Source: Paraconexibacter algicola
Lineage (GTDB): Bacteria > Actinomycetota > Thermoleophilia > Solirubrobacterales > Solirubrobacteraceae
Reading direction: 5' to 3'
Length of the DNA: 64,000 nt
NCBI RefSeq assembly: GCF_003044185.1
Contig: NZ_PYYB01000001.1
Span: forward strand, 62,001-126,000
Shown here: one piece after another, positions 1 through 64,000 of the stretch
Layout of the letters: each line of letters begins with the position of its first letter
Position numbering within the stretch: the first letter of the stretch is position 1
The notes under the pieces: generated by a model
The model's input: the letters and a program-made list of their open reading frames with translations, nothing else
Database searches by the model: none
What the model was told of the DNA's origin: nothing
Made by a program: the position numbers and the translations under genes

Positions 1-68
1 GCCTCGAGGACGTCGCGCGGCGCGAGCCCCAGGCGCTCGCCGACCCGCTGCACCGAGCTCGTCGTCAT
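1..68 (-). CDS. 5' end of an unidentified gene (partial)
   Basis: A minus-strand frame begins with ATG at 66-68 and runs off the left edge, giving 22 complete residues (MTTSSVQRVGERLGLAPRDV followed by LE). The codons have G or C at nearly every third position, as real genes here do. The piece is too short to assign to a family. A GACCGGCGGTC box lies about 40 bp upstream of the start, the same element that stands before the Nit1C operon, so the gene may share that control. Function is unknown. Confidence 0.55.
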   Translation of the reverse strand, partial: MTTSSVQRVGERLGLAPRDVLE

Positions 69-105
69 GCGCCCATCGTCGCGCACCGCGCCCGGCCGCG
101 AGCTG

Positions 106-116
106 GACCGGCGGTC
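106..116 (-). promoter_or_regulatory. GACCGCCGGTC box upstream of the partial gene
   Basis: GACCGGCGGTC on the plus strand is the reverse complement of the recurring box GACCGCCGGTC: 5-bp inverted arms around one central base. It sits 38 bp upstream of the minus-strand start at 68. Exact copies recur at 2029, 2126, 2146, 16443, 24677 and 24710, all between genes. Confidence 0.45.
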
Positions 117-293
117 GAGAGCTCCGGGCGCCGCGCCCGACCGCGCGGCGCCGACGTGGGGTCTGCCGGAGCCCCACCGTCGGGTCACGCCGCGCACGGG
201 CGTCGGGAAACGACGGTCGGTCCCCGTCACCGCGGGCCCCGGCAGGACCGTGCGTCCCTGGCGGTCGGCCCGGCCCGCCCCCAGGATCCAGGG

Positions 294-1145
294 GTGTCCC
301 GCTTTGCCGACGCGCTCGCCGCCCGGACCCTCCTCAGCGCCGAGCTGACGCCGCCGCTGGGCGCCGACCCGACCGCCGCGCTGGACGTCGCGCGCACCTG
401 GGCGGGCTGCGACCTCGACGCCGCGCAGGTCAACGACCACCTCTGCGCACGGGTCCGCATGAGCGGCGTGGCGCTCGCCGCGCTGCTGCGCGGCACCCGC
501 CTGGAGACCGTCCTGCACGTCGGGGTCCGCCACCGCAACCGGATCGCCGTCCAGGCCGACCTGCTCGGCGCGCACGCGATCGGCGTCCGCGACCTCGTCG
601 TCGTCCCCGGACACGACGTGCGGCTCGGCCCCGACCCGCACGCACGGGAGGCGCGCGACCTGAAGACCTCCGCGGCCATCGCCCTCGTGCGGCGGCTCGC
701 CGACGAGGGACGCCTCTCCAGCGGCTACCGGCTCGCCGGGCCGCTGCGCTTCCGCGTCGGGGCCGTCGAGGCCGTCGGCCGCGGCTCCACCGACGAGCTG
801 CGCCGACGGATCGACGCGAAGGCCCAGGCCGGCGCGCACTTCCTGCAGCTCCAGGGGCTGACCGACGCCGATCGCGCGACCGCCGTCCTCGACGCCCTGT
901 GGGCCGACGGCGTGCCCGAGCGGGTGGCGCTCGTCGCGTCGATCGTGCCCGTGCGCGACGCCGCGCACCGCGCGCAGCTCGCCCGCATCCCGGGCGTCGC
1001 CGGCGTCGACGCCGAAGGCTCGACCGCGGCCGCCGAGCTGGGCCGCCTGCTCCTGACGCACCGGGCGACCAGCGGGCTGCACCTGCGTCCCCTGCTGTGG
1101 GAGGACGCGGTGCCGCCGCTGGTCGCCGCCGTGCGCGCCCGCTGA
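294..1145 (+). CDS. methylenetetrahydrofolate reductase-like protein
   Basis: This encodes a 283-residue protein resembling the MetF/5,10-methylenetetrahydrofolate reductase TIM-barrel family, which passes electrons between flavin and folate-bound C1 units in the cytosol. Seen in the sequence: an N-terminal SAELTPPLGAD segment matching the family's opening strand, a central GVRDLVVVPGHD segment matching the conserved GV..ilal.GD region, and a QAGAHFLQLQ segment like the family's GA.f.iTQ motif. The GTG at 294 is chosen because AGGA lies about 7 nt upstream and the similarity starts at once; the open frame extends further upstream, but with atypical composition. Its stop directly abuts the stop of the convergent transporter gene. 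Its place beside Nit1C and formate dehydrogenase suggests a role in C1 flow, but its substrate cannot be read from the sequence. Confidence 0.72.
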   Translation: MSRFADALAARTLLSAELTPPLGADPTAALDVARTWAGCDLDAAQVNDHLCARVRMSGVALAALLRGTRLETVLHVGVRHRNRIAVQADLLGAHAIGVRDLVVVPGHDVRLGPDPHAREARDLKTSAAIALVRRLADEGRLSSGYRLAGPLRFRVGAVEAVGRGSTDELRRRIDAKAQAGAHFLQLQGLTDADRATAVLDALWADGVPERVALVASIVPVRDAAHRAQLARIPGVAGVDAEGSTAAAELGRLLLTHRATSGLHLRPLLWEDAVPPLVAAVRAR

Positions 1146-1820
1146 TCAGCGGAAGGGCAGCAGCTCCTTGCCCGCCGTGTCGTTGATGACCAGCGCGGCC
1201 GAGATGTACAGCGCCATCAGCGCGTCGACGAGGCCGAGCCAGCCGCCGAGCTGCGTGAGCCCGGTGCCGCCAGGAGCGGACATGTTCGCGAGGCCCAGCA
1301 CGAGGAACACGACCGTCAGCAGCAGCTGCTGCGCGAACACGATGCGGTTGACGTAGAACGTCGCGACCGCGAGGAACCCGGACACGATCGCCCAGATCAC
1401 GAGGTACGTGCCGATCGCGTCACCGAGTGCCGCGGGTCCCGCCGCCTCGCCGACACCCGCCGCGAAGAACTGGACCAGCAGGCCGAACGACAGCCAGAAG
1501 GTCCCGTACAACGCGCCGATCACCCCGGCGATCAGCAGCCCGGCACGGAAGTTGATGATCCCCCCGGCGAAGATGCCGATCGCCCCGACGCTGAACGCGA
1601 CCGGCAGCACGACACCGGTCGCCGCCGGGCTGAACAGCTCGGCGTTCGCGGCGGACAGCAGGCCGAGCACGATGCCCAGCGCCCCGAGCTGCAGCGCGAT
1701 GCCCAGCGGGACGTTGGGGAACAGCAGCCCGGCCCCGCCGGTGGGGCTGTCGAGGACCTTCGCCGCGAGGGCGCGGGTCGGGATGACGGATGCGGGTTCT
1801 GATGCAACCTGGGTGGCCAC
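1146..1820 (-). CDS. GPR1/FUN34/YaaH (SatP) family carboxylate transporter
   Basis: This is a 224-residue integral membrane protein with six hydrophobic segments. It has the family signature FPNVPLGIA near residue 40 (usual form NPAPLGL) and a C-terminal polar tail. Family members carry acetate, succinate or other small monocarboxylates across the inner membrane, often with protons. The frame is open to a GTG at 1856, but the internal GTG at 1820 has a strong AAGGAG 7-8 nt upstream and gives a normal N-terminus, so that start is preferred. It is transcribed away from the Nit1C promoter region and converges on the MetF-like gene with no bases between the stop codons. Formate or acetate uptake would suit the neighbourhood, but that is inference. 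Confidence 0.85.
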   Translation of the reverse strand: MATQVASEPASVIPTRALAAKVLDSPTGGAGLLFPNVPLGIALQLGALGIVLGLLSAANAELFSPAATGVVLPVAFSVGAIGIFAGGIINFRAGLLIAGVIGALYGTFWLSFGLLVQFFAAGVGEAAGPAALGDAIGTYLVIWAIVSGFLAVATFYVNRIVFAQQLLLTVVFLVLGLANMSAPGGTGLTQLGGWLGLVDALMALYISAALVINDTAGKELLPFR

Positions 1821-2028
1821 GAGAGCCTCTCCTTCTTGCGGATGAGTGATGGGCACGCGGTCCGGGCGCAGGCCGTCGGAGCAGCGAAGGAGCGGATGAG
1901 CGACACGCGCCGGCGTGCCGTGGGGCGGCGGGGATCCCGGATCCGGGCCCCCGCGGCCTCACCCGTCGACCCGCAACCTACGGGCCGCTCCCGGGCCGCG
2001 GCATGGACCGACGGCCCACAGGGCGACC

Positions 2029-2039
2029 GACCGCCGGTC
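2029..2039 (+). promoter_or_regulatory. GACCGCCGGTC box, copy 1 of the Nit1C region
   Basis: Exact 11-bp near-palindrome located 189 bp before the Nit1C start and 208 bp before the transporter start, so it could serve either gene. Confidence 0.45.
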
Positions 2040-2125
2040 CTCGCCCCCCACCCCCAGCCGGGCCTCCCCCCGACGGACAGGTAGGGCCAACCCCACGTGT
2101 CGCGTGGGGACTCGACGTGTCGTCC

Positions 2126-2156
2126 GACCGCCGGTCGAAGGCCCCGACCGCCGGTC
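2126..2156 (+). promoter_or_regulatory. tandem GACCGCCGGTC boxes before Nit1C
   Basis: Two identical boxes (2126-2136 and 2146-2156) lie in the same orientation with starts exactly 20 bp apart, close to two turns of B-DNA, ending 71 bp before the first Nit1C start codon. The spacing on one face of the helix is what a dimeric or cooperatively binding regulator would need. No regulator is identified. Confidence 0.55.
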
Positions 2157-2227
2157 CGTAGGGAAGGTCCCGTCGGGCGGGCACTCTCGAAGGCGTCCTC
2201 TACGACGTCCAACCGAAGGAGCACCGC

Positions 2228-2749
2228 ATGGCGGTCGAGCCCAAGCTCACCGATCAGGAGATCGCGAGCCTCATGGAGATCCCCCACCCCAGCAAGGCGG
2301 TCGGGGACTCCCTCTACGGCGAGACGAAGGTCTTCCCCGACTACCAGGCCGAGCCGGGCGAGACGTACTTCGGCCTCGTCCACGGCATCGTGCACGAGTC
2401 CTCCGTCTCGTTCGTCGCGGTCCTCCAGGCCATCCGCGCGCAGAAGAAGGGCTTCGACTCGGCGCTGTACTTCTACGGGATCGGGTCGCTGAACTGCCTC
2501 GCCACGCGCGGCTTCCCGACCGTCGGCAACGAGCTGTTCCCCGGCATGCGCAACGAGAACAACGTGCTCGAGCGCTACATCGGCGGCGGCGGCAAGGTGT
2601 ACGCGTGCCGGCTCGGCCTGGCGCTGCACGGCGCCCGCGAGGAGGACCTCATCGAGGGCGTCATCCCCTGCCACCCGCTCGACCTCCAGGACGCGCTGAT
2701 CGAGTACGCCCGCAAGGGCGCGATCATCAACTCCTCCTGGATGTTCTAG
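2228..2749 (+). CDS. nitB: MSMEG_0572/Sll0783 family protein (NitB of Nit1C)
   Basis: This is a 173-residue soluble protein and the first gene of the six-gene Nit1C operon. It matches the MSMEG_0572/Sll0783 'nitrogen starvation response' family, recognised from the EPGETYFGLVHGIVHESSVS segment near residues 40-60 and the C-terminal KGAIINSSWMF ending, together with the diagnostic gene order. The family's biochemical role is unknown, but it always travels with the Nit1C nitrilase and radical SAM gene. The ATG at 2228 has AAGGAG at 2216-2221. The radical SAM gene follows 16 nt after its stop. Control is probably exerted at the GACCGCCGGTC boxes 70-100 bp upstream. Confidence 0.9.
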   Translation: MAVEPKLTDQEIASLMEIPHPSKAVGDSLYGETKVFPDYQAEPGETYFGLVHGIVHESSVSFVAVLQAIRAQKKGFDSALYFYGIGSLNCLATRGFPTVGNELFPGMRNENNVLERYIGGGGKVYACRLGLALHGAREEDLIEGVIPCHPLDLQDALIEYARKGAIINSSWMF

Positions 2750-2765
2750 GGACGAGGCCCGCGCC

Positions 2766-3821
2766 ATGGACCTTCGCTCCGAGCTCGCGGTGCGCGGGAT
2801 CCGCTCCCGCCCGGCGGTCAGCCGCCGGGCCGGGGCCGGCCCCAGCGACGACGGCCACTGGATCCTCGACGGGCGCTCCGCCACCCTCCCGGTGGTCGAG
2901 GACTCCCCGTTCGAGCTGCATCCCGGCGGCACGCTCACCCGCGACGGCGTCGTCGTCGACGACGCGATGCTCGAGCCGATCGTCCGCCCGCGCTTCTACG
3001 ACCTGACGACCGAGGACGGCACGCCCTACGAGGCGCTCGCCCGCCTGCACGGCACCGAGGTCCTCGCGACCACGGTCGTGCAGACCTGCATCCGCTACAC
3101 CCACGAGGACACCCGCTGCCGGTTCTGCACCATCGAGGAGTCGCTGCGCTCCGGTGCGACCGTGCAGGTGAAGTCCCCCGAGCTGCTCGCCGAGGTCGCG
3201 CACGCGGCGGTGGAGCTGGACGGCATCCGACAGATGGTCATGACCACCGGGACGTCCAACGGTCCGGACCGCGGCGCGAAGCACCTGTCGAAGTGCGTCG
3301 CCGCGGTCCGGTCGGCCGTCCCCGGACTGCCGATCCAGGTGCAGATCGAGCCGCCGCTGGACCTGTCGTGGATCACCACGCTGCACGAGGCCGGTGCCAC
3401 CGCCCTCGGCATCCACGTCGAGGCGCTCGACGAGACCGTGCGGGCGCGCTGGACGCCCGGCAAGGCGACCGTGCCGATGGCCCGCTACGAGGAGGCCTGG
3501 CAGGAGGCGGTCCGCGTGTTCGGCCGCAACCGCGTCTCCACCTACCTGCTCGTCGGGCTCGGGGAGGACCCGGACGAGCTCGTCGCCGGCGCCGAGCGGC
3601 TGATCGAGATGGGCGTCTACCCGTTCGTCGTGCCCTACCGGCCGCTCGCCGGCTCGCTCGCCCACGCCGACGGCGTCCCCGCCCCCGACCCCGCCACGCT
3701 GATGCGCGTCACGCGGCGGGTCGCCCGCGCCCTGCGCGAGGCGGACATGCGCGGCGCCGACCAGGTCGCCGGGTGCGCCGCGTGCGGCGCCTGCTCGGCG
3801 CTCGGGGCGTGCGGCGGATGA
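2766..3821 (+). CDS. nitD: MSMEG_0568 family radical SAM protein (NitD of Nit1C)
   Basis: This 351-residue protein belongs to the biotin-synthase-related radical SAM proteins of Nit1C clusters. The predicted [4Fe-4S]/SAM ligands are C108, C118 and C121, spaced C-x9-C-x2-C (within TCIRYTHEDTRCRFC), rather than the usual CX3CX2C. A second cysteine group, C337, C340, C343 and C349, closes the protein and could hold an auxiliary iron-sulfur cluster. The middle has barrel strands such as MVMTTGTSNG and QVQIEPP. The reaction is not known; by family it should cleave SAM to make a 5'-deoxyadenosyl radical in the cytosol. The stop overlaps the next gene's start as ATGA (3818-3821), implying translational coupling. 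Confidence 0.92.
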   Translation: MDLRSELAVRGIRSRPAVSRRAGAGPSDDGHWILDGRSATLPVVEDSPFELHPGGTLTRDGVVVDDAMLEPIVRPRFYDLTTEDGTPYEALARLHGTEVLATTVVQTCIRYTHEDTRCRFCTIEESLRSGATVQVKSPELLAEVAHAAVELDGIRQMVMTTGTSNGPDRGAKHLSKCVAAVRSAVPGLPIQVQIEPPLDLSWITTLHEAGATALGIHVEALDETVRARWTPGKATVPMARYEEAWQEAVRVFGRNRVSTYLLVGLGEDPDELVAGAERLIEMGVYPFVVPYRPLAGSLAHADGVPAPDPATLMRVTRRVARALREADMRGADQVAGCAACGACSALGACGG

Positions 3822-5308
3822 TGCTCGGCGACACGACAGGGCCGGGCCCCGCCGGGCCGGCCACGTGGTCACCCCCGGTGGGCTTCGCGCCGCTGCTGGA
3901 CCTGTTCGCCGCCGGCGACCCCGGGGCGCCCGCCGGGCTGATGGTGCTGCGCGCCGACGACCAGCCCCGGCTGCTGGCCGCCTACCGCGACCTGCGCCTG
4001 CGCGCCTTCGTCCACGACCAGGGCCTCTTCCGCGGCGACGACCTCGACGACCACGACGCCCACGACGCCACCCGCGTGCTCGTCGCGGTCGACCTCGACG
4101 GCGAGGTCCTCGGCGGCGTGCGCCTGCACCCGGTCGGGGACGACGCGACGCTCGGCTGGTGGCGCGGCAGCCGCCTGGTCTGCGGCCGCGGCGGCGTCGA
4201 CCGCCCGCGGCGCGGCACGGTCGGCGCGGCGCTCGTCCGGGCCGCCTGCGCCCAGGCGCTCGACGCCGGGGCGCTGCGCTTCGACGCGCACGTGCAGCCG
4301 GGACACCGCGCGTTCTTCGCGCGGCTCGGCTGGGAGGACGTGCGGGCCGTCACCTGCGCGGGCGCCCCGCACCGCCTGATGCGCTTCTCCGTCGGCCGGA
4401 TCGCGGAGCTGGCGGCGCGCACGAAGTCGCCGATCGCGCCGCTGCTCGGCGGCCTCCTCGGCGGCGGCGCGTTCCTCGGGGACGACGGCGCCCCCGTGCC
4501 CGGCTCCGACCTCGTCGCCGCGACCGACGCGATCCTCCCCTCGATGGTGGAGCGCGACCCCGAGTGGGCCGCGTGGTGCGGGATGCTCGTCACCGCCCAC
4601 GACCTCTGCGCGATGGGCGCGGCGCCCGTCGGCGCGCTCGACGCGCTCGGCGCCCGCGACGAGGCGCACGCGCAGCGGATCGTCCGCGGCCTGCGCGCCG
4701 GGGCCGACGCGTTCTCGCTGCCGATCCTCGGCGGCCACACGCAGCTCGGCGTGCCCGGTGCCCTCAGCGTCACCGGCCTGGGCCGCACCAGCCGGCCGGT
4801 CCCCGCGTCCGGCGGCCGACCGGGGATGGCGCTCACCGTCACCGCGGACCTGCACGGCGGCTGGCGCCCCGGCTACGGGCGCACCCAGTGGGACTCGTCC
4901 TCGTGGCGCTCGCGCGAGGAGCTCGGGCTGATGCTCGACGCGGTCCGGGCCGGGCGCCCCGCCGCCGCCAAGGACGTCTCGATGGCCGGCGTCGTCGGCA
5001 CGACGGGCATGCTCGCCGAGGCCTCCGGCTGCGGCGCCGAGCTCGACGTCGCCGCGATCCCGCGGCCGCGCGGCGTCGGCGCGGCCGACTGGCTCACCTG
5101 CTTCCCCGGCTTCGCGCTGGTCACGGCCGACGCCCCCGGGGCCGCGCCGCTGCCGGCCGGTCCCGCGGTCGGCGCCGTCTGCGGCGCGCTCGTCCCCGAG
5201 CCCGGCGTCCGGTTGCGCTGGCCCGACGGCGAGGTCATCCCGGCCCTGTCGGCCGGCGTCACCGGCCTGGGCCCCGCCCGTCCCGTCACCCCAGGAGATC
5301 CCGCATGA
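3818..5308 (+). CDS. fused GNAT acyltransferase / AIR synthase-related protein (NitE-NitF)
   Basis: One 496-residue frame covers two Nit1C functions. Residues about 25-190 resemble the MSMEG_0567/Sll0786 N-acetyltransferase (GNAT): AYRDLRLRAFVHDQGLF, then GEVLGGVRLHP, a GTVGAALVRAAC helix and AFFARLGWEDV. Residues about 195-495 resemble the Sll0787 AIR-synthase-like (PurM/ThiL fold) family: DLVAATDAILPSM, DLCAMGAAPVGALDALG, ILGGHTQLG and KDVSMAGVVGTTGMLAEASG. In many Nit1C clusters these are two genes. There is no stop or frameshift at the junction. Start is the ATG at 3818 (a second in-frame ATG is at 3821), overlapping the previous stop. The AIR-synthase half implies ATP-dependent chemistry; substrates are unknown. 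Confidence 0.88.
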   Translation: MMLGDTTGPGPAGPATWSPPVGFAPLLDLFAAGDPGAPAGLMVLRADDQPRLLAAYRDLRLRAFVHDQGLFRGDDLDDHDAHDATRVLVAVDLDGEVLGGVRLHPVGDDATLGWWRGSRLVCGRGGVDRPRRGTVGAALVRAACAQALDAGALRFDAHVQPGHRAFFARLGWEDVRAVTCAGAPHRLMRFSVGRIAELAARTKSPIAPLLGGLLGGGAFLGDDGAPVPGSDLVAATDAILPSMVERDPEWAAWCGMLVTAHDLCAMGAAPVGALDALGARDEAHAQRIVRGLRAGADAFSLPILGGHTQLGVPGALSVTGLGRTSRPVPASGGRPGMALTVTADLHGGWRPGYGRTQWDSSSWRSREELGLMLDAVRAGRPAAAKDVSMAGVVGTTGMLAEASGCGAELDVAAIPRPRGVGAADWLTCFPGFALVTADAPGAAPLPAGPAVGAVCGALVPEPGVRLRWPDGEVIPALSAGVTGLGPARPVTPGDPA

Positions 5309-6162
5309 CCCCGTTGACGATCGCGGCCGCCGCCGCGCCGTTCACCCGCGACATGGAGGCGTGCTTCGCCACCATCGAGCGCCTGCTGCAGGACGCCCGC
5401 GCCGCGGGCGCCGGGCTCGTCGTCCTGCCCGAGGCGGCACTCGGCGGCTACGTCGAGACGCTCTCGGGCGAGGGCGAGATGGACCCACCGCCCGCCCTGG
5501 ACCCGGACGGCCCGCAGCTGCGGCGCCTGATGGAGCTCGCCGGCGACACCGTCGTGTGCGTCGGCTTCTGCGAGGGCGACCCCGCCGACCCGGACGGTCC
5601 CGCCTACAACGTCGCGGCCTGCGTCAGCGGTGACGGCCTGCACGGCCTGCACCGCAAGGTGCACCTGCCGCTGCGCGAGGACCGGGTGACCACGGCCGGC
5701 TCGTCGCTGGCCGCGTTCGACACGCCGGTCGGCCGGATCGGGATGCTCATCTGCTACGACAAGGCCTTCCCGGAGGCGGCGCGCACGCTCGCACTCGACG
5801 GCGCCCAGGTGATCTGCACGATGTCCGCGTGGCCGTGCTCGGCGACGAACGCCGCCCCGGAGCTGACCGACGACCGCCAGTGGCGTCGCGCGGAGCTGTG
5901 GGACCGGGCGCGCGCCGCGGAGAACTCGCTCGTGGTCGCGTCCGCCAACCAGACCGGGAGCTTCGGGTCGCTGCGGTTCCTCGGCGGGGCGCGGATCGTC
6001 GAGCCCGGCGGCGACGTCGTCGCCCAGACCGGCACGACCCCGGGTCTGGCCGTCCACACGTTCGACCTCGACGCGGCGCTGACGCGCGCGCGTCGCGCCC
6101 TGTCCCCCATCCGCGACCTGCGCCCGGACACCTACCGGGTCGCCGAGCCGCTGCGCGCCTAG
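5305..6162 (+). CDS. nitC: Nit1-type nitrilase (NitC of Nit1C)
   Basis: This is a 285-residue member of the nitrilase superfamily. The Glu-Lys-Cys triad is visible as E43 (VVLPEAALGG), K118 (LHRKVHLP) and C150 (MLICYDKAFPEAAR). Nit1-family enzymes of this cluster have been tied to growth on cyanide as nitrogen source, so hydrolysis of cyanide or a small nitrile to carboxylate (formate) plus ammonia is the expected cytosolic reaction. The ATG at 5305 overlaps the previous stop (ATGA), with AGGAG at 5293-5297. MSMEG_0570-like nitG follows after 8 nt. The length is normal and no catalytic residue is missing. Confidence 0.93.
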   Translation: MTPLTIAAAAAPFTRDMEACFATIERLLQDARAAGAGLVVLPEAALGGYVETLSGEGEMDPPPALDPDGPQLRRLMELAGDTVVCVGFCEGDPADPDGPAYNVAACVSGDGLHGLHRKVHLPLREDRVTTAGSSLAAFDTPVGRIGMLICYDKAFPEAARTLALDGAQVICTMSAWPCSATNAAPELTDDRQWRRAELWDRARAAENSLVVASANQTGSFGSLRFLGGARIVEPGGDVVAQTGTTPGLAVHTFDLDAALTRARRALSPIRDLRPDTYRVAEPLRA

Positions 6163-6170
6163 GAGACCCC

Positions 6171-6485
6171 GTGCCCACCGTCGACTTCACGCTGCGCTGG
6201 CCGGACGGCCGGCAGCAGCGCTGCACGTCCCCGTCCACGGTCATCCACGAGCACTTCGTGGACGGCCAGGAGATGCCCGTCCCGGAGCTCGTCGCGCGGA
6301 TGCGCGTGGCGATGCACGCCGCCAGCGAGCGCGTCCGGGCCCGGTACGGCTTCGCCTGCACCGGTGCCGCCGAGCAGCTCGAGCAGATCGAGTCCGTCGC
6401 CGCGCGGTACGGCGGCGATGCGGGCCCGGTGACCGTCGTCGCGGTCGGCAAGCCCGCCGTGCCGGAGGTGCCCCGTGCTTCCTGA
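6171..6485 (+). CDS. nitG: MSMEG_0570 family protein (NitG of Nit1C)
   Basis: A 104-residue protein of the MSMEG_0570 'nitrogen starvation response' family, recognised by the RYGFACTGAAEQLEQIE segment (residues about 58-74) and the opening F-T-L-R-W-P-D-G. No enzyme motif is visible and its molecular role is unknown. GTG at 6171 is preferred: AGGAG lies directly after the nitrilase stop at 6161-6165. The 3' end overlaps the start of the flavoprotein gene by 11 nt, so the two are probably translated together. Confidence 0.88.
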   Translation: MPTVDFTLRWPDGRQQRCTSPSTVIHEHFVDGQEMPVPELVARMRVAMHAASERVRARYGFACTGAAEQLEQIESVAARYGGDAGPVTVVAVGKPAVPEVPRAS

Positions 6486-7746
6486 CCGCACCGCGGTGGC
6501 GGTGATCGGCGGCGGCCAGGCCGGCCTGTCGATGAGCTGGTACCTGCAGCGTGCCGGCGTCGACCACGTCGTGCTCGAGCGCTCCGAGGCGTTCCACGCC
6601 TGGAAGCACGAGCGCTGGGACGCGTTCACGCTCGTCACCCCGAACTTCCAGTGCCGGCTGCCCGAGCACCCCTACGACGGCGAGGAGCCCGAGGGCTTCA
6701 TGCGCCGCGAGCAGATCCTCGCCTGGCTGGACCGCTTCATGGAGAAGCTCGATCCGCCGCTGCACGAGGGCGTCACCGTCACCCGGCTGCGCGCCGGCGA
6801 GGACGGGGGATTCGTGCTGCAGACCGACGAGGGCGTGCTGCACGCCGAGCAGGTCGTGCTCTGCGTCGGCGGCTACCACCGGCCGTGGGCGCCGCCCGCG
6901 GTGGAGCGCGCGCTCCCGCAGGGCATCCACGCCGTGCACTCCAACGCCTACCGGTCGCCGTCGGCGCTGCCCGACGGCGCGGTGCTCGTGGTCGGCACCG
7001 GCCAGTCCGGGGCCCAGATCGCGGAGGACCTGCACCTCGAGGGCCGCGCCGTGCACCTGTGCCTGGGCGACGCGCCCCGGGTCGCGCGCCGGTACCGCGG
7101 CAAGGACGTCGTCACGTGGCTCGAGGAGATGGGCCACTACGACCTGACGATCACCGACCATCCCGAGGGCAACGCCGCCCGCCGCGAGGCCAACCACTAC
7201 GTCACGGGCCGAGACGGCGGCCGCGACCTCGACCTGCGCGCGTTCGCCGCCCAGGGGATGCACCTCCACGGGCTGCTGCGCCGGATCGACGAGGACGGCG
7301 TGGCGCACTTCGACGACGACCTCGCCGAGCGCCTCGACGCCGCGGACGCCACGTACGACCGGATCAACGAGGCGATCGACCGGTACATCGAGGCGCAGGG
7401 ACTCGATGTCGCCGAGCCGCCGTCCCGGTACACGCCGGTGTGGACGCCGCCGCCCGGCCCGCCCGCCCCGCTGGACCTGCGCGCGGCGGGCGTCACGAGC
7501 GTCGTCTGGTGCACGGGCTTCCGGCCGGACTGGTCGTGGGTCGAGCTGCCGTTCCTCGACGACACCGGGTACCCGGACCACGTCCGCGGAGTGGTCGAGG
7601 GCGTGCCGGGCCTGCACGTGCTGGGGCTGCCGTGGCTGCACACGTGGGGCTCCGGGCGGTTCGCGGCGATCGCGCGCGACGCCGAGCACCTCAGCGCGCA
7701 CGTCGTGACCCGGGCGAGCCTCGCGGTCGCCGCGCGCGCCGCCTGA
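6475..7746 (+). CDS. nitH: MSMEG_0569 family flavin-dependent oxidoreductase (NitH of Nit1C)
   Basis: A 423-residue flavin monooxygenase-like protein and the last gene of Nit1C. It has an N-terminal FAD-binding GGGQAG motif (residues 12-17) and a second dinucleotide motif VVGTGQSGAQIAEDL near residue 175 for NAD(P)H. The segments WDAFTLVTPNFQCRLP and LPWLHTWGSGRFAAIARD fit the MSMEG_0569 family. It should oxidise or hydroxylate a small metabolite in the cytosol; the substrate is unknown. GTG at 6475 has GGAGG at 6464-6468. The overlap with nitG shows operon membership. A repeat-rich 162-bp gap follows, where the transcript probably ends. Confidence 0.9.
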   Translation: MLPDRTAVAVIGGGQAGLSMSWYLQRAGVDHVVLERSEAFHAWKHERWDAFTLVTPNFQCRLPEHPYDGEEPEGFMRREQILAWLDRFMEKLDPPLHEGVTVTRLRAGEDGGFVLQTDEGVLHAEQVVLCVGGYHRPWAPPAVERALPQGIHAVHSNAYRSPSALPDGAVLVVGTGQSGAQIAEDLHLEGRAVHLCLGDAPRVARRYRGKDVVTWLEEMGHYDLTITDHPEGNAARREANHYVTGRDGGRDLDLRAFAAQGMHLHGLLRRIDEDGVAHFDDDLAERLDAADATYDRINEAIDRYIEAQGLDVAEPPSRYTPVWTPPPGPPAPLDLRAAGVTSVVWCTGFRPDWSWVELPFLDDTGYPDHVRGVVEGVPGLHVLGLPWLHTWGSGRFAAIARDAEHLSAHVVTRASLAVAARAA

Positions 7747-7751
7747 CGGCT

Positions 7752-7879
7752 CGGTTATGACGCCCTGACCAAAACCCTCGACCTCGGGTCAAGGGTCGTC
7801 GGCGACCCCGGGATCGCCGACCACAACGAAACCCATAAACCCTCGACCACGGCTCGAGGGTCGGTCGCCACCATAACCG
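7752..7879. repeat. nested inverted and direct repeats after Nit1C
   Basis: In a comparatively AT-rich gap, CGGTTATG (7752-7759) is matched by its exact complement CATAACCG (7872-7879). Inside lie two copies of AAACCCTCGACC (7772-7783 and 7837-7848), 65 bp apart. Each copy starts a hairpin: CCCTCGACC pairs with GGTCAAGGG (one mismatch) in the first, and CCCTCGA with TCGAGGG (perfect) in the second. This could be a double terminator for Nit1C or an operator array for the following winged-helix gene. Confidence 0.6.
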
Positions 7880-7896
7880 GCCGGTCGACCTGCGGG

Positions 7897-7902
7897 TAGG
7901 GT
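7897..7902 (+). promoter_or_regulatory. -10 hexamer TAGGGT, leaderless start
   Basis: TAGGGT ends 6 nt before the GTG at 7909, placing the expected transcription start on or next to the start codon. No ribosome-binding site is present. Confidence 0.5.
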
Positions 7903-7908
7903 CGGGCG

Positions 7909-8979
7909 GTGGCCTCGATCCAGCACCGGCGGGCCCTCGCGCAGGGCCTGCACCGCCCCGACGGCGCCGACGTCGCCGCGATCACGCAGCGCCTCCTGGC
8001 CGTCCAGGCGCAGGACTACCGCCAGGCCAAGCTCGCCGTCCGCGCCCGCACCGCCGGCCTGACCGCCGCCGACGTCGACGCCGCCATGGACGACCGCACG
8101 GTCGTCGTCAGCTGGTTCAACCGCGGCACGCTGCACCTCGTCCATCGCGACGACCACGCGTGGCTGCTCGGCCTCACCGCCCCCACGCACGAGCGGCCGC
8201 TGCTCAAGCGCCTCGGCGACTTCGACGTCGGCGCCGACCTCGCGGACACGCTCGTCGACCGGATCGTGACGGTCCTCGCGCAGGACGGCCCGCTGGACCG
8301 TCGCACCCTCGCCGAGCGGCTCGAGGCCGCCCGCCGCCGAGGCGAGGGCCTGAGCGTCGTCCACGCGCTCGGGCTCAGCGGCGCCCGCGGCCTCACCGTC
8401 CGCGGACCGGTGGTCGACGGCCAGCAGCGCTACGCCCTGACTCGCGACTGGCTCGGCACCGAGCCGCCGGCGCCGCTGCAGGGCGCCGAGCGCGACCTGG
8501 CGCTGGCCGAGCTCGCCCGCCGCTACCTGCGCGGGCACGGCCCCGCCGCCGACCGCGACCTCGCCAAGTGGGCCGGCCTGCCGCTGCGCGACGCGCGCGC
8601 CGGCCTCAGCGCGATCGCCGGCGAGCTCGTGCCGACCGACGGCGACCTCGTGGCGCTGCGCGGGGAGGCCGCCGAGATCGAGGCGGCCCCGTCGCGGCTG
8701 CCCGCGCGCCTGCTGCCGATGTGGGACGAGATGACCGTCGGCTACCGCGACCGGGCGCTCCTCCTGCGCGCCGGCGACGAGCACCGCTTCGCCAACCGCA
8801 ACGGGATCGTGCCTGCGATCGTCCTGCACGACGGCCGGGCGGTCGGCGGCTGGTCGCTCGCGCGCGCGAAGGGCGTCACCACCGCGACCGCCGAGCCCTG
8901 GGACGACGGGGGCTTCGGGCGGAGCGTCGGGCGGGCCGTCACGGCCGAGTGCCGGGACGTCACGCGCTTCGAGGGGTGA
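7909..8979 (+). CDS. winged helix DNA-binding domain-containing protein (HTH_42 family)
   Basis: A 356-residue protein of the HTH_42 (PF06224) winged-helix family, widespread in actinobacteria. Seen: LLAVQAQDYRQAKLAVRART near residue 30, VVSWFNRGTLHLVHRDDHAW near residue 65, and a C-terminal LLPMWDEMTVGYRDR segment, all typical of the family. Some members (YcaQ/AlkX) are DNA glycosylases acting on crosslinks or alkylated bases, so a DNA-repair role is possible; this protein's own activity is not shown. The GTG at 7909 follows a TAGGGT -10 by 6 nt, so the mRNA is probably leaderless. The gene stands alone between Nit1C and a Uma2 gene. Confidence 0.85.
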   Translation: MASIQHRRALAQGLHRPDGADVAAITQRLLAVQAQDYRQAKLAVRARTAGLTAADVDAAMDDRTVVVSWFNRGTLHLVHRDDHAWLLGLTAPTHERPLLKRLGDFDVGADLADTLVDRIVTVLAQDGPLDRRTLAERLEAARRRGEGLSVVHALGLSGARGLTVRGPVVDGQQRYALTRDWLGTEPPAPLQGAERDLALAELARRYLRGHGPAADRDLAKWAGLPLRDARAGLSAIAGELVPTDGDLVALRGEAAEIEAAPSRLPARLLPMWDEMTVGYRDRALLLRAGDEHRFANRNGIVPAIVLHDGRAVGGWSLARAKGVTTATAEPWDDGGFGRSVGRAVTAECRDVTRFEG

Positions 8980-9105
8980 CGGCGCGGCACCGGACCGTCA
9001 CCGTCGCGTGACGGGACAGCATCGATCCGGTTGCGCCCAGCGCGCTGCGCGGCGTCGCGCACCACCCTGCGGCGATGCACGGTGACACCAGGCGGCACCT
9101 TTGCG

Positions 9106-9660
9106 ATGCTCCATGAGGCCATGGCCCTCGCGCCCTCCGTCCACCGCTTCACCTCGGCCGAGTACGACGCGCTCATCAGCGCCGGCGCGCTCGACGGGCT
9201 GCGCGTGGAGCTGCTCGACGGGCTCATCGTCGACGTGCCCGACATGAGCCCGCAGGGGGACCTGCACGTCGGGACGGTCCGGGCGTTCACCCGCCTGCTC
9301 GCGGCCCGGGCGGACCTCCTCGTCGTGCAGTCGACCTTCGCCGCCGCCGAAGGGGACATGCCGGAGCCCGACCTGATGCTGGCGTCCACGCCGCAGCTCG
9401 CCCGGCCGACCGCGGGACTGCTCGTGGTCGAGGTCGCGGTCAGCTCGCGAGGGCACGACCTCGCCAAGGCCGCCACGTACGCGCGCGCCGGCGTCCCGCG
9501 CTACTGGGTCGCCGACGCCCGCGCGCGCGAGGTCGTCGAGCACACCGACCCCACCCCCGGCGGCTACCGCTCGGTGACCACGCTCCGTGGCGCGGACGTC
9601 CTCGACGCCCGCGTCGACGGCGTGCCGCCGACGACGGTGGCCGCCGTCCTCCCCGGCTGA
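9106..9660 (+). CDS. Uma2 family endonuclease-like protein
   Basis: A protein of about 184 residues of the Uma2 (DUF820) family, which has a PD-(D/E)XK restriction-endonuclease fold. Seen: the opening FTSAEYDALISAGALDGLRV, then ELLDGLIVD (Glu), MPEPDLMLAS (Asp), LVVEVAVSSRG (Glu) and the terminal YARAGVPRYWVAD, in the family order. The role of Uma2 proteins is mostly unknown although they are very abundant in some bacteria. The start is uncertain: the ATG at 9106 has a weak AGGCGG upstream, and an ATG at 9121 is also possible. It converges on the LysR gene with 11 nt between stops. Confidence 0.85.
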   Translation: MLHEAMALAPSVHRFTSAEYDALISAGALDGLRVELLDGLIVDVPDMSPQGDLHVGTVRAFTRLLAARADLLVVQSTFAAAEGDMPEPDLMLASTPQLARPTAGLLVVEVAVSSRGHDLAKAATYARAGVPRYWVADARAREVVEHTDPTPGGYRSVTTLRGADVLDARVDGVPPTTVAAVLPG

Positions 9661-9671
9661 CCCACCCTCAC

Positions 9672-10586
9672 TCACGCGCGCGCGGGCGCGGCGACCTCCT
9701 CCTCGACGCGCACGTCGCGGACGCTGTCGACGAACGCCCGGGCCAGCAGCGGCTCCGGGTCGCGGTCGGGCCACACGACCCCGATCGCGTGCCGCACGAG
9801 CGGGTCGCGCAGCGGTATCGCCCGGACGCCCTCGGGCAGGCCGAACAGGTGCAGCCAGGTGTGCGGCATGACGCCCGCGGCGAGGCCGTCGCGCACGTGC
9901 GCGTAGAGCGTCGTGATCGAGTTCGTCTCGAGCATCGGCCGCGGCCGGGCGCGCGCCGCGCGGAAGACCGCGTCGAGGATCCGGCGGTGCTGCATGTCCG
10001 GGGACAGCAGGCACAGCCGCTCGCCCGCGACCTCCGCCCAGCCGACCTCGGCCGCCCCGGCGTGCGGGCCGTCCCGCTGCACGAGGTACAGGTAGCGCTC
10101 CTCGTAGAGCCGCCGGGTGCGCACGCCGACCAGCGGCTCGTTGTCCAGGTAGGTGAGCCCGACGTCCAGGCGCGCGTCGCGCAGTCCCTCCTCGATCTGC
10201 CGCGAGGTCATCGACTGGACCGCCAGGTCCAGGTCGGGGTGCGCGCGCAGCAGCGGCGCGGTGAGCAGCGAGACGATCGGCAGCGACGTGGGGATCGCGC
10301 CGATCCGCAGGCGGCCGACGAGCCCGTCGCGCATTACGCGCACGTCGGCGCGCAGCCCCTCGACGTCCGCGAGCAGCCGGTGGGCCCAGGCGAGGATGCG
10401 CTCCCCCTCGGCGGTCAGCCCCTCGTACCGCCGGCCGCGACGCACGAGCGGCACCCCGAGCTCCTCCTCCAGCCGGCGCAGCCCCGCCGAGAGCGTCGGC
10501 TGCGTGACGTGGCAGGCGTCCGCGGCGCGGCCGAAGTGGCGCTCCCGGGCCAGCGCCGAGAGGTACGTGAGCTGCTGGACGAGCAC
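9672..10586 (-). CDS. LysR family regulator of formate dehydrogenase (FdsR-like)
   Basis: A 304-residue LysR-type regulator: an N-terminal winged helix (residues 1-60, with LARERHFGRAADACHVTQPTLSAGLRRLEEEL) and a substrate-binding effector domain (residues about 90-295). It is transcribed away from the formate dehydrogenase operon, which is the usual layout for LysR regulators and their targets (compare FdsR of fds operons). GTG at 10586 is chosen because the similarity begins there; upstream codons overlap the promoter. A CGATAG-N7-CTATCG operator lies 10 bp upstream of its start. Its ligand could be formate or a redox signal; this cannot be read from the sequence. Confidence 0.9.
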   Translation of the reverse strand: MLVQQLTYLSALARERHFGRAADACHVTQPTLSAGLRRLEEELGVPLVRRGRRYEGLTAEGERILAWAHRLLADVEGLRADVRVMRDGLVGRLRIGAIPTSLPIVSLLTAPLLRAHPDLDLAVQSMTSRQIEEGLRDARLDVGLTYLDNEPLVGVRTRRLYEERYLYLVQRDGPHAGAAEVGWAEVAGERLCLLSPDMQHRRILDAVFRAARARPRPMLETNSITTLYAHVRDGLAAGVMPHTWLHLFGLPEGVRAIPLRDPLVRHAIGVVWPDRDPEPLLARAFVDSVRDVRVEEEVAAPARA

Positions 10587-10595
10587 GACCCCGCA

Positions 10596-10614
10596 CGATA
10601 GACGCGCTCTATCG
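10596..10614. promoter_or_regulatory. LysR operator, ATAG-N7-CTAT
   Basis: Perfect inverted repeat CGATAG-N7-CTATCG (19 bp) in the 82-bp gap between the divergent LysR gene and the formate dehydrogenase operon. It fits the T-N11-A rule and the ATAG-N7-CTAT half-site known for OxyR-type LysR regulators. It is the only strong palindrome in the gap. Confidence 0.75.
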
Positions 10615-10668
10615 AAACAGCGGCACTTGCAGTTGCACGAGCACGTATCGCGCGGGAAGCTCAACGGA

Positions 10669-12348
10669 GTGCCCTCCCAGAACCTCGTCGAGCTCGTCCG
10701 CCGACACCACGCCGTCGACGCCCCCACCGTCCTCGACCTCCTCGTGGCCGCCGTCCAGGCCGACGGGGGACCGGTCACCGACGCCACCGTCCGCGACGTC
10801 GCCGCGCGCACCGGCGTCCCCGAGGCGACGGTCCACGGCGTCGCGGGCTTCTACGACGACCTGCTCGTCCCGCGGGGAACGCGCCACGTCCGCGTCTGCA
10901 CCGGGACCGCGTGCTTCGCCGCGACCGGGCACGACCACGTCGACGCCCTCCGCGACGGGCTCGGCGTCGACGTCGGCGCCTGCACCCCCGACGGCGCCAC
11001 CTCGCTGGCGGAGACCGTCTGCCTCGGCTTCTGCCACAGCGCCCCCGCCTTCCGCGACGGCGACACGATCGAGGCCGGGCCCGGCGCCCTGGACCGCGTC
11101 CTGGCGGACGCGAGCCGCGACGCTCCCGAACCGGCGGTCCGCAGCCTCCTGCCGCAGCCCGTCCTGACCCGGGACGGCGACTGGTCGGGCCTGCGGCACG
11201 TGCTCGGCACCGCGATCACGCCCGAGCAGCTGCTCGACACCGTCGAGGACGCCGGGCTGACCGGCCGCGGCGGCGCCGCCTTCCGCACCGGCTCCAAGTG
11301 GCGGTTCGCGCGCGAGGCCGATTCGCCGACCGGTCAGAAGTTCATCGTCGTCAACGGCGACGAGGGCGACCCCGGCTCCTACATCGACAAGCACCTCATG
11401 GAGCGCAACCCGCAGCTGCTCCTGGAGGGCATGGCGCTCGCCGGCTACGCGGTCGGCGCCGACCACGGCTTCGTGCTCGTGCGCAGCGAGTACCCGCTGA
11501 GCAAGCCCGCACTGGAGGCGGCCGCCGACGAGGCGCGCGCCGCCGGCCTGCTCGGCGACGACGTGCTCGGCAGCGGCTTCGCGTTCGACGTCACGATCGT
11601 CGAGGGCGCCGGCTCGTACGTGGTCGGCGAGGAGACCGCGCTGCTCGCCTGCCTGCAGGGACTGCGCGGCACCGTCTCCGCCCGCCCCCCGTTCCCCGCC
11701 CAGAAGGGGCTCTTCGGCCTGCCGACCGTCGTCAACAACGTCGAGACGCTCAGCAACGTGCCGGTGATCGCCGCCTGCGGCGCCGACGCCTACCGGGCGC
11801 TCAGCCCCGACAGCGAGACCGCCGGCAGCAAGCTCGTCTGCTTCAACGAGCGGTTCCGCACCCCGGGCGTCGTCGAGGTCCCGTTCGGCATGACCGTCCG
11901 CGAGCTCTGCGAGGACGTCGGCGGCGGCCTGCGTGACGGCCACACGATCAAGGCCGTGCAGATCGGCGGCCCCCTGGGCGGCATCCTCCCCGCGTCGCTG
12001 CTGGACACCCGCTTCGACCTCGACGCGCTCCCCGAGGTCGGCTGCATGGTCGGGCACGGCTCGCTGCTGGCGTTCGACGAGACGACCGACATGCGCGAGG
12101 TCGCCCGCCACCTGCTGCGCTTCGGGGCGCACGAGTCCTGCGGCACCTGCTTCCCGTGCCGGATCGGCCTGCAACGCGCCTACGAGGAGTTCTCCGTGCC
12201 CGGACGACCCCCGATCGACCGCGCCCGGCTGGAGGCGCTGCTCGAGGCGCTCGACGTCGGCAGCCTCTGCGCCCACGGCGGCGGGATGCCCGCACCGCTG
12301 CGCTCGCTGATCGAGCACTTCCCCGACGAGCTGGGGCTCGACGCATGA
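10669..12348 (+). CDS. NAD-dependent formate dehydrogenase, fused gamma/beta (NuoE-NuoF-like) subunit
   Basis: This 559-residue diaphorase subunit of a soluble formate dehydrogenase joins two normally separate chains. Residues 1-150 are NuoE/FdsG-like with [2Fe-2S] ligands C77, C82, C118 and C122. Residues about 170-555 are NuoF/FdsB-like: FMN motif GLTGRGGAAF, NAD motif YVVGEETALL, and [4Fe-4S] motif ESCGTCFPCR plus the cysteine in GSLCAHGGG. It passes electrons from formate oxidation to NAD+. GTG at 10669 is the best start; GGAAG lies 11 nt upstream. It overlaps the next gene as ATGA (12345-12348). Expression is probably controlled by the divergent LysR protein. Confidence 0.9.
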   Translation: MPSQNLVELVRRHHAVDAPTVLDLLVAAVQADGGPVTDATVRDVAARTGVPEATVHGVAGFYDDLLVPRGTRHVRVCTGTACFAATGHDHVDALRDGLGVDVGACTPDGATSLAETVCLGFCHSAPAFRDGDTIEAGPGALDRVLADASRDAPEPAVRSLLPQPVLTRDGDWSGLRHVLGTAITPEQLLDTVEDAGLTGRGGAAFRTGSKWRFAREADSPTGQKFIVVNGDEGDPGSYIDKHLMERNPQLLLEGMALAGYAVGADHGFVLVRSEYPLSKPALEAAADEARAAGLLGDDVLGSGFAFDVTIVEGAGSYVVGEETALLACLQGLRGTVSARPPFPAQKGLFGLPTVVNNVETLSNVPVIAACGADAYRALSPDSETAGSKLVCFNERFRTPGVVEVPFGMTVRELCEDVGGGLRDGHTIKAVQIGGPLGGILPASLLDTRFDLDALPEVGCMVGHGSLLAFDETTDMREVARHLLRFGAHESCGTCFPCRIGLQRAYEEFSVPGRPPIDRARLEALLEALDVGSLCAHGGGMPAPLRSLIEHFPDELGLDA

Positions 12349-13001
12349 CCCGCCTGACCGTCGACGGCACCGAGATCGAGGTCGCCGACGGCGCGACCGT
12401 GCTGGAGGCCGCGCGCGCCGCCGCCCACGACGTGCCCGTCCTGTGCTTCGACGAGCGGATGGACCCGTTCGGCGCCTGCCGCGTCTGCCTCGTCGGGGTC
12501 CAGGGCGAGGACGGCACGGTCGACGTCGTCCCGTCCTGCACGACGATCGCCAAGGACGGCATGGCCGTCCACACCCGCGACGAGCGCGCCCGCCGCGTCG
12601 CCGGCGCGGTCGTGGAGCTCGTGCTCTCCGAGCTGCCCGTCGCGCCCGCCGCGCACACCGAGCTCGCCGCGGTCGCCCGCGAGCTCGGCGTCACCACGAC
12701 GCGCTGGCCCGGCGAGCAGCGCGCGGTGCGCCACGAGACCGACCACCCGTACCTCGCGCTGCGCCACGAGCTCTGCATCAGCTGCGCCCGCTGCGTGCGC
12801 GCCTGCGACGAGGTCCAGGGCACGTTCGCCCTGACGCTCACCGGTCGCGGGTTCCACACCGACATCAGCGCCGGGATCGACGAGGGCTTCCGCGCCTCGG
12901 CCTGCGTGTCGTGCGGCGCCTGCGCCGACACCTGCCCCACCGACGCGATCACCGAGCTGTCCCTGCTCGACCTCGCCACCGCCCAGGAGGCCACCGCATG
13001 A
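12345..13001 (+). CDS. formate dehydrogenase iron-sulfur subunit (NuoG/FdsA N-terminal domain)
   Basis: A 218-residue electron-transfer protein equal to the N-terminal domain of NuoG or FdsA but encoded alone. A [2Fe-2S] ferredoxin fold uses C34, C45, C48 and C65 (C-x10-C-x2-C-x16-C). Two [4Fe-4S] sites follow: C144, C147, C150, C154 and C187, C190, C193, C197. The His-Cys3 cluster normally found between them (H-P-L-D-C-x2-C pattern) is missing; the region around residues 95-115 has no cysteine. It would link the catalytic subunit to the NuoEF-like subunit. Both ends overlap neighbours as ATGA, so the three genes are one translational unit. Confidence 0.9.
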   Translation: MTRLTVDGTEIEVADGATVLEAARAAAHDVPVLCFDERMDPFGACRVCLVGVQGEDGTVDVVPSCTTIAKDGMAVHTRDERARRVAGAVVELVLSELPVAPAAHTELAAVARELGVTTTRWPGEQRAVRHETDHPYLALRHELCISCARCVRACDEVQGTFALTLTGRGFHTDISAGIDEGFRASACVSCGACADTCPTDAITELSLLDLATAQEATA

Positions 13002-15091
13002 GCCGCTTCGCCGACACCGTCACGACCACCTGCGGCTACTGCGGCGTGGGCTGCCGCCTGGAGGCGCACGTCGTCGACGACCACGTCGTGTCGATCACCC
13101 CCGCGCACGACGGTCCCGCCAACGAGGGCCACACGTGCCTGAAGGGACGCTTCGCGCACCGCTTCAGCCGCCACCGCGAACGGCTCACCACGCCGCTGAT
13201 CCGCGACCGCCGCGGCGGCGAGCTGCGACCGGCGAGCTGGGAGGAGGCGACCGACCTGATCGTCTCCCGGCTCACCGCGATCAAGGAGCAGAGCGGCCCC
13301 GACGCGATCGCCGCCCTGGCCTCCTCGCGCGGCACCAACGAGGACTGCTGGGTGCTGCAGCGCCTGGTCCGTGCCGCGATCGGGACCAACAACGTCGACA
13401 ACTGCTCGCGCGTCTGCCACTCCCCCACCTCCTACGCGATGCGCCGCACGCTCGGGCTCTCGGGCGCCACCGGCTCGTTCTCCGACATCGACCACGCCGA
13501 CGCGGCGATCCTCGTCGGCGCGAACCCGACCGAGGGGCACCCGGTCGTCGGGGCGCGGATCAAGCAGGCCGCGCTGCGCGGCATGCAGCTCGTGGTCATC
13601 GACCCGCGCACGATCGAGCTCGTCGACCACGCCGCCCTGCACCTCGCCCCGCGGCCGGGCACGAACGCCGCGGTCATGCTCGGCCTCGCCCACGTCCTGC
13701 ACCGCGACGGGTACGTCGACCACGACTTCGTCGGCGCGCGCACCGAGGGCCTCGACGAGCTCGTCGCGCTGCTGGCCGACTACGACCCCGCGGAGGTCGA
13801 GCGGATCACCGGCGTGCCCGCCGCCGACCTCGAGCGCGCCGCCCGGATCTACGGCGACGCCGCGGAGGCCTCGATCATGTGGGGCCTGGGCGTGACCGAG
13901 CACCGCTACGGCAGCGAGGTCGTGCAGCTGATCTGCAACCTCGGGCTGATGACCGGCAAGGTCGGCCGGCGCGGCTCGGCGCTGCTGCCGCTGCGCGGCC
14001 AGAACAACGTGCAGGGCTCCTCGGACATGGGCGCGCTGCCGGACACGTACTCCGACTACCGCCCGGTCGACGACGAGCCGACCGCGCGCGCGTTCGAGGC
14101 CCGGTGGGGCGTGCCGCTTTCGCGCCGCCGCGGCCTGACGATCCCGCAGATGTTCGACGCGGCGATCGCCGGGGACCTGCGCGCGATGTACATCTTCGGC
14201 GAGGACGTCGCGCAGACCGACCCGAACACCGCGCACGTGATCCACGCGCTCGAGTCGCTGGAGTTCGTCGTCGCCCAGGACATCTTCGAGACGGAGACGA
14301 CCCGCTACGCCGACGTCGTCCTGCCCGCCTCCTCGTTCCTGGAGAAGACCGGCACGTTCACCAACGCGGAGCGCCGCGTGCAGCTGGTGGGCGCGGCGAT
14401 CACCCCGCCCGGGGACGCGCGCACGGACTTCGACATCATCACCGGCCTGTCACGGGCGCTGGGGCACGACATGGGCCTGGCGACCCCGGCGGACGCGATG
14501 GACGAGATCGCCGCGCTGACCCCGAACTTCCGCGGCATCAGCCACGCCCGGGTCGGGCGCACCGGCCTGCAGTGGCCGGTCGCCGCCGACGGCACGGACT
14601 CCCCGACGCTGTACGAGACCGCGTTCGTCCGCGAGGGCGGCCGCGGCCTGTTCGCCGCGCTCCCGTACCACGAGCCCGGCGACGCCCCCGACGCGGAGTT
14701 CCCGCTGGTGCTGATCACCGGCCGGCGGCTGCAGCACTACAACGCGGGCACGATGACGCGCCGGACCGGCAACCTCGAGCTGCTGGACGGCGACTGGCTG
14801 GAGGTCCACCCCGACGACGCCGCGCGGCTTGGCGTGCGCGACGGGCAGCGCGTGGAGGTCCGCTCGCGCGTCGGGCGGATCGAGATCGACGTGCGCGTGA
14901 CCGAGCGCATCGAGCCGGGGAACGTCTTCACCGCCTTCCACTTCCCGGAGATCCGCACGAACCTGCTCGTCGGCAACTCGGCGGACGTCAACACCTCCTG
15001 CCCGGAGTACAAGGTCGTCGCGGTCGCCGTGACCCCGTTCGGGGAGGAGCCGGCCGCCCGGCCCGTCCTCGGCACGCCCGCCGCCGCGTGA
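12998..15091 (+). CDS. fdhA: formate dehydrogenase catalytic (molybdopterin) subunit
   Basis: A 697-residue molybdopterin oxidoreductase that oxidises formate to CO2 at a bis-MGD cofactor. Residues 1-60 hold a [4Fe-4S] site (C12, C15, C19, C47). The metal-binding residue is C140, followed by H141, in the segment DNCSRVCHSPT, so this is a cysteine, not a selenocysteine, enzyme. MGD-binding segments include ILVGANPTEGHPV and MWGLGVTEHRYG. A C-terminal MopB domain carries TGRRLQHYNAGTMTRR. In Fds-type enzymes this chain is usually fused to the ferredoxin domain encoded here by the preceding gene. The stop overlaps the FdhD start region (GTGATG), keeping the operon tight. Confidence 0.94.
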   Translation: MSRFADTVTTTCGYCGVGCRLEAHVVDDHVVSITPAHDGPANEGHTCLKGRFAHRFSRHRERLTTPLIRDRRGGELRPASWEEATDLIVSRLTAIKEQSGPDAIAALASSRGTNEDCWVLQRLVRAAIGTNNVDNCSRVCHSPTSYAMRRTLGLSGATGSFSDIDHADAAILVGANPTEGHPVVGARIKQAALRGMQLVVIDPRTIELVDHAALHLAPRPGTNAAVMLGLAHVLHRDGYVDHDFVGARTEGLDELVALLADYDPAEVERITGVPAADLERAARIYGDAAEASIMWGLGVTEHRYGSEVVQLICNLGLMTGKVGRRGSALLPLRGQNNVQGSSDMGALPDTYSDYRPVDDEPTARAFEARWGVPLSRRRGLTIPQMFDAAIAGDLRAMYIFGEDVAQTDPNTAHVIHALESLEFVVAQDIFETETTRYADVVLPASSFLEKTGTFTNAERRVQLVGAAITPPGDARTDFDIITGLSRALGHDMGLATPADAMDEIAALTPNFRGISHARVGRTGLQWPVAADGTDSPTLYETAFVREGGRGLFAALPYHEPGDAPDAEFPLVLITGRRLQHYNAGTMTRRTGNLELLDGDWLEVHPDDAARLGVRDGQRVEVRSRVGRIEIDVRVTERIEPGNVFTAFHFPEIRTNLLVGNSADVNTSCPEYKVVAVAVTPFGEEPAARPVLGTPAAA

Positions 15092-15873
15092 TGTCCGGCC
15101 CGCTGGTCCCCGACGTCGCCGTCGCGCACAGCGTCGCGACCGTCGCGCGTGACGGCGGGCGCGACGAGGTCGCCGTCGAGGAGCCGCTGGAGATCCGCGT
15201 GGACGACCGGCCGCTGGTCGTGACGATGCGCACCCCGGGCCACGACGAGGAGCTCGCGCTGGGCTTCCTGCACGGCGAGGGCCTGATCGACGCGCCCCGG
15301 GCGGCGGGCCCGACCGCGGACCTCGCCGCGAACACGGTCGTCGTCGACGGGCCGCTCCTGCGCGACCCCGGCGCCCGGTCGTTCTTCACCACGTCGTCGT
15401 GCGGGGTCTGCGGCAAGGGCGCGCTGGAGGAGGTCGCGGTGCACGCCCCGGCGCTGCCGACCGGCGGCCCGCGGGTGTCGCGCGCGCTGCTGGCCGCGCT
15501 GCCGGACCGCCTGCGCCAGCCGGGCTTCCGGCGCACGGGCGGCATGCACGCCACGGGCCTCTTCGACGCCGACGGCCGGCTGCTGCTCCTGCGCGAGGAC
15601 GTCGGCCGCCACAACGCGATGGACAAGGTGATCGGGCGCGCGCTGCTCGACGGGCTGCTGCCGCTGCACGACCACCTCCTGTGCGTCAGCGGGCGGCTGT
15701 CCTTCGAGCTCGTGCAGAAGGCCGCCGTCGCCGGGGCCCCGGTGCTCGTCGGGGTCGGTGCGCCGACCTCGCTGGCGGTCGCCCTGGCCGCCGACCGCGG
15801 GATGACGCTGTGCGGGTTCGCGCGCGGCGACGCGGTCGCCGTCTACGCGGACCCGGGGCGCGTCGTCGACTGA
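15091..15873 (+). CDS. fdhD: formate dehydrogenase accessory sulfurtransferase FdhD
   Basis: A 260-residue FdhD homologue. The sulfur-carrying CxxC pair is C104 and C107 (TTSSCGVCGKG), and the conserved LLREDVGRHNAMDK and LCVSGRLSFELVQKA segments are present. FdhD transfers sulfur from a cysteine desulfurase to the molybdenum cofactor and is needed for active formate dehydrogenase. ATG at 15091 shares its A with the TGA of the catalytic subunit. It is the last gene of the operon and converges on a Usp-like gene 20 nt downstream. Confidence 0.94.
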   Translation: MSGPLVPDVAVAHSVATVARDGGRDEVAVEEPLEIRVDDRPLVVTMRTPGHDEELALGFLHGEGLIDAPRAAGPTADLAANTVVVDGPLLRDPGARSFFTTSSCGVCGKGALEEVAVHAPALPTGGPRVSRALLAALPDRLRQPGFRRTGGMHATGLFDADGRLLLLREDVGRHNAMDKVIGRALLDGLLPLHDHLLCVSGRLSFELVQKAAVAGAPVLVGVGAPTSLAVALAADRGMTLCGFARGDAVAVYADPGRVVD

Positions 15874-15893
15874 CGCGCCCCCGGCCGGGCCGC

Positions 15894-16334
15894 TCAGGCC
15901 AGGACGAGTCCCGCCTGCGAGACGAGGTGCGTGACCGGCACCCCGTAGGTCGCGCGGAGCCGCTCGACGAGGCCGCGCTCCATCCAGTTCGACGCGCCGG
16001 GCGGGTGCGTGGACACGAGGATCTCGGTGGCGGGCCGCAGCGCCAGCGCGTCGGCGACCGCGAGGAACGGGTCGGCGTCGCCGACCTCGCCGGCCGCCTG
16101 GATGCCCCGCTGACGCAGGACCGCGACGACCTCCTCGAGCCGTCCCTGCGCCTGCAGGAGCGCCCCGTCCACGTCGGAGAAGGCGTGGCGCAGCCGGCTG
16201 TTCAGCGCGGGCGCGACGATCCGGACGTCCGCGGCCGGCGCGCGCTCGACGCGATCGTGGATCACGTCGACGAGGCCGGGACACGGACACGTGCGGTTGG
16301 CGACGACCAGGATCTGCGCGGTGGTGGGTCCCAT
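15894..16334 (-). CDS. small Usp-like alpha/beta protein
   Basis: A 146-residue soluble protein with alternating strands and helices: ILVVANRTCPCPGLVDVI at the N-terminus, VRIVAPALNSRL, a long helix near residues 60-85, EILVSTHPPGASNWMERGLV and a closing TYGVPVTHLV. The order resembles a universal stress protein (adenine nucleotide alpha-hydrolase fold), though the usual G-x2-G-x9-GS nucleotide motif is only partly matched. ATG at 16334 has GAGGAG 6 nt upstream. No operon partner. The molecular role is unknown. Confidence 0.75.
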   Translation of the reverse strand: MGPTTAQILVVANRTCPCPGLVDVIHDRVERAPAADVRIVAPALNSRLRHAFSDVDGALLQAQGRLEEVVAVLRQRGIQAAGEVGDADPFLAVADALALRPATEILVSTHPPGASNWMERGLVERLRATYGVPVTHLVSQAGLVLA

Positions 16335-16442
16335 CAGGTGCTCCTCGCGGTTCGGGGTTGAGACGAGTCTGCGCCCCGCTCCTTGCCGGACGGTGAACAG
16401 GAGATGACGGTTCGCGTTCGGCGGCGTCCACGCCCCGCGCTC

Positions 16443-16453
16443 GACCGCCGGTC
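16443..16453 (+). promoter_or_regulatory. GACCGCCGGTC box
   Basis: Exact copy of the recurring box, 70 bp upstream of the small gene at 16524 and 108 bp upstream of the divergent Usp-like gene. Confidence 0.45.
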
Positions 16454-16523
16454 GGGGCGCCCCGGCCCCGTCCGGTCCCGGCGGGCCATTCACCGCAGCG
16501 GGCGCGACGCCGACCATCCGAGC

Positions 16524-16682
16524 ATGGACATCGCGCGTCTCGCCGATTCGGACCCCTCGTCACTCGCCACCCGCGTCGCCCGCATCACCGCCGGGCTGGC
16601 CGGCACCTACGTCGTCCTCGAGGCGACGCTCTGGTACACCGGCCGCCCGCCGGTCTACACCGCCGTCGTCAAGCAGAACTGA
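16524..16682 (+). CDS. small hypothetical protein, possible single membrane segment
   Basis: A 52-residue frame with a hydrophobic stretch at residues about 24-43 (TAGLAGTYVVLEATLWYTG). Third codon positions are G or C almost throughout after codon 14, as in real genes here. No ribosome-binding site is visible; a GACCAT hexamer lies 6 nt before the ATG and could be a leaderless -10. A gene for a 111-residue protein follows 15 nt later, possibly cotranscribed. No family is recognised. Confidence 0.5.
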   Translation: MDIARLADSDPSSLATRVARITAGLAGTYVVLEATLWYTGRPPVYTAVVKQN

Positions 16683-16697
16683 CAGACTCGCCGGCCC

Positions 16698-17033
16698 ATG
16701 GCCGGCTACCTGCAGCTCGCCCGCGTCGCGAAGCTCGCGCACGCCCGGGTGTCCACCGCCCGCGAGCTCGAGGCTCGCTGGAAGGCGCTCCCGCCCGAGC
16801 AGCAGGAGGAGGCGCGCAAGGAGTGGGAGGCCGTGAAGGCCGCCCTCGCCGCCGTCCGCACGCGCCTGGAGTACGGGCCCCGCGGGTTCGTCAGCGAGCT
16901 GAAGGCCGGCTACCGCGGCGAGGAGAGCGCCCCCGCGGACGACCCGCGCCCGCTCGCCGAGCTCGCCAAGGAGCTCGCGTCCGCGAGCAACGCGCTGCGC
17001 AACAAGCTCGACGCCTACGACGCCGCGCGGTAG
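16698..17033 (+). CDS. hypothetical helical protein
   Basis: A 111-residue charged, mostly helical protein (many Ala, Glu, Lys, Arg; for example LEARWKALPPEQQEEARKEW near residues 24-43), probably cytosolic. Codon third positions are nearly all G or C, which supports coding. No signal peptide, cysteine motif or known domain is visible. It ends 3 nt before the convergent F420-dependent oxidoreductase gene. No function can be assigned. Confidence 0.75.
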   Translation: MAGYLQLARVAKLAHARVSTARELEARWKALPPEQQEEARKEWEAVKAALAAVRTRLEYGPRGFVSELKAGYRGEESAPADDPRPLAELAKELASASNALRNKLDAYDAAR

Positions 17034-17036
17034 CCG

Positions 17037-18038
17037 CTACCCGTCCCGCAGGGCGGCCGCGATCGCCGCCCACTGGGCGAGGTCCGGCTGCTCGCCGACG
17101 AGCGCCACGCGGTCGGCGAGTCCCCCGACCCGTGCGCGGATCTCCGCCGCCGCCTCGGCGGGCGTGTCGGCCCGCACCGCGAACAGGCGCAGGACGTCGT
17201 CGTCGACGAGGTCGGGCATCGTCCGCCACTCGCCCGCGCGCGACGCGGCGTGCAGCGCCTCGAACAGGCCGCCGAGGTCGTGGTGGTCGAGCACGTGCCG
17301 GTAGCCGGGTGTCGACCCGTAGAACGCGACGCGCCGGCGCACGCCCTCCCACTCGCCGTCGTCCAGGGCGACGAAGATCGCGGCGGTGACCTCGACGTCC
17401 GCGCGGGCGCGACCGCCGGTCTCGAGGCCGCGCTCGAGCGCCGGGAGCGTCACCTCGCGCAGCACGTCGACGGTCTGGAAGGCGTGGCCGAGCAGCCCGT
17501 CGGCGACCTCCCCGACGACCTCGAGCATCCGCTCGCGGACCGCGGCCAGGAGGACCGGCGGGCGCCGGACGCCGTCCGGGAGCGCGGGCGGCCGGAAGTT
17601 CGGCGGCATCAGCGTGTGCGACCAGAACTCGCCCTGGAACGCCAGCTCGCCGCCGTGCTCCCAGGCGTCGAAGATCGCGCGCAGGGCGAGCGTCTGCTCC
17701 CGCATCCGGGCCGCGGGCCGCGCGAACGCGGCCCCGTAGCGGCGCTCGACGTGCGCGCGGACCTGCGAGCCGAGCCCGAGCGCGAAGCGGCCGCCGCTGA
17801 GGGCCTGCAGGTCCCACGCCGTGTAGGCGAGGTCCATCGGCGTGCGCGGGAGCGCGAGCGCGATCCCCGTGCTGACGCGGACGTCGGCGGTGGCGTCGGC
17901 GGCGAGGGTCGCGGCGACGAACGGGTTGCCGGTCGACTCGGTCACCCCGACGCCGGAGAAGCCGAGCGCCTGCGCCTCCCGAGCCGCGGACGCGACGTCG
18001 GCGATCGGCAGGGCGCGGAGGGTCAGGTCGACGTGCAC
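17037..18038 (-). CDS. LLM class F420-dependent oxidoreductase (TIGR03617 type)
   Basis: A 333-residue TIM-barrel protein of the luciferase-like monooxygenase class, closest to the MSMEG_2256/TIGR03617 group. Seen: VDLTLRALPIADVASAAREA at the N-terminus, STGIALALPRTPMDLAYTAW near residue 57, GRFALGLGSQVRAHVERRYG near residue 85, and YRHVLDHHDLG in the C-terminal half. Such proteins use reduced coenzyme F420 for hydride transfer to unknown substrates. GTG at 18038 is preferred because similarity starts there; GACACT lies 6 nt upstream, so the mRNA may be leaderless. It is divergent from a membrane-protein gene only 39 bp away. Confidence 0.87.
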   Translation of the reverse strand: MHVDLTLRALPIADVASAAREAQALGFSGVGVTESTGNPFVAATLAADATADVRVSTGIALALPRTPMDLAYTAWDLQALSGGRFALGLGSQVRAHVERRYGAAFARPAARMREQTLALRAIFDAWEHGGELAFQGEFWSHTLMPPNFRPPALPDGVRRPPVLLAAVRERMLEVVGEVADGLLGHAFQTVDVLREVTLPALERGLETGGRARADVEVTAAIFVALDDGEWEGVRRRVAFYGSTPGYRHVLDHHDLGGLFEALHAASRAGEWRTMPDLVDDDVLRLFAVRADTPAEAAAEIRARVGGLADRVALVGEQPDLAQWAAIAAALRDG

Positions 18039-18063
18039 GCGCCGAGTGTCGCGCACCCGCGGG

Positions 18064-18069
18064 TAGGGT
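18064..18069 (+). promoter_or_regulatory. -10 hexamer TAGGGT, leaderless start
   Basis: TAGGGT ends 8 nt before the ATG at 18078 and no Shine-Dalgarno sequence is present. Confidence 0.5.
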
Positions 18070-18077
18070 GCGCGCGG

Positions 18078-18830
18078 ATGCGACGCACGGTCCGGGATCC
18101 GCAGGGCACGCGCTGGACGGTCGGCCGGCGCTGGTCGGAGGGCTTCGAGCTGCCGCGCTGGCGCGGGCGCGACCCGGGACTCGACGGGTTCGACGCGGCG
18201 GGCTCGCTGGCCGACGCCGGGCCGCTCGCGATCCTCGGGGCGATCCTGGCCCTGATCGCGATCGCGCTGCTGATCGTGTTCGTCGCCGTGCCGCTGCTGC
18301 TGTTCGGCGCCGAGCTCGTGATCGTCCTGGTGGTCGTGCTCGCGGGTCTGGCGGGGCGGCTCGTGCTCGGGCACCCCTGGCTGGTCCAGGCGCGCACCGG
18401 CGGCCGGGTCGTCGAGCAGCGGCGGGTCGCCGGGTGGGGCGCGAGCCTCGCCGCGGTCGCGGAGCTGCGCGAGGCCGTCGCCGCCGGCCGGCTGCGCGTG
18501 CCGCCCGCCCCGGCGCCGGGCGAGGCGCGGACCACCGAGGTGGAACCGGACGCCGCACCGTCCGCCGCGCCCGACGGGCCTCCGGACGCGGGGGTCGGGG
18601 AGCGGGAGCTCGGGCTGCGCGCCGCGATCGCGGTGCTGCTCGGCCTGCTGTGGGTCGGCGGGATCGGCAGCGCCGCCGCGCTCGTCCTCGCGGGCGGCGT
18701 GCTGACGGACAGCGATCGCCGCGCGGCCCGGGCCGGCGCGTGGATCGCGGTCGTGCTCGGCTTCCTCGGGGTCGCGCTGACGATCGCGGTGGCGATCGGG
18801 CTCGCGGGCCAGGACGTCCGCCTCGACTGA
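18078..18830 (+). CDS. membrane protein of unknown function
   Basis: A 250-residue protein with a soluble N-terminus (residues 1-45), two close membrane segments (about 48-95, AILGAILALIAIALLIVFVAV then LVIVLVVVLAGLAGRLVL), a soluble middle rich in Ala/Pro/Glu, and two further segments at about 180-245. The first 35 residues (RDPQGTRWTVGRRW..., then W-R-G) resemble a small actinobacterial membrane-protein type, but no function is known. ATG at 18078 sits 8 nt after a TAGGGT -10. It converges on the XRE regulator gene. Confidence 0.78.
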   Translation: MRRTVRDPQGTRWTVGRRWSEGFELPRWRGRDPGLDGFDAAGSLADAGPLAILGAILALIAIALLIVFVAVPLLLFGAELVIVLVVVLAGLAGRLVLGHPWLVQARTGGRVVEQRRVAGWGASLAAVAELREAVAAGRLRVPPAPAPGEARTTEVEPDAAPSAAPDGPPDAGVGERELGLRAAIAVLLGLLWVGGIGSAAALVLAGGVLTDSDRRAARAGAWIAVVLGFLGVALTIAVAIGLAGQDVRLD

Positions 18831-18845
18831 GGTCGGCCGGGACGG

Positions 18846-19418
18846 TCAGCCGTGCACGTGCACGCGCTCGCCGTGCGGGCCGAAGATGCCGATCGCCTCG
18901 ACCGGCTCCTCGACCGCGCCCATCGCGTGCGGGGTGCGGCAGCTGAACTCGACCGCCTCGCCGGGCTCGAGGATCAGCTCGTCGTCGCCGAGCAGCAGCC
19001 GCAGCCGACCGCTGAGCACGTAGATCCAGTCGTGGCCGTCGTGCACGCGCTGGTCGGCGGGCCCGAGCTCGCGACGGTGCGGGATCAGGAACTTGAACGC
19101 GTGCAGGCCGCCCGCGGCGCCCCGTCGCGTCAAGGGCCAGAAGGTCATGTCGCCGCGGCGGACCGGCTCCGCGCGGATGCGCGGGTCCTCCGGGGTGTGC
19201 GGCAGCAGCAGCTCGTCGGAGGACACGCCCAGGGCGGCGGCGAGCGCGGGCAGGTGGTCGAGCGCCAGGCGCCGACGACCGGACTCCAGCCGGCTGAGGG
19301 TCGAGGTGTCCATGCCCGCCCGGGAGGCGACCGCCTCGAGCGTCAGGCCGCGATCGATCCGCAGCTCGCGCAGGCGCCGCCGGACGCGGTCCTCCGCCGA
19401 CTCGTCGTTTGCCAACAT
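18846..19418 (-). CDS. XRE family regulator with C-terminal cupin
   Basis: A 190-residue regulator. Residues about 12-68 form an XRE helix-turn-helix (LTLEAVASRAGMDTSTLSRLESGRR). Residues about 90-187 form a cupin barrel (HDGHDWIYVLSGRLRLLLGDD with LEPGEAVEFSCRTPHAMG), the usual small-molecule sensor of this class. It is divergent from a thioredoxin-reductase-like flavoprotein gene. A 23-bp palindrome covers its own start codon (19416-19418), so it probably represses its own translation start/promoter region and the neighbouring gene. The ligand is unknown. Confidence 0.9.
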   Translation of the reverse strand: MLANDESAEDRVRRRLRELRIDRGLTLEAVASRAGMDTSTLSRLESGRRRLALDHLPALAAALGVSSDELLLPHTPEDPRIRAEPVRRGDMTFWPLTRRGAAGGLHAFKFLIPHRRELGPADQRVHDGHDWIYVLSGRLRLLLGDDELILEPGEAVEFSCRTPHAMGAVEEPVEAIGIFGPHGERVHVHG

Positions 19419-19427
19419 GGCAAACGA
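19405..19427. promoter_or_regulatory. 23-bp palindromic operator over the XRE start codon
   Basis: Perfect 10-bp arms, TCGTTTGCCA and its complement, separated by ACA. The regulator's ATG (complement of 19416-19418) lies inside it. A half-site TTGCCA follows at 19430-19435. This is the strongest palindrome in the window and a clear candidate for the XRE-cupin protein. Confidence 0.75.
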
Positions 19428-19429
19428 TC

Positions 19430-19459
19430 TTGCCAGTTGCGGGTGCGCCGTGCCACGGT
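19430..19459 (+). promoter_or_regulatory. candidate promoter of the flavoprotein gene
   Basis: TTGCCA (19430-19435) and CACGGT (19454-19459) are 18 bp apart; the -10 ends 6 nt before the ATG at 19466. The -35 hexamer adjoins the palindrome, so a bound repressor would block it. Confidence 0.45.
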
Positions 19460-19465
19460 GTCCCC

Positions 19466-20401
19466 ATGGATCAGGACTGGGACGTCATCGTCGTCGGCGC
19501 CGGGGCCGCCGGCCTGAACGCCGCGCAGATGCTCGGCCGGGCGCGGCGCCGGACGCTCGTCGTCGACGCCGGGGAGCAGAGCAACCGCGCCGCCCCCGCG
19601 GTCCACGGCGTGCTCGGCCACGACGGGCGGACGGCCGACGAGCTCTACGCGCTCGGCCGTCGCGAGCTCGCGACCTACCCGTCGGTCACCGTCCGGGACG
19701 GCACCGTCACCGCGGCCCGTGCGACCGGCACGCCGCAGGCCCCCGCGTTCACCGCCACCGTCGACGGTGACGAGCACCGGTCGCGGCGCCTGCTGCTCGC
19801 GGGCGGCACGACCTACGTCCTGCCCGACGTCCCGGGCGCGGCCGAGCTGTGGGGCACCGACGTCTTTCACTGCCCGTTCTGCCACGGCTGGGAGGTCCGC
19901 GACGCGCCGCTCGCGCTGCTGGCTCCCGGCGGCGGGCACCTGCTGCACGACCTGCTGCTCACCGGCTGGTCCGACGACGTCGTCGTGCTGACCGACGGGC
20001 CCGCGACCGCCCTCGACGACGCGGCCCGCGCGACGCTCGACGCCGCCGGGGTGCGACTCGAGGAGCGGCCGATCGCGCGGCTGCGCGCGGAGGGCGGGAC
20101 GCTCGCCGCGGTCGTCCTCGCCGACGGCGAGGAGCTCGTGCGCCGTGCCGTGCTCAGCGTTCACACGCGCCGCCAGCGCTCGCCGCTGGCCGAGCAGCTC
20201 GGCCTCGAGCTGCGGCCGGACGGGACGATCCTGACCGACGGGCAGGCGATGACCTCGCTGCCCGGCGTCCTGGCGGCCGGCGACGCGGCGATGTCGATGC
20301 CCAGCGTGCCGAACGCGATCGCGGAGGGCTCACGCGCCGGGGCGTTCGCCAGCACCGGGCTGCTCGCGGAGGATCACGGGCTGCCGTTCCCGCCGCACTG
20401 A
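19466..20401 (+). CDS. thioredoxin reductase-like NAD(P)/FAD-dependent oxidoreductase
   Basis: A 311-residue two-dinucleotide-domain flavoprotein. FAD motif GAGAAG at residues 11-16; a redox-active pair C136-P-F-C139 (FHCPFCHGWEVRD); and a C-terminal FAD-contact segment LPGVLAAGDAAMSMPSVPNAIAEGS. The middle segment LALLAPGGGHLLHDLL replaces the usual NADPH motif G-x-G-x2-A, so cofactor use may differ from true thioredoxin reductase. It sits opposite the XRE-cupin regulator and is probably its target. Likely a cytosolic disulfide reductase; its partner is not identified. Confidence 0.88.
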   Translation: MDQDWDVIVVGAGAAGLNAAQMLGRARRRTLVVDAGEQSNRAAPAVHGVLGHDGRTADELYALGRRELATYPSVTVRDGTVTAARATGTPQAPAFTATVDGDEHRSRRLLLAGGTTYVLPDVPGAAELWGTDVFHCPFCHGWEVRDAPLALLAPGGGHLLHDLLLTGWSDDVVVLTDGPATALDDAARATLDAAGVRLEERPIARLRAEGGTLAAVVLADGEELVRRAVLSVHTRRQRSPLAEQLGLELRPDGTILTDGQAMTSLPGVLAAGDAAMSMPSVPNAIAEGSRAGAFASTGLLAEDHGLPFPPH

Positions 20402-20410
20402 GCCGACCCC

Positions 20411-20416
20411 TAGCCT
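20411..20416 (+). promoter_or_regulatory. -10 hexamer TAGCCT, leaderless start
   Basis: TAGCCT ends 7 nt before the GTG at 20424, immediately after the stop of the flavoprotein gene, so the exporter gene may have its own promoter. Confidence 0.5.
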
Positions 20417-20423
20417 GTGAGGG

Positions 20424-21887
20424 GTGACGCGGCGGCCGGTCCTCCTCACCATCACCGCCGCGCAGGCGCTCTCGGTCGCCTCGGCGAGCGTCGTCGCCGT
20501 GGCGCTGCCGCAGCTCGGGCGCGACCTCGACGCGTCGGCGTCGGAGCTGCAGTGGGTCGTCGACGCGTTCGTGATCGTGTTCGCGTCGCTGCTCGTCGCC
20601 GGGGGCGTGCTCGGCGACCGGGTGGGCCGTCGCACGACGTTCCTCGCGGGCCTGTCGCTGTTCGCGCTCGGCTCGCTGTGGTGCGCGCTCGCGCCGAGCG
20701 TCCCCGCGCTGCTGGTCGGCCGCGTCGTGCAGGGGGTCGGGCCCGCGCTGCTGCTGCCCGCGTCGCTCGCGCTCGTGACCGCGATCTTCCCCGACCCCGT
20801 CGAGCGCGCCCGGGCGATCGGGGTCTGGGCGACCGGCTCGGGCCTGGGGCTCGCGAGCGGGCCGACCGTCGGCGGGATCCTCGTCGAGGCGTTCGACTGG
20901 CGTGCGGTCTTCGCGATCAACGTCCCGCTCGCCGCCGCGCTGCTCGTCGTCGGGGTACGCGGGCTGCCGCGCCTGCCCCCCACGCCGTCGCCGCACCGCT
21001 TCGACGTCGGCGGCGCGCTGCTGCTGACCGGCGGGATCGCGGCGCTGTGCTTCGCGATCATCGAGGGCCGGACGCTGGGCTGGGGCTCGCCGGGGATCGT
21101 CGCGTCCGCCGCGCTCGCGGCCGTGCTGCTCGCCGGCTTCCTGCGCTGGGAGCAGGGGCGGCCGGAGCCGCTCGTCGTCCCCGCGCTGCTGCTGCAGCGC
21201 ACGTTCCTCGCCGCGAACCTCGCCGGCGGCACCGTGTTCTTCGCCCTCATCGGCGGCACCGTCTACTTCACGGCGTTCTTCCAGCAGGTCCAGGGACGCA
21301 GCGCCCTGGAGTCCGGGTTCTGCATGCTGCCGCTGGGCCTCGCCGTCGTGCTCGTCGCGCCGCTCGCGGGCCGGCTCACCCCGCGGCTCGGCGCCGGGCG
21401 GCTGATGCTCGCCGGGCTCGCGGTGGCGGCGACCGCGACGCTGCTGATGCTGCGGCTGGAGCCCGGGCTCGGCTACGGGGCGATCTGGTGGAACGTCGCG
21501 CTGGTCGGCGTCGGCACCGGGCTGGCGCTGCCGCCGATGACGGTGACCGCGCTGTCCGCCGTCGACCCGGCCCGCACCGGCATGGCGTCGGCGGTCCACA
21601 ACGCCAGCCGGCAGGTCGGGCAGACGCTCGGGGTCGCGGTGCTCGGGACGATCATCGCCGCGCACGCGGGTGCCGCCGACGGCGGGCGGGCGCTGCGCGG
21701 CGTCGCCGCCCAGGACTGGGTCGACGGCCTGCACGTCGCGCTCGTGGTGGCCGCGGCGCTGCTGGTGGCCGTCGCGGTGGCGGTGGCCGCCCTCGTGCGG
21801 CCCGGCTCCGGGGGCCCGCCCGCCGCTGCGACGACTGGCACGGTCGCGCGGCCCGCCGGCCCGGAGCCGCTCCGCCCGGCCGCGTAG
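20424..21887 (+). CDS. DHA2-type MFS drug exporter (EmrB/QacA family)
   Basis: A 487-residue inner-membrane transporter with about 14 hydrophobic segments. Family motifs: LQWVVDAFVIVFASLLVAGG with GDRVGRRTTFLAG (motif A) near residues 40-75, and RVVQGVGPALLLPASLALV near residue 97. DHA2 proteins expel hydrophobic drugs or metabolites in exchange for protons. GTG at 20424 follows the flavoprotein stop by 22 nt and a TAGCCT -10 by 7 nt. The C-terminal 25 residues are a Pro/Ala-rich tail. It converges on the collagen-like hydrolase gene with a terminator hairpin between. Confidence 0.92.
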   Translation: MTRRPVLLTITAAQALSVASASVVAVALPQLGRDLDASASELQWVVDAFVIVFASLLVAGGVLGDRVGRRTTFLAGLSLFALGSLWCALAPSVPALLVGRVVQGVGPALLLPASLALVTAIFPDPVERARAIGVWATGSGLGLASGPTVGGILVEAFDWRAVFAINVPLAAALLVVGVRGLPRLPPTPSPHRFDVGGALLLTGGIAALCFAIIEGRTLGWGSPGIVASAALAAVLLAGFLRWEQGRPEPLVVPALLLQRTFLAANLAGGTVFFALIGGTVYFTAFFQQVQGRSALESGFCMLPLGLAVVLVAPLAGRLTPRLGAGRLMLAGLAVAATATLLMLRLEPGLGYGAIWWNVALVGVGTGLALPPMTVTALSAVDPARTGMASAVHNASRQVGQTLGVAVLGTIIAAHAGAADGGRALRGVAAQDWVDGLHVALVVAAALLVAVAVAVAALVRPGSGGPPAAATTGTVARPAGPEPLRPAA

Positions 21888-21908
21888 CGCGACGACGGCC
21901 ACGGCGGA

Positions 21909-21949
21909 GCGCGGCGCCGACCCGCCGGTCCGGGGGCCGGGCGCCGCGC
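21909..21949. terminator. hairpin between convergent genes
   Basis: Perfect 10-bp arms GCGCGGCGCC (21909-21918) and GGCGCCGCGC (21940-21949) lie between the stops of the exporter and the convergent hydrolase gene. There is no T-tract, as usual for such G+C-rich bacteria. Confidence 0.6.
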
Positions 21950-21955
21950 GGCGCC

Positions 21956-24979
<3,024 letters not shown>

Positions 24980-25017
24980 TCAAGATCCGGTGAAGATCGG
25001 GCGCGGCCCCGGTCCCC

Positions 25018-25023
25018 TAGGGT
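25018..25023 (+). promoter_or_regulatory. -10 hexamer TAGGGT, leaderless start
   Basis: TAGGGT ends 7 nt before the GTG at 25031; no ribosome-binding site is present. Confidence 0.5.
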
Positions 25024-25030
25024 TCGCGGC

Positions 25031-25666
25031 GTGTCCCGCATCAGCCCGACGTACCGCTTCGCCATGGCCGCCTGCTCCCCCGCCGTGCGCGGCTGGGGTC
25101 GACTGGAGGTGCAGGGCCGCGACCTGCTGCCCGCCGACGGGCCCCTGCTCATCGCCGGCAACCACGACAGCTACTGGGACCCGGTCGCGATCGGCATCGC
25201 GGGCATGCCGCGCCGGCAGATCTGCGCGCTGGCCAAGCGCTCGCTGTGGAAGCCCGGCCTCGGGCTGATCCTCGACGGCATGGGCCAGATCCCGATCGAG
25301 CGCGGCTCCGGCGACCGCGAGGCGATGGCGACCGCGATCGAGCGGTTGCGCGACGGTGCGTGCATCGGCGTCTTCCCGGAGGGCACGCGGTCGCTCGGGC
25401 GCGAGCTGCGCGCCCGCAGCGGCATCGGGCGGCTCGCCGCCGAGGTCCCGGAGGCGGAGGTCGTCTGCGTGCGCGTGCGCGGCACGGTCGACCTGCCGAA
25501 GTTCCCGCGGTCACGTCCGCACGTGCAGGTCGAGTTCTTCCGCCCGGCGGGCGGCGGGCTGCAGCAGGGCGAGTCGACCACGGACTTCGCCGCCCGGCTG
25601 CTCGAGGAGATCCGCGCGGGCGCGCCGCGCGTCGTCGCGGGCCGCCGGCCGGCGACCGCCGCCTAG
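25031..25666 (+). CDS. plsC: 1-acyl-sn-glycerol-3-phosphate acyltransferase (PlsC family)
   Basis: A 211-residue glycerophospholipid acyltransferase. The catalytic HX4D motif is H45...D50 (GNHDSYWDP) and the substrate-binding motif is FPEGTRS (115-121). It should acylate lysophosphatidic acid or a related lysolipid at the cytosolic face of the membrane. GTG at 25031 follows a TAGGGT -10 by 7 nt, so the mRNA looks leaderless. Length is normal for the short PlsC class found in multiple copies in actinobacteria, so the exact substrate is not certain. Confidence 0.92.
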   Translation: MSRISPTYRFAMAACSPAVRGWGRLEVQGRDLLPADGPLLIAGNHDSYWDPVAIGIAGMPRRQICALAKRSLWKPGLGLILDGMGQIPIERGSGDREAMATAIERLRDGACIGVFPEGTRSLGRELRARSGIGRLAAEVPEAEVVCVRVRGTVDLPKFPRSRPHVQVEFFRPAGGGLQQGESTTDFAARLLEEIRAGAPRVVAGRRPATAA

Positions 25667-25686
25667 TCGGCGCGTCCCCGCTCACC

Positions 25687-25692
25687 TATATT
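25687..25692 (+). promoter_or_regulatory. -10 hexamer TATATT, leaderless start
   Basis: TATATT is a conspicuous six-base AT island and ends 7 nt before the GTG at 25700. There is no Shine-Dalgarno sequence. Confidence 0.55.
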
Positions 25693-25699
25693 CCGGTCG

Positions 25700-27601
25700 G
25701 TGCTGCGACTCATCGCTCCGGCCGCGACGTGCGCGGCGCTCCTCGCCGGCGTCCCGGCGACCGCCTCCGCGCAGGTCACCAACGCCCAGATCGTCTTCGG
25801 CAACCTGATCGCCCAGCCCGTCGCCACCCAGGGCCACGAGATCTCGATCACCGACTTCGGGAACCTCTACCGCGTGCGGGACGTCCTCGGCAAGGTCACC
25901 GCGTTCAGCCCGTGCGTCCAGAACGTCGACCTCGCCGACTGCCCGTCCGCGAACGTCCAGCGGATCATCGCCAGCGGCCTGAACGCCCCGGACAACATCG
26001 CGATCGACGTGCTGATCACGATCCCCGCGGAGCTCAGCGGACAGGGCGGCAACGACAATCTGACCGGGGGCTCGGGCGAAGACCAGCTCTTCGGAGGCAA
26101 CGACAACGACAAGCTCTTCGGCGACGCCGGCAAGGACCGGCTGACCGGTGGGCCGGGCGCCGACCAGGTCCTCGGCGAGGACGGCGACGACACGCTCGTC
26201 GACGACGCCGGCGACGACACCGCCGCGACGCCCGCCGGCGACGTGTACACCGGGGGCCCCGGGTTCGACCGGCTCGACCTCTCGGCCCGGACCCGGCCCG
26301 TTCGCGTCTCGCAGAACGGGATCGCCGACGACGGCCGCGCCGGCGAGGGCGACAACGTCACCGAGGTCGAGTGGGTGCTCGGCGGCTCCGCCGACGACAC
26401 CATCGGCGGGACGGGCCAGGCCGACCGCCTCGTCGGAGGCGGCGGGAACGACCGGCTCGAGGGCGGCGGCGGCCCGGACGTCCTGCTCGGCGGGACCGAC
26501 GACGGCGGCCCCGTCGCGGGCGACGACACGCTGGACGGCGGGGCGGGCCCCGACGTGTTCCTCGGCGGCTCCGGGACCGACACCGTCACCTACGAGACGC
26601 GGACGACGCCGATGACCGTCACGATCGACGACGTGGCCGACGACGGCGCCCCCGGGGAGGCCGACAACGTCCGTGCCGAGAACGAGAACGTGATCGGCGG
26701 CTCGAGCACCGACACGATCACCGGCGGGGACGGCCCCAACCGCATCGAGGGCGGGGACGGCGGCGACACGCTGTCCGGTCGCGGCGGCGACGACACGCTG
26801 CTCGGCGGTCCCGGCACGGACACGCTCACCGGCGGCACCGGGACCGACACGCTGCTCGGCGACGCCGGCGACGACACCCTCGAGTCCCGCGACGGGTCCG
26901 CCGACACCGTCGACTGCGGTCCCGGGGTCGACACGGCCCGCGTCGACAACGTCGACACGACCGTGAACTGCGAGAGCGTCGAGGTCACGATCGTCCCGAC
27001 GCCGCAGGGCACCGGGACGACGCCCGGGGTCGATTCCGCCGGGACCGGCAGCCCGGCGCCGAGCACCGGCGGCCCGGACACGACCGCCCCGTCGCTCACG
27101 GCGCTGCGCCTGTCGCGGCGCACCTTCGCGACCGGCGCCGACGCCACGGCGGTCGCGGCGGCCGTCCGCGAGACGACGCAGGTCTCCTGGCGGCTGAGCG
27201 AGCCCGCGGTCGTGACGCTCACCGTCGCCCGCACGCGACCGGGCATCCGGCTGCGCGCAGCCGCCACGAGCCCCTGCTCGCCGCGGACCGGGCGCCGGGT
27301 CGCGACGGTCCGTCGTCAGATCGCCCGTCTCCCGGCGGTCCGCCGGCTCACCGGGACGGCGCGCACGCGCCGTGCCGCGGCACTGCTGCGCCGGCGCGCC
27401 TGCACGGTGACCACGACCGCCGGGACCCTGCGCCGCACCGCGACCGCCGGGCCCTCGACGTACACGTTCACCGGCCGGATCGGCCGGCGGGCCCTGCCGC
27501 GGGGCAGCTACCGGCTCACCGCCGTCGCGCAGGACGCGGCCGGCAACCGGTCGGCCCCGATCGCCACGACGTTCCGCATCGCGCCGTACCGGGCCCGCTA
27601 G
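25700..27601 (+). CDS. secreted RTX-like calcium-binding repeat protein
   Basis: A 633-residue exported protein. Signal peptide residues 1-24 (cleavage after ATASA). Residues about 110-430 hold three blocks of hemolysin-type GGxGxDxL nonapeptides (GGNDNLTGGSGEDQLFGGND, GGGGNDRLEGGGGPDVLLGG, GGDTLSGRGGDDTLLGGPG), which fold into calcium-loaded beta-rolls. Two inserts (RPVRVSQNGIADDGRAGEGD and PMTVTIDDVADDGAPGEADN) are diverged copies of each other. Residues 460-633 form a basic C-terminal domain ending in a bacterial Ig-like strand set (YRLTAVAQDAAGNRS). No enzymatic domain is seen; a surface or matrix role is plausible. The mRNA looks leaderless. Confidence 0.85.
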   Translation: MLRLIAPAATCAALLAGVPATASAQVTNAQIVFGNLIAQPVATQGHEISITDFGNLYRVRDVLGKVTAFSPCVQNVDLADCPSANVQRIIASGLNAPDNIAIDVLITIPAELSGQGGNDNLTGGSGEDQLFGGNDNDKLFGDAGKDRLTGGPGADQVLGEDGDDTLVDDAGDDTAATPAGDVYTGGPGFDRLDLSARTRPVRVSQNGIADDGRAGEGDNVTEVEWVLGGSADDTIGGTGQADRLVGGGGNDRLEGGGGPDVLLGGTDDGGPVAGDDTLDGGAGPDVFLGGSGTDTVTYETRTTPMTVTIDDVADDGAPGEADNVRAENENVIGGSSTDTITGGDGPNRIEGGDGGDTLSGRGGDDTLLGGPGTDTLTGGTGTDTLLGDAGDDTLESRDGSADTVDCGPGVDTARVDNVDTTVNCESVEVTIVPTPQGTGTTPGVDSAGTGSPAPSTGGPDTTAPSLTALRLSRRTFATGADATAVAAAVRETTQVSWRLSEPAVVTLTVARTRPGIRLRAAATSPCSPRTGRRVATVRRQIARLPAVRRLTGTARTRRAAALLRRRACTVTTTAGTLRRTATAGPSTYTFTGRIGRRALPRGSYRLTAVAQDAAGNRSAPIATTFRIAPYRAR

Positions 27602-27629
27602 GCCGCGGACCGGCGCGGCGGGGGGTCGC

Positions 27630-29036
27630 TCAGGCGGCGGCGAACCGCACGACCCGCCGGGCCACGTCGGCCTCGACGAGCCGGACGTCGAGCTCGTCGC
27701 CAAGCTGCACGTCGCCCTCCAGCGGCGCGACGACCGCCGGGTCGTGCAGCTGCACCTGCGCGCCCCGGTCGTCCCGGCCGACGACGACCCCGCGGAACGT
27801 CTCCCCCGCGCGCGGCGCGAGCACCGCCGCCTCAACCGCGTCCAGGCACGCGCGCTCGACGCTGCTCGCGCGCCGGTCAGCGGCCCGCATGAGGTCGGGC
27901 AGCAGCGGCAGCGCGGCGCGCAGGTCCTCGGGGACCGGCTCGCCGGCGCAGAGCGCGGCGCAGACGAGCAGCCCGAAGCGGTCGACGAGCCGGCGCAGCG
28001 GCGCGGTGACGTGCGCGTACGGGGCGGCGACGCCCGCGTGCCGTGCGTCGTCCCCGGTCGGGGCCGTCCCGTCGAACGCGGTGTAGGCGGCCCCGCGGAA
28101 CAGGCGCCTGGCGGCGTGGACGATCGCGACGTGCTCGGGCCGTGCGAGGTCCAGGGACCGCAGGAACGCCCCGTGCGCGACGCCGTCCGGCCAGGCGACG
28201 CCGAGCGCGCGCGCCTGCCGTCGCAGCTGCCCGACCGCCTCCTCCGCGGGCGGTGGCATCGTGCGCAGGATGCCGATCCCGCCGTCGAGCATCAGCTGCG
28301 CGGCGGCCGAGCCGGTCATCAGCGAGATCTGCGCGTTGTGGTCCTCGACCGGCACCTGCGGGCGGTACACGAGCGCGTAGCGCCCGTCGTGCTCCTCGAT
28401 CTCCTGGGCGGGCATCGGCAGCTCCGCGCCGCCGCGCTCGCGCTCCAGGGCGATGCGCCGCTCCCCGATCTCGCGCAGGAGCACGAGCTCCTCGGGCGCC
28501 CCACCCGCATCGAGCGTCGCCTGGACGGACGCGTAGTCGTGGCGGGCGCGGCTGCGCACGCGCGCCCGGGCGACCGTCGCGCTCGTGACCACGCCGCGGC
28601 CGTCCAGGCGCAGGTCCCAGACGAACGCGGGACGCTCCCGGTCGGGCAGCAGCGAGGCGGCGTCCTCGCTGAGCACCGGCGGGTGCAGCGGCGTGCGCCC
28701 GTCGGGTGCGTAGATCGTCACGCCACGGCGGCGCGCCTCCGCGTCCAGCGGCGAGCCGAGCGCGACGAACGCGGGCACGTCCGCGATCGCGTACTGCACG
28801 CGGTGGCCGTCCCCGTCGCGCTCGAGCGCCATCGCCTGGTCGAGGTCCATCGAGCCGGGCGGGTCGATGGTGAAGAACGGGACGTCGGTGAGGTCGCGCG
28901 CGGGGAGCGGCGCCCGCACGGCCTCCTCCGCCGCCGCCAGGACCTCCGCGGGGAACGCCAGGGGCACGTCGAGCTCGGCGCGGATCGCGTCGAACGCGGC
29001 GCGCAGGTCGGTGGACGGGGCGGGGACGCGCAGCAC
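27630..29036 (-). CDS. RNB-domain ribonuclease (RNase II/R family)
   Basis: A 468-residue 3'-5' exoribonuclease-like protein. RNB catalytic aspartates D58, D64 and D66 lie in TIDPPGSMDLDQAM, and the RNA-channel motif HVTAPLRRLVDRF is near residue 340. A short OB/S1-like end (FRGVVVGRDDRGAQVQL) closes the chain. It lacks the N-terminal cold-shock domains of full RNase R (usually over 640 residues), as do many actinobacterial RNB proteins. GTG at 29036 has TAGGCT 7 nt upstream. It is divergent from the phytanoyl-CoA-dioxygenase-like gene across 57 bp. Confidence 0.9.
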   Translation of the reverse strand: MLRVPAPSTDLRAAFDAIRAELDVPLAFPAEVLAAAEEAVRAPLPARDLTDVPFFTIDPPGSMDLDQAMALERDGDGHRVQYAIADVPAFVALGSPLDAEARRRGVTIYAPDGRTPLHPPVLSEDAASLLPDRERPAFVWDLRLDGRGVVTSATVARARVRSRARHDYASVQATLDAGGAPEELVLLREIGERRIALERERGGAELPMPAQEIEEHDGRYALVYRPQVPVEDHNAQISLMTGSAAAQLMLDGGIGILRTMPPPAEEAVGQLRRQARALGVAWPDGVAHGAFLRSLDLARPEHVAIVHAARRLFRGAAYTAFDGTAPTGDDARHAGVAAPYAHVTAPLRRLVDRFGLLVCAALCAGEPVPEDLRAALPLLPDLMRAADRRASSVERACLDAVEAAVLAPRAGETFRGVVVGRDDRGAQVQLHDPAVVAPLEGDVQLGDELDVRLVEADVARRVVRFAAA

Positions 29037-29043
29037 GTGCGCA

Positions 29044-29086
29044 AGCCTACGAGGCGCGGGCGGACCGCGGACCGGCCGGGTAGCCT
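29044..29086. promoter_or_regulatory. compact divergent leaderless promoter pair
   Basis: The 57-bp gap holds TAGGCT on the minus strand (29044-29049), 7 nt before the ribonuclease GTG, and TAGCCT on the plus strand (29081-29086), 7 nt before the dioxygenase GTG. The two -10 hexamers are 31 bp apart, so the two -35 regions must overlap. Confidence 0.55.
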
Positions 29087-29093
29087 GCGCCGC

Positions 29094-29933
29094 GTGACCG
29101 ACGCCGCACCCCTGCCCGACGACCTCGTCCACGCGTTCCGCCGCGACGGCGTCGTCGTCCTGCGCGACCTCCTCACCCCCGAGGAGGTCGCGACGCTCGC
29201 GGCCGGCGTCGAGCGCAACCTCGCGTCGCTGTCGGAGCTGGGCATGAACGCGACCGGGCCCGACCGGCCCGGCGCGTTCGTCGAGGACTTCCGCAACTGG
29301 ACGCGCATCCCGGAGTACGAGCGGGTCGTGCGCGGCTCGGCGCTCGCGCGCGCCGGGGCGCAACTGATGGGCTCGCGCACCGCGCGGATCTTCCACGACC
29401 ACCTGCTCGTCAAGGAGCCGGGAACGCTGGACCCGAGCCCGTGGCACCAGGACCAGCCCTACTACTGCATCGACGGCACCCAGACCGTGTCGTTCTGGAT
29501 CCCGCTGGACCCGGTGACGCGCGAGAACACGCTGGAGTTCGTCGCCGGCTCGCACGCGGACGGGCGCTGGTTCATGCCGCGCTCGTTCGTCCGCAAGACC
29601 CCGATGGTCTTCGAGGAGGGCGCGCTCGACGAGGTCCCCGACGTGGAGGCCGACCGCGACGCGCACCCGATCGTCGGCTGGGCGATGGAGCCCGGGGACG
29701 CGGTGGCGTTCAACATGCTGACGCTGCACGCCGCGGGCGGCTCCCCCACCCGGCGCCGCGCGTTCAGCCTGCGGCTGACCGGGGACGACGTCACCTACGC
29801 GCCGCGCCCGCACCGCACGAGCCCGCCGTTCCCGGAGCTCGCCGCCACCGACGGCAGCGGCCTGGCCGCGGGCGCGCCGCTCGCACACCCGCTGTTCCCG
29901 GTCCTGTGGCCCACCGGTCACGTGGACGCCTGA
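29094..29933 (+). CDS. phytanoyl-CoA dioxygenase (PhyH) family protein
   Basis: A 279-residue Fe(II)/2-oxoglutarate dioxygenase-like protein. The iron ligands are H118 and D120 (PWHQDQPYY) and a distal H212 (FNMLTLHAAGGS), with a following arginine (RRRAFSLRL) to hold 2-oxoglutarate. Such enzymes hydroxylate acyl-CoAs or varied small molecules; the substrate cannot be predicted. GTG at 29094 follows TAGCCT by 7 nt. It converges on a RidA gene. Confidence 0.9.
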   Translation: MTDAAPLPDDLVHAFRRDGVVVLRDLLTPEEVATLAAGVERNLASLSELGMNATGPDRPGAFVEDFRNWTRIPEYERVVRGSALARAGAQLMGSRTARIFHDHLLVKEPGTLDPSPWHQDQPYYCIDGTQTVSFWIPLDPVTRENTLEFVAGSHADGRWFMPRSFVRKTPMVFEEGALDEVPDVEADRDAHPIVGWAMEPGDAVAFNMLTLHAAGGSPTRRRAFSLRLTGDDVTYAPRPHRTSPPFPELAATDGSGLAAGAPLAHPLFPVLWPTGHVDA

Positions 29934-29950
29934 TCCTTCCCGGAAGGATC
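29932..29950. terminator. 19-bp palindrome at the stop of the PhyH gene
   Basis: GATCCTTCC and its complement GGAAGGATC are separated by one C. The left arm includes two bases of the TGA stop. As a hairpin it gives an 8-bp stem with a 3-nt loop, between convergent genes, so a terminator is likeliest; a protein-binding site is possible. Confidence 0.5.
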
Positions 29951-29980
29951 TGCGGTCCACGCATGACCTGAGGCGACCGG

Positions 29981-30460
29981 TCAGTCGGCGAGGCGGACGA
30001 TCGCCTCGACCTCGACCGGGATCCCGAACGGCAGCTCGGCGACGCCGATCGCCGAGCGCGCGTGGCGGCCGCGCTCGGGCCCCCAGAGCTCCAGCACGAG
30101 GTCGGTGAAGCCGTCCATCACCCCGGGGAGCGCCGTGAACCCGGGCGCCGCGCGGACGAGTCCGAGCGCCTTCACCCACGAGCCGACCCGCTCCAGCGAG
30201 CCGAGCTCGTCGCGCAGCGAGGCGAGGATCGACAGCCCGGTCGCGCGGGCCGCCGCGTAGCCGTCCTCGGGCGTGAGGTCGCCCCCGACCCGGCCCTGCG
30301 ACAGGACCGTCGCGCCGTCGACCGGACCGTGCCCGGAGACGTACGCGAGACCGCCGTCGACGTGGACCCGGTCGAAGCGCCGCTCGAAGCCCGGCGGTCC
30401 CCCGAACAGCGCCGGCAGCGCGATCCCGAGCTCGGTGAGGCGGTCGTCGACGGTGCGCAT
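29981..30460 (-). CDS. RidA (YjgF/YER057c) family protein
   Basis: A 159-residue Rid-family protein, probably a trimer in the cytosol. Seen: VDGGLAYVSGHGPVDGATVL (residues about 33-52), then ARATGLSILASLRDELGSLE, and a C-terminal SAIGVAELPFGIPVEVEAIV with the family's G-x-x-x-L-P-x-G/D-x-P-V-E ending. Archetypal RidA hydrolyses reactive enamines/imines, but this is a longer Rid subgroup whose activity is uncertain. ATG at 30460 lies 7 nt after TAGCGT; a GTG 3 nt earlier is also in frame. Confidence 0.88.
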   Translation of the reverse strand: MRTVDDRLTELGIALPALFGGPPGFERRFDRVHVDGGLAYVSGHGPVDGATVLSQGRVGGDLTPEDGYAAARATGLSILASLRDELGSLERVGSWVKALGLVRAAPGFTALPGVMDGFTDLVLELWGPERGRHARSAIGVAELPFGIPVEVEAIVRLAD

Positions 30461-30467
30461 CACCGCG

Positions 30468-30473
30468 ACGCTA
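30468..30473 (-). promoter_or_regulatory. -10 hexamer TAGCGT, leaderless start
   Basis: Minus-strand TAGCGT ends 7 nt before the RidA ATG at 30460, in the 30-bp gap after the secreted propeller-like gene. Confidence 0.5.
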
Positions 30474-30490
30474 CCGGCCGCGAGGACCCG

Positions 30491-32164
30491 CTACCGGAAC
30501 GTCTGGAACGCCTGCAGCCGCCGCGCGGTCGTGGCAGTGGTGGTGACCGCCCCGGTGTCGAGATCGATCTGCCCGAGGACGTAGGTGTTGTCCGCGAACC
30601 GCAGGCCGTCGAACAGGATGCGGTTGTCGTCGGCGCGGTAGTTGAGGTGGTAGACCTCGACCTCGGCGTCCGGACCGATGAGCACGCGCTCGGACCCGTC
30701 GGTGGTGTCGTAGAGCGTCGTGACGTTGCGCTCGTGCGCCCCGACCCCGCTGAGCACGACGTGGTTCAGCACGCCCTGGGCGACCGCGACCTTCGTGACG
30801 GCCGTGGTCGGGCGCGCGAGCGTCGGGAAGTACTGCACGAGCTGGCCCGTGGAGCCTCCGCCCGCGATGACGAACACCTTGCCCTGCAGGGTCGTGAACG
30901 CCTTGCTGATCCAGGTGCCCGTGCTGGAGCAGAAGCCCTGGTTGCTGACCCAGTCGTAGCAGAGCGACGTGCTGTCGTTGCGCGGGGGCAGCCCGTCCTC
31001 CCGCCCGGGCCCGATCCACAGCGGCGGATCGACCTCGTCGCTGGAGGCGAGGTAGCGGCGCACCCCGTAGTCCCCGGTGACGCTGACCCCGAAGTACACG
31101 TTGCCGTCCGGGAAGCGGCGCAGGAAGCTCGCGGCGGATGCCCGCAGGGTGCGCAGCGCCCCGCCCGGCGCGATGCGCCGCAGCCACGGAGCCTGGGTGT
31201 TCGACGTCGACCCGGTCAGCAGCACGGTGCCGTCACCGAGCACGAGGAAGTCGCTGACCGAGGCGTTGTCGGTGATGAGGTCGGTACGCACCCCACCCGA
31301 GAAGCGGCGCAGGACGGTGCGGCCGTCGACGGTGCCGCCGAGGTAGTAGACGCCGCCACGGTCGTCGAACTGCACCGCCGGGTTGGGCGCCCCGCCGCCG
31401 CCGTAGCCGTCCCACCAGACCGAGGCCAGCGTGCTGTCGACGCAGGTCGGGACGCCGTCCTGACGCCCGACCTCGGCGAGCAGGCACGACGGGCCGTCGG
31501 GCGCGAGCGGCGTGGGGCTGACGAACAGGACGAACAGCCGGTCGTTCGGCGCGATGAGGAAGCGGCTGGCCTGGACGGTGCCGGACACGAGCGCCTCGCG
31601 CAGGCGGCCGGCGCCGTCGACGACCGCGAGGTTGGAGACGCCGGTGTTGGTCGCGCGCGTCGCCGGGAGCGGCATCGACGGGTCGCGCAGGGCGATGCCC
31701 GCCGCGCCCGTGAGGTCGAACCGCACCGGCGCGGTGGGCGGGGCGACGTAGCCGGGACCCCACGGCACGCTCGAGGGGAGCGGCTGCCCGACGACCGCCG
31801 GGCGCAGCTTGCAGTACGGGACGAGGCTCCCGGCCTTGCGGTCGTAGCGCCGGGCGGCGGCGAGCTTCTTCGTGCGGGCCGCGCCCTTCAGCGTCCTCGC
31901 GGCGGAGCGGGCGTTGGCCGCCTGGCGCTTGAAGGTGAGGAAGCGGCCGGCCTTCGTGCGCGTGCCGGCGTACCAGGTGCCACCGATGCGGGCGCAGCTG
32001 ACGGTGCCGACCGTCTTGAGATCCTTGGCGGCGACGACGACGCCGAGGGGCGCCTTGGGCTTGGCCGGCGCCTTCTTCGCCGTCGCGGCGTGGGCGGCCG
32101 GTGCCGGGAGCGTGGCTCCCAGGGCGAGGACGGCGAGGACCGGGATCTTCCGCAGGTGCGTCAC
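30491..32164 (-). CDS. secreted beta-propeller-like protein
   Basis: A 557-residue exported protein. Signal peptide residues 1-27 (IPVLAVLALGATLPAPAAHA), then a basic Lys/Ala-rich region (28-115) and a long beta-rich region (about 150-555) with repeated short units such as NDRLFVLFVS, GGVYYLGGTVDGRTVLRRFS and GDGTVLLTGSTSNTQAPWLR, which look like propeller blades. No catalytic motif is seen. Two cysteines in SLCYDWVSNQGFC may form a disulfide. GTG at 32164 is preferred. An unusual palindrome-rich gap lies upstream. The function is unknown. Confidence 0.78.
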   Translation of the reverse strand: MTHLRKIPVLAVLALGATLPAPAAHAATAKKAPAKPKAPLGVVVAAKDLKTVGTVSCARIGGTWYAGTRTKAGRFLTFKRQAANARSAARTLKGAARTKKLAAARRYDRKAGSLVPYCKLRPAVVGQPLPSSVPWGPGYVAPPTAPVRFDLTGAAGIALRDPSMPLPATRATNTGVSNLAVVDGAGRLREALVSGTVQASRFLIAPNDRLFVLFVSPTPLAPDGPSCLLAEVGRQDGVPTCVDSTLASVWWDGYGGGGAPNPAVQFDDRGGVYYLGGTVDGRTVLRRFSGGVRTDLITDNASVSDFLVLGDGTVLLTGSTSNTQAPWLRRIAPGGALRTLRASAASFLRRFPDGNVYFGVSVTGDYGVRRYLASSDEVDPPLWIGPGREDGLPPRNDSTSLCYDWVSNQGFCSSTGTWISKAFTTLQGKVFVIAGGGSTGQLVQYFPTLARPTTAVTKVAVAQGVLNHVVLSGVGAHERNVTTLYDTTDGSERVLIGPDAEVEVYHLNYRADDNRILFDGLRFADNTYVLGQIDLDTGAVTTTATTARRLQAFQTFR

Positions 32165-32251
32165 CCGGCGCGTATCGGCTCGCGCGGGCCGGGACTTGAG
32201 CGCGGGCGCGCCCGGCGACGGTGCGGGTACCCGACGGCCGCCCGACCGGCT

Positions 32252-32299
32252 GAACTGGGTGGGCTGGTGCCCAGATATGGGCGTCGGATCACCCAGTTC
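32252..32299. other. long inverted repeat with inner hairpin
   Basis: Perfect 10-bp arms GAACTGGGTG (32252-32261) and CACCCAGTTC (32290-32299) enclose 28 nt that contain a second hairpin, GCCCA-GATA-TGGGC (32269-32282). It lies about 90 bp upstream of the secreted propeller gene. It could be a structured leader on the minus strand, an operator or a terminator. It matches no riboswitch class I can recognise. Confidence 0.5.
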
Positions 32300-32325
32300 G
32301 CGCCTGAGACCCGGGCACCCGGGGG

Positions 32326-32347
32326 CCCGGGGGCCCGGGCCCCCGGG
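32326..32347. repeat. 22-bp perfect palindrome in a 34-nt G/C-only tract
   Basis: Positions 32318-32351 contain only G and C in blocks (C3 G5 C3 G5 C3 G3 C5 G4 C G2). Positions 32326-32347 form an exact 22-bp palindrome. It lies between the fad operon terminator and the 32252-32299 inverted repeat. Confidence 0.7.
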
Positions 32348-32357
32348 GCGGAACGGG

Positions 32358-32386
32358 CGAGGGCCCCGCACGCGGCGGGGCCCTCG
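32358..32386. terminator. terminator of the fatty-acid oxidation operon
   Basis: Perfect 12-bp stem CGAGGGCCCCGC / GCGGGGCCCTCG with a 5-nt loop, 28 nt beyond the stop of the minus-strand hydratase/dehydrogenase gene. No T-tract. Confidence 0.75.
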
Positions 32387-32414
32387 GGCACGACGGTCCG
32401 GCGTGGGGCGACCG

Positions 32415-34604
<2,190 letters not shown>

Positions 34605-34606
34605 GG

Positions 34607-35821
34607 CTAGAGGGCCTCCACGACGGTCGCGATGCCCATGCCGCCGCCGACGCACAGGGTGCAGAGGCCGTAGCGGCCACCGGTGCGGTGGAGCTCGTCG
34701 ATGATGGTGCCGAGGATCATCGCGCCGGTCGCGCCGAGCGGGTGACCCATGGCGATCGAGCCGCCGTTGACGTTGACCTTGTCCATGTCGGCGTCGAGGT
34801 CCTTGACCAGACGCAGGGCGACGGACGCGAACGCCTCGTTGATCTCGATCAGGTCGAGGTCGTCGACGGTCAGGCCGGCCTTGGCGAGCGCCTTCTTGGA
34901 CGCCGGGCCGGGGCCCGTCAGCATGATCGTCGGGTCGGCGCCGGAGAGGGCGGTCGACACGATCCGCGCCTTCGGCGTGAGGCCGTTGCGCTTGCCGGCC
35001 TCCTCGTTGCCGATCATGACGAGGGCGGCGCCGTCGACGATGCCCGAGGAGTTGCCCGCGTGGTGGACGTGGTTGATCTTCTCGATCCAGTGGTACTTCT
35101 GGAGCGCGACGGCGTCGAAGCCGCCCATCTCGCCCATGACCGCGAACGACGGCTTGAGGCCGGAGAGCGACTCGACGGTCGTGCCGGGACGGATGAACTC
35201 GTCCTTCTCGAGGATGATCTGGTCGTTGAGGTCGCGGACCGGGATGACCGAGTTGTCGAAGTAGCCGTTGGCCTGGGCGGCCGCGGCGCGCTCCTGCGAG
35301 CGGGCGGCGAACGCGTCGACGTCCTCGCGGGTCCAGCCCTCGACCGTGGCGATGAGGTCGGCGCCGATGCCCTGGGGCACGAAGCCGGTGTCGAAGTTCG
35401 TCTCCGGGTCCATCGCCCAGGCGCCGCCGTCGGAGCCCATCGGGACGCGGGACATCGACTCGACGCCACCGGCCCAGACGAGGTCCTCCCAGCCGGAGGC
35501 GACCTTCTGCGCCGCCGCGTTGACGGCCTCGAGGCCGGACGCGCAGAAGCGGTTGAGCTGGACGCCGGCGGTGGTGTCCGGCAGGCCGGCCTTGATGGCG
35601 GCGGTCTTGGCGATGTCGCCACCCTGGTCGCCGATCGGCGACACGCAGCCGAGGACGACGTCCTCGACCTGGTTGGGATCAAGGGACTCGTTGCGGGCCA
35701 GGGTCTCGTGCATGAGGCCGACGACCAGGTCGACCGGCTTCACGTTGTGCAGCGAGCCGTTGAACTTGCCCTTCCCGCGCGGGGTGCGGATCGCGTCGTA
35801 GACGAACGCTTCTGTGCTCAT
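34607..35821 (-). CDS. fadA: acetyl-CoA C-acyltransferase (beta-oxidation thiolase)
   Basis: A 404-residue thiolase. The nucleophile is C93 ([13 protein letters not shown]), with C-terminal catalytic motifs [20 protein letters not shown] and CVGGGMG. It cleaves 3-ketoacyl-CoA with CoA to give acetyl-CoA and a shortened acyl-CoA. ATG at 35821 has GAGGAG 10 nt upstream. It is the promoter-proximal gene of the two-gene operon with the hydratase/dehydrogenase. A consensus-like promoter lies about 100 bp upstream (35916-35944). Confidence 0.94.
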
Positions 35822-35915
35822 GGGGGATGAACTCCTCGAGGTAGCTCTCTCAGGCGCGGGGCGTGATGGGACCGGGCCCGCGGACCGCCGACGACATCGA
35901 ATCGGCGGCCGCGGA

Positions 35916-35944
35916 ATCGTAGCGCGTTGTTGGCAGAGTGCCAG
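35916..35944 (-). promoter_or_regulatory. fad operon promoter with embedded inverted repeat
   Basis: On the minus strand CTGGCA (-35, 35939-35944) and TACGAT (-10, 35916-35921) are exactly 17 bp apart. The -35 overlaps a perfect inverted repeat TGGCA-GAG-TGCCA (35931-35943), a likely repressor or activator site. The leader would be about 85-90 nt. Confidence 0.6.
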
Positions 35945-35980
35945 TACGTCGCGCGCCGGTCCCCCTCGAGGGGGCCGCGG

Positions 35981-36406
35981 TCAGCCCGCGAGCGAGGCGT
36001 CCAGCGTGATCTCCTCGACGCCGGCGAGCGCCTTGGAGACCGGGCAGCCGGCCTTCGCGGCCTCGGCGTGCTCGAGGAAGGCGGCCTCGTCGAGGCCGGG
36101 GACCGTGCCGACCGTCGTGAGCTCGATCTTCGTGATCGTCGGGCCGGAGTCGAGCAGCTTCAGGGTGACCTTCGCGGTCGTCTCGACCGACTGCGGCGTG
36201 TGGCCGGCCTCGGCGAGCATGTTCGACAGGGCCATCGAGAAGCACGCGGCGTGCGCGGCGCCGATCAGCTGCTCGGGGTTGGCGCCGTCACCGTCCTCGA
36301 AGCGGCTCTTGAACGAGTAGTTGCCGCCGATGCTCTCGCCGGCGACGAACTCGCCGCGGCCGGACTTCAGGTCGCCTTCCCACTTCGCGGTGCCGATGGA
36401 CGGCAT
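35981..36406 (-). CDS. OsmC family peroxiredoxin
   Basis: A 141-residue OsmC-type peroxide reductase. The two redox cysteines are in AAHAACFSMAL (about residue 55) and KAGCPVSKAL (about residue 120), at the usual spacing. OsmC proteins reduce organic hydroperoxides as cytosolic homodimers. ATG at 36406 has AGGAGG upstream. It lies 37 nt downstream of the SDR gene in the same direction and is probably cotranscribed with it. Confidence 0.92.
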   Translation of the reverse strand: MPSIGTAKWEGDLKSGRGEFVAGESIGGNYSFKSRFEDGDGANPEQLIGAAHAACFSMALSNMLAEAGHTPQSVETTAKVTLKLLDSGPTITKIELTTVGTVPGLDEAAFLEHAEAAKAGCPVSKALAGVEEITLDASLAG

Positions 36407-36443
36407 GTCGGGTCCTCCTGGATTCGGGTTCGGGGTACGACGC

Positions 36444-37307
36444 TCATCCTGCCCGAGGCGGAACCTCGTCAGTCCGAAGATGGCGCCGAGCCTCGGCCAG
36501 CGGGTTGCCCGCGTCGTCGGACTCGTGGCCGGGCGGCCAGGTGCCGAGGTAGTTGTTGCGTCCGCCGTCGACGTCGATGACCGACCCGGTCGTGTAGTCG
36601 CCCGCCGGGGAGGCGAGGTGCGCGACGAGCCAGGCGATCTCCTCCGGGCGTCCGAGCCGCTGCAGCGGGACGGTCGCGGCCGCGCCATCGACGATCGGCT
36701 TCGGGTACTTCGTCAGGAAGGTGTCGGTGCCGAACATGCCGGCGGCGATGGCGTTGAGCTTGATGTCGAAGCGCGCCCACTCCACGGCGAGCACCTTCAT
36801 CATGTTGTCGACCGCCGCGCGGGCCGCGCAGGAGTGCACCATGCCCGGCAGCCCGTTGTGCGGGGTGAGCGTGACGCTGAGGATCTTGCCGCCGCGCTGG
36901 GGGATCATCGCCTTCGTCGCGACCGCGTGGGTCATCAGCCAGGTGCCCTCGACGTTGAGCCGGATGACCGTGCGGAAGCCCTTCGGGGTGATCGACTCGG
37001 CCGGGACCATGAACTGGCCGCCGGCGTTGTTGACGAGCAGGTCGATGCGGCCGTGCTCGGCGACGACGCCGTCGACGAACGCGTCGACCTGGTCCTCCTC
37101 GCGGATGTCGCACGTCGCGGCGCGCACGTTGCCCGCGGGCGCGAGCGCGGCGGTCTCCTGCAGCGGCTCCTCGCGCCGCCCGCAGACGATCACCTGCGCG
37201 CCGAGCGACGCGAGCTCCAGCGCCGTGACCCGGCCGAGACCGGAGCCGCCGCCGGTGACGATGCAGACCTGGCCGTCGAGCAGCCCCTCCCGGAACACCT
37301 GGCTCAT
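36444..37307 (-). CDS. SDR family oxidoreductase (2,4-dienoyl-CoA reductase-like)
   Basis: A 287-residue short-chain dehydrogenase/reductase. The cofactor motif TGGGSGLG (residues about 18-25) and NNAG (about 92-95) are present. At the active site the usual Y-x3-K is replaced by S-x3-R (HSCAARAAVDNMMK), as in a peroxisomal-2,4-dienoyl-CoA-reductase-like subgroup. The residues after the fold carry the family's G-R-P-E-E-I-A and the cofactor-proximal VIDVDGG. It probably reduces an unsaturated acyl-CoA with NADPH, fitting the nearby beta-oxidation genes. A GAGGAT hexamer 7 nt before the ATG suggests a leaderless start. Confidence 0.88.
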   Translation of the reverse strand: MSQVFREGLLDGQVCIVTGGGSGLGRVTALELASLGAQVIVCGRREEPLQETAALAPAGNVRAATCDIREEDQVDAFVDGVVAEHGRIDLLVNNAGGQFMVPAESITPKGFRTVIRLNVEGTWLMTHAVATKAMIPQRGGKILSVTLTPHNGLPGMVHSCAARAAVDNMMKVLAVEWARFDIKLNAIAAGMFGTDTFLTKYPKPIVDGAAATVPLQRLGRPEEIAWLVAHLASPAGDYTTGSVIDVDGGRNNYLGTWPPGHESDDAGNPLAEARRHLRTDEVPPRAG

Positions 37308-37335
37308 GGGCGCGATCCTCGCACGCCCGCGGGGC

Positions 37336-37341
37336 TAGGGT
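37336..37341 (+). promoter_or_regulatory. -10 hexamer TAGGGT
   Basis: TAGGGT ends 10 nt before the ATG at 37352, allowing a leader of only about 3-4 nt. No ribosome-binding site is seen. Confidence 0.4.
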
Positions 37342-37351
37342 GGCGGCTGCG

Positions 37352-38455
37352 ATGGCCCCTCCCCCGCGCCGCGTCCTGGTGGATGCCCTCAACGTGCTCG
37401 GGAGCCGTCCGGACGGGTGGTGGCGCGACCGCCCCGCCGCGGTCACCGCGCTCGTGGCCGCCGTCGACGCGTGGTGCGCGCGGACCGGCGCGCAGGCGAC
37501 CGTCGTGGTCGACGGGGCGCGCAGGCCCTACGGGGCGCCGGTGCTCGCGCGGGTCGTCACCGCGGACGGTCCCGACCCGTCGCGCCGCGACGCCGCCGAC
37601 GACACGATCGTCGCGCTGCTGCAGCGGGACCGCGACCCGGGCGCGGTGACCGTGGCGACCTCCGACGGCGGATTGCGCGAGCGGGCCACGGCGCTCGGCG
37701 CACGGGTCGTCGGCGCGCGCACGTTCCGCGAGCGCGTCGACGGCGACCCGCTCGTCGCGGTGACCTCGGCCCGCGACCCGCGCGTCGCCCGCGCCGTCGC
37801 GCTGCTCCGCGCGGAGGATCCGGAGGAGCGCGTCGTCGCGCTCGAGGACGCGGACGTGATCGCGGAGGCGACCGCGCTCGGCGCCCGACCGGGCCTGCTG
37901 CTCGGCGGCCGGGACGGCGCGCCGCTCGCCGACGACGCCCGCCGCGCGCTCGGCGTGCTCGGGCAGGCCGCCGACGTCGTGGCGCTCGTGCCGCGCCCGG
38001 CCGCGCCCGACCCGGGGGAGCTCCCGGCGGGCGCGCTCGTCCTCGTGGGCGTCCGCGACGCCGGGAACGTCGGGACGATCGTCCGGACCGCGCTGGCGCT
38101 CGGCCGCCCGCGCGTCCTGCTCGACGAGGGGTGCGCGTCGCCGTGGTCGCGGCGGGCGCTGCGGGCGGCGGCGGGCGCGACGCTCGCGCCGGGCCTGGTG
38201 GCCCGCGGCGCGGACCTCGCGACGCTCGCCGCAGTCCCCGCCCGTCCGGCGCTCGCGGCGGCGGTGCCGCGGGGCGGCGTGCGGCCGGAGGAGCTGCCCG
38301 CGGGAACGGTCGTCGTCCTCGGGAGCGAGCAGCGGGGCCTCTCCGACGAGGAGATCGCGTGCTGCGACCACACGGTCACCATCCCCGCGGGCGGCTTCGA
38401 GTCGCTGAACGTCGCGGCGGCCGCGGCGATCCTCGGGTACGCGACGCGGCGCTGA
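37352..38455 (+). CDS. fusion of YacP-like NYN nuclease and SpoU/TrmH RNA methyltransferase
   Basis: A 367-residue two-domain protein. Residues 1-130 match the YacP/Rae1-like NYN (PIN-fold) domain: RRVLVDALNVLG, ATVVVDGARR, RDAADDTIVALLQ and TVATSDGGLRERATALGARV carry its acidic metal-binding residues. Residues about 135-367 match a SpoU/TrmH 2'-O-methyltransferase: VGVRDAGNVGTIVRTALALG (motif 1), VVLGSEQRGLSDEEI (motif 2) and VTIPAGGFESLNVAAAAAI (motif 3, trefoil knot). In Firmicutes the two functions are neighbouring genes (yacO/rlmB and yacP). No stop or frameshift at the join. It likely acts on ribosomal RNA or ribosome-bound mRNA in the cytosol. Confidence 0.87.
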   Translation: MAPPPRRVLVDALNVLGSRPDGWWRDRPAAVTALVAAVDAWCARTGAQATVVVDGARRPYGAPVLARVVTADGPDPSRRDAADDTIVALLQRDRDPGAVTVATSDGGLRERATALGARVVGARTFRERVDGDPLVAVTSARDPRVARAVALLRAEDPEERVVALEDADVIAEATALGARPGLLLGGRDGAPLADDARRALGVLGQAADVVALVPRPAAPDPGELPAGALVLVGVRDAGNVGTIVRTALALGRPRVLLDEGCASPWSRRALRAAAGATLAPGLVARGADLATLAAVPARPALAAAVPRGGVRPEELPAGTVVVLGSEQRGLSDEEIACCDHTVTIPAGGFESLNVAAAAAILGYATRR

Positions 38456-38525
38456 GCAGGGGCCCCGACGAGGAAGGGGCATTCCCCCGATGCCCGCCGC
38501 GGGGCGGCGCCGCAGAGTGCGCTCC

Positions 38526-40937
38526 ATGCCCTCCATCCGCCCGCCCCGTCCCCGTCCCGGAGCCGCCCTTCCCGCCGCCGCGCTGGCCGGTGCGCTCATC
38601 GCCCTGCCGTCCGCGACCGCCGTCGCCGCCCCCGCCGGACCGGCGAACCTGCGCGTCACCGCGGTCACGGCGACGACCCCGTCCGTCGCCGCGGGCGCGA
38701 CCCTGGCCGTCCGCGACACGACGCGCAACACGGGCCGCGCCCGTGCCCGGGCGTCCCACACGCGGTACTACCTGAGCGCCGACGTGGCGGCATCGCTCGC
38801 GGCGCGCCGCGCCTCGACCGCCGACCCGCGCGGCGCCGACGCGGACGTCGCGCTCGTCGGTGCCCGCGCGGTGCCCGCCCTGCGACCCGCGCGTGCGGCG
38901 CGGGCCCGGCGCACCGTGCGGGTGACGGTGCCCGCCACCGTGCGGCCCGGGACCTACCGGCTGCTCGCGTGCGCCGACGACCGGGGCGCCGTCCGCGAGG
39001 CACGGGAGACCGACAACTGCCGTGCCGGCGGCCCGGTCACCGTGTCGGGCGGGACCGCCGCGACCGGGGACTTCACGTCGTTCAACGACGCCCTCGCCGT
39101 GCTGCCCGACGCCCGGATCGCGTCGCAGCTCCCCTCCCTGAAGGGCCTCGGCTGCACCCCCGCGGTCCCCCGCCGCGCGGTGAAGGATCTCCGTGCCGCG
39201 CTGCGCGGTGCGCGGGCCGCGCTCACGGTGCAGGTCGGCGCGCCCGCCATGGCGGCGTTCGCGTCCTCGACCGAGGCGCGCACGGCGGACGCTGCGCGTG
39301 GCGCGGCGCTCGGCGCGCTGACCGAGGGCAACCTGGGCGCCGCACTCGTCGCCCAGCTGCGCGCCGCCGAGCTCGCACCGCACGACCGCGACGTGCTCCA
39401 GAACACGGCCGCGCTCGCGACCAGCGCCGGCCTGCCCAACGAGGCGCTCGCGCTGCTCGACGCGGCGACGAAGGCCGACCCGGTGACGCCGCTCGCCTCG
39501 GGACTGGACCGTCGCGCCGGTGCCGCGCAGATCCGGGCGGTCGCGCTGCAGCAGCTCGGTCGTGCCGCGGAGGCCCGGACCGTGCTCGCCCGGGTGCCCG
39601 CGCTCGATCCCGCGCTGGGCGCGGAGGCCGCGTCGTCGCAGGCCGCCGACCTCCTGTGCGCCGGCGGCAGCGACGCGGCGGTGATCGCGAAGCTCCGCCG
39701 GTCGGCCAAACGGCGGGCCACGGCGACCGGTGAGCCGACGCCGCCGACGGCCTTCGACGAGTCCGGCGGGCGGGCCAGCACGCTGCGGCCGTTCCGGTTC
39801 CCGGCCAACCCCCGGCAGGCGGCGGAGCTGAAGCCGTACTACGACGACCTCGCGATGGGCCGCGCCGCCGCGGAGATCGACGCGCGCAACCAGGCCCGCG
39901 ACGAGGTCCAGGCGCGGCTGCGCGACCGCGAGGTCGGTCCGGCCCAGCGCCGGCGCGAGCTCGCGCTGCGCCGGGTCATCAGCCAGGTCCACGCGCGTCC
40001 GGAGGCGAAGGCGCTGTTCGACGCGGCCGGCCGCGAGGTCGACGAGGCGATCACGATCAGCAACGCGTTCTTCAACCCGCCGGACGGCCAGGAGAGCCGC
40101 TGGCTGGAGCTGTCCCGCGCCGCCTCGGACGCGTGCCGCAACGTGCGGCCCAACCCCCGGCCGTGCGAGATCCAGCGGATGCGGGAGACCTGCACGCCGG
40201 AGGTGAAGGCCGCGACGGCACGGATCGTCGACCACCTCTCCCGGGCCCGCGCGTACGCCGAGCAGGAGCTCGCACTGCAGTCGCGGATCATCAGCGGCCT
40301 CGCGTCGAACTTCGACGACCCGGACAACCGCGCCGAGCAGGTCCTGCTGATCCAGAGCCTCGAGCACATCGCGTCGCTGAGCTTCATCGGACCGCTGCAG
40401 GGCTGGGGCGTCCATCTGCGGCGGACCTACGACGAGTGCGTCGAGTCCCCCGACGGCTCGGCCGACCCCGCGGCGGCCACGCCCGACGCCGCCGCCGGGA
40501 GCATCGAGGGCCCGGAGGCGTGCAACGCGGTGACGAAGTCGTTCAACTTCGTCCTCGACACGAGCAAGCTCATCGACCTGCCGACGAAGCTCCCGAAGAT
40601 CAAGGTCAACTGCGAGCGCATCCAGGTCGCCTACGAGTTCGGGAAGTCGAACTGGGCGCAGGCGTTCGCGCAGGTGGACTGGAAGTTCCGCGCCGGCACG
40701 GTGACCGCGTTCGTCGGGGTCCGCGGGAAGATCGAGATCGCCGGCCGCGAGGACCAGCTCAAGGGCGGCCTCTACATCACGGCGTCGAAGGACGGGGTCG
40801 AGGACCTCGGCTTCCGCGTCAGCCCGGGCAGCTCCGTGAAGATCGGGCCGGTCGTCGAGATCCAGACCAAGGCCGACTGGGACCTGTCGTTCGTCCCGGG
40901 CTTCCAGGCGCTCGGGGGGCTGGTCTCCGGGGTCTAG
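38526..40937 (+). CDS. large secreted protein with CARDB-like and helical-repeat regions
   Basis: An 803-residue exported protein. Signal peptide residues about 1-38 (LPAAALAGALIALPSATAVAA). Residues about 40-170 resemble a CARDB domain (LRVTAVTATTPSVAAGATL, then YYLSADVA, TYRLLACADD, ETDNC). Residues about 230-400 form TPR-like helices (ALTEGNLGAALVAQLRAAEL, NEALALLDAATKADP). The C-terminal 400 residues are unassigned; they contain charged helices and eight cysteines. No enzyme motif is seen. The ATG at 38526 gives a proper signal peptide. Its TAG stop shares the tetranucleotide CTAG with the stop of the convergent NUDIX gene. Confidence 0.78.
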   Translation: MPSIRPPRPRPGAALPAAALAGALIALPSATAVAAPAGPANLRVTAVTATTPSVAAGATLAVRDTTRNTGRARARASHTRYYLSADVAASLAARRASTADPRGADADVALVGARAVPALRPARAARARRTVRVTVPATVRPGTYRLLACADDRGAVREARETDNCRAGGPVTVSGGTAATGDFTSFNDALAVLPDARIASQLPSLKGLGCTPAVPRRAVKDLRAALRGARAALTVQVGAPAMAAFASSTEARTADAARGAALGALTEGNLGAALVAQLRAAELAPHDRDVLQNTAALATSAGLPNEALALLDAATKADPVTPLASGLDRRAGAAQIRAVALQQLGRAAEARTVLARVPALDPALGAEAASSQAADLLCAGGSDAAVIAKLRRSAKRRATATGEPTPPTAFDESGGRASTLRPFRFPANPRQAAELKPYYDDLAMGRAAAEIDARNQARDEVQARLRDREVGPAQRRRELALRRVISQVHARPEAKALFDAAGREVDEAITISNAFFNPPDGQESRWLELSRAASDACRNVRPNPRPCEIQRMRETCTPEVKAATARIVDHLSRARAYAEQELALQSRIISGLASNFDDPDNRAEQVLLIQSLEHIASLSFIGPLQGWGVHLRRTYDECVESPDGSADPAAATPDAAAGSIEGPEACNAVTKSFNFVLDTSKLIDLPTKLPKIKVNCERIQVAYEFGKSNWAQAFAQVDWKFRAGTVTAFVGVRGKIEIAGREDQLKGGLYITASKDGVEDLGFRVSPGSSVKIGPVVEIQTKADWDLSFVPGFQALGGLVSGV

Positions 40938-41395
40938 CCGAGCTGCTCGAGCAGGCGGTCCAGGAAGGCCGCCTGCGCCCGCACGAGCTTCACCCGCGCC
41001 GCCTCGGTCCCGAACCAGGCGGCGCGGTCGATCTCCGGGAAGACCTGGGTGCGACCGGAGCGGGGCGGCCACTCCAGCTCGAAGGTCCCGGGCACGATCG
41101 CGTCGACGTCGAGGTCCCCGGCGACCGCCCACGCGGTGACGCGCTTGCCGCCGGACTGGCGGATCTCCCCGAGCTCCAGCCGCGGGCCGTCCGGGAGCGG
41201 CAGGCCGAGTTCCTCGCGGAACTCGCGGCGGGCGGCGTCCCACGGGTCCTCGGTGGCCGGGTCGTACTCGCCCTTGGGGATCGACCACGCACCGTCGTCC
41301 TTGCGGGCCCAGAACGGGCCGCCCATGTGCCCGAGCAGCACCTCGGGACCCTCCGGTCCGGCGCGGTGCAGCACGATCCCGGCGCTGTGGCGCAC
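40934..41395 (-). CDS. NUDIX hydrolase
   Basis: A 153-residue NUDIX protein. The Nudix box appears as G-E-Y-D-P-A-T-E followed by DPWDAARREFREELG, with the catalytic REFREE helix intact and one extra residue in the first loop. It has the class features WSIPKGEY and a C-terminal EIDRAAWF. It hydrolyses a nucleoside diphosphate linked to another group; the substrate is unknown. GTG at 41395 starts 5 nt after the transglutaminase-like stop, so the two are cotranscribed. Confidence 0.92.
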   Translation of the reverse strand: MRHSAGIVLHRAGPEGPEVLLGHMGGPFWARKDDGAWSIPKGEYDPATEDPWDAARREFREELGLPLPDGPRLELGEIRQSGGKRVTAWAVAGDLDVDAIVPGTFELEWPPRSGRTQVFPEIDRAAWFGTEAARVKLVRAQAAFLDRLLEQLG

Positions 41396-41400
41396 CCCGC

Positions 41401-42039
41401 TCAGGCGGGCGGGCCGTAGACGCGGGCGTACTCGGCCAGGAGATGGTCCAGCGGCAGGTCGTCCCAGGTGCCGTGGTCGCGCAGGTACTCCATGTAGCGG
41501 CCGCCCTGCGCGTCGAACTGGTGCAGCAGCGCGTCGCTCGTGCCGTCGAACTCCAGCGGCTCGACGCCGAAGCGCGCGCACAGCTCGGCGTTGAACGCGG
41601 AGCTCGCCTTGCGCCACGCGCCGTCGATCCAGAGGGTCGAGTAGCCGTGGTAGACGAACAGGTCGGTGCCCATCTGCTCGGCGAGCCGCTCGGACTGCAG
41701 GTGGTTCTTCACGTCGGCGAACCCCAGTCGCGAGGGCACGCCGAGTGCCCGCGCGCCCGCGGTGAGCACGACGGACTTCGGCACGCAGTAGCCGCGGCCC
41801 GCGTCGAGCACGGCGCTGGCCCGGTAGGCGGCCGGGTCGGTGGGCAGGTCGAAGGGGTCGTAGCGCAGCTCGTCGCGGACCGCCGCGAACAGCCGGCGGA
41901 CCCGCTCGACCGCGGAGTCGGCTCCCGCGGTGACGCGCTGCACGAACGCGACGACGGTCGGGTGGTCGGCGTCGAGGAACGCCGTCGGCGCGAGGTCCGC
42001 GTCGGTCGGCGGCGCGTCGGGCGGGGTGACGGTCGGCAT
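41401..42039 (-). CDS. transglutaminase-like cysteine protease fold protein
   Basis: A 212-residue transglutaminase-superfamily protein. The catalytic Cys is in AGRGYCVPKSVVL (about residue 92), with His in YHGYSTLWIDGAWRKAS (about residue 135) and a following Asp. Bacterial relatives act as peptidases or amidases rather than crosslinkers; the target is unknown. No signal peptide. ATG at 42039 follows a CAGACT hexamer by 6 nt. It is the first gene of a two-gene operon with the NUDIX hydrolase and is divergent from the 3-hydroxybutyryl-CoA dehydrogenase gene. Confidence 0.88.
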   Translation of the reverse strand: MPTVTPPDAPPTDADLAPTAFLDADHPTVVAFVQRVTAGADSAVERVRRLFAAVRDELRYDPFDLPTDPAAYRASAVLDAGRGYCVPKSVVLTAGARALGVPSRLGFADVKNHLQSERLAEQMGTDLFVYHGYSTLWIDGAWRKASSAFNAELCARFGVEPLEFDGTSDALLHQFDAQGGRYMEYLRDHGTWDDLPLDHLLAEYARVYGPPA

Positions 42040-42134
42040 CGGCGGAGTCTGGCATGCCCGGCGGTGCCCTCCCGACACCAGAAGATCCTCCAGTTCGTGG
42101 CGCCCGACCATATGGTTTGACCTCCAAGCATCGC

Positions 42135-42140
42135 TACGGT
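42135..42140 (+). promoter_or_regulatory. -10 hexamer TACGGT, leaderless start
   Basis: TACGGT ends 6 nt before the ATG at 42147. A CCATATGG palindrome lies about 20 bp further upstream, near the -35 position. Confidence 0.5.
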
Positions 42141-42146
42141 GGATGC

Positions 42147-43031
42147 ATGAGCGAGATCGAGCGGTTGGGCGTCGTCGGAGCGGGCTTCATGGGCTCGGGC
42201 ATCGCGGAGTCGTGTGCGCGCGCGGGCCTGGAGGTCGTCGTCTTCGAGCCCGAGGGCCCGCCGCTGGAGCGCTCCCGCGCAGGGATCGAGCGATCGATCG
42301 CCCGCGCGGTCGGCCGCGGCAAGCTCGCCGAGGAGGACGGCGAGGCGCTCGTCGACCGCATCACCTGGACCACCGAGATCGAGGACCTGCAGCGGGTCGA
42401 CGGGGTGGTCGAGGCGATCATCGAGGACGCCCGCGTCAAGGGCTCCCTGTTCAAGAAGCTCGACGCGCTGCTGCCCGACGCGCGGTTCCTCGCGTCCAAC
42501 ACCTCGTCGATCCCGATCGCCGAGATCGCTTCGTGGACCCGGCGCCCCGAGCGCGTCCTCGGACTGCACTTCTTCTCCCCCGTGCCGGTGATGAGCCTCG
42601 TCGAGATCGTCGTCGGCTACGACACCCACGAGGACGTCGTGGCGCTCGCCGAGGACCTCTCGCGCGACATCGGCAAGCACCCGGTGATCACGAAGGACCG
42701 CTCCGGCTTCATCGTCAACTTCCTGCTCGTCCCCTACCTGATGGCGGCGATCCGGATGTTCCAGGACGGCTTCGCCGCCCGCGAGGACATCGACGAGGCG
42801 ATGAAGCAGGGCTGCGGCCACCCGATGGGCCCGCTGACGCTCGCCGACTTCATCGGCCTGGACGTCCTCTACGCGATCGGCGACTCGCTCTACGAGGAGT
42901 TCAAGCAGCCCGAGTACGCCCCGCCGCCGCTGCTCAAGCGGATGGTCGTCTCCGGCGCCCACGGCCGCAAGAGCGGCCGCGGTTTCTACGACTACGACAG
43001 CGCTCCCACCCCGACCAAGGCCATCGCATGA
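42147..43031 (+). CDS. 3-hydroxybutyryl-CoA dehydrogenase
   Basis: A 294-residue 3-hydroxyacyl-CoA dehydrogenase. NAD motif GAGFMGSGIAESCARAG (residues about 11-27); catalytic His in VLGLHFFSPVPVMSLVEIV (about residue 139); and a C-terminal helical domain (MGPLTLADFIGLDVL, GRKSGRGFYDYD). It interconverts acetoacetyl-CoA and 3-hydroxybutyryl-CoA with NAD(P)H. The start follows a TACGGT -10 by 6 nt. Its stop overlaps the acyl-CoA dehydrogenase start (ATGA, 43028-43031), so the two enzymes are made together for short-chain acyl-CoA turnover. Confidence 0.94.
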   Translation: MSEIERLGVVGAGFMGSGIAESCARAGLEVVVFEPEGPPLERSRAGIERSIARAVGRGKLAEEDGEALVDRITWTTEIEDLQRVDGVVEAIIEDARVKGSLFKKLDALLPDARFLASNTSSIPIAEIASWTRRPERVLGLHFFSPVPVMSLVEIVVGYDTHEDVVALAEDLSRDIGKHPVITKDRSGFIVNFLLVPYLMAAIRMFQDGFAAREDIDEAMKQGCGHPMGPLTLADFIGLDVLYAIGDSLYEEFKQPEYAPPPLLKRMVVSGAHGRKSGRGFYDYDSAPTPTKAIA

Positions 43032-44182
43032 CGACCACCGCGTTCCCCGACCTCTACGACATCCCGCAGGAGCTCCTGGACTTCCGGGACCTCGTCCGCC
43101 AGCTGGCGCAGGAGCAGATCGCGCCGCGCGCCGGCGAGATCGACCGGGCGGCCGAGTACCCGTGGGACGTCCGCCGGCTCCTCGCCGAGCAGGACGTGCT
43201 GGGGCTGCCGTTCGGCACCGAGCACGGCGGCACCGGCACCGGGACGCTGATGCTGCAGATGGCGGTCGAGGAGATCGCGAAGGTCTGCGCGTCGAGCGCG
43301 CTGATCCTCATGCTGCAGGAGCTCGGCTCGCTGCCGATCAGCCTGTTCGGCTCCGAGGAGATGAAGGAGCAGTGGCTGCCGCGCTTCGCCAGCGGCGAGC
43401 TCGCGCCCGCGTTCGCGCTGAGCGAGCCGGAGGCCGGGTCCGACCCCGCGGCGATGCGCACGACCGCGGTGCGCGAGGGCGACGAGTGGGTCCTCAACGG
43501 GACGAAGAACTGGATCTCCAACGCCGGGGTCGCCGACACCTACGTCGTCTTCGCGATCACCGACCGCGAGAACCGGCGCTCCTCCGCGTTCCTCGTCGAA
43601 GCCGACCGCGAGGGGTTCTCGATCGGCAACTACGAGCACAAGCTCGGCATCAAGGGCTCCCCGACCGGCTCGCCCGTGATGGAGGACGTGCGGATCCCGC
43701 ACGAGAACCTCATCGGCGTCGAAGGCAAGGGCCTCTCCGTCGCGCTCGGCACGCTGGAGCGCACGCGGCTGGGTGCGGCGGCGCAGGCGGTGGGGATCGC
43801 GCAGGGTGCGACGGACTACGCCAACGAGTACGCGAAGGAGCGGATCGCGTTCGGCAAGCCGATCAACCAGCTGCAGGGCCTGCAGTTCAAGCTCGCCGAC
43901 ATGGAGACCGGGACGGCCGCCGCGCGGGAGCTGCTCTACAAGGCGTGCACGATGGTCGACCGGGGAACGCCCAACGTCGGCAAGTACACGTCGATGGCGA
44001 AGCTGTTCGCGTCAGACAACGCGATGCGCGTCACGCTCGACGCCATCCAGGTCCTCGGCGGCTACGGCTACGTGAACGAGTACCCCGTCGAGCGGATGAT
44101 GCGCGACGCGAAGATCACGCAGATCTACGAGGGCACCAACGAGATCCAGCGCGTCGTCATCGCCCGCGCGATGACCGCGTAG
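43028..44182 (+). CDS. short-chain acyl-CoA dehydrogenase
   Basis: A 384-residue FAD-dependent acyl-CoA dehydrogenase. Seen: FALSEPEAGSDPAAMRTTA and the FAD-contact W-I-S-N-A; RIAFGKPINQLQGLQFKLAD; and QIYEGTNEIQR, in which E368 is the expected catalytic base. It introduces the trans-2 double bond into acyl-CoA and passes electrons to ETF. The start overlaps the preceding stop. The gene converges on the MarR regulator, which may control it. Chain-length preference is not certain; butyryl-CoA type is likely by context. Confidence 0.94.
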   Translation: MTTTAFPDLYDIPQELLDFRDLVRQLAQEQIAPRAGEIDRAAEYPWDVRRLLAEQDVLGLPFGTEHGGTGTGTLMLQMAVEEIAKVCASSALILMLQELGSLPISLFGSEEMKEQWLPRFASGELAPAFALSEPEAGSDPAAMRTTAVREGDEWVLNGTKNWISNAGVADTYVVFAITDRENRRSSAFLVEADREGFSIGNYEHKLGIKGSPTGSPVMEDVRIPHENLIGVEGKGLSVALGTLERTRLGAAAQAVGIAQGATDYANEYAKERIAFGKPINQLQGLQFKLADMETGTAAARELLYKACTMVDRGTPNVGKYTSMAKLFASDNAMRVTLDAIQVLGGYGYVNEYPVERMMRDAKITQIYEGTNEIQRVVIARAMTA

Positions 44183-44199
44183 CCGGGACCCGGACGGCG

Positions 44200-44700
44200 C
44201 TACAGGCGGAAGTCGGCGGCCCGCAGGTGGTGCAGGACGTCGGCGAGGGTGACGAGGTCGCCGTCGCCGACGGGCTCCATCCCGAAGCGGATGCCGTTGA
44301 GGGCGCGCGTCGCGTCGGTGGCGACGGTGCGGCCCTCGTCGGTGATCCGCGCCAGCGTCGTGCGCCGGTCGCTGGGATGACGGGTGCGCGCGACGAGGCC
44401 GAGCCGCTCGAGGCCGTCGACGAGGTTCGTGACGCTCGCGGGGTGCAGCTGCAGGCGCTCCCCCATCTTCCCGAGCGGCAGCTCTCCCGCGCGCGAGTAG
44501 AAGAGCAGCATCAGCGCCTCGTAGCGCGCGTAGGAGAGCCCGTGCGGCTCGAGCTGCTCGTTCAGGCGGGCGAGCACGACCTGGTGGGCGCGCATGAGCG
44601 AGGTGACCGCCGCCACGGGCGGGACGGTCTCGGCGCCCCAATGCTTCTCCCACTGGCGTCCGGCCTCGGCGATCGGGTCGATGGGCAGCGGTTCGGGCAC
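44200..44700 (-). CDS. MarR family transcriptional regulator
   Basis: A 166-residue winged-helix regulator: helices at the N-terminus (VTSLMRAHQVVLARLNEQLE), recognition region GKMGERLQLHPASVTNLVDGL and wing RHPSDRRTTLARIT. MarR proteins usually repress neighbouring genes and release DNA on binding a phenolic, acyl-CoA or oxidant signal. GTG at 44700 is the likely start; longer frames reach into the gap before the VOC gene. It is divergent from a VOC-fold gene 127 bp away and convergent with the acyl-CoA dehydrogenase gene. Confidence 0.9.
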   Translation of the reverse strand: MPEPLPIDPIAEAGRQWEKHWGAETVPPVAAVTSLMRAHQVVLARLNEQLEPHGLSYARYEALMLLFYSRAGELPLGKMGERLQLHPASVTNLVDGLERLGLVARTRHPSDRRTTLARITDEGRTVATDATRALNGIRFGMEPVGDGDLVTLADVLHHLRAADFRL

Positions 44701-44827
44701 GGCCCCGGGGAGCTTGCCACACGGCCCGCCGGGCCGGTCCGCCGACGCACCGGCGCGCCGGACCGATGAGTTCCGGGCACCCGGTCGGTCAGGATCGACA
44801 CCCGTCCCTGACCCGAGGAGCACCCGC

Positions 44828-45205
44828 ATGTTCGACGCCAGCATCGCCTTCCACGGCCTCGCCGTCCCCGACGTGGAGGCCGCGCGCGCCTTCTACGCCG
44901 ACACGCTCGGCCTGCCCACCAGTGAGGAGATGGGCATGCTCGTCTTGCACCTCGGGTCCCAGAACACGATCGTGTACCCGAAGCCCGACCACGTGCCCGC
45001 GACGTACACGGTCCTGAACTTCCCGGTGCCCGACATCGACGCGGCCGTCGACGAGCTCGCCGCCCGCGGCGTCGAGCTGGTCCGCTACGACGGGTTCGAG
45101 CACGACGCCAAGGGCATCGTGCGCAGCGACGGCACGCGCGGCCCGCACATCGCCTGGTTCACCGACCCGGCGGGCAACGTCCACGCGGTCATGCAGGACG
45201 TCTGA
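44828..45205 (+). CDS. VOC (glyoxalase/dioxygenase fold) protein
   Basis: A 125-residue vicinal-oxygen-chelate fold protein with two beta-alpha-beta-beta-beta units: FHGLAVPDVEAARAFYADTLG at the start and WFTDPAGNVHAVMQDV at the end. Members may be lyases, dioxygenases or antibiotic-binding proteins. ATG at 44828 has GAGGAG at 44815-44820. Its 3' end overlaps the convergent MaoC gene by 17 bp. No specific function can be assigned. Confidence 0.88.
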   Translation: MFDASIAFHGLAVPDVEAARAFYADTLGLPTSEEMGMLVLHLGSQNTIVYPKPDHVPATYTVLNFPVPDIDAAVDELAARGVELVRYDGFEHDAKGIVRSDGTRGPHIAWFTDPAGNVHAVMQDV

Positions 45206-45548
45206 GCGTCGCCCACGCGCGCACCACGACGTCGTCGCCGCGGCGCGCCTGCAGCGTCACGGCGACGCCGTCCACGTCACCGGTCAGCAGCAGCTCGTCC
45301 CCGGGCCACACCTGGCCGGTGAACCGCACGCGGTAGGACGCGACGTTCCCGGGCCCCGCCCAGCGGGCCAGACGCGCGGCGACGATCCCGCCGCTCAGCA
45401 GGCCCATCGCGAACACGCCGTCGCTGCCCGCGGCGCGCGCGAACGCGTCGTCGTGGTGGATCGGGTTGAAGTCGCCGCCCGCCCCCGCGTAGCGGACGAT
45501 GTCCGTGCGGGTGATCGGCCCGATCCGCTGCGGCGGGAACGCGCTCAC
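45189..45548 (-). CDS. MaoC-like hot-dog dehydratase subunit
   Basis: A 119-residue hot-dog protein with the hydratase motif YAGAGGDFNPIHHDDAFARAAG, whose Asp and His are the R-specific enoyl-hydratase catalytic pair. It resembles the catalytic half of a HadAB-type (3R)-hydroxyacyl dehydratase. Its start overlaps the stop of the neighbouring hot-dog gene (ATGA), fitting a heterodimer. Confidence 0.88.
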   Translation of the reverse strand: MSAFPPQRIGPITRTDIVRYAGAGGDFNPIHHDDAFARAAGSDGVFAMGLLSGGIVAARLARWAGPGNVASYRVRFTGQVWPGDELLLTGDVDGVAVTLQARRGDDVVVRAWATLRRPA

Positions 45549-45967
45549 GCGCCCGTCTCCACGAAGACGTGGCGCTGGACGGCGACGACCGCGCCGGCGG
45601 GATCGGTGAACGTGGTCGCGAACGTCGCGCGGGTCATCGTGCCGCCGCGCCGGCCCTCGCGGGTGTCGAGCGCCTCCACGACGGTCGTGCCGGTCAGCAC
45701 GTCGCCCGCCCGCACGGGCCGGACGAGGTCCCAGGACGCCTCGCCGTGCAGCAGCCGCTCGACGTCCATCCCGATCGCCAGCGGCGCGTCGATGATGCCG
45801 TCGGCGCGCAGGTGGTCGGCGAGCACGAGCGCGGTCGGGGGCGCGACGGCGCCCCAGGCGTCCGGGTCCTCCCCGAACGCGCGGGCGAGCTCGCGCAGCT
45901 TGCCCGGCTCGATCGTCACGGTGACGGTGTCGAGCGCGCGGCCGACGACGGCGGGATCGACGGGCAC
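45545..45967 (-). CDS. MaoC N-terminal-type (FAS1-like dehydratase) subunit
   Basis: A 140-residue hot-dog protein of the FAS1-like dehydratase group: VTIEPGKLRELARAFGEDPD, PPTALVLADHLR, and LLHGEASWDLVRPVRAGDVL. It lacks the D-x4-H catalytic pair of its neighbour and probably forms the substrate-binding partner, as in HadA-HadB of mycobacteria. GTG at 45967 starts 5 nt after the enoyl-CoA hydratase stop. The three genes form one operon for a hydroxyacyl/enoyl-CoA interconversion. Confidence 0.86.
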   Translation of the reverse strand: MPVDPAVVGRALDTVTVTIEPGKLRELARAFGEDPDAWGAVAPPTALVLADHLRADGIIDAPLAIGMDVERLLHGEASWDLVRPVRAGDVLTGTTVVEALDTREGRRGGTMTRATFATTFTDPAGAVVAVQRHVFVETGA

Positions 45968-45972
45968 GCCGC

Positions 45973-46758
45973 TCAGCCGAGGTCGTCGAAGGAGCCGTGG
46001 CGGCCGGCGCCGCCCGCGAACCGCGACGCGCCCTCCAGGGCGGCGGTGAGCGCGCGGCGCCCGTGCTCCCACTCGACGGCCAGGGCGGCCTGCTCGTCGC
46101 GGCCGTCCTGCTGCAGCGCCGAGAGGCGGTCGCCGCGCATCGTCACCTGCGGGAAGCGGGCGAGGTCGCGGGCGAGCTCCTGCGCGGCGGCGAGGCTCGT
46201 GCCGGTGGGCACGACGCGGTTGGCGAGGCCGATCCGCTCCGCCTCGGCGGCGTCGACGGGTCGGCCGGTGAGGATGAGGTCCATCGCGCGGCTGAGCCCG
46301 ATCAGCCGCGGCAGCCGGACGGTGCCGCCGTCGATCAGCGGCACGCCCCAGCGGCGGCAGAACACGCCGAACACGGCGTCCTCCTCGACGACGCGCAGGT
46401 CGCACCAGCAGGCGAGCTCGAGGCCGCCCGCGACCGCGTGCCCGGCGACCGCGGCGATCACCGGCTTGCCGAGCTGCATCCGGCTCGGACCCATCGGCCC
46501 GTCCCCGCTGCCGGGGTCGTGCATCCGGTTGGCGCGGTCGGAGCCCAGCGCCTTGAGGTCGGCCCCGGCGCAGAACGAGCCGCCCTCCCCGTACAGGACG
46601 GCGACGGCGGCGTCCTCGTCGGCGTCGAAGGCGCGGAAGGCGTCGGCCAGCAGCGCGGCGGTCGGGCCGTCGACCGCGTTGCGGACCGCGGGACGGGACA
46701 GGATCACCGTGGTGACGGGGCCGTCGCGCTCGACGCGGACGGCGGCGGAGTCGCTCAT
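45973..46758 (-). CDS. enoyl-CoA hydratase/isomerase family protein
   Basis: A 261-residue crotonase-fold protein: oxyanion-hole segments EGGSFCAGADLKAL (about residue 60) and AGHAVAGGLELACWCDLRVV (about residue 100), then FGVFCRRWGVPLIDGGTVRLPRL. The expected general-base Glu of true hydratases is partly altered (RRWGVPL), so isomerase or hydrolase activity is also possible. ATG at 46758 follows TAGGGT by 6 nt. First gene of the operon with the two MaoC-type subunits. Confidence 0.9.
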   Translation of the reverse strand: MSDSAAVRVERDGPVTTVILSRPAVRNAVDGPTAALLADAFRAFDADEDAAVAVLYGEGGSFCAGADLKALGSDRANRMHDPGSGDGPMGPSRMQLGKPVIAAVAGHAVAGGLELACWCDLRVVEEDAVFGVFCRRWGVPLIDGGTVRLPRLIGLSRAMDLILTGRPVDAAEAERIGLANRVVPTGTSLAAAQELARDLARFPQVTMRGDRLSALQQDGRDEQAALAVEWEHGRRALTAALEGASRFAGGAGRHGSFDDLG

Positions 46759-46764
46759 GCCCCG

Positions 46765-46770
46765 ACCCTA
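46765..46770 (-). promoter_or_regulatory. -10 hexamer TAGGGT, leaderless start
   Basis: Minus-strand TAGGGT ends 6 nt before the ATG of the enoyl-CoA hydratase gene, within the 31-bp gap to the divergent spermidine-synthase-like gene. Confidence 0.5.
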
Positions 46771-46789
46771 ACCGCCGGGACCGTCCGCG

Positions 46790-47581
46790 ATGATCCCGCC
46801 CGTGGCCCGCCGACGCGCCCAGGACATCGTGGTCGCGCGCGTCGGGGAGCTCGTCGTCGAGCGCGACCCGGCGCGCCCGACGGGCCGGCTGCTGCGTCAG
46901 GGCGACATGGACGCCTCTTACGTCGACCTCGCCGACGTGCGGCACCTCGAGTTCGACTACCTGCGCTGGGCGCGGCTCGTGCTGCGCGCGGCCGGGGCGC
47001 GCCGCGTCCTGCACGTCGGCGGGGCGGGCTGCGCGCTGGCCCGGGCCCTGGCCGACGAGGACCGCGAGGGCCGCCAGGAGGTCGTGGAGATCGACCCGGC
47101 GGTCCTCGAGGTCGCGCGCGAGCACCTGGGACTGCGCCGGGCGCCCGGGCTGCGCGTCCGCGTCGGCGACGGCCGCGAGCGGATCGCGGCGCGCCCCGAC
47201 GACAGCCACGACGCGATCGTGCTCGACGCGTTCGTCGGCGCCCGCGTGCCCCGCCACCTCGTCACGCTCGAGGCGCTGACGGACGCGGCGCGGGTGGCGC
47301 CGCTGACCCTGGTGAACCTCGTCGACACGCGCGCGCTCGACGACACGCGCGCGGTCGCCGCGTCGCTGCTGCGGGCCTACGAGCACGTCGTCGCTCTCGG
47401 GGCGCGCGGGCTCCGCGGGGCGGGGAACGTCGTGCTCGCGGGTGCCGCCGCACCGCTGCCCGCGGCGCGCCTGGAGTCAGCGGCCGCCGCCGACCGTTCC
47501 CCCGCGCGGCTGGTGCTCGGCACCGACCTTGCGCGGCTCGTCGGCGGCGTCCAGCCCTGGCGGGACCTCGGCGTGGGTTGA
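46790..47581 (+). CDS. spermidine synthase-like methyltransferase-fold protein
   Basis: A 263-residue Rossmann protein of the spermidine synthase/SAM-methyltransferase fold. Seen: RRVLHVGGAGCALARALA (SAM-binding glycine motif), EVVEIDPAVLEVAREHLG (acidic ribose contact) and VGDGRERIAARPDDSHDAIVLDAF. Many actinobacteria carry such orphans, which lack the full polyamine-site residues, so polyamine synthesis is not assured. Start: ATG at 46790; a GTG 15 nt later is also possible. Its 3' end overlaps the convergent zinc-ribbon frame by about 100 bp. Confidence 0.82.
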   Translation: MIPPVARRRAQDIVVARVGELVVERDPARPTGRLLRQGDMDASYVDLADVRHLEFDYLRWARLVLRAAGARRVLHVGGAGCALARALADEDREGRQEVVEIDPAVLEVAREHLGLRRAPGLRVRVGDGRERIAARPDDSHDAIVLDAFVGARVPRHLVTLEALTDAARVAPLTLVNLVDTRALDDTRAVAASLLRAYEHVVALGARGLRGAGNVVLAGAAAPLPAARLESAAAADRSPARLVLGTDLARLVGGVQPWRDLGVG

Positions 47582-47692
47582 CGGAGTGGTGTCCCAGACG
47601 GCACCGCAGGACCAGCAGACGTCGGACTGTCCGGCCATCGGCGCGGTGCACGTCCGGCAGAGGCGGGGCCGGTGACGGCTCACGCTCCTCAT
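47477..47692 (-). CDS. zinc-ribbon microprotein 2
   Basis: A 71-residue frame with one zinc-ribbon: C12-x2-C15 and C26-x2-C29 (LCRTC...VCWSCGAVW). Its ATG (47690-47692) overlaps the TGA of the preceding zinc-ribbon gene as ATGA, which supports coupled translation. The last third overlaps the end of the convergent spermidine-synthase-like gene, so the true stop or extent is less sure. Function unknown; it may bind nucleic acid or protein. Confidence 0.5.
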   Translation of the reverse strand: MRSVSRHRPRLCRTCTAPMAGQSDVCWSCGAVWDTTPSTHAEVPPGLDAADEPRKVGAEHQPRGGTVGGGR

Positions 47693-47898
47693 GATCGGTC
47701 CCGGTGGCCGCGGAGAGCGACCGCCGCCGCGGGCGCCTCGCTCCGCGGGGAGCGATCGGTCATCAGGGAGTAGCCGAGGACGCGCTCGGCACGGGACTCC
47801 GGTAGCAGTGGCTCGCCGCATTGCGGACAGGCCGTGGGGGGAGCTGCGGTCGCGCGGGAGCAGCGCAGTCGACAGCTTGGGCAACAGAGATGGGTCAT
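47689..47898 (-). CDS. zinc-ribbon microprotein 1
   Basis: A 69-residue frame starting MTHLCCPSCRLRC with a second knuckle ACPQCGEPLLP, so C6-x2-C9 and C24-x2-C27 (with extra C5 and C13) can bind zinc. ATG at 47898 has AAAGGG 6-7 nt upstream, a good ribosome-binding site. It forms a two-gene unit with the next zinc-ribbon frame and is divergent from the SET-domain gene (113 bp apart). No function is known. Confidence 0.62.
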   Translation of the reverse strand: MTHLCCPSCRLRCSRATAAPPTACPQCGEPLLPESRAERVLGYSLMTDRSPRSEAPAAAVALRGHRDRS

Positions 47899-47970
47899 TG
47901 GGACCCTTTCGTTGGACGCCCGAGGGGTCAGTGTAGCCCACCTCGCCCGGGGGGCCACCGGCCCGACGTC

Positions 47971-48005
47971 TATGCTCGGCCTCCTAGGGCATCAATCGAA
48001 AGGGG
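47971..48005 (+). promoter_or_regulatory. -10 element and ribosome-binding site of the SET gene
   Basis: TATGCT (47971-47976) is a good -10. AAAGGGG (47999-48005) lies 6 nt before a TTG codon at 48012 and decides that unusual start. The predicted leader is about 30 nt. This is one of the AT-richer spots of the window. Confidence 0.55.
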
Positions 48006-48011
48006 TTTCCC

Positions 48012-48524
48012 TTGCCCCGTCACCAGCCCCACCGCTCCGACCCGGTCGGCCGTCCCGAGGAGGACGTCGTCCTGCGCAGCTCCCCCGATGGAAAGGGCGA
48101 GGCAGTCCTCGCAACGCGTGCGTTCGCCGCCGGAGAGACCGTGATGACCGGCTTCCTCGTCGGCGCCCTGACCGGCAACGACTCCCACGCCACGCAGGTT
48201 GGCCGGGATGCGTGGGCCCGCCACGGCGGACTGGGTCCGAAGGTCAACCACTCCTGTGACCCGAACTGCGGCGTCCGCCTGAACGACGCGTGCGCCTTCG
48301 ACTTCGTCGCCCGCCGTGCGATCGCCGATTGCGAGGAGGTGACGTTCGACTACGCCATGCGGAACTTCACGATCGACCACTTCCCGATCGCGTGCCTGTG
48401 CGGCGCCCGGAACTGTCGAGGGGCGGTCACGGGATGGAAGAGCCTCCCCGCCGACCGCAAGCGGGCGTACGGTGCCCTGGTCGCACCGTACCTGCTGGCC
48501 ATCGACGCCGAGCGCGCGGGCTAG
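48012..48524 (+). CDS. SET-domain protein (putative lysine methyltransferase)
   Basis: A 170-residue protein with a nearly complete SET domain. The cofactor/knot motif NHSCDPN is at residues 79-85, the catalytic-tyrosine segment EVTFDYAM at 109-116 (Y114), and a post-SET zinc motif C128-x-C130-x4-C135 (CLCGARNC) follows, with C82 as the likely fourth ligand. SET enzymes transfer methyl from SAM to protein lysines; the target here is unknown. The TTG start is fixed by AAAGGGG 6 nt upstream. Its stop shares CTAG with the convergent HNH-repeat gene. Two zinc-ribbon microproteins are divergent from it. Confidence 0.85.
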   Translation: MPRHQPHRSDPVGRPEEDVVLRSSPDGKGEAVLATRAFAAGETVMTGFLVGALTGNDSHATQVGRDAWARHGGLGPKVNHSCDPNCGVRLNDACAFDFVARRAIADCEEVTFDYAMRNFTIDHFPIACLCGARNCRGAVTGWKSLPADRKRAYGALVAPYLLAIDAERAG

Positions 48525-49282
48525 CCGCGCACGCGGTCGGCCCAGCCCAGCGCGGTCCCGGCGAGCTCGAGCAGGGCCTGGTCGAGCGCCTGGGCGTCGC
48601 GGGCCGAGCGGGCGCGCGCGACCTCGCGCACGGCGGCGGCGAGGGCGCCCGGCCCGTGGTCGGGCGCGGCCCCGGCGACGCCGTCGACCAGCGCGAGCCG
48701 ATTGCGCCGCCGGCGGGCGAGCCGGTCGGCGGGCGTCTCGGACTGCGGGGCGGGCTCGAGGCCGGCGGCGGCGACGGCGGCGCTGAGCGTCCCGAAGTGG
48801 TGGCGCACGGTCGGCAGGCTCGGCCAGTCCCCCTCGTAGTAGCGCTCGATCCGCCACTCCTGGCGGGTGCGGCGCGCGCGGTAGGGGTCGAGGTCGGTCT
48901 GCGTCGGGGGCTCGCCGAAGCGGCGCGTCCACTCGCGGATCGCGCGCAGGACGGCGTCCGGTCCGGTGAGGTTGGGCTTGCGGCCGCGCGGGCGCGGGGG
49001 CTCGAGCCCGGCTGCGGCGATCGCCTCGCCGAGCGTGCGGAACTGGCGGCGCACCATCCGGATCGTCGGCCACGTCCCGCGCTCGAACCGCTCGGCGCGC
49101 CACACCTGCCCGCGGGCCCGGGCGCGTGAGGGCTCCCAGTCGATCGTCAGCGGTGGCGCGCCGTGCTCGGCGGTCCAGGCCTGGATCGCCGCGATGATCT
49201 CGTCGCGGCCGAAGCGGCGGGCGCGGGGGCGGCCGACCGGGCGTGCGGTGGGACGGCGCTCGACCTCGAAGACGGTGCTCAT
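48521..49282 (-). CDS. protein with two homing-endonuclease-associated (HNH) repeats
   Basis: A 253-residue basic protein with two copies of the HNH-associated repeat (PF18780 type), each about 65-70 residues: FGRDEIIAAIQAWTAEHGAP ... WPTIRMVRRQFRTLGEAIAAAGLEPP and AVLRAIREWTRRFGEPPTQT ... WPSLPTVRHHFGTLSAAVAAAGLEPA. The repeat is a DNA-recognition helix bundle in homing endonucleases and related regulators. No nuclease motif is present, so a DNA-binding or regulatory role is likelier. It overlaps the upstream GntR gene by 4 nt (ATGA), so both are made together. Confidence 0.82.
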   Translation of the reverse strand: MSTVFEVERRPTARPVGRPRARRFGRDEIIAAIQAWTAEHGAPPLTIDWEPSRARARGQVWRAERFERGTWPTIRMVRRQFRTLGEAIAAAGLEPPRPRGRKPNLTGPDAVLRAIREWTRRFGEPPTQTDLDPYRARRTRQEWRIERYYEGDWPSLPTVRHHFGTLSAAVAAAGLEPAPQSETPADRLARRRRNRLALVDGVAGAAPDHGPGALAAAVREVARARSARDAQALDQALLELAGTALGWADRVRG

Positions 49283-49980
49283 GCGGGGGGCTCCTCGTCG
49301 AAGTACTCGGGGTGGGCGGCCTGGATCTCCCCGAGCTGCGAGGTGACCTGGCGGAGGTGGTGGCGCATCGCCGACTCGGCCGCGTCGGCGTCCCGGGCGG
49401 CGACCGCGGCGACGACGGCGCGGTGCTCGGCGAGCATGTCGGCGAGGAAGCCGGGAGCGGGGAGCGACAGCCGCCGGACGCGGTCGAGCTGGCCGTTGGC
49501 GCGTTGGGCGAGCGTCCAGGCGATCGGCCGCCCGCTGGCGAGCGCGAGCAGCCGGTGCAGCTCCCCGTCGAGCGCGTCGAAGCGGACCGGGTCGGCCCGG
49601 TCGACGACGCGCTCCTGCATCGCGAGGTTGGCCTGCAGCTCGTCGAGCAGGTCGGTGGTGGCGGCGCGCGCGGCGAGTCGCACGGACGCGCACTCGAGCG
49701 CCTCGCGGACGAACGCCGCGTCCTCGACCGCCTGGCGGCTGATCCGCGTGACGAAGGTGCCGAGCTGCGGCACGATCGCGACGAGCCGCTCCTCGCGCAG
49801 CAGCGCGAGCGCCTCCCGGATCGGGGTGCGGCTGACGCCGAGCTCCCCGGCGAGCTCGTTCTCGGACAGCCGCCGGCCGGGGTCCAGCTGCGCGGTGGTG
49901 ATCGCGTCCCGCAGCGTCGCGTACACGCGGTCCCGGGTCGGTTCTCCGGGTCGGCCGCTGTCGGACAGGACGAGCTGCAT
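49279..49980 (-). CDS. GntR family regulator (FCD subfamily)
   Basis: A 233-residue regulator: N-terminal GntR winged helix (residues about 15-75, with RLSENELAGELGVSRTPIREALALLREE) and a C-terminal all-helical FCD ligand domain (residues about 85-215, including EHRAVVAAVAARDADAAESAM, with the metal-binding His near its end). FCD regulators sense organic acids. An operator-like TAGTATACAA overlaps its own -10 at 49992-50001, implying autorepression. It is cotranscribed with the HNH-repeat protein; its metabolic target is not adjacent. Confidence 0.9.
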   Translation of the reverse strand: MQLVLSDSGRPGEPTRDRVYATLRDAITTAQLDPGRRLSENELAGELGVSRTPIREALALLREERLVAIVPQLGTFVTRISRQAVEDAAFVREALECASVRLAARAATTDLLDELQANLAMQERVVDRADPVRFDALDGELHRLLALASGRPIAWTLAQRANGQLDRVRRLSLPAPGFLADMLAEHRAVVAAVAARDADAAESAMRHHLRQVTSQLGEIQAAHPEYFDEEPPA

Positions 49981-49991
49981 GGGCTGCGTAC

Positions 49992-50001
49992 TAGTATACA
50001 A
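49992..50001. promoter_or_regulatory. GntR/FCD operator over the -10
   Basis: TAGTATACAA (core GTATAC palindrome) matches the TTGTATACAA-type sites of FCD-family GntR regulators. On the minus strand the same bases give the -10 TATACT, 12 nt before the GntR start, so binding would block RNA polymerase. Confidence 0.6.
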
Positions 50002-50030
50002 GCGCCCCCGCGGTGCCCGGAGAGCGCCGT

Positions 50031-50064
50031 GGTCGGCGCCCCGGGAGCCCCCGGGACGCCGACC
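50031..50064. terminator. terminator hairpin of the M14 peptidase gene
   Basis: Arms GGTCGGCG (50031-50038) and CGCCGACC (50057-50064) enclose a second C/G-rich stem (CCCGGG with CCCGGG), giving about 14 paired bases with one mismatch, 14 nt after the minus-strand stop at 50078. No T-tract. Confidence 0.6.
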
Positions 50065-50077
50065 GGCGGACCCCGCC

Positions 50078-53000
50078 CTAGCGGGTGCGGGTCGCGCCCA
50101 CCGGGACGGTGAGCGTCGTCTTCGCGGTGCCGATCCCGACCGCGACGACGGCCTTCGTCCGCGAGCTCAGGCGCCGCGTCGAGCGGACCGTCACGGCCAC
50201 GCGCCCGCTGCCCGTCGCGCTGACCTTGCGGCGCGAGAACTGCAGCCGTGCGGACACGCGCACGCGACCGGCGGGCCGCCCGATCGGGCTGACCGTGCAG
50301 CGGATCGACCGGCGCGAGCTCGTCAGCGAGCAGGTCACGCGCACGATCGCCGCGTCGCCCTTCTCGCCCTTCGGGCCGGCCGGGCCTGCCGGACCGGGCG
50401 CCCCGACGGGACCGGGCGCCCCGACGGGGCCCACCGGACCGGCCGGGCCGGGCGCCCCCGCCGGGCCCGCCGGGCCCGCGGACGCGGCCGACACGGTGCG
50501 GGCCTCGCTCGTGGCGTCGCCGTCGCCGGCGGCGTTCACGCCGGTGACCACGCAGCGCAGCTGCGCGCCGAGGTCCGCCCCGGTGACCGCGTAGGTGCCC
50601 GCGCCCTGACCGGGCACGACGACGCCGTCACGGGTCCAGGCGAACCGCGTCTCGGTCGGGGACGGGTCGAACGTCGGCACCTGGCAGGTGACCGTCTCCC
50701 CGACGACCGGGCTGCCGGTGAGGACCGGACGGCCCGTCGGGATCGGGGACTCGATCTCCGCCGGGGCGGCGAGGACCGTCACGTCCCGCGTGATCGTGGT
50801 GACGTTGCCCGCATCGTCCTCCGCCTCGGCGGTGAGCGTCACCGTCGAGCCGACGTCGGAGGCGGCCGGGGTCCACCGCAGCTGGTGCGGGAACGACACC
50901 TTCGTGGCGACCAGCCGGCCGCCGACCTGCAGCCGCACCTCGCGCAGGTCGCCCCGCTCGTCGGCGGCGTCGACCTCGATCTCCACCGGGTCACGCGGCG
51001 TCACCTGCGCCCCGGCGGCGGGCCGCAGGAACGTCGCGGTCGGGCCCGTCGTGTCGGGCGTGGCCGGCAGCAGGTACGCGAGCGTGCGCTGCATGAGCGT
51101 CGCCCGCGTGGCCGCGTCGGTCTGCTCGAACCCGAAGCCGAACGTCACGCTGTCGGGGGTCGAGATCGCCGCGCCGCCGTTGGCCGTCGTCTGACCCTGG
51201 TAGTCGAGCTCGACGCGCTCCTGGCGGATCGGCCGCTGCCCGGTGACGCTCGAGAGCGACCGCAGCCGCATCGGCGCCTTCGCCCGCGGCGTCGCCGCGC
51301 CCGTCTCGTCCTGGGTCGGGTCGGGCGCGCCGCCCGCCCCGGTGGTCGTGTCGAGCACGACCGGGTCGATGCCGGCGAAGATGCCGCCGGTGCCGAACGG
51401 GACCGCGGGGGTGCTGGCGAACGTCGTCGTCCCCGGGCCGCCCGCCCGGGCGGCGACGCCCAGGAAGTACTGCCCGAAGTCGTTGCTGATGTCGAGCTCG
51501 CGGAAGTACGCGGTCCCGGGTCGGTCGTCGTCGCCGGCCTGCCCGGGCGGGTAGGTGAACCCGTAGGCGGGCTCCTGCCACCAGGTGTAGCCGGAGTACG
51601 TCGTCAGCGACGTGCTGGTCGCGGTCTGCGGGAACCACAGGTTGCGGCCGGCGTACACGAGCTTGCCGCCGTCGTTGAGGTAGTCGCGCAGCGCCTGCCA
51701 GTTCCGCGGCCCGTAGCGGGCGACGTGCGTGGAGCCGGTGATCGACGTCGCCGAGTTCAGCCGGCGGAACGTCGTGTCGGTGACCGTCTCGGTGGTGTCC
51801 TGCGGGACGAGGTCGTCCCCGGTCTCGTAGACGACGGCGTCGAAGTGCGAGAGCACGCCGAGCCGCGACAGGTACTTCGTGCCCGCGGCACCGCCCGGGC
51901 CGGCGGGCGGGGCGTCGAGGTCGTAGACCTCGGTGCGGTAGCCGGCGGCGGGCACCGCATCGACGTACGCGTCGGCGTACCGCGGAGCGCTCGCGTACGG
52001 CGTGCGGTTCGGCGAGACGCCGGTGTAGTCCTCGGCCGCGACGACGAGCACGCGCTTGTCGGTGGCCGGGGCGGTCGAGGCGACGCGGTAGCGGAAGTCC
52101 TGCCGCTGGCCGCCCGCGCGGATGCTGACGGTGACGACGTCCCCGGTGGCCAGGGGCCGCGGGGTCGCGGTGGTGCCGGGCTGCACGAACGTCGCGGGCG
52201 GCACGACGCGCATCCGGCGGTAGTACGTGCCGCGCAGGTCGCCGAAGCGCTCACCGCCACGGACCTCGCTCATGCGGAGCGTGAGCGTGCGGGACGCCCC
52301 GCCGGGACCGGTCGCGACGGAGACGGTCGCGTCGACCGGGCCGAGGATGCGGCGGACGTTGGCCTCCAGCGGCTGGACGCTGCCGAACGACACCGGGAAG
52401 CTGTCGGCCTCGATGTCCGGGGCGCCCTTGACCTGGTAGGAGGACTGGTCCTGGTTGGCGTTGACGGGCCGGTCGGGGCGGTCCCGGTCGGTGACCGTCT
52501 GGGCGACGTTGCGCGCGAAGTCGAGGTTCTTCTCGAAGACCGCCTCGACCTTGCCCTCGTCGTCGGGGAAGGTGAAGCCGGAGCCGGCGCAGAAGGTGCC
52601 GCCGCCCGCGGTGTCGCACTCGTCGAGCTCGGGCGTCCAGGCCATCGCGCGGTACTTGTTGTACGCGTGGTCGGTGGTCTCGCCGTTGGTCACGTAGAGG
52701 TCGGAGGACCGCTGCGAGATGTACGGGTCGACGGCCGCGTCGCCGTCGGTGCCGGTGAGCGCGACGAACCAGGGGTTGTCGTCGGTGGAGGCGTCGGTGA
52801 TGTAGCCGAACGGGTAGAGCAGCAGCTGCGCGGCGGAGTGGTAGTTGATGACCGCCTCGGGACCGATCTTGCGCAGCAGCCGGTCGTAGGCGACGTTCTC
52901 GGCCTCCGACAGCGGGAACGGCCCGCGGTAGACCGCGGAGCTCGTCGCGTTGGACGCGCCCTCCTGGTCCATGTCCCAGGCGGTCGGGAAGTTGCGGTTG

Positions 53001-53923
53001 GGGTCGACGCCGTCCTGCGCGCCGCCGAAGATCCCGTCGTCGTCGTTGTCGCGCAGCGTCTTGCGCCAGAGACGGTTGTTGCTCGTCTGCACGACGCCGT
53101 TGGCGTCGACGTACTGGTAGGTGCCGGTGGCGGGGTTCAGCTGCGAGCCGCAGGCGGTGTTGGCGGGCCCGACGCCGCAGGTGAACGTGTAGTCGTAGCC
53201 GTCGGGGTTCATGATCGGCAGGAACCACAGCTCGGCGCGCTCGAGCAGGTCCTTGGTGGTGCCGCTGTCGGCGTGCTCGAGGAACCAGCGGGGCATGCGG
53301 CGGGCGGTCTCCGCGGCGATCCACTCGCGGGCGTGGTTGACGCCCGAGTAGAGGACGGCGGGCCGCTCGCCGTCGCGGACGTTGCGGGCGTCCTTGGTGA
53401 CCTTCAGCGCGAGGATCGGCTTGCCGCGCTGCGAGACGCCGATCTGCACGAGCTTGGCCATGTCGCGGTGCTCGGCGGCGAGCGCGCGCAGCTCGTCGGC
53501 GATGCCACCCGCCTCCGAGTAGGTGCGGTAGACGTCGTAGAAGGCGTTCGGGGAGTCGCCGCCGGTCTCCGGCTTGACGATCGCGCGGGCGGAGCGCGAC
53601 CGGCGGGCGGCCCGCTCCATCGCGTCGCGCGGCGCGACGGTCGCGGCGGTGACCTCGGTGAGGTCCAGCCCGGCCCGCTCGACGGCCGCCGCCTGACTGG
53701 GCAGCAGGTCGACGACGATGCGCTGCGGGGCGAGCTTGCGCTGGTCGAAGCCGGTGTGGCCGATGTCGACGCCGACGTCGGCCAGCAGGCTGACGGTCGA
53801 GCGCTCGACGGTGGCCTCGTAGGCCTCGATCGTCTCGGCGGCGCCGGCCGGGGCCGATGCCCCGAGCACGCCGAAGGACGCCAGGGCGAGCGCGTTCAGC
53901 GCCGCCCTTCGCGGATACCTCAT
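50078..53923 (-). CDS. secreted M14 zinc carboxypeptidase with collagen-like segment
   Basis: A 1281-residue exported protein. Signal peptide residues 1-29. Residues about 120-430 form the M14 peptidase domain: zinc ligands H197 and E200 (GVNHAREW), INPDGYDYTF-like segment NPDGYDYT, DPNRNFPTAWD, third ligand in INYHSAAQL, and catalytic Glu in TPELDEC. A long middle (about 440-1050) contains a glutamine-amidotransferase-like stretch (FDAVVYETGDDLVPQ, LRDYLNDGGKLVYAG). Ig-like domains follow (about 1010-1130), then 14 collagen-like triplets and a basic 90-residue C-terminus. It probably digests extracellular peptides. AGGAGAGG supports ATG at 53923. Confidence 0.9.
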   Translation of the reverse strand: MRYPRRAALNALALASFGVLGASAPAGAAETIEAYEATVERSTVSLLADVGVDIGHTGFDQRKLAPQRIVVDLLPSQAAAVERAGLDLTEVTAATVAPRDAMERAARRSRSARAIVKPETGGDSPNAFYDVYRTYSEAGGIADELRALAAEHRDMAKLVQIGVSQRGKPILALKVTKDARNVRDGERPAVLYSGVNHAREWIAAETARRMPRWFLEHADSGTTKDLLERAELWFLPIMNPDGYDYTFTCGVGPANTACGSQLNPATGTYQYVDANGVVQTSNNRLWRKTLRDNDDDGIFGGAQDGVDPNRNFPTAWDMDQEGASNATSSAVYRGPFPLSEAENVAYDRLLRKIGPEAVINYHSAAQLLLYPFGYITDASTDDNPWFVALTGTDGDAAVDPYISQRSSDLYVTNGETTDHAYNKYRAMAWTPELDECDTAGGGTFCAGSGFTFPDDEGKVEAVFEKNLDFARNVAQTVTDRDRPDRPVNANQDQSSYQVKGAPDIEADSFPVSFGSVQPLEANVRRILGPVDATVSVATGPGGASRTLTLRMSEVRGGERFGDLRGTYYRRMRVVPPATFVQPGTTATPRPLATGDVVTVSIRAGGQRQDFRYRVASTAPATDKRVLVVAAEDYTGVSPNRTPYASAPRYADAYVDAVPAAGYRTEVYDLDAPPAGPGGAAGTKYLSRLGVLSHFDAVVYETGDDLVPQDTTETVTDTTFRRLNSATSITGSTHVARYGPRNWQALRDYLNDGGKLVYAGRNLWFPQTATSTSLTTYSGYTWWQEPAYGFTYPPGQAGDDDRPGTAYFRELDISNDFGQYFLGVAARAGGPGTTTFASTPAVPFGTGGIFAGIDPVVLDTTTGAGGAPDPTQDETGAATPRAKAPMRLRSLSSVTGQRPIRQERVELDYQGQTTANGGAAISTPDSVTFGFGFEQTDAATRATLMQRTLAYLLPATPDTTGPTATFLRPAAGAQVTPRDPVEIEVDAADERGDLREVRLQVGGRLVATKVSFPHQLRWTPAASDVGSTVTLTAEAEDDAGNVTTITRDVTVLAAPAEIESPIPTGRPVLTGSPVVGETVTCQVPTFDPSPTETRFAWTRDGVVVPGQGAGTYAVTGADLGAQLRCVVTGVNAAGDGDATSEARTVSAASAGPAGPAGAPGPAGPVGPVGAPGPVGAPGPAGPAGPKGEKGDAAIVRVTCSLTSSRRSIRCTVSPIGRPAGRVRVSARLQFSRRKVSATGSGRVAVTVRSTRRLSSRTKAVVAVGIGTAKTTLTVPVGATRTR
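50351..50476 (-). repeat. collagen-like tract of the M14 peptidase
   Basis: Fourteen G-x-y triplets: G-P-A, G-A-P and G-P-V, ending GPKGEKGDA. Unlike the Thr-rich tract at 22346-22669, this one is Pro-rich and closer in style to animal collagen. Confidence 0.85.
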
Positions 53924-54124
53924 GGGGAACCTCTCCTGATGTGAACGGCGGGTGAACTGGCTGTTGCGCTGGCCGGGCCATCTCACCCGACCGGATGTGC
54001 GTCACGCAACGCAGCTTGGACACCCCGGCCTGAATCCGGATGGAGGTTCGACAGTCCGTCGCACTTGCGTTCACCTTCACGGGCGCCGCCGAGGAGGGCG
54101 CCCACCCGTGGTCGCCCGCGGAGA

Positions 54125-54157
54125 CCGCGGCCCCGGGACGTCCGTCCGGGGCCGCGG
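54125..54157. terminator. terminator of the acyl-CoA ligase gene
   Basis: Perfect 12-bp arms CCGCGGCCCCGG (54125-54136) and CCGGGGCCGCGG (54146-54157) with a 9-nt loop, 16 nt beyond the minus-strand stop at 54174. The rest of the 250-bp gap up to 53923 holds nothing else I can support. Confidence 0.75.
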
Positions 54158-54173
54158 CGCGGGCGTCGGGGCC

Positions 54174-55655
54174 TCAGGCCACCGACTGCTTGCGCAGGGT
54201 GGGCTTGTCGATCTTGCCGACGGGGTTCTTCGGCAGCTCGTCGCGCAGCTCGATGAGCACCGGCCGCTTGTACTTCGCCAGCTGCTCCTCGCAGAGCGCG
54301 TGCAGGTCCTCGACCGTGGTGGTCGCGTCGGGGCGCAGCGCGACGTAGGCGACGACGACCTCGCCGAGCACGTCGTCGGGCCGGCCGATCACCGCCGCCT
54401 CGAGCACGCCCTCGTCGGTGTAGAGGACCGACTCGATCTCCTTCGGGTAGATGTTCTCCCCGCCGCGGATGATCATGTCCTTGATCCGGTCGACGATCTT
54501 CAGGTACCCGTCCTCGTCGAAGATGCCGACGTCACCGGTGTGCAGCCAGCCGTCGACGATCGTCTTGGCGGTCTCCTCGGGCTTGTTGAGGTAGCCGCGC
54601 ATGACGACCGGGCCCTTGATGACGACCTCGCCGCGCTCGCCGTGCGGCAGGATGGTGCCGTCCTCGCCCATGATCTCGACCTGCTGGCCGGGCATCGGGA
54701 TCCCGACCGTGCCGGGCTTGCGCTTCCCCTCCACCGGGTTGATCACCGAGGCGCAGGTGCCCTCCGAGAGGCCGTAGCCCTCGACGAGCACGACGTCGAA
54801 CCGCTCCTCGACGCGGTGGATGAGCTCGGCGGGCATGGGCGCCGCACCGCAGATGACGAGCCGCAGCGAGGACGTGTCGGCGACCTGGTCGTCGGGGAGC
54901 GCGGAGAGCATCGCGTAGATCGCGGGGACCGCCGAGAAGTACGTGGGGCGCACGGCGGCGACGGTGTCGAAGAACGTCGACGGGCTGAACTTCGCGACGA
55001 TCGTGACGCGGCCGCCCGCGAGCAGCGGCGTGAGCGTGCCCGCGACGATGCCGTTGGCGTGGAACAGCGGCAGCACCAGCAGGCTGTGGTCGGCGTCGGT
55101 GATCAGCAGGTGCGTCCCGGCGCTCTCGCACATGCTCAGCAGGTTGGAGTGGTCGAGCATGACGCCCTTGGGCTTTCCGGTCGTGCCGCTCGTGTAGATC
55201 AGCAGCGCGAGGTCCGAGGGGTCCTGCGGCGGCGCCGGCAGCGCGGTGTCCCCGACGTCCTGCAGCAGCGCCTCGAGGCCGAGCACCTGGCCCTCGATCT
55301 GCAGGCCCTCGCCGATGATCGCCTTCGCCCCCGCGTCGTCGACCTGGTACTGCATCTCGGTCGGCGTCAGCACCGGGTTGACCGGCGTGATCGCCGCCCC
55401 GATCCGCCAGGACGCGAACAGCGCGACGATCAGCTCGTGGCGGTTGGGGAGGATCACCGCCGTGGTGTCCCCCGGCCCGACCCCGGCGCGCACGAGCGCC
55501 GCGGCGGCCCGCTCGACGCGGTCGTGCAGCCCCGCGTTGTCGAGCTGCACGTGGTCGTCCCAGACGGCCGGGGCGTCGGGGGCCTGGGAGGCGCGCATCG
55601 CGGGCAGCTCGGCGAAGGTCGTCAGCGCGGCGCGGCGCTCTTCCATGGTCGTCAT
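54174..55655 (-). CDS. AMP-dependent acyl-CoA ligase
   Basis: A 493-residue member of the ANL superfamily. Motifs: P-loop YTSGTTGKPKGVM (near residue 165), VEGYGLSEGTC, DGWLHTGDVG, IKDMIIRGGENIYPKEIE, and the C-terminal catalytic lysine in NPVGKIDKPTLR. It activates a carboxylic acid with ATP and joins it to CoA; by similarity a fatty or medium-chain acid. ATG at 55655 has AGGAGAG upstream; a second Met is 9 nt later. It stands alone but could feed the beta-oxidation genes at 32-36 kb. Confidence 0.93.
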   Translation of the reverse strand: MTTMEERRAALTTFAELPAMRASQAPDAPAVWDDHVQLDNAGLHDRVERAAAALVRAGVGPGDTTAVILPNRHELIVALFASWRIGAAITPVNPVLTPTEMQYQVDDAGAKAIIGEGLQIEGQVLGLEALLQDVGDTALPAPPQDPSDLALLIYTSGTTGKPKGVMLDHSNLLSMCESAGTHLLITDADHSLLVLPLFHANGIVAGTLTPLLAGGRVTIVAKFSPSTFFDTVAAVRPTYFSAVPAIYAMLSALPDDQVADTSSLRLVICGAAPMPAELIHRVEERFDVVLVEGYGLSEGTCASVINPVEGKRKPGTVGIPMPGQQVEIMGEDGTILPHGERGEVVIKGPVVMRGYLNKPEETAKTIVDGWLHTGDVGIFDEDGYLKIVDRIKDMIIRGGENIYPKEIESVLYTDEGVLEAAVIGRPDDVLGEVVVAYVALRPDATTTVEDLHALCEEQLAKYKRPVLIELRDELPKNPVGKIDKPTLRKQSVA

Positions 55656-55768
55656 CGGTCTCTCCTGGCGTGGTGGGTCGCGTCCGAGGCTCCCACGTCG
55701 TCCGCGACCGCTGTATGGGGAGCAGGGACGAACCGGCACCCCGCGGGCTGTGGAGAGCCGACAGGCGC

Positions 55769-56143
55769 TCAGCCGCCGCCGCGGGCGCGCACGGCGGCGA
55801 CGACCGCCTCGAAGCGGTCCTGCTCGAGCACGGCGCCCTCGCGGCGGATCGCGTCGGCACGGACGCGCAGGACGCGCGAGACGTCGACGTGGCTGCGACG
55901 GCCGTCGCGGTCCCACGCCCCGCTGCCGAGCTCGATCCAGTCGTCGCGGTCGGGCCGGTCCTCGTGGCTGCGGCTTGACAGCGGCACGAGCAGGACCTCG
56001 TCGCCGTCGCGGGCGATGACGACCGTCGGGCGGTCCTTGCCCTGGGAGGCGTCCTCCTCGTAGGGCACCCAGGTCCAGACGACCTCGCCGGGGTCGGCGT
56101 CCCCGTCGAGGTCCGGGTCGTAGCGGAACGCTGGCTCGCTCAT
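55769..56143 (-). CDS. PemK/MazF-like protein without adjacent antitoxin
   Basis: A 124-residue protein with the MazF/PemK beta-barrel pattern: PGEVVWTWVPYEEDASQGKDRP (the G-E-V-x-W and K-x-R-P motifs), VVIARDG, LLVPLSSRSH. MazF toxins cut mRNA at short sequences. No antitoxin frame lies directly upstream or downstream; upstream is a 50-bp gap to the divergent phosphoesterase gene. Many actinobacteria carry such solitary, probably non-toxic versions. ATG at 56143 follows TACGTT by 8 nt, so the mRNA looks leaderless. Confidence 0.82.
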   Translation of the reverse strand: MSEPAFRYDPDLDGDADPGEVVWTWVPYEEDASQGKDRPTVVIARDGDEVLLVPLSSRSHEDRPDRDDWIELGSGAWDRDGRRSHVDVSRVLRVRADAIRREGAVLEQDRFEAVVAAVRARGGG

Positions 56144-56151
56144 GGCACAGG

Positions 56152-56157
56152 AACGTA
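56152..56157 (-). promoter_or_regulatory. -10 hexamer TACGTT, leaderless start
   Basis: Minus-strand TACGTT ends 8 nt before the PemK-like ATG; no ribosome-binding site is present. Confidence 0.5.
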
Positions 56158-56193
56158 ACGGGGGCCGGTCGCGGCTGTGGGAGCATCGCGCCC

Positions 56194-57579
56194 ATGGAAC
56201 GCGGCGTGTCCCGTCGGGAGCTGCTGGTCGCCGGTGCCGCCGGGGCGGGCGGCCTGCTGCTCGGGGCGCGCGGCGCGCCGCCCGCGCTCGGGCAGCTCGC
56301 AGCGCTACGCGGCGGGCTGCGCTCGGAGCTCGTGACCGTGACGCCGACAGGCTTCTCGTGCTGGTGGGCGACGTCGGAGGCGTCCGACAGCCGGATCGTG
56401 CTGCGGGGCCCGGGCCTGCCCGCCGCCGGGGAGTCGCGGGTGCTGGAGCAAGACGCCCGGGTGCACGTCGCGTCCGTGGAGGGTCTGCAGCCGGGCCGCG
56501 AGTACCGCTACGAGCTGTGGTCCGGCGGCCGCCGGGTGCCCGAGAACGACGCGCACACCGGGGTCGTGACGACGCTGCGCCGGCCCGCCGGGCGCGTGCT
56601 GGCGACGATCGCCGTGCTGAACGACATCCACGTCGGCGAGGGCTGCTCGGGGACGATCAGCGGCGACTTCCCGCCGTGCTTCTCCGAGCCCGGCTACGCG
56701 ATCCGCATGACCGCTGCGGCCGTGCGGGCGATCCGGCGGCTGCGCCCCGACCTGCTCGTCGTCAACGGCGACCTCACCGACCGCGGCCGCCCCGACGAGG
56801 TGCGCCGCGCCCTGGCGGTGCTGCGCCGGGCGCGCGTACCGCTGGCGGTGACGCGCGGAAACCACGACCGCCGCTTCGGTCCCTGCGGGGAGGACGGGGA
56901 CTGCCTGCGGATGCAGGCGTTCGGCGACCGACCCGTCGGCGCGCACGCCCTGTCGTGGTCGCGCGACGTCGGCCCGGCGCTGACGGTGATCGGCCTGGAC
57001 TCCTGCGACCCGGACAGCGGCCGCGGGCGGCTGGACCTCGGGGACCAGCTGTCGTTCCTGGACCGCGAGCTGACCCGGGCCGCCGGACAGGGCCGCCGGG
57101 CGCTCGTGCTCTTCCACCACCCGATCGTCGCCGGGTCGCGCTTCAGCGCGCTGCCGCCCTTCGGCTCCGGGGTCGACCCCGACCGCGGCGGCCGTGACGC
57201 GCTGGGGGTGCTCGCCCGGCATCCGCACGTCGCGCTGGTGCTCCACGGGCACACGCACCGCAACCTCGTCGCCTACGACGAGCGGATCGGGGAGCGGCTG
57301 CCGTTCGTGGAGAACGGGGCGGGCAAGGAGTACCCGGCCGGGTTCGCGCTGCTGCGCTTCCACGAGGACGGTGTCACGCGCGAGTTCCACCGCATGGACG
57401 AGCCGTTCGTGCGCGAGTGGGTGGCGACCAGCGCCCGGCAGGTCTACGGGCGCCAGGCGGAGTACACGCGCGGCCCACGGTCCAGCCGCGGCTTCACGCA
57501 CCTGTACGGGCGGCGGGGGTTCCAGCCCGCGCCGTCGCTGCCGCTGAGCGCGCCGGACCTGCCGTTCGTCGGCAGCTGA
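56194..57579 (+). CDS. Tat-exported metallophosphoesterase
   Basis: A 461-residue calcineurin-like phosphoesterase. The N-terminus has a twin-arginine signal (VSRRELLVAGAAGAGG). A fibronectin-like purple-acid-phosphatase N-domain spans residues about 40-135 (VTPTGFSCWWATSEASDSRI, LQPGREYRYEL). The catalytic domain carries NDIH, NGDLTDRG, RGNHDRR, FHHP and HGHTHRN, the full set of metal ligands. It should hydrolyse phosphate esters outside the cytoplasm after folded export with its metals. GAGCAT lies 7 nt before the ATG. Confidence 0.92.
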   Translation: MERGVSRRELLVAGAAGAGGLLLGARGAPPALGQLAALRGGLRSELVTVTPTGFSCWWATSEASDSRIVLRGPGLPAAGESRVLEQDARVHVASVEGLQPGREYRYELWSGGRRVPENDAHTGVVTTLRRPAGRVLATIAVLNDIHVGEGCSGTISGDFPPCFSEPGYAIRMTAAAVRAIRRLRPDLLVVNGDLTDRGRPDEVRRALAVLRRARVPLAVTRGNHDRRFGPCGEDGDCLRMQAFGDRPVGAHALSWSRDVGPALTVIGLDSCDPDSGRGRLDLGDQLSFLDRELTRAAGQGRRALVLFHHPIVAGSRFSALPPFGSGVDPDRGGRDALGVLARHPHVALVLHGHTHRNLVAYDERIGERLPFVENGAGKEYPAGFALLRFHEDGVTREFHRMDEPFVREWVATSARQVYGRQAEYTRGPRSSRGFTHLYGRRGFQPAPSLPLSAPDLPFVGS

Positions 57580-57588
57580 GACGGACGG

Positions 57589-58446
57589 TCAGACGTCGGC
57601 CGCGGCGAGCAGCGCGACGCGCTCGGCCTCGGCCATCTGCACGTCGACGATCGCGGTGATGCCGTCGGCGCCGAGCGCCACGGGGACGGCGAGGACGCTG
57701 CCGGTGATCCCGAGCTCGCCCTGGCAGAGCGCCGAGCACGGCAGCACGCGGCGCGTGTCGTCGACGATCGCCGCGACGACGTCGACGACCGCGGCGGCGG
57801 GCGCCAGCAGCCCGGCGCGCTCGCCCAGCCCGGCGCGCAGCTCGTCCGCCGCGTCGGCGACGCCCGCGACGACCGCGTCGAGCCGCTCGGTGCCGAGCAC
57901 CTCGGCGGCGGGACGTCCGGCGATCGTCGCGGTCGAGGTGATCGGGACGAGCACGCCGTCGTGCTGGCCGAGCACGAGCGCCTGCACGTCGGCGACGCTG
58001 ACGCCCGCCTCGCGGGCCAGCAGCGACCGCAGCCGCGCGGTGTCGACGACGGTCCCGAGGCCGAGCACCTGACCGCGCGGGAAGCGCGTCGCCTCGAGCA
58101 CCGCGTGCGTGGCCGCGTCCACCGGGGTGGTGAGCACGACGACGACCGCGTCCGGGCAGCGGCGGGCGAGCTCGGTCCCGACCTCGGCGAGCGCCGCGAG
58201 CGGGTCCGGCCCGCCGAGGGCGAGGACGACGACGTGGCTGCCCGCGACGTCCACCCAGCCGCCCGGGGAGACCCGGCCGGCGCCCGCGTCGAGCGCGACC
58301 GCGGCGGTGAGGTCGAGCGCGCGCGCCCGGGCACGAGCGGCGTCGGCGTCGACGAGCACGACGTCCGCGTCGGGCCGGCGGCCGAGCAGCAGCGCGGTCG
58401 CCGAGCCGACCGCGCCGGCCCCCACCACGGTGATCTTCCGTCTCAT
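57589..58446 (-). CDS. divergent lactate/malate dehydrogenase family protein
   Basis: A 285-residue LDH/MDH-fold protein. NAD motif VVGAGAVGSATALLLG at residues 7-22, LGLGTVVDTARLR (substrate Arg and catalytic Asp region) and the catalytic His in LGQHDGVLVP. The mobile substrate loop is unusual: LALGGPDPLAALAEVG replaces the usual G-A-P/R-x-x-P-G-x-x-R, so the canonical loop arginine is missing. Substrate therefore cannot be inferred. ATG at 58446 follows GATACT by 6 nt. A separate canonical malate dehydrogenase is encoded at 59070-60062. Confidence 0.8.
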   Translation of the reverse strand: MRRKITVVGAGAVGSATALLLGRRPDADVVLVDADAARARARALDLTAAVALDAGAGRVSPGGWVDVAGSHVVVLALGGPDPLAALAEVGTELARRCPDAVVVVLTTPVDAATHAVLEATRFPRGQVLGLGTVVDTARLRSLLAREAGVSVADVQALVLGQHDGVLVPITSTATIAGRPAAEVLGTERLDAVVAGVADAADELRAGLGERAGLLAPAAAVVDVVAAIVDDTRRVLPCSALCQGELGITGSVLAVPVALGADGITAIVDVQMAEAERVALLAAADV

Positions 58447-58452
58447 CGACCG

Positions 58453-58458
58453 AGTATC
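58453..58458 (-). promoter_or_regulatory. -10 hexamer GATACT, leaderless start
   Basis: Minus-strand GATACT ends 6 nt before the ATG of the LDH-like gene. Confidence 0.4.
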
Positions 58459-58515
58459 GCCCACGCGGCCCCCCGGCGCGGTGGACGATCGTCGGGGCGG
58501 GCCCACATCCCAGGT

Positions 58516-58590
58516 GTGTCACTATTCCGAAAAGTCACATCCGTGACATTTGCTGGTCATAACCGCACCGATTAGAGGTAGATGTGACAC
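58516..58590. promoter_or_regulatory. GTCAC/GTGAC box cluster before the AT-hook gene
   Basis: GTGTCAC (58516-58522) is matched by GTGACAC (58584-58590) just before the ATG at 58592, and between them lies GTCAC-ATCC-GTGAC (58534-58547). The stretch is one of the most AT-rich in the window. It probably holds the promoter (TTGCTG at 58550-58555 is a possible -35) and several binding sites for one protein. Confidence 0.5.
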
Positions 58591-58591
58591 C

Positions 58592-58996
58592 ATGACGGAC
58601 TTTCTGGACGAGAAGCGTCAGGAGATCGCGAGCCGCCTGAAGGAGCTGGCGCCGCTCGTCGAGGAGTACCACAAGCTCGAGGCGGCGCTGCAGGCGCTCG
58701 ACGGCGTCCGCGCCGCGCCCGCGCCCGCGCCCTCCCCCGCCCGTGCACCGCGGGCCCGCAAGGCCGCCTCGGGTGCGGACTCCGGCACGGGCCGTCGCGG
58801 CCGCCCCAAGGGCAGCGGCCCGCGGGCCAATGAGGCGCTCACGCTCGTGAAGGAGAAGCCCGGCATCACCATCCCCGAGCTCGCCGACGCGATGGGCATC
58901 AAGCAGAACTACCTCTACCGGGTGCTGCCCGGGCTGCAGAAGGAGGGCCTGGTGCGCAAGGAGGGTCGCGGCTGGCACGCCCTCGAGGCGGCCTGA
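58592..58996 (+). CDS. small DNA-binding protein with AT-hook and winged helix
   Basis: A 134-residue protein. Residues 1-42 form a coiled-coil-like helix (EKRQEIASRLKELAPLVEEY). An Ala/Pro linker carries an AT-hook core GRRGRPKGSG (about residues 70-79). Residues about 80-134 form a winged helix (LTLVKEKPGITIPELADAMG, IKQNYLYRVLPGLQKEGLVR). It is probably a transcription factor or nucleoid protein. The GTCAC/GTGAC boxes upstream may be autoregulatory. A bidirectional terminator follows. Confidence 0.82.
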   Translation: MTDFLDEKRQEIASRLKELAPLVEEYHKLEAALQALDGVRAAPAPAPSPARAPRARKAASGADSGTGRRGRPKGSGPRANEALTLVKEKPGITIPELADAMGIKQNYLYRVLPGLQKEGLVRKEGRGWHALEAA

Positions 58997-59011
58997 GCGC
59001 CCGCGCAACGG

Positions 59012-59049
59012 CCGAGGGCCGGCGCCACCGCGGTGGCACCGGCCCTCGG
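59012..59049. terminator. bidirectional terminator
   Basis: An 11-bp perfect stem CCGAGGGCCGG / CCGGCCCTCGG extends inward through GCCACC / GGTGGC with one mismatch and a 2-nt loop. It lies between the AT-hook gene and the convergent malate dehydrogenase gene. Confidence 0.85.
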
Positions 59050-59069
59050 TCCGTCCGGGATCGGTCGGG

Positions 59070-60077
<1,008 letters not shown>

Positions 60078-60108
60078 TCAGGGGTCCGGTGAGGGTGAGG
60101 TGCGGGCG

Positions 60109-60155
60109 ATGCTATCGGCGTCGCGATTCACCGGCGGTACGGCGCCATGGCGCCG
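60109..60155 (-). promoter_or_regulatory. mdh promoter and upstream palindrome
   Basis: Minus-strand TAGCAT (60109-60114) is a good -10 for mdh. A 16-bp perfect palindrome CGGCGCCATGGCGCCG (60140-60155) lies between it and the stop of the response regulator gene; as RNA it forms a 6-bp stem with a CATG loop and could end the kinase/regulator transcript. Confidence 0.5.
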
Positions 60156-60160
60156 AGCGC

Positions 60161-60817
60161 TCAGAGCAGCTCCGCGTCGTGGACGAGCAGCGCGACCTGG
60201 ACGCGGTTGTTCAGGTCGAGCTTCGTCAGCAGGCGCGAGACGTGGGCCTTCACCGTGGCCACGCTCATGTGCAGCTCGGCGCCGATCTCGGCGTTCGAGC
60301 CGCCACCGCCGAGCGCGACGGCGACCTCCAGCTCGCGTTCGGTGAGCTCCTGCAGCGCCTCGCGCGCGCGGCCGCGACGATCCTCGACGGCCGGGTCGGC
60401 GACGTGCGTGATCAGCTGGCGGGTGACCGCCGGGGACAGCATCGCCTCACCGGCGGCCACGAGCCGGATCGCCTCGACGATCCGGGCGGGCGGCGTGTCC
60501 TTCAGCAGGAACCCGCCCGCGCCCGCGCGCAGCGCACGCAGCACGTGCTCGTCGGCGTTCATGGTCGTCAGGACGATCACCTGCGGCGGGTCGCGGCGTG
60601 CGCGCAGCGCCTCGGTGGCGGCCAGCCCGTCGACCCCGGGCATGCGGATGTCCATCAGCACGACGTGCGGGCGGTGCGCGTCGACGGCGGCCGGCACCTC
60701 GGCGCCGTCGGACGCCTCGGCGACGACCCGCAGGTCGGACTGCCCGTCGAGCATCATCCGCAGCGCCGAGCGCACGAGCGCGTCGTCGTCGACGAGCAGG
60801 ACGCGGATCGTGCTCAC
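60161..60817 (-). CDS. NarL/FixJ-type response regulator
   Basis: A 218-residue two-component regulator. Receiver domain residues about 4-120 with acidic pocket VLLVDDDA, phosphoacceptor Asp in VVLMDIRMPGVDG (about residue 55), and switch residues VIVLTTM and FLLKDTPP. C-terminal LuxR helix-turn-helix: LTERELEVAVALGGGGSNAE, IGAELHMSVATVKAHVSRLL. GTG at 60817 overlaps the kinase stop (GTGA). It probably controls the divergent ABC exporter genes at 62113-63803. Confidence 0.95.
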   Translation of the reverse strand: MSTIRVLLVDDDALVRSALRMMLDGQSDLRVVAEASDGAEVPAAVDAHRPHVVLMDIRMPGVDGLAATEALRARRDPPQVIVLTTMNADEHVLRALRAGAGGFLLKDTPPARIVEAIRLVAAGEAMLSPAVTRQLITHVADPAVEDRRGRAREALQELTERELEVAVALGGGGSNAEIGAELHMSVATVKAHVSRLLTKLDLNNRVQVALLVHDAELL

Positions 60818-62004
60818 GTCGCCTCCACCGGCCAGGGCAGCCAGACGCGCAGGCGGAACCCTCCGTCCTGCGTGGGTCCGTGCTCGAGGCGCCCGCCGGC
60901 GAGCTGTGCGCGCTCGCGCAGGCCGAGCAGCCCGCTGCCCGCCCCGGGGATCCGGGCGGACGCCCCCACGGCGGCGCCGACCGGTGCCGGGTTGTCGACC
61001 TCGACGGTCAGCCCGTCGCCGGGGGCCCCGTGCAGGCGCACGTCGACCGGGGCGCCGTCGGCGTGCTTGCGCGCGTTGGTGAGCCCCTCCTGCACGACCC
61101 GGTAGGCGGTGCGGCCCAGTCCGGCGGGCACCGCGCCGACGGCGACCTCGGCGCGGACGCGCATCCCCGCCGCGCGGCTCTCCGCCAGCAGCGCGTCGAG
61201 GTCCCCGAGCGTCGGCTGCGGGCGGGCGGGCGCCCCCGACGCGGCGTCGACCTCGGCGGACTCGCCCGCGTCGGAGCGCAGCACGCCGATCACCTCGCGG
61301 AGGTCCTCGAGCGCCTCGTGGGCGCTGCGGCGGATCACGCCCGCGGCCTGCGCGATCTCGCGCGGCGGCGCGTCGGGTCGGAACTCGAGCGCCCCCGCGT
61401 GCATGCTCAGCAGCGAGATCCGGTGCGCGAGCACGTCGTGCATCTCGCGCGCGATCCGCGCCCGCTCGCCGTCCCGGGCCTGCTGGGCGCGCAGCTGCTG
61501 CTCGGCCTCGGCCCGCTCGGCGCGTTCGCGCAGCGAGTCGACGAGCTGACGGCGCGCGCGCACGTACATGCCCCACGCCACGATCGCCGTGAGGAAGACG
61601 GCGAGCATGACCAGCAGCCAGCCGTACGCGAGCTCCTCGTCGGGGTAGAGGCGGAAGTACACGGCGCCGGTCGCGAGGTTCAGCGCGGCGATCGTCGCGG
61701 TCACGCGGAACGGCCGGTGCACCGCGAGGGTGAAGAGCATCACCAGCCCGACGCCGGAGGCGGAGCTCGCGAACAGCCCGAGCGGCATCGTCGCCGCCGC
61801 GATCGTCACGGGGTAGCGCGTGCGCCACCACAGCGCGACGAGCGCCACGACGCCGCCGAGCACGTCGAGGGCCGCGACGAGGTCCCCGTGGCGCTTCCAG
61901 GGCGCGTCGACGGCGAGCGTGAACAGCCCGAAGCCGAGGGCGAGGACGATCAGCAGCGGGTCGCGCCAGGTGCGCGGGGGGACGCGGACGGCGGTGGGCT
62001 CCAT
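60814..62004 (-). CDS. sensor histidine kinase (HisKA_3/NarL type)
   Basis: A 396-residue membrane kinase. Residues about 15-160 hold four to five membrane segments. The dimerisation domain carries the phospho-His in RARIAREMHDVLAHRISLLS (about residue 200). The ATP-binding domain has YRVVQEGLTNARKHA (N box), VEVDNPAP and GSGLLGLRERAQLAGG (G box). It senses an unknown membrane signal and phosphorylates the overlapping response regulator. ATG at 62004 follows TACGCT by 8 nt. It is divergent from an ABC exporter, a common actinobacterial layout for drug or envelope-stress sensing. Confidence 0.94.
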   Translation of the reverse strand: MEPTAVRVPPRTWRDPLLIVLALGFGLFTLAVDAPWKRHGDLVAALDVLGGVVALVALWWRTRYPVTIAAATMPLGLFASSASGVGLVMLFTLAVHRPFRVTATIAALNLATGAVYFRLYPDEELAYGWLLVMLAVFLTAIVAWGMYVRARRQLVDSLRERAERAEAEQQLRAQQARDGERARIAREMHDVLAHRISLLSMHAGALEFRPDAPPREIAQAAGVIRRSAHEALEDLREVIGVLRSDAGESAEVDAASGAPARPQPTLGDLDALLAESRAAGMRVRAEVAVGAVPAGLGRTAYRVVQEGLTNARKHADGAPVDVRLHGAPGDGLTVEVDNPAPVGAAVGASARIPGAGSGLLGLRERAQLAGGRLEHGPTQDGGFRLRVWLPWPVEAT

Positions 62005-62012
62005 CGCGATCG

Positions 62013-62018
62013 AGCGTA
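62013..62018 (-). promoter_or_regulatory. -10 hexamer TACGCT, leaderless start
   Basis: Minus-strand TACGCT ends 8 nt before the kinase ATG at 62004. Confidence 0.45.
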
Positions 62019-62112
62019 CGCGTCGACGGGCCCACCCACCACCGACCGAGGTCGATGGCGTCATCGACCTTCGGCCGATGTGCGTGAGCGCCGCCGCGCC
62101 GATCCTGATCGC

Positions 62113-63012
62113 ATGATCCACGTCGAGAACCTCACGAAGCGGTACGGCGGGCACACCGCCGTGCAGGACGTCAGCTTCCGCTGCGAGCCGGGCACCGTCA
62201 CCGGCTTCCTCGGACCGAACGGGGCGGGCAAGTCCACGACGATGCGGATGATCGCCGGGCTGACGCCGCCCACCGCCGGGAGCGCGACCGTGCTCGGCGT
62301 GCCCTACCGGCAGCTGCCCAACCCGGGCCGCGAGATCGGCGTCCTGCTCGACGCCGGCGCCCAGCACGCGGGCCGCAGCGGCCTCGAGGTGCTGCGCCTC
62401 ACCGCCGACGTGCTCGGCGTGCCGCGCGCGCGGGTCGACGAGCTGCTGTCGCTCGTGGACCTCGACCGCACGAAGGCGCGCCGCCGCGTCGGCGACTACT
62501 CGCTGGGCATGCGCCAGCGGCTCGGACTCGCCCAGGCCCTGATCGGCGACCCGCGCGTGCTGATGCTCGACGAGCCCGCCAACGGCCTGGACCCCGAGGG
62601 CATCCACTGGATGCGCGGCCTGCTGCGCGACTTCGCCGACCGCGGCGGCACGGTGCTGCTCTCCTCGCACCTGCTGCGCGAGGTCGAGGCCGTCGCCGAC
62701 CGGCTCGTCGTCATCGCCGGCGGCCGGATCGTCGCCGACGCCGACAAGGCCGAGCTGCTGCAGGCGACCGGCACGCTCGTGAAGGCCACGAGCCGCACCG
62801 AGCTGCGCCGCGCGCTCGCCGCCGCCGGCCTGCCCTCCACCACCACGACCGACGGCGGGCAGCTCGTCGAGGCGACCGCCGAGCAGGTCGGCCGGGCGGC
62901 CGCCGACGCCGGCGTCGTCCTCCTGGAGCTGCGTCCCGCCGACGGCGCCGGCCTCGAGGAGCTGTTCCTGTCCCTGACCCACACCGCCCCGACCGAGGAG
63001 GTCGCCGCATGA
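62113..63012 (+). CDS. ABC transporter ATP-binding protein
   Basis: A 299-residue ABC ATPase of the drug/lantibiotic exporter (DrrA/CcmA-like) class. Walker A GPNGAGKST (about residues 36-44), signature YSLGMRQRLGLAQAL, Walker B VLMLDEPANGLDPEG and H-loop LLSSHLLREVE are all present. The C-terminal 90 residues form the usual accessory domain. GATCCT lies 6 nt before the ATG, so the start may be leaderless. It overlaps the permease gene as ATGA (63009-63012). Confidence 0.95.
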   Translation: MIHVENLTKRYGGHTAVQDVSFRCEPGTVTGFLGPNGAGKSTTMRMIAGLTPPTAGSATVLGVPYRQLPNPGREIGVLLDAGAQHAGRSGLEVLRLTADVLGVPRARVDELLSLVDLDRTKARRRVGDYSLGMRQRLGLAQALIGDPRVLMLDEPANGLDPEGIHWMRGLLRDFADRGGTVLLSSHLLREVEAVADRLVVIAGGRIVADADKAELLQATGTLVKATSRTELRRALAAAGLPSTTTTDGGQLVEATAEQVGRAAADAGVVLLELRPADGAGLEELFLSLTHTAPTEEVAA

Positions 63013-63803
63013 GCCCCGCCACCGCCACAGCCCAGCCAGCCGCGCCCCCGGCCGCGACGGCGGGCCCACGCGCCATCGCCGGCCCGACCCTCGGACGGCT
63101 CGTCCGGGTGGAGCTGCGCAAGGCGTCCGACACCCGCTCGGGCCGCTGGCTGCTCGCGGTCGCCACCCTGGTCGCCGCGGTCGTCGCGATCGCGATCCCG
63201 ATCGCGGTGCCGCAGGAGGACGTGGTGCTCAGCGACGTCGTGCAGCTCGCGCTGCTCCCCTACCTCGTGCTGCTGCCGATCATCGGCATCCTGCTCGTGA
63301 CGAGCGAGTGGTCGCAGCGCACGGCGCTCGCGACCTTCGCGCTGGTGCCGGATCGCCGCCGGGTCGTCGTCGCGAAGGTGATCGCGGCGCTGGCCCTGAC
63401 GTTCGCCGGCCTCGCGATCGGGCTGCTCGCCGCGGTCGCGTCGACCGCGGTCGGCGGCGGCGAGGGCGCCTGGAACCTCAGCGCGGGCGAGCTCGGCCAG
63501 GCGGTCCTGGCGGGCGTCATCAACATGCTCTGGGGTCTGGGCTTCGGCCTGCTGCTGCGCAGCCCGGCCGCCGCGATCGTCGCGTACTTCGCCCTCCCCA
63601 CCGTCTTCACGGTGCTCGGCGAGCTGATCAGCTCGCTGCGGTCCACCTGGGACTGGCTGGACCTGAACGTGCCGTTCATGGCGATCAGCGAGCTGCGCGC
63701 CTCCGGGGACGACTGGTGGCAGCTGCTCACCGCCGGGACGATCTGGATCGTGCTGCCGCTGGTGATCGGCACGGCGCTGCTGCTGCGACGCGAGGTGAAG
63801 TAG
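63009..63803 (+). CDS. ABC transporter permease
   Basis: A 264-residue ABC-2-type permease. After a 35-residue soluble start come about six membrane segments (LLAVATLVAAVVAIAIPIAV, LALLPYLVLLPIIGILLVTS, and others to IWIVLPLVIGTALLL). The pair would export a hydrophobic compound or act in resistance. The start overlaps the ATPase stop. The 24-bp gap that follows separates it from a site-2 protease gene in the same direction. Confidence 0.92.
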   Translation: MSPATATAQPAAPPAATAGPRAIAGPTLGRLVRVELRKASDTRSGRWLLAVATLVAAVVAIAIPIAVPQEDVVLSDVVQLALLPYLVLLPIIGILLVTSEWSQRTALATFALVPDRRRVVVAKVIAALALTFAGLAIGLLAAVASTAVGGGEGAWNLSAGELGQAVLAGVINMLWGLGFGLLLRSPAAAIVAYFALPTVFTVLGELISSLRSTWDWLDLNVPFMAISELRASGDDWWQLLTAGTIWIVLPLVIGTALLLRREVK

Positions 63804-63827
63804 CCCGCGCCGTGCGACCATGGAGGG

Positions 63828-64000
63828 GTGATCGGCTCCTCGTCCGTCCAGCTCGGTCGCCTGTTCGGGATCAGGATCGGCGCCAGCCCCAGCTGGTTCG
63901 TCTTCCTGTTCCTGATGATCTACTTCCTGTCCGGGCAGTTCCAGGACGTCCTGGGCGGCTCGGACACGGAGGCCTACCTCGTCGCGGTCGCCGGCGCGCT
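63828..64000 (+). CDS. site-2 protease family protein (partial, 5' end)
   Basis: A frame starting GTG at 63828 and running off the right edge (57 residues visible). It begins SSVQLGRLFGIRIGASPSWF followed by a membrane segment FLFLMIYFLSG and DTEAYLVAVAGA, typical of the N-terminus of M50 (site-2 protease/SpoIVFB-like) intramembrane metalloproteases. The HExxH motif would lie beyond the edge. GACCAT lies 6 nt before the GTG, so the start may be leaderless. Confidence 0.75.
   Translation, partial: MIGSSSVQLGRLFGIRIGASPSWFVFLFLMIYFLSGQFQDVLGGSDTEAYLVAVAGA

Follow-up and report, generated by a model that had tools for sequence, protein, structure and literature searches.

A YacP-type NYN nuclease domain and an accessory SpoU methyltransferase domain joined in a single reading frame of Paraconexibacter algicola

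Nucleases of the YacP type and SpoU methyltransferases are known individually, and in Bacillus subtilis partners of these two kinds are genetically linked. There, yacO (rlmB) and rae1 (yacP) are co-transcribed, their efp suppressor effects are non-additive, and the link between Rae1 and RlmB is thus already genetically supported (PMC6613710). B. subtilis Rae1 (PF05991, PDB 5mq8/5mq9) is a stand-alone protein of about 170 residues, and the R166P change in its C-terminal part behaves as a loss of function (PMC6613710). A NYN protein from another setting is a Mn-dependent RNase that requires its conserved Asp (PMC11346440). SPOUT enzymes are generally dimers, and human mitochondrial RNase P contains a working NYN and SPOUT pairing, PRORP with TRMT10C (PMC10941002). 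In the 64,000-nucleotide stretch of P. algicola DNA analysed here (the window), the first-pass annotation had proposed that a Rae1-like NYN nuclease and a SpoU RNA methyltransferase are fused in one gene at 37352-38455. This was borne out: one open reading frame lies at these coordinates, both domains are present, and the quoted NYN motifs and three SpoU motifs are all found in the protein. GC content by codon position indicates a single coding frame kept from end to end, including the junction. A GTG located 12 bases 5' of the ATG is a possible alternative start; the stand-alone relatives begin near the ATG. The features are as follows, in window positions.

36444..37307, minus strand: divergently oriented SDR dehydrogenase, with 44 bp separating it from the start of the fusion, kept in the genus without the fusion
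37352..38455, plus strand: NYN-SpoU fusion gene, 367 aa, ATG at 37352, TGA ending at 38455, alternative GTG at 37340
37352..37744, plus strand: NYN_YacP (Rae1-like) nuclease domain (PF05991), aa 1-131; homology to stand-alone 125-aa genes stops at aa 130-131; Rae1 fold match with Z 16
37376..37432, plus strand: LVDALNVLGSRPDGWWRDR, with catalytic D11 and N14 and the subfamily signature RPDGWWRDR
37502..37522, plus strand: VVVDGAR, with acidic D54, a position that is D or E in every homologue
37589..37609, plus strand: DAADDTI, with catalytic D83, conserved in 101/101
37655..37675, plus strand: ATSDGGL, with catalytic D105, conserved in 101/101
37745..37762, plus strand: junction DPLVA/V, a linker of about 5 residues followed by the GTG codon (V137) at which stand-alone SpoU orthologues start
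37760..38452, plus strand: SpoU half, aa 137-367, 48-60 % identical to the stand-alone SpoU proteins of genomes G005, G207, G230 and G084
38036..38440, plus strand: SpoU_methylase catalytic domain (PF00588), aa 229-363, Pfam 3.4e-25; genome match G000:C1:100036-100440
38066..38089, plus strand: SpoU motif 1, NVGTIVRT (N239, R245), beginning at aa 239
38315..38344, plus strand: SpoU motif 2, VLGSEQRGLS, beginning at aa 322
38390..38428, plus strand: SpoU motif 3, GGFESLNVAAAAA, beginning at aa 347

The NYN half resembles Rae1 in its fold and in the layout of its acidic active site. When the whole fusion protein was scanned with Pfam, NYN_YacP matched aa 77-130 below the cut-off of 24.6 bits (2.1e-4, 21.8 bits), and aa 1-136 scanned alone passed it marginally (1.4e-5, 25.6 bits). 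This weak score is a matter of divergence rather than chance, because the stand-alone homologues that were scanned (n=4) pass at 33-45 bits over profile positions 1-131 of 166, and because the fold matches that of Rae1. The AlphaFold model of aa 1-131 has block mean pLDDT values of 76-98, and its best structural match in VIA-align is Rae1 (Z 16.0, 2.3 A, 120 residues, 24 % identity), covering Rae1 residues 2-130; all other structural rows have Z below 9. A sequence search of solved structures with the NYN half returned chance antibody matches only. The positions D11, N14, R19, P20, D21, W23, W24 and R27 are invariant in 101 of 101 NYN homologues, and the fusion has all of them. Absence of an NYN_YacP match for residues 1-130, or of the acidic residues from homologues, had been named beforehand as fatal to the assignment. 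The match was found, marginal by Pfam and confirmed by the Rae1 fold, and the site D11, N14, D/E54, D83 and D105 is present in the fusion and in all 101 homologues. In the NYN tree, no branch is longer than that of the fusion's NYN half (2.05), and judging from this branch length the domain may be under relaxed constraint. It is also the sole PF05991 match in the genome, so that no further YacP-type domain is detectable in the organism.

In one respect the NYN half differs clearly from Rae1, which has an extra C-terminal region and whose gene shares an operon with rlmB. That region (about residues 131-170, including R166) is absent from the fusion, which is of the short type. It is equally absent from a family of stand-alone proteins of about 125 aa, here called mini-NYN (VDGMNVIGSRPDGWWRDR), which belong to the same subfamily, share the signature residues with the fusion, and match its residues 5-131 with mostly about 38-53 % identity (order and beyond). 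Stand-alone genes of this family carrying the RPDGWWRDR signature are widespread (loci L038-L117, for example L046, L057 and L089), with hosts in Mycobacterium, Solirubrobacterales, Acidimicrobiia, some Chloroflexota and alphaproteobacterial bins. Among the family genomes 84 of 146 have a mini-NYN; in other genomes of the same genus no match was found. A comparison of the loci revealed no conserved gene neighbours. In contrast to the fusion, SpoU adjoins the stand-alone mini-NYN in 0 of about 100 loci, and among the 80 matches listed from genome_contigs none has SpoU fused to or near it. In an uncultured Dehalococcoidia (OX638292.1, L052:5980-6912, plus strand), NYN_YacP (46.8 bits) is followed by a GNAT acetyltransferase (75.1 bits) in one open frame, and the mini-NYN domain therefore acts like a module.

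The SpoU half is of a different kind from the B. subtilis partner of Rae1. It shares with RlmB/YacO (TIGR00186) the SpoU catalytic domain and motifs, but the substrate-binding part differs. Its score against the RlmB model, 52.7 bits, is far below the equivalog cut-off of 160.15 (NCBIfam), and SpoU_sub_bind (PF08032) gives no Pfam match up to E 1. A separate canonical RlmB, with PF08032 and 181.2 bits, is encoded on another contig of the same genome (L002); on these grounds the RlmB identity of the SpoU half was rejected. The genome contains further SpoU genes: an MRM3-like one (L004), L003, which reads as TrmL by sequence, and L006. In its N-terminal part (137-225) the SpoU half has a divergent substrate-binding region that appears similar to the MRM3/TsnR type. 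The closest solved-structure relatives by sequence are of this same type (PDB 2i6d, 7qiu, 3gyq and MRM3 9hcc); for the SpoU half the AlphaFold model has low confidence. The PF22435 substrate-binding domain has no match in the fusion and a weak one, 19.8 bits against a cut-off of 27, in the G207 orthologue. The N-terminal region of MRM3/TsnR-type enzymes appears to resemble that of a fusion orthologue, whereas that of the fusion is divergent and has NYN attached.

The accessory subfamily to which this half belongs is rare, being present in 5 of 146 family genomes including that of the window. Its stand-alone members in G005, G207, G230 and G084 have the same motifs and the same start (TSARDPRV) as the fused half, but carry no NYN domain. 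The first residues of these orthologues, (A/V)TSARDPRV, correspond to the fusion protein from residues 137-138 onward, and no NYN lies upstream of them. In the fusion protein aa 131 is the last residue with NYN homology and 137 the first with SpoU homology, which leaves a linker of about 5 residues. As the orthologues start at residue 137, at the GTG codon, the fusion is an end-to-end merger that is almost linker-free. On the sequence, this internal GTG (37760) could also yield the SpoU half alone.

A survey of fused forms in actinobacteria had been suggested. It gave no further fused forms among the genomes covered. With the whole protein as query, we searched 146 family, 399 class and 396 phylum genomes at E <= 1e-27 and 201 order genomes at 1e-10, and the sole genome with the two-domain form was that of the window. 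These genome sets overlap and scoring took in only a part of the candidates in each genome, so that rare distant fusions could have been missed. Neither the genus survey nor the 80 matches listed from genome_contigs contained a fused relative. The first-pass annotation had also known of no described fused protein, and none was found in the papers searched; a YacP-type NYN and a SpoU domain in one chain is an architecture for which the searchable literature yielded no description. As the evidence stands, NYN-SpoU joins two ordinary modules and is confined to a single species.

We consider it probable that the product is a bifunctional RNA enzyme confined to this lineage, in which a mini-NYN endoribonuclease and an accessory SpoU 2'-O-methyltransferase were merged end to end. 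The N-terminal domain would be a short, metal-dependent YacP/NYN endoribonuclease with a PIN-like fold and D11, N14, D54, D83 and D105 as its acidic site. The C-terminal domain would act as an accessory 2'-O-ribose methyltransferase of MRM3/TsnR-like build, distinct from RlmB. A stand-alone mini-NYN gene would have been joined to a stand-alone accessory SpoU gene in the lineage of the window. Since SPOUT enzymes are generally dimers, a dimeric fusion would bring two nuclease domains to structured RNA, possibly rRNA or tRNA recognised by the SpoU part. Methylation and cleavage might then act on one RNA or RNP; that both halves share a substrate, and that their activities are coupled, is inferred from the fusion alone. 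The catalytic residues are intact in both halves, which argues against decay. The fused form occurs in one genome only, so there is no conservation that would show selection for coupling.

The locus is flanked by a conserved SDR/thiolase block on one side and by a conserved 3-hydroxyacyl-CoA dehydrogenase gene on the other. Relatives carry other genes in the gap between them, and the fusion thus occupies a variable site. In G164, G140 and G201 the SDR gene is conserved without NYN-SpoU, with thiolase and acyl-CoA dehydrogenase genes nearby; because it is kept in the genus without the fusion, the SDR is a mere neighbour. Directly 3' of the fusion, in the same gap, lies a gene for an 815-aa protein with a CARDB domain (38490-40937, plus strand), which has a partial relative in G140 (L154, 44 % over aa 53-251). 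In G164, of the same genus, the matching gap contains the ORF of an apparent IS110-type transposase (L156:7114-8247), and such an element may be a reason for gene turnover at this site. A role in defence was considered and rejected, as there was no PADLOC match and the PHROGs match was negligible.

This variability is one of several observations that would fit an accidental, lineage-specific fusion, in which each domain acts independently on RNAs of its own and their joining is functionally meaningless. The restriction to one genome and the very short linker at natural gene ends point the same way. So does the behaviour of the separate genes: in G005, G207 and G084 the mini-NYN gene sits elsewhere in the genome, apart from the accessory SpoU, and co-occurrence is not above background across the 146 family genomes (of the 4 genomes with the accessory SpoU in unfused form, 3 have mini-NYN, versus 84 of 146 overall). 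A useful fusion would look just the same, however, with natural ends joined and both active sites intact, and we regard a meaningless link as a possible but rather doubtful reading.

It was also considered that there are in fact two genes. At the junction, frame +1 contains a TGA at 37761 that overlaps the GTG at 37760, and the SpoU orthologues begin exactly there; a one-base indel within 37745-37760, arising by evolution or by assembly error, would convert such an overlapping gene pair into the fusion, and an extra base in the assembly would then be hiding the NYN stop. This reading requires an indel inside about 15 bp, yet nearby genes of the window show long matches to proteins of the same genus, and these are free of frameshifts. 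The A that follows the GTG is set by a conserved Thr codon, so that the overlap is partly forced, and no relative was found in which mini-NYN and SpoU genes are adjacent. An assembly indel behind the fusion is therefore unlikely.

The first-pass annotation had taken the fusion, in view of the adjacent rlmB and yacP genes of Firmicutes, as Rosetta-stone evidence that ribosome-associated cleavage and 23S rRNA 2'-O-methylation, or the recognition of one ribosome site, are linked. On this reading a ribosome A-site nuclease would be joined to the 23S rRNA Gm2251 methyltransferase. The domain types agree, and in B. subtilis the two genes share a pathway as suppressors of efp. What stands is the union of a YacP-like NYN nuclease domain with a SpoU methyltransferase; the correspondence to the Firmicutes pair does not, because the SpoU half lacks the RlmB score and PF08032 that the separate RlmB has, the NYN half is short, and in about 100 loci no stand-alone mini-NYN gene is next to SpoU. 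With the C-terminal part missing and R166P inactivating, the A-site function of Rae1 is not simply transferable to the fusion. In this genome the NYN domain and rlmB do not share an operon, rlmB lying on another contig, and the Rosetta-stone inference is weak in any case since the fused form is known from one genome. We thus find this interpretation improbable. Similarly speculative is a single-chain quality control by modification or cleavage, in which SpoU would mark correct RNA by 2'-O-methylation and NYN would cut unmarked RNA at the same site; we give it very little credence. Least credible of all is a bacterial analogue of human mitochondrial RNase P, suggested because a NYN domain, an SDR and a methyltransferase of the SPOUT superfamily lie side by side at 36444-38455 and match by class the components of the described three-part enzyme (PRORP, TRMT10C and SDR5C1; PMC10941002): the synteny of the SDR, kept in the genus without the fusion, led us to reject the parallel, the NYN half is of the YacP type, and the SpoU half fits SpoU models and not TRM10. 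The human enzyme likewise combines a NYN nuclease with a SPOUT methyltransferase, but has separate subunits, a TRM10-type base methyltransferase and a PPR domain, which is absent here; the arrangement at 36444-38455 is probably a coincidence.

Our preferred reading of the P. algicola protein remains that of a bifunctional RNA enzyme. If its two activities share a substrate, the fusion would offer a simple way of approaching the RNA target of mini-NYN proteins, an uncharacterised family that is widespread in actinobacteria.
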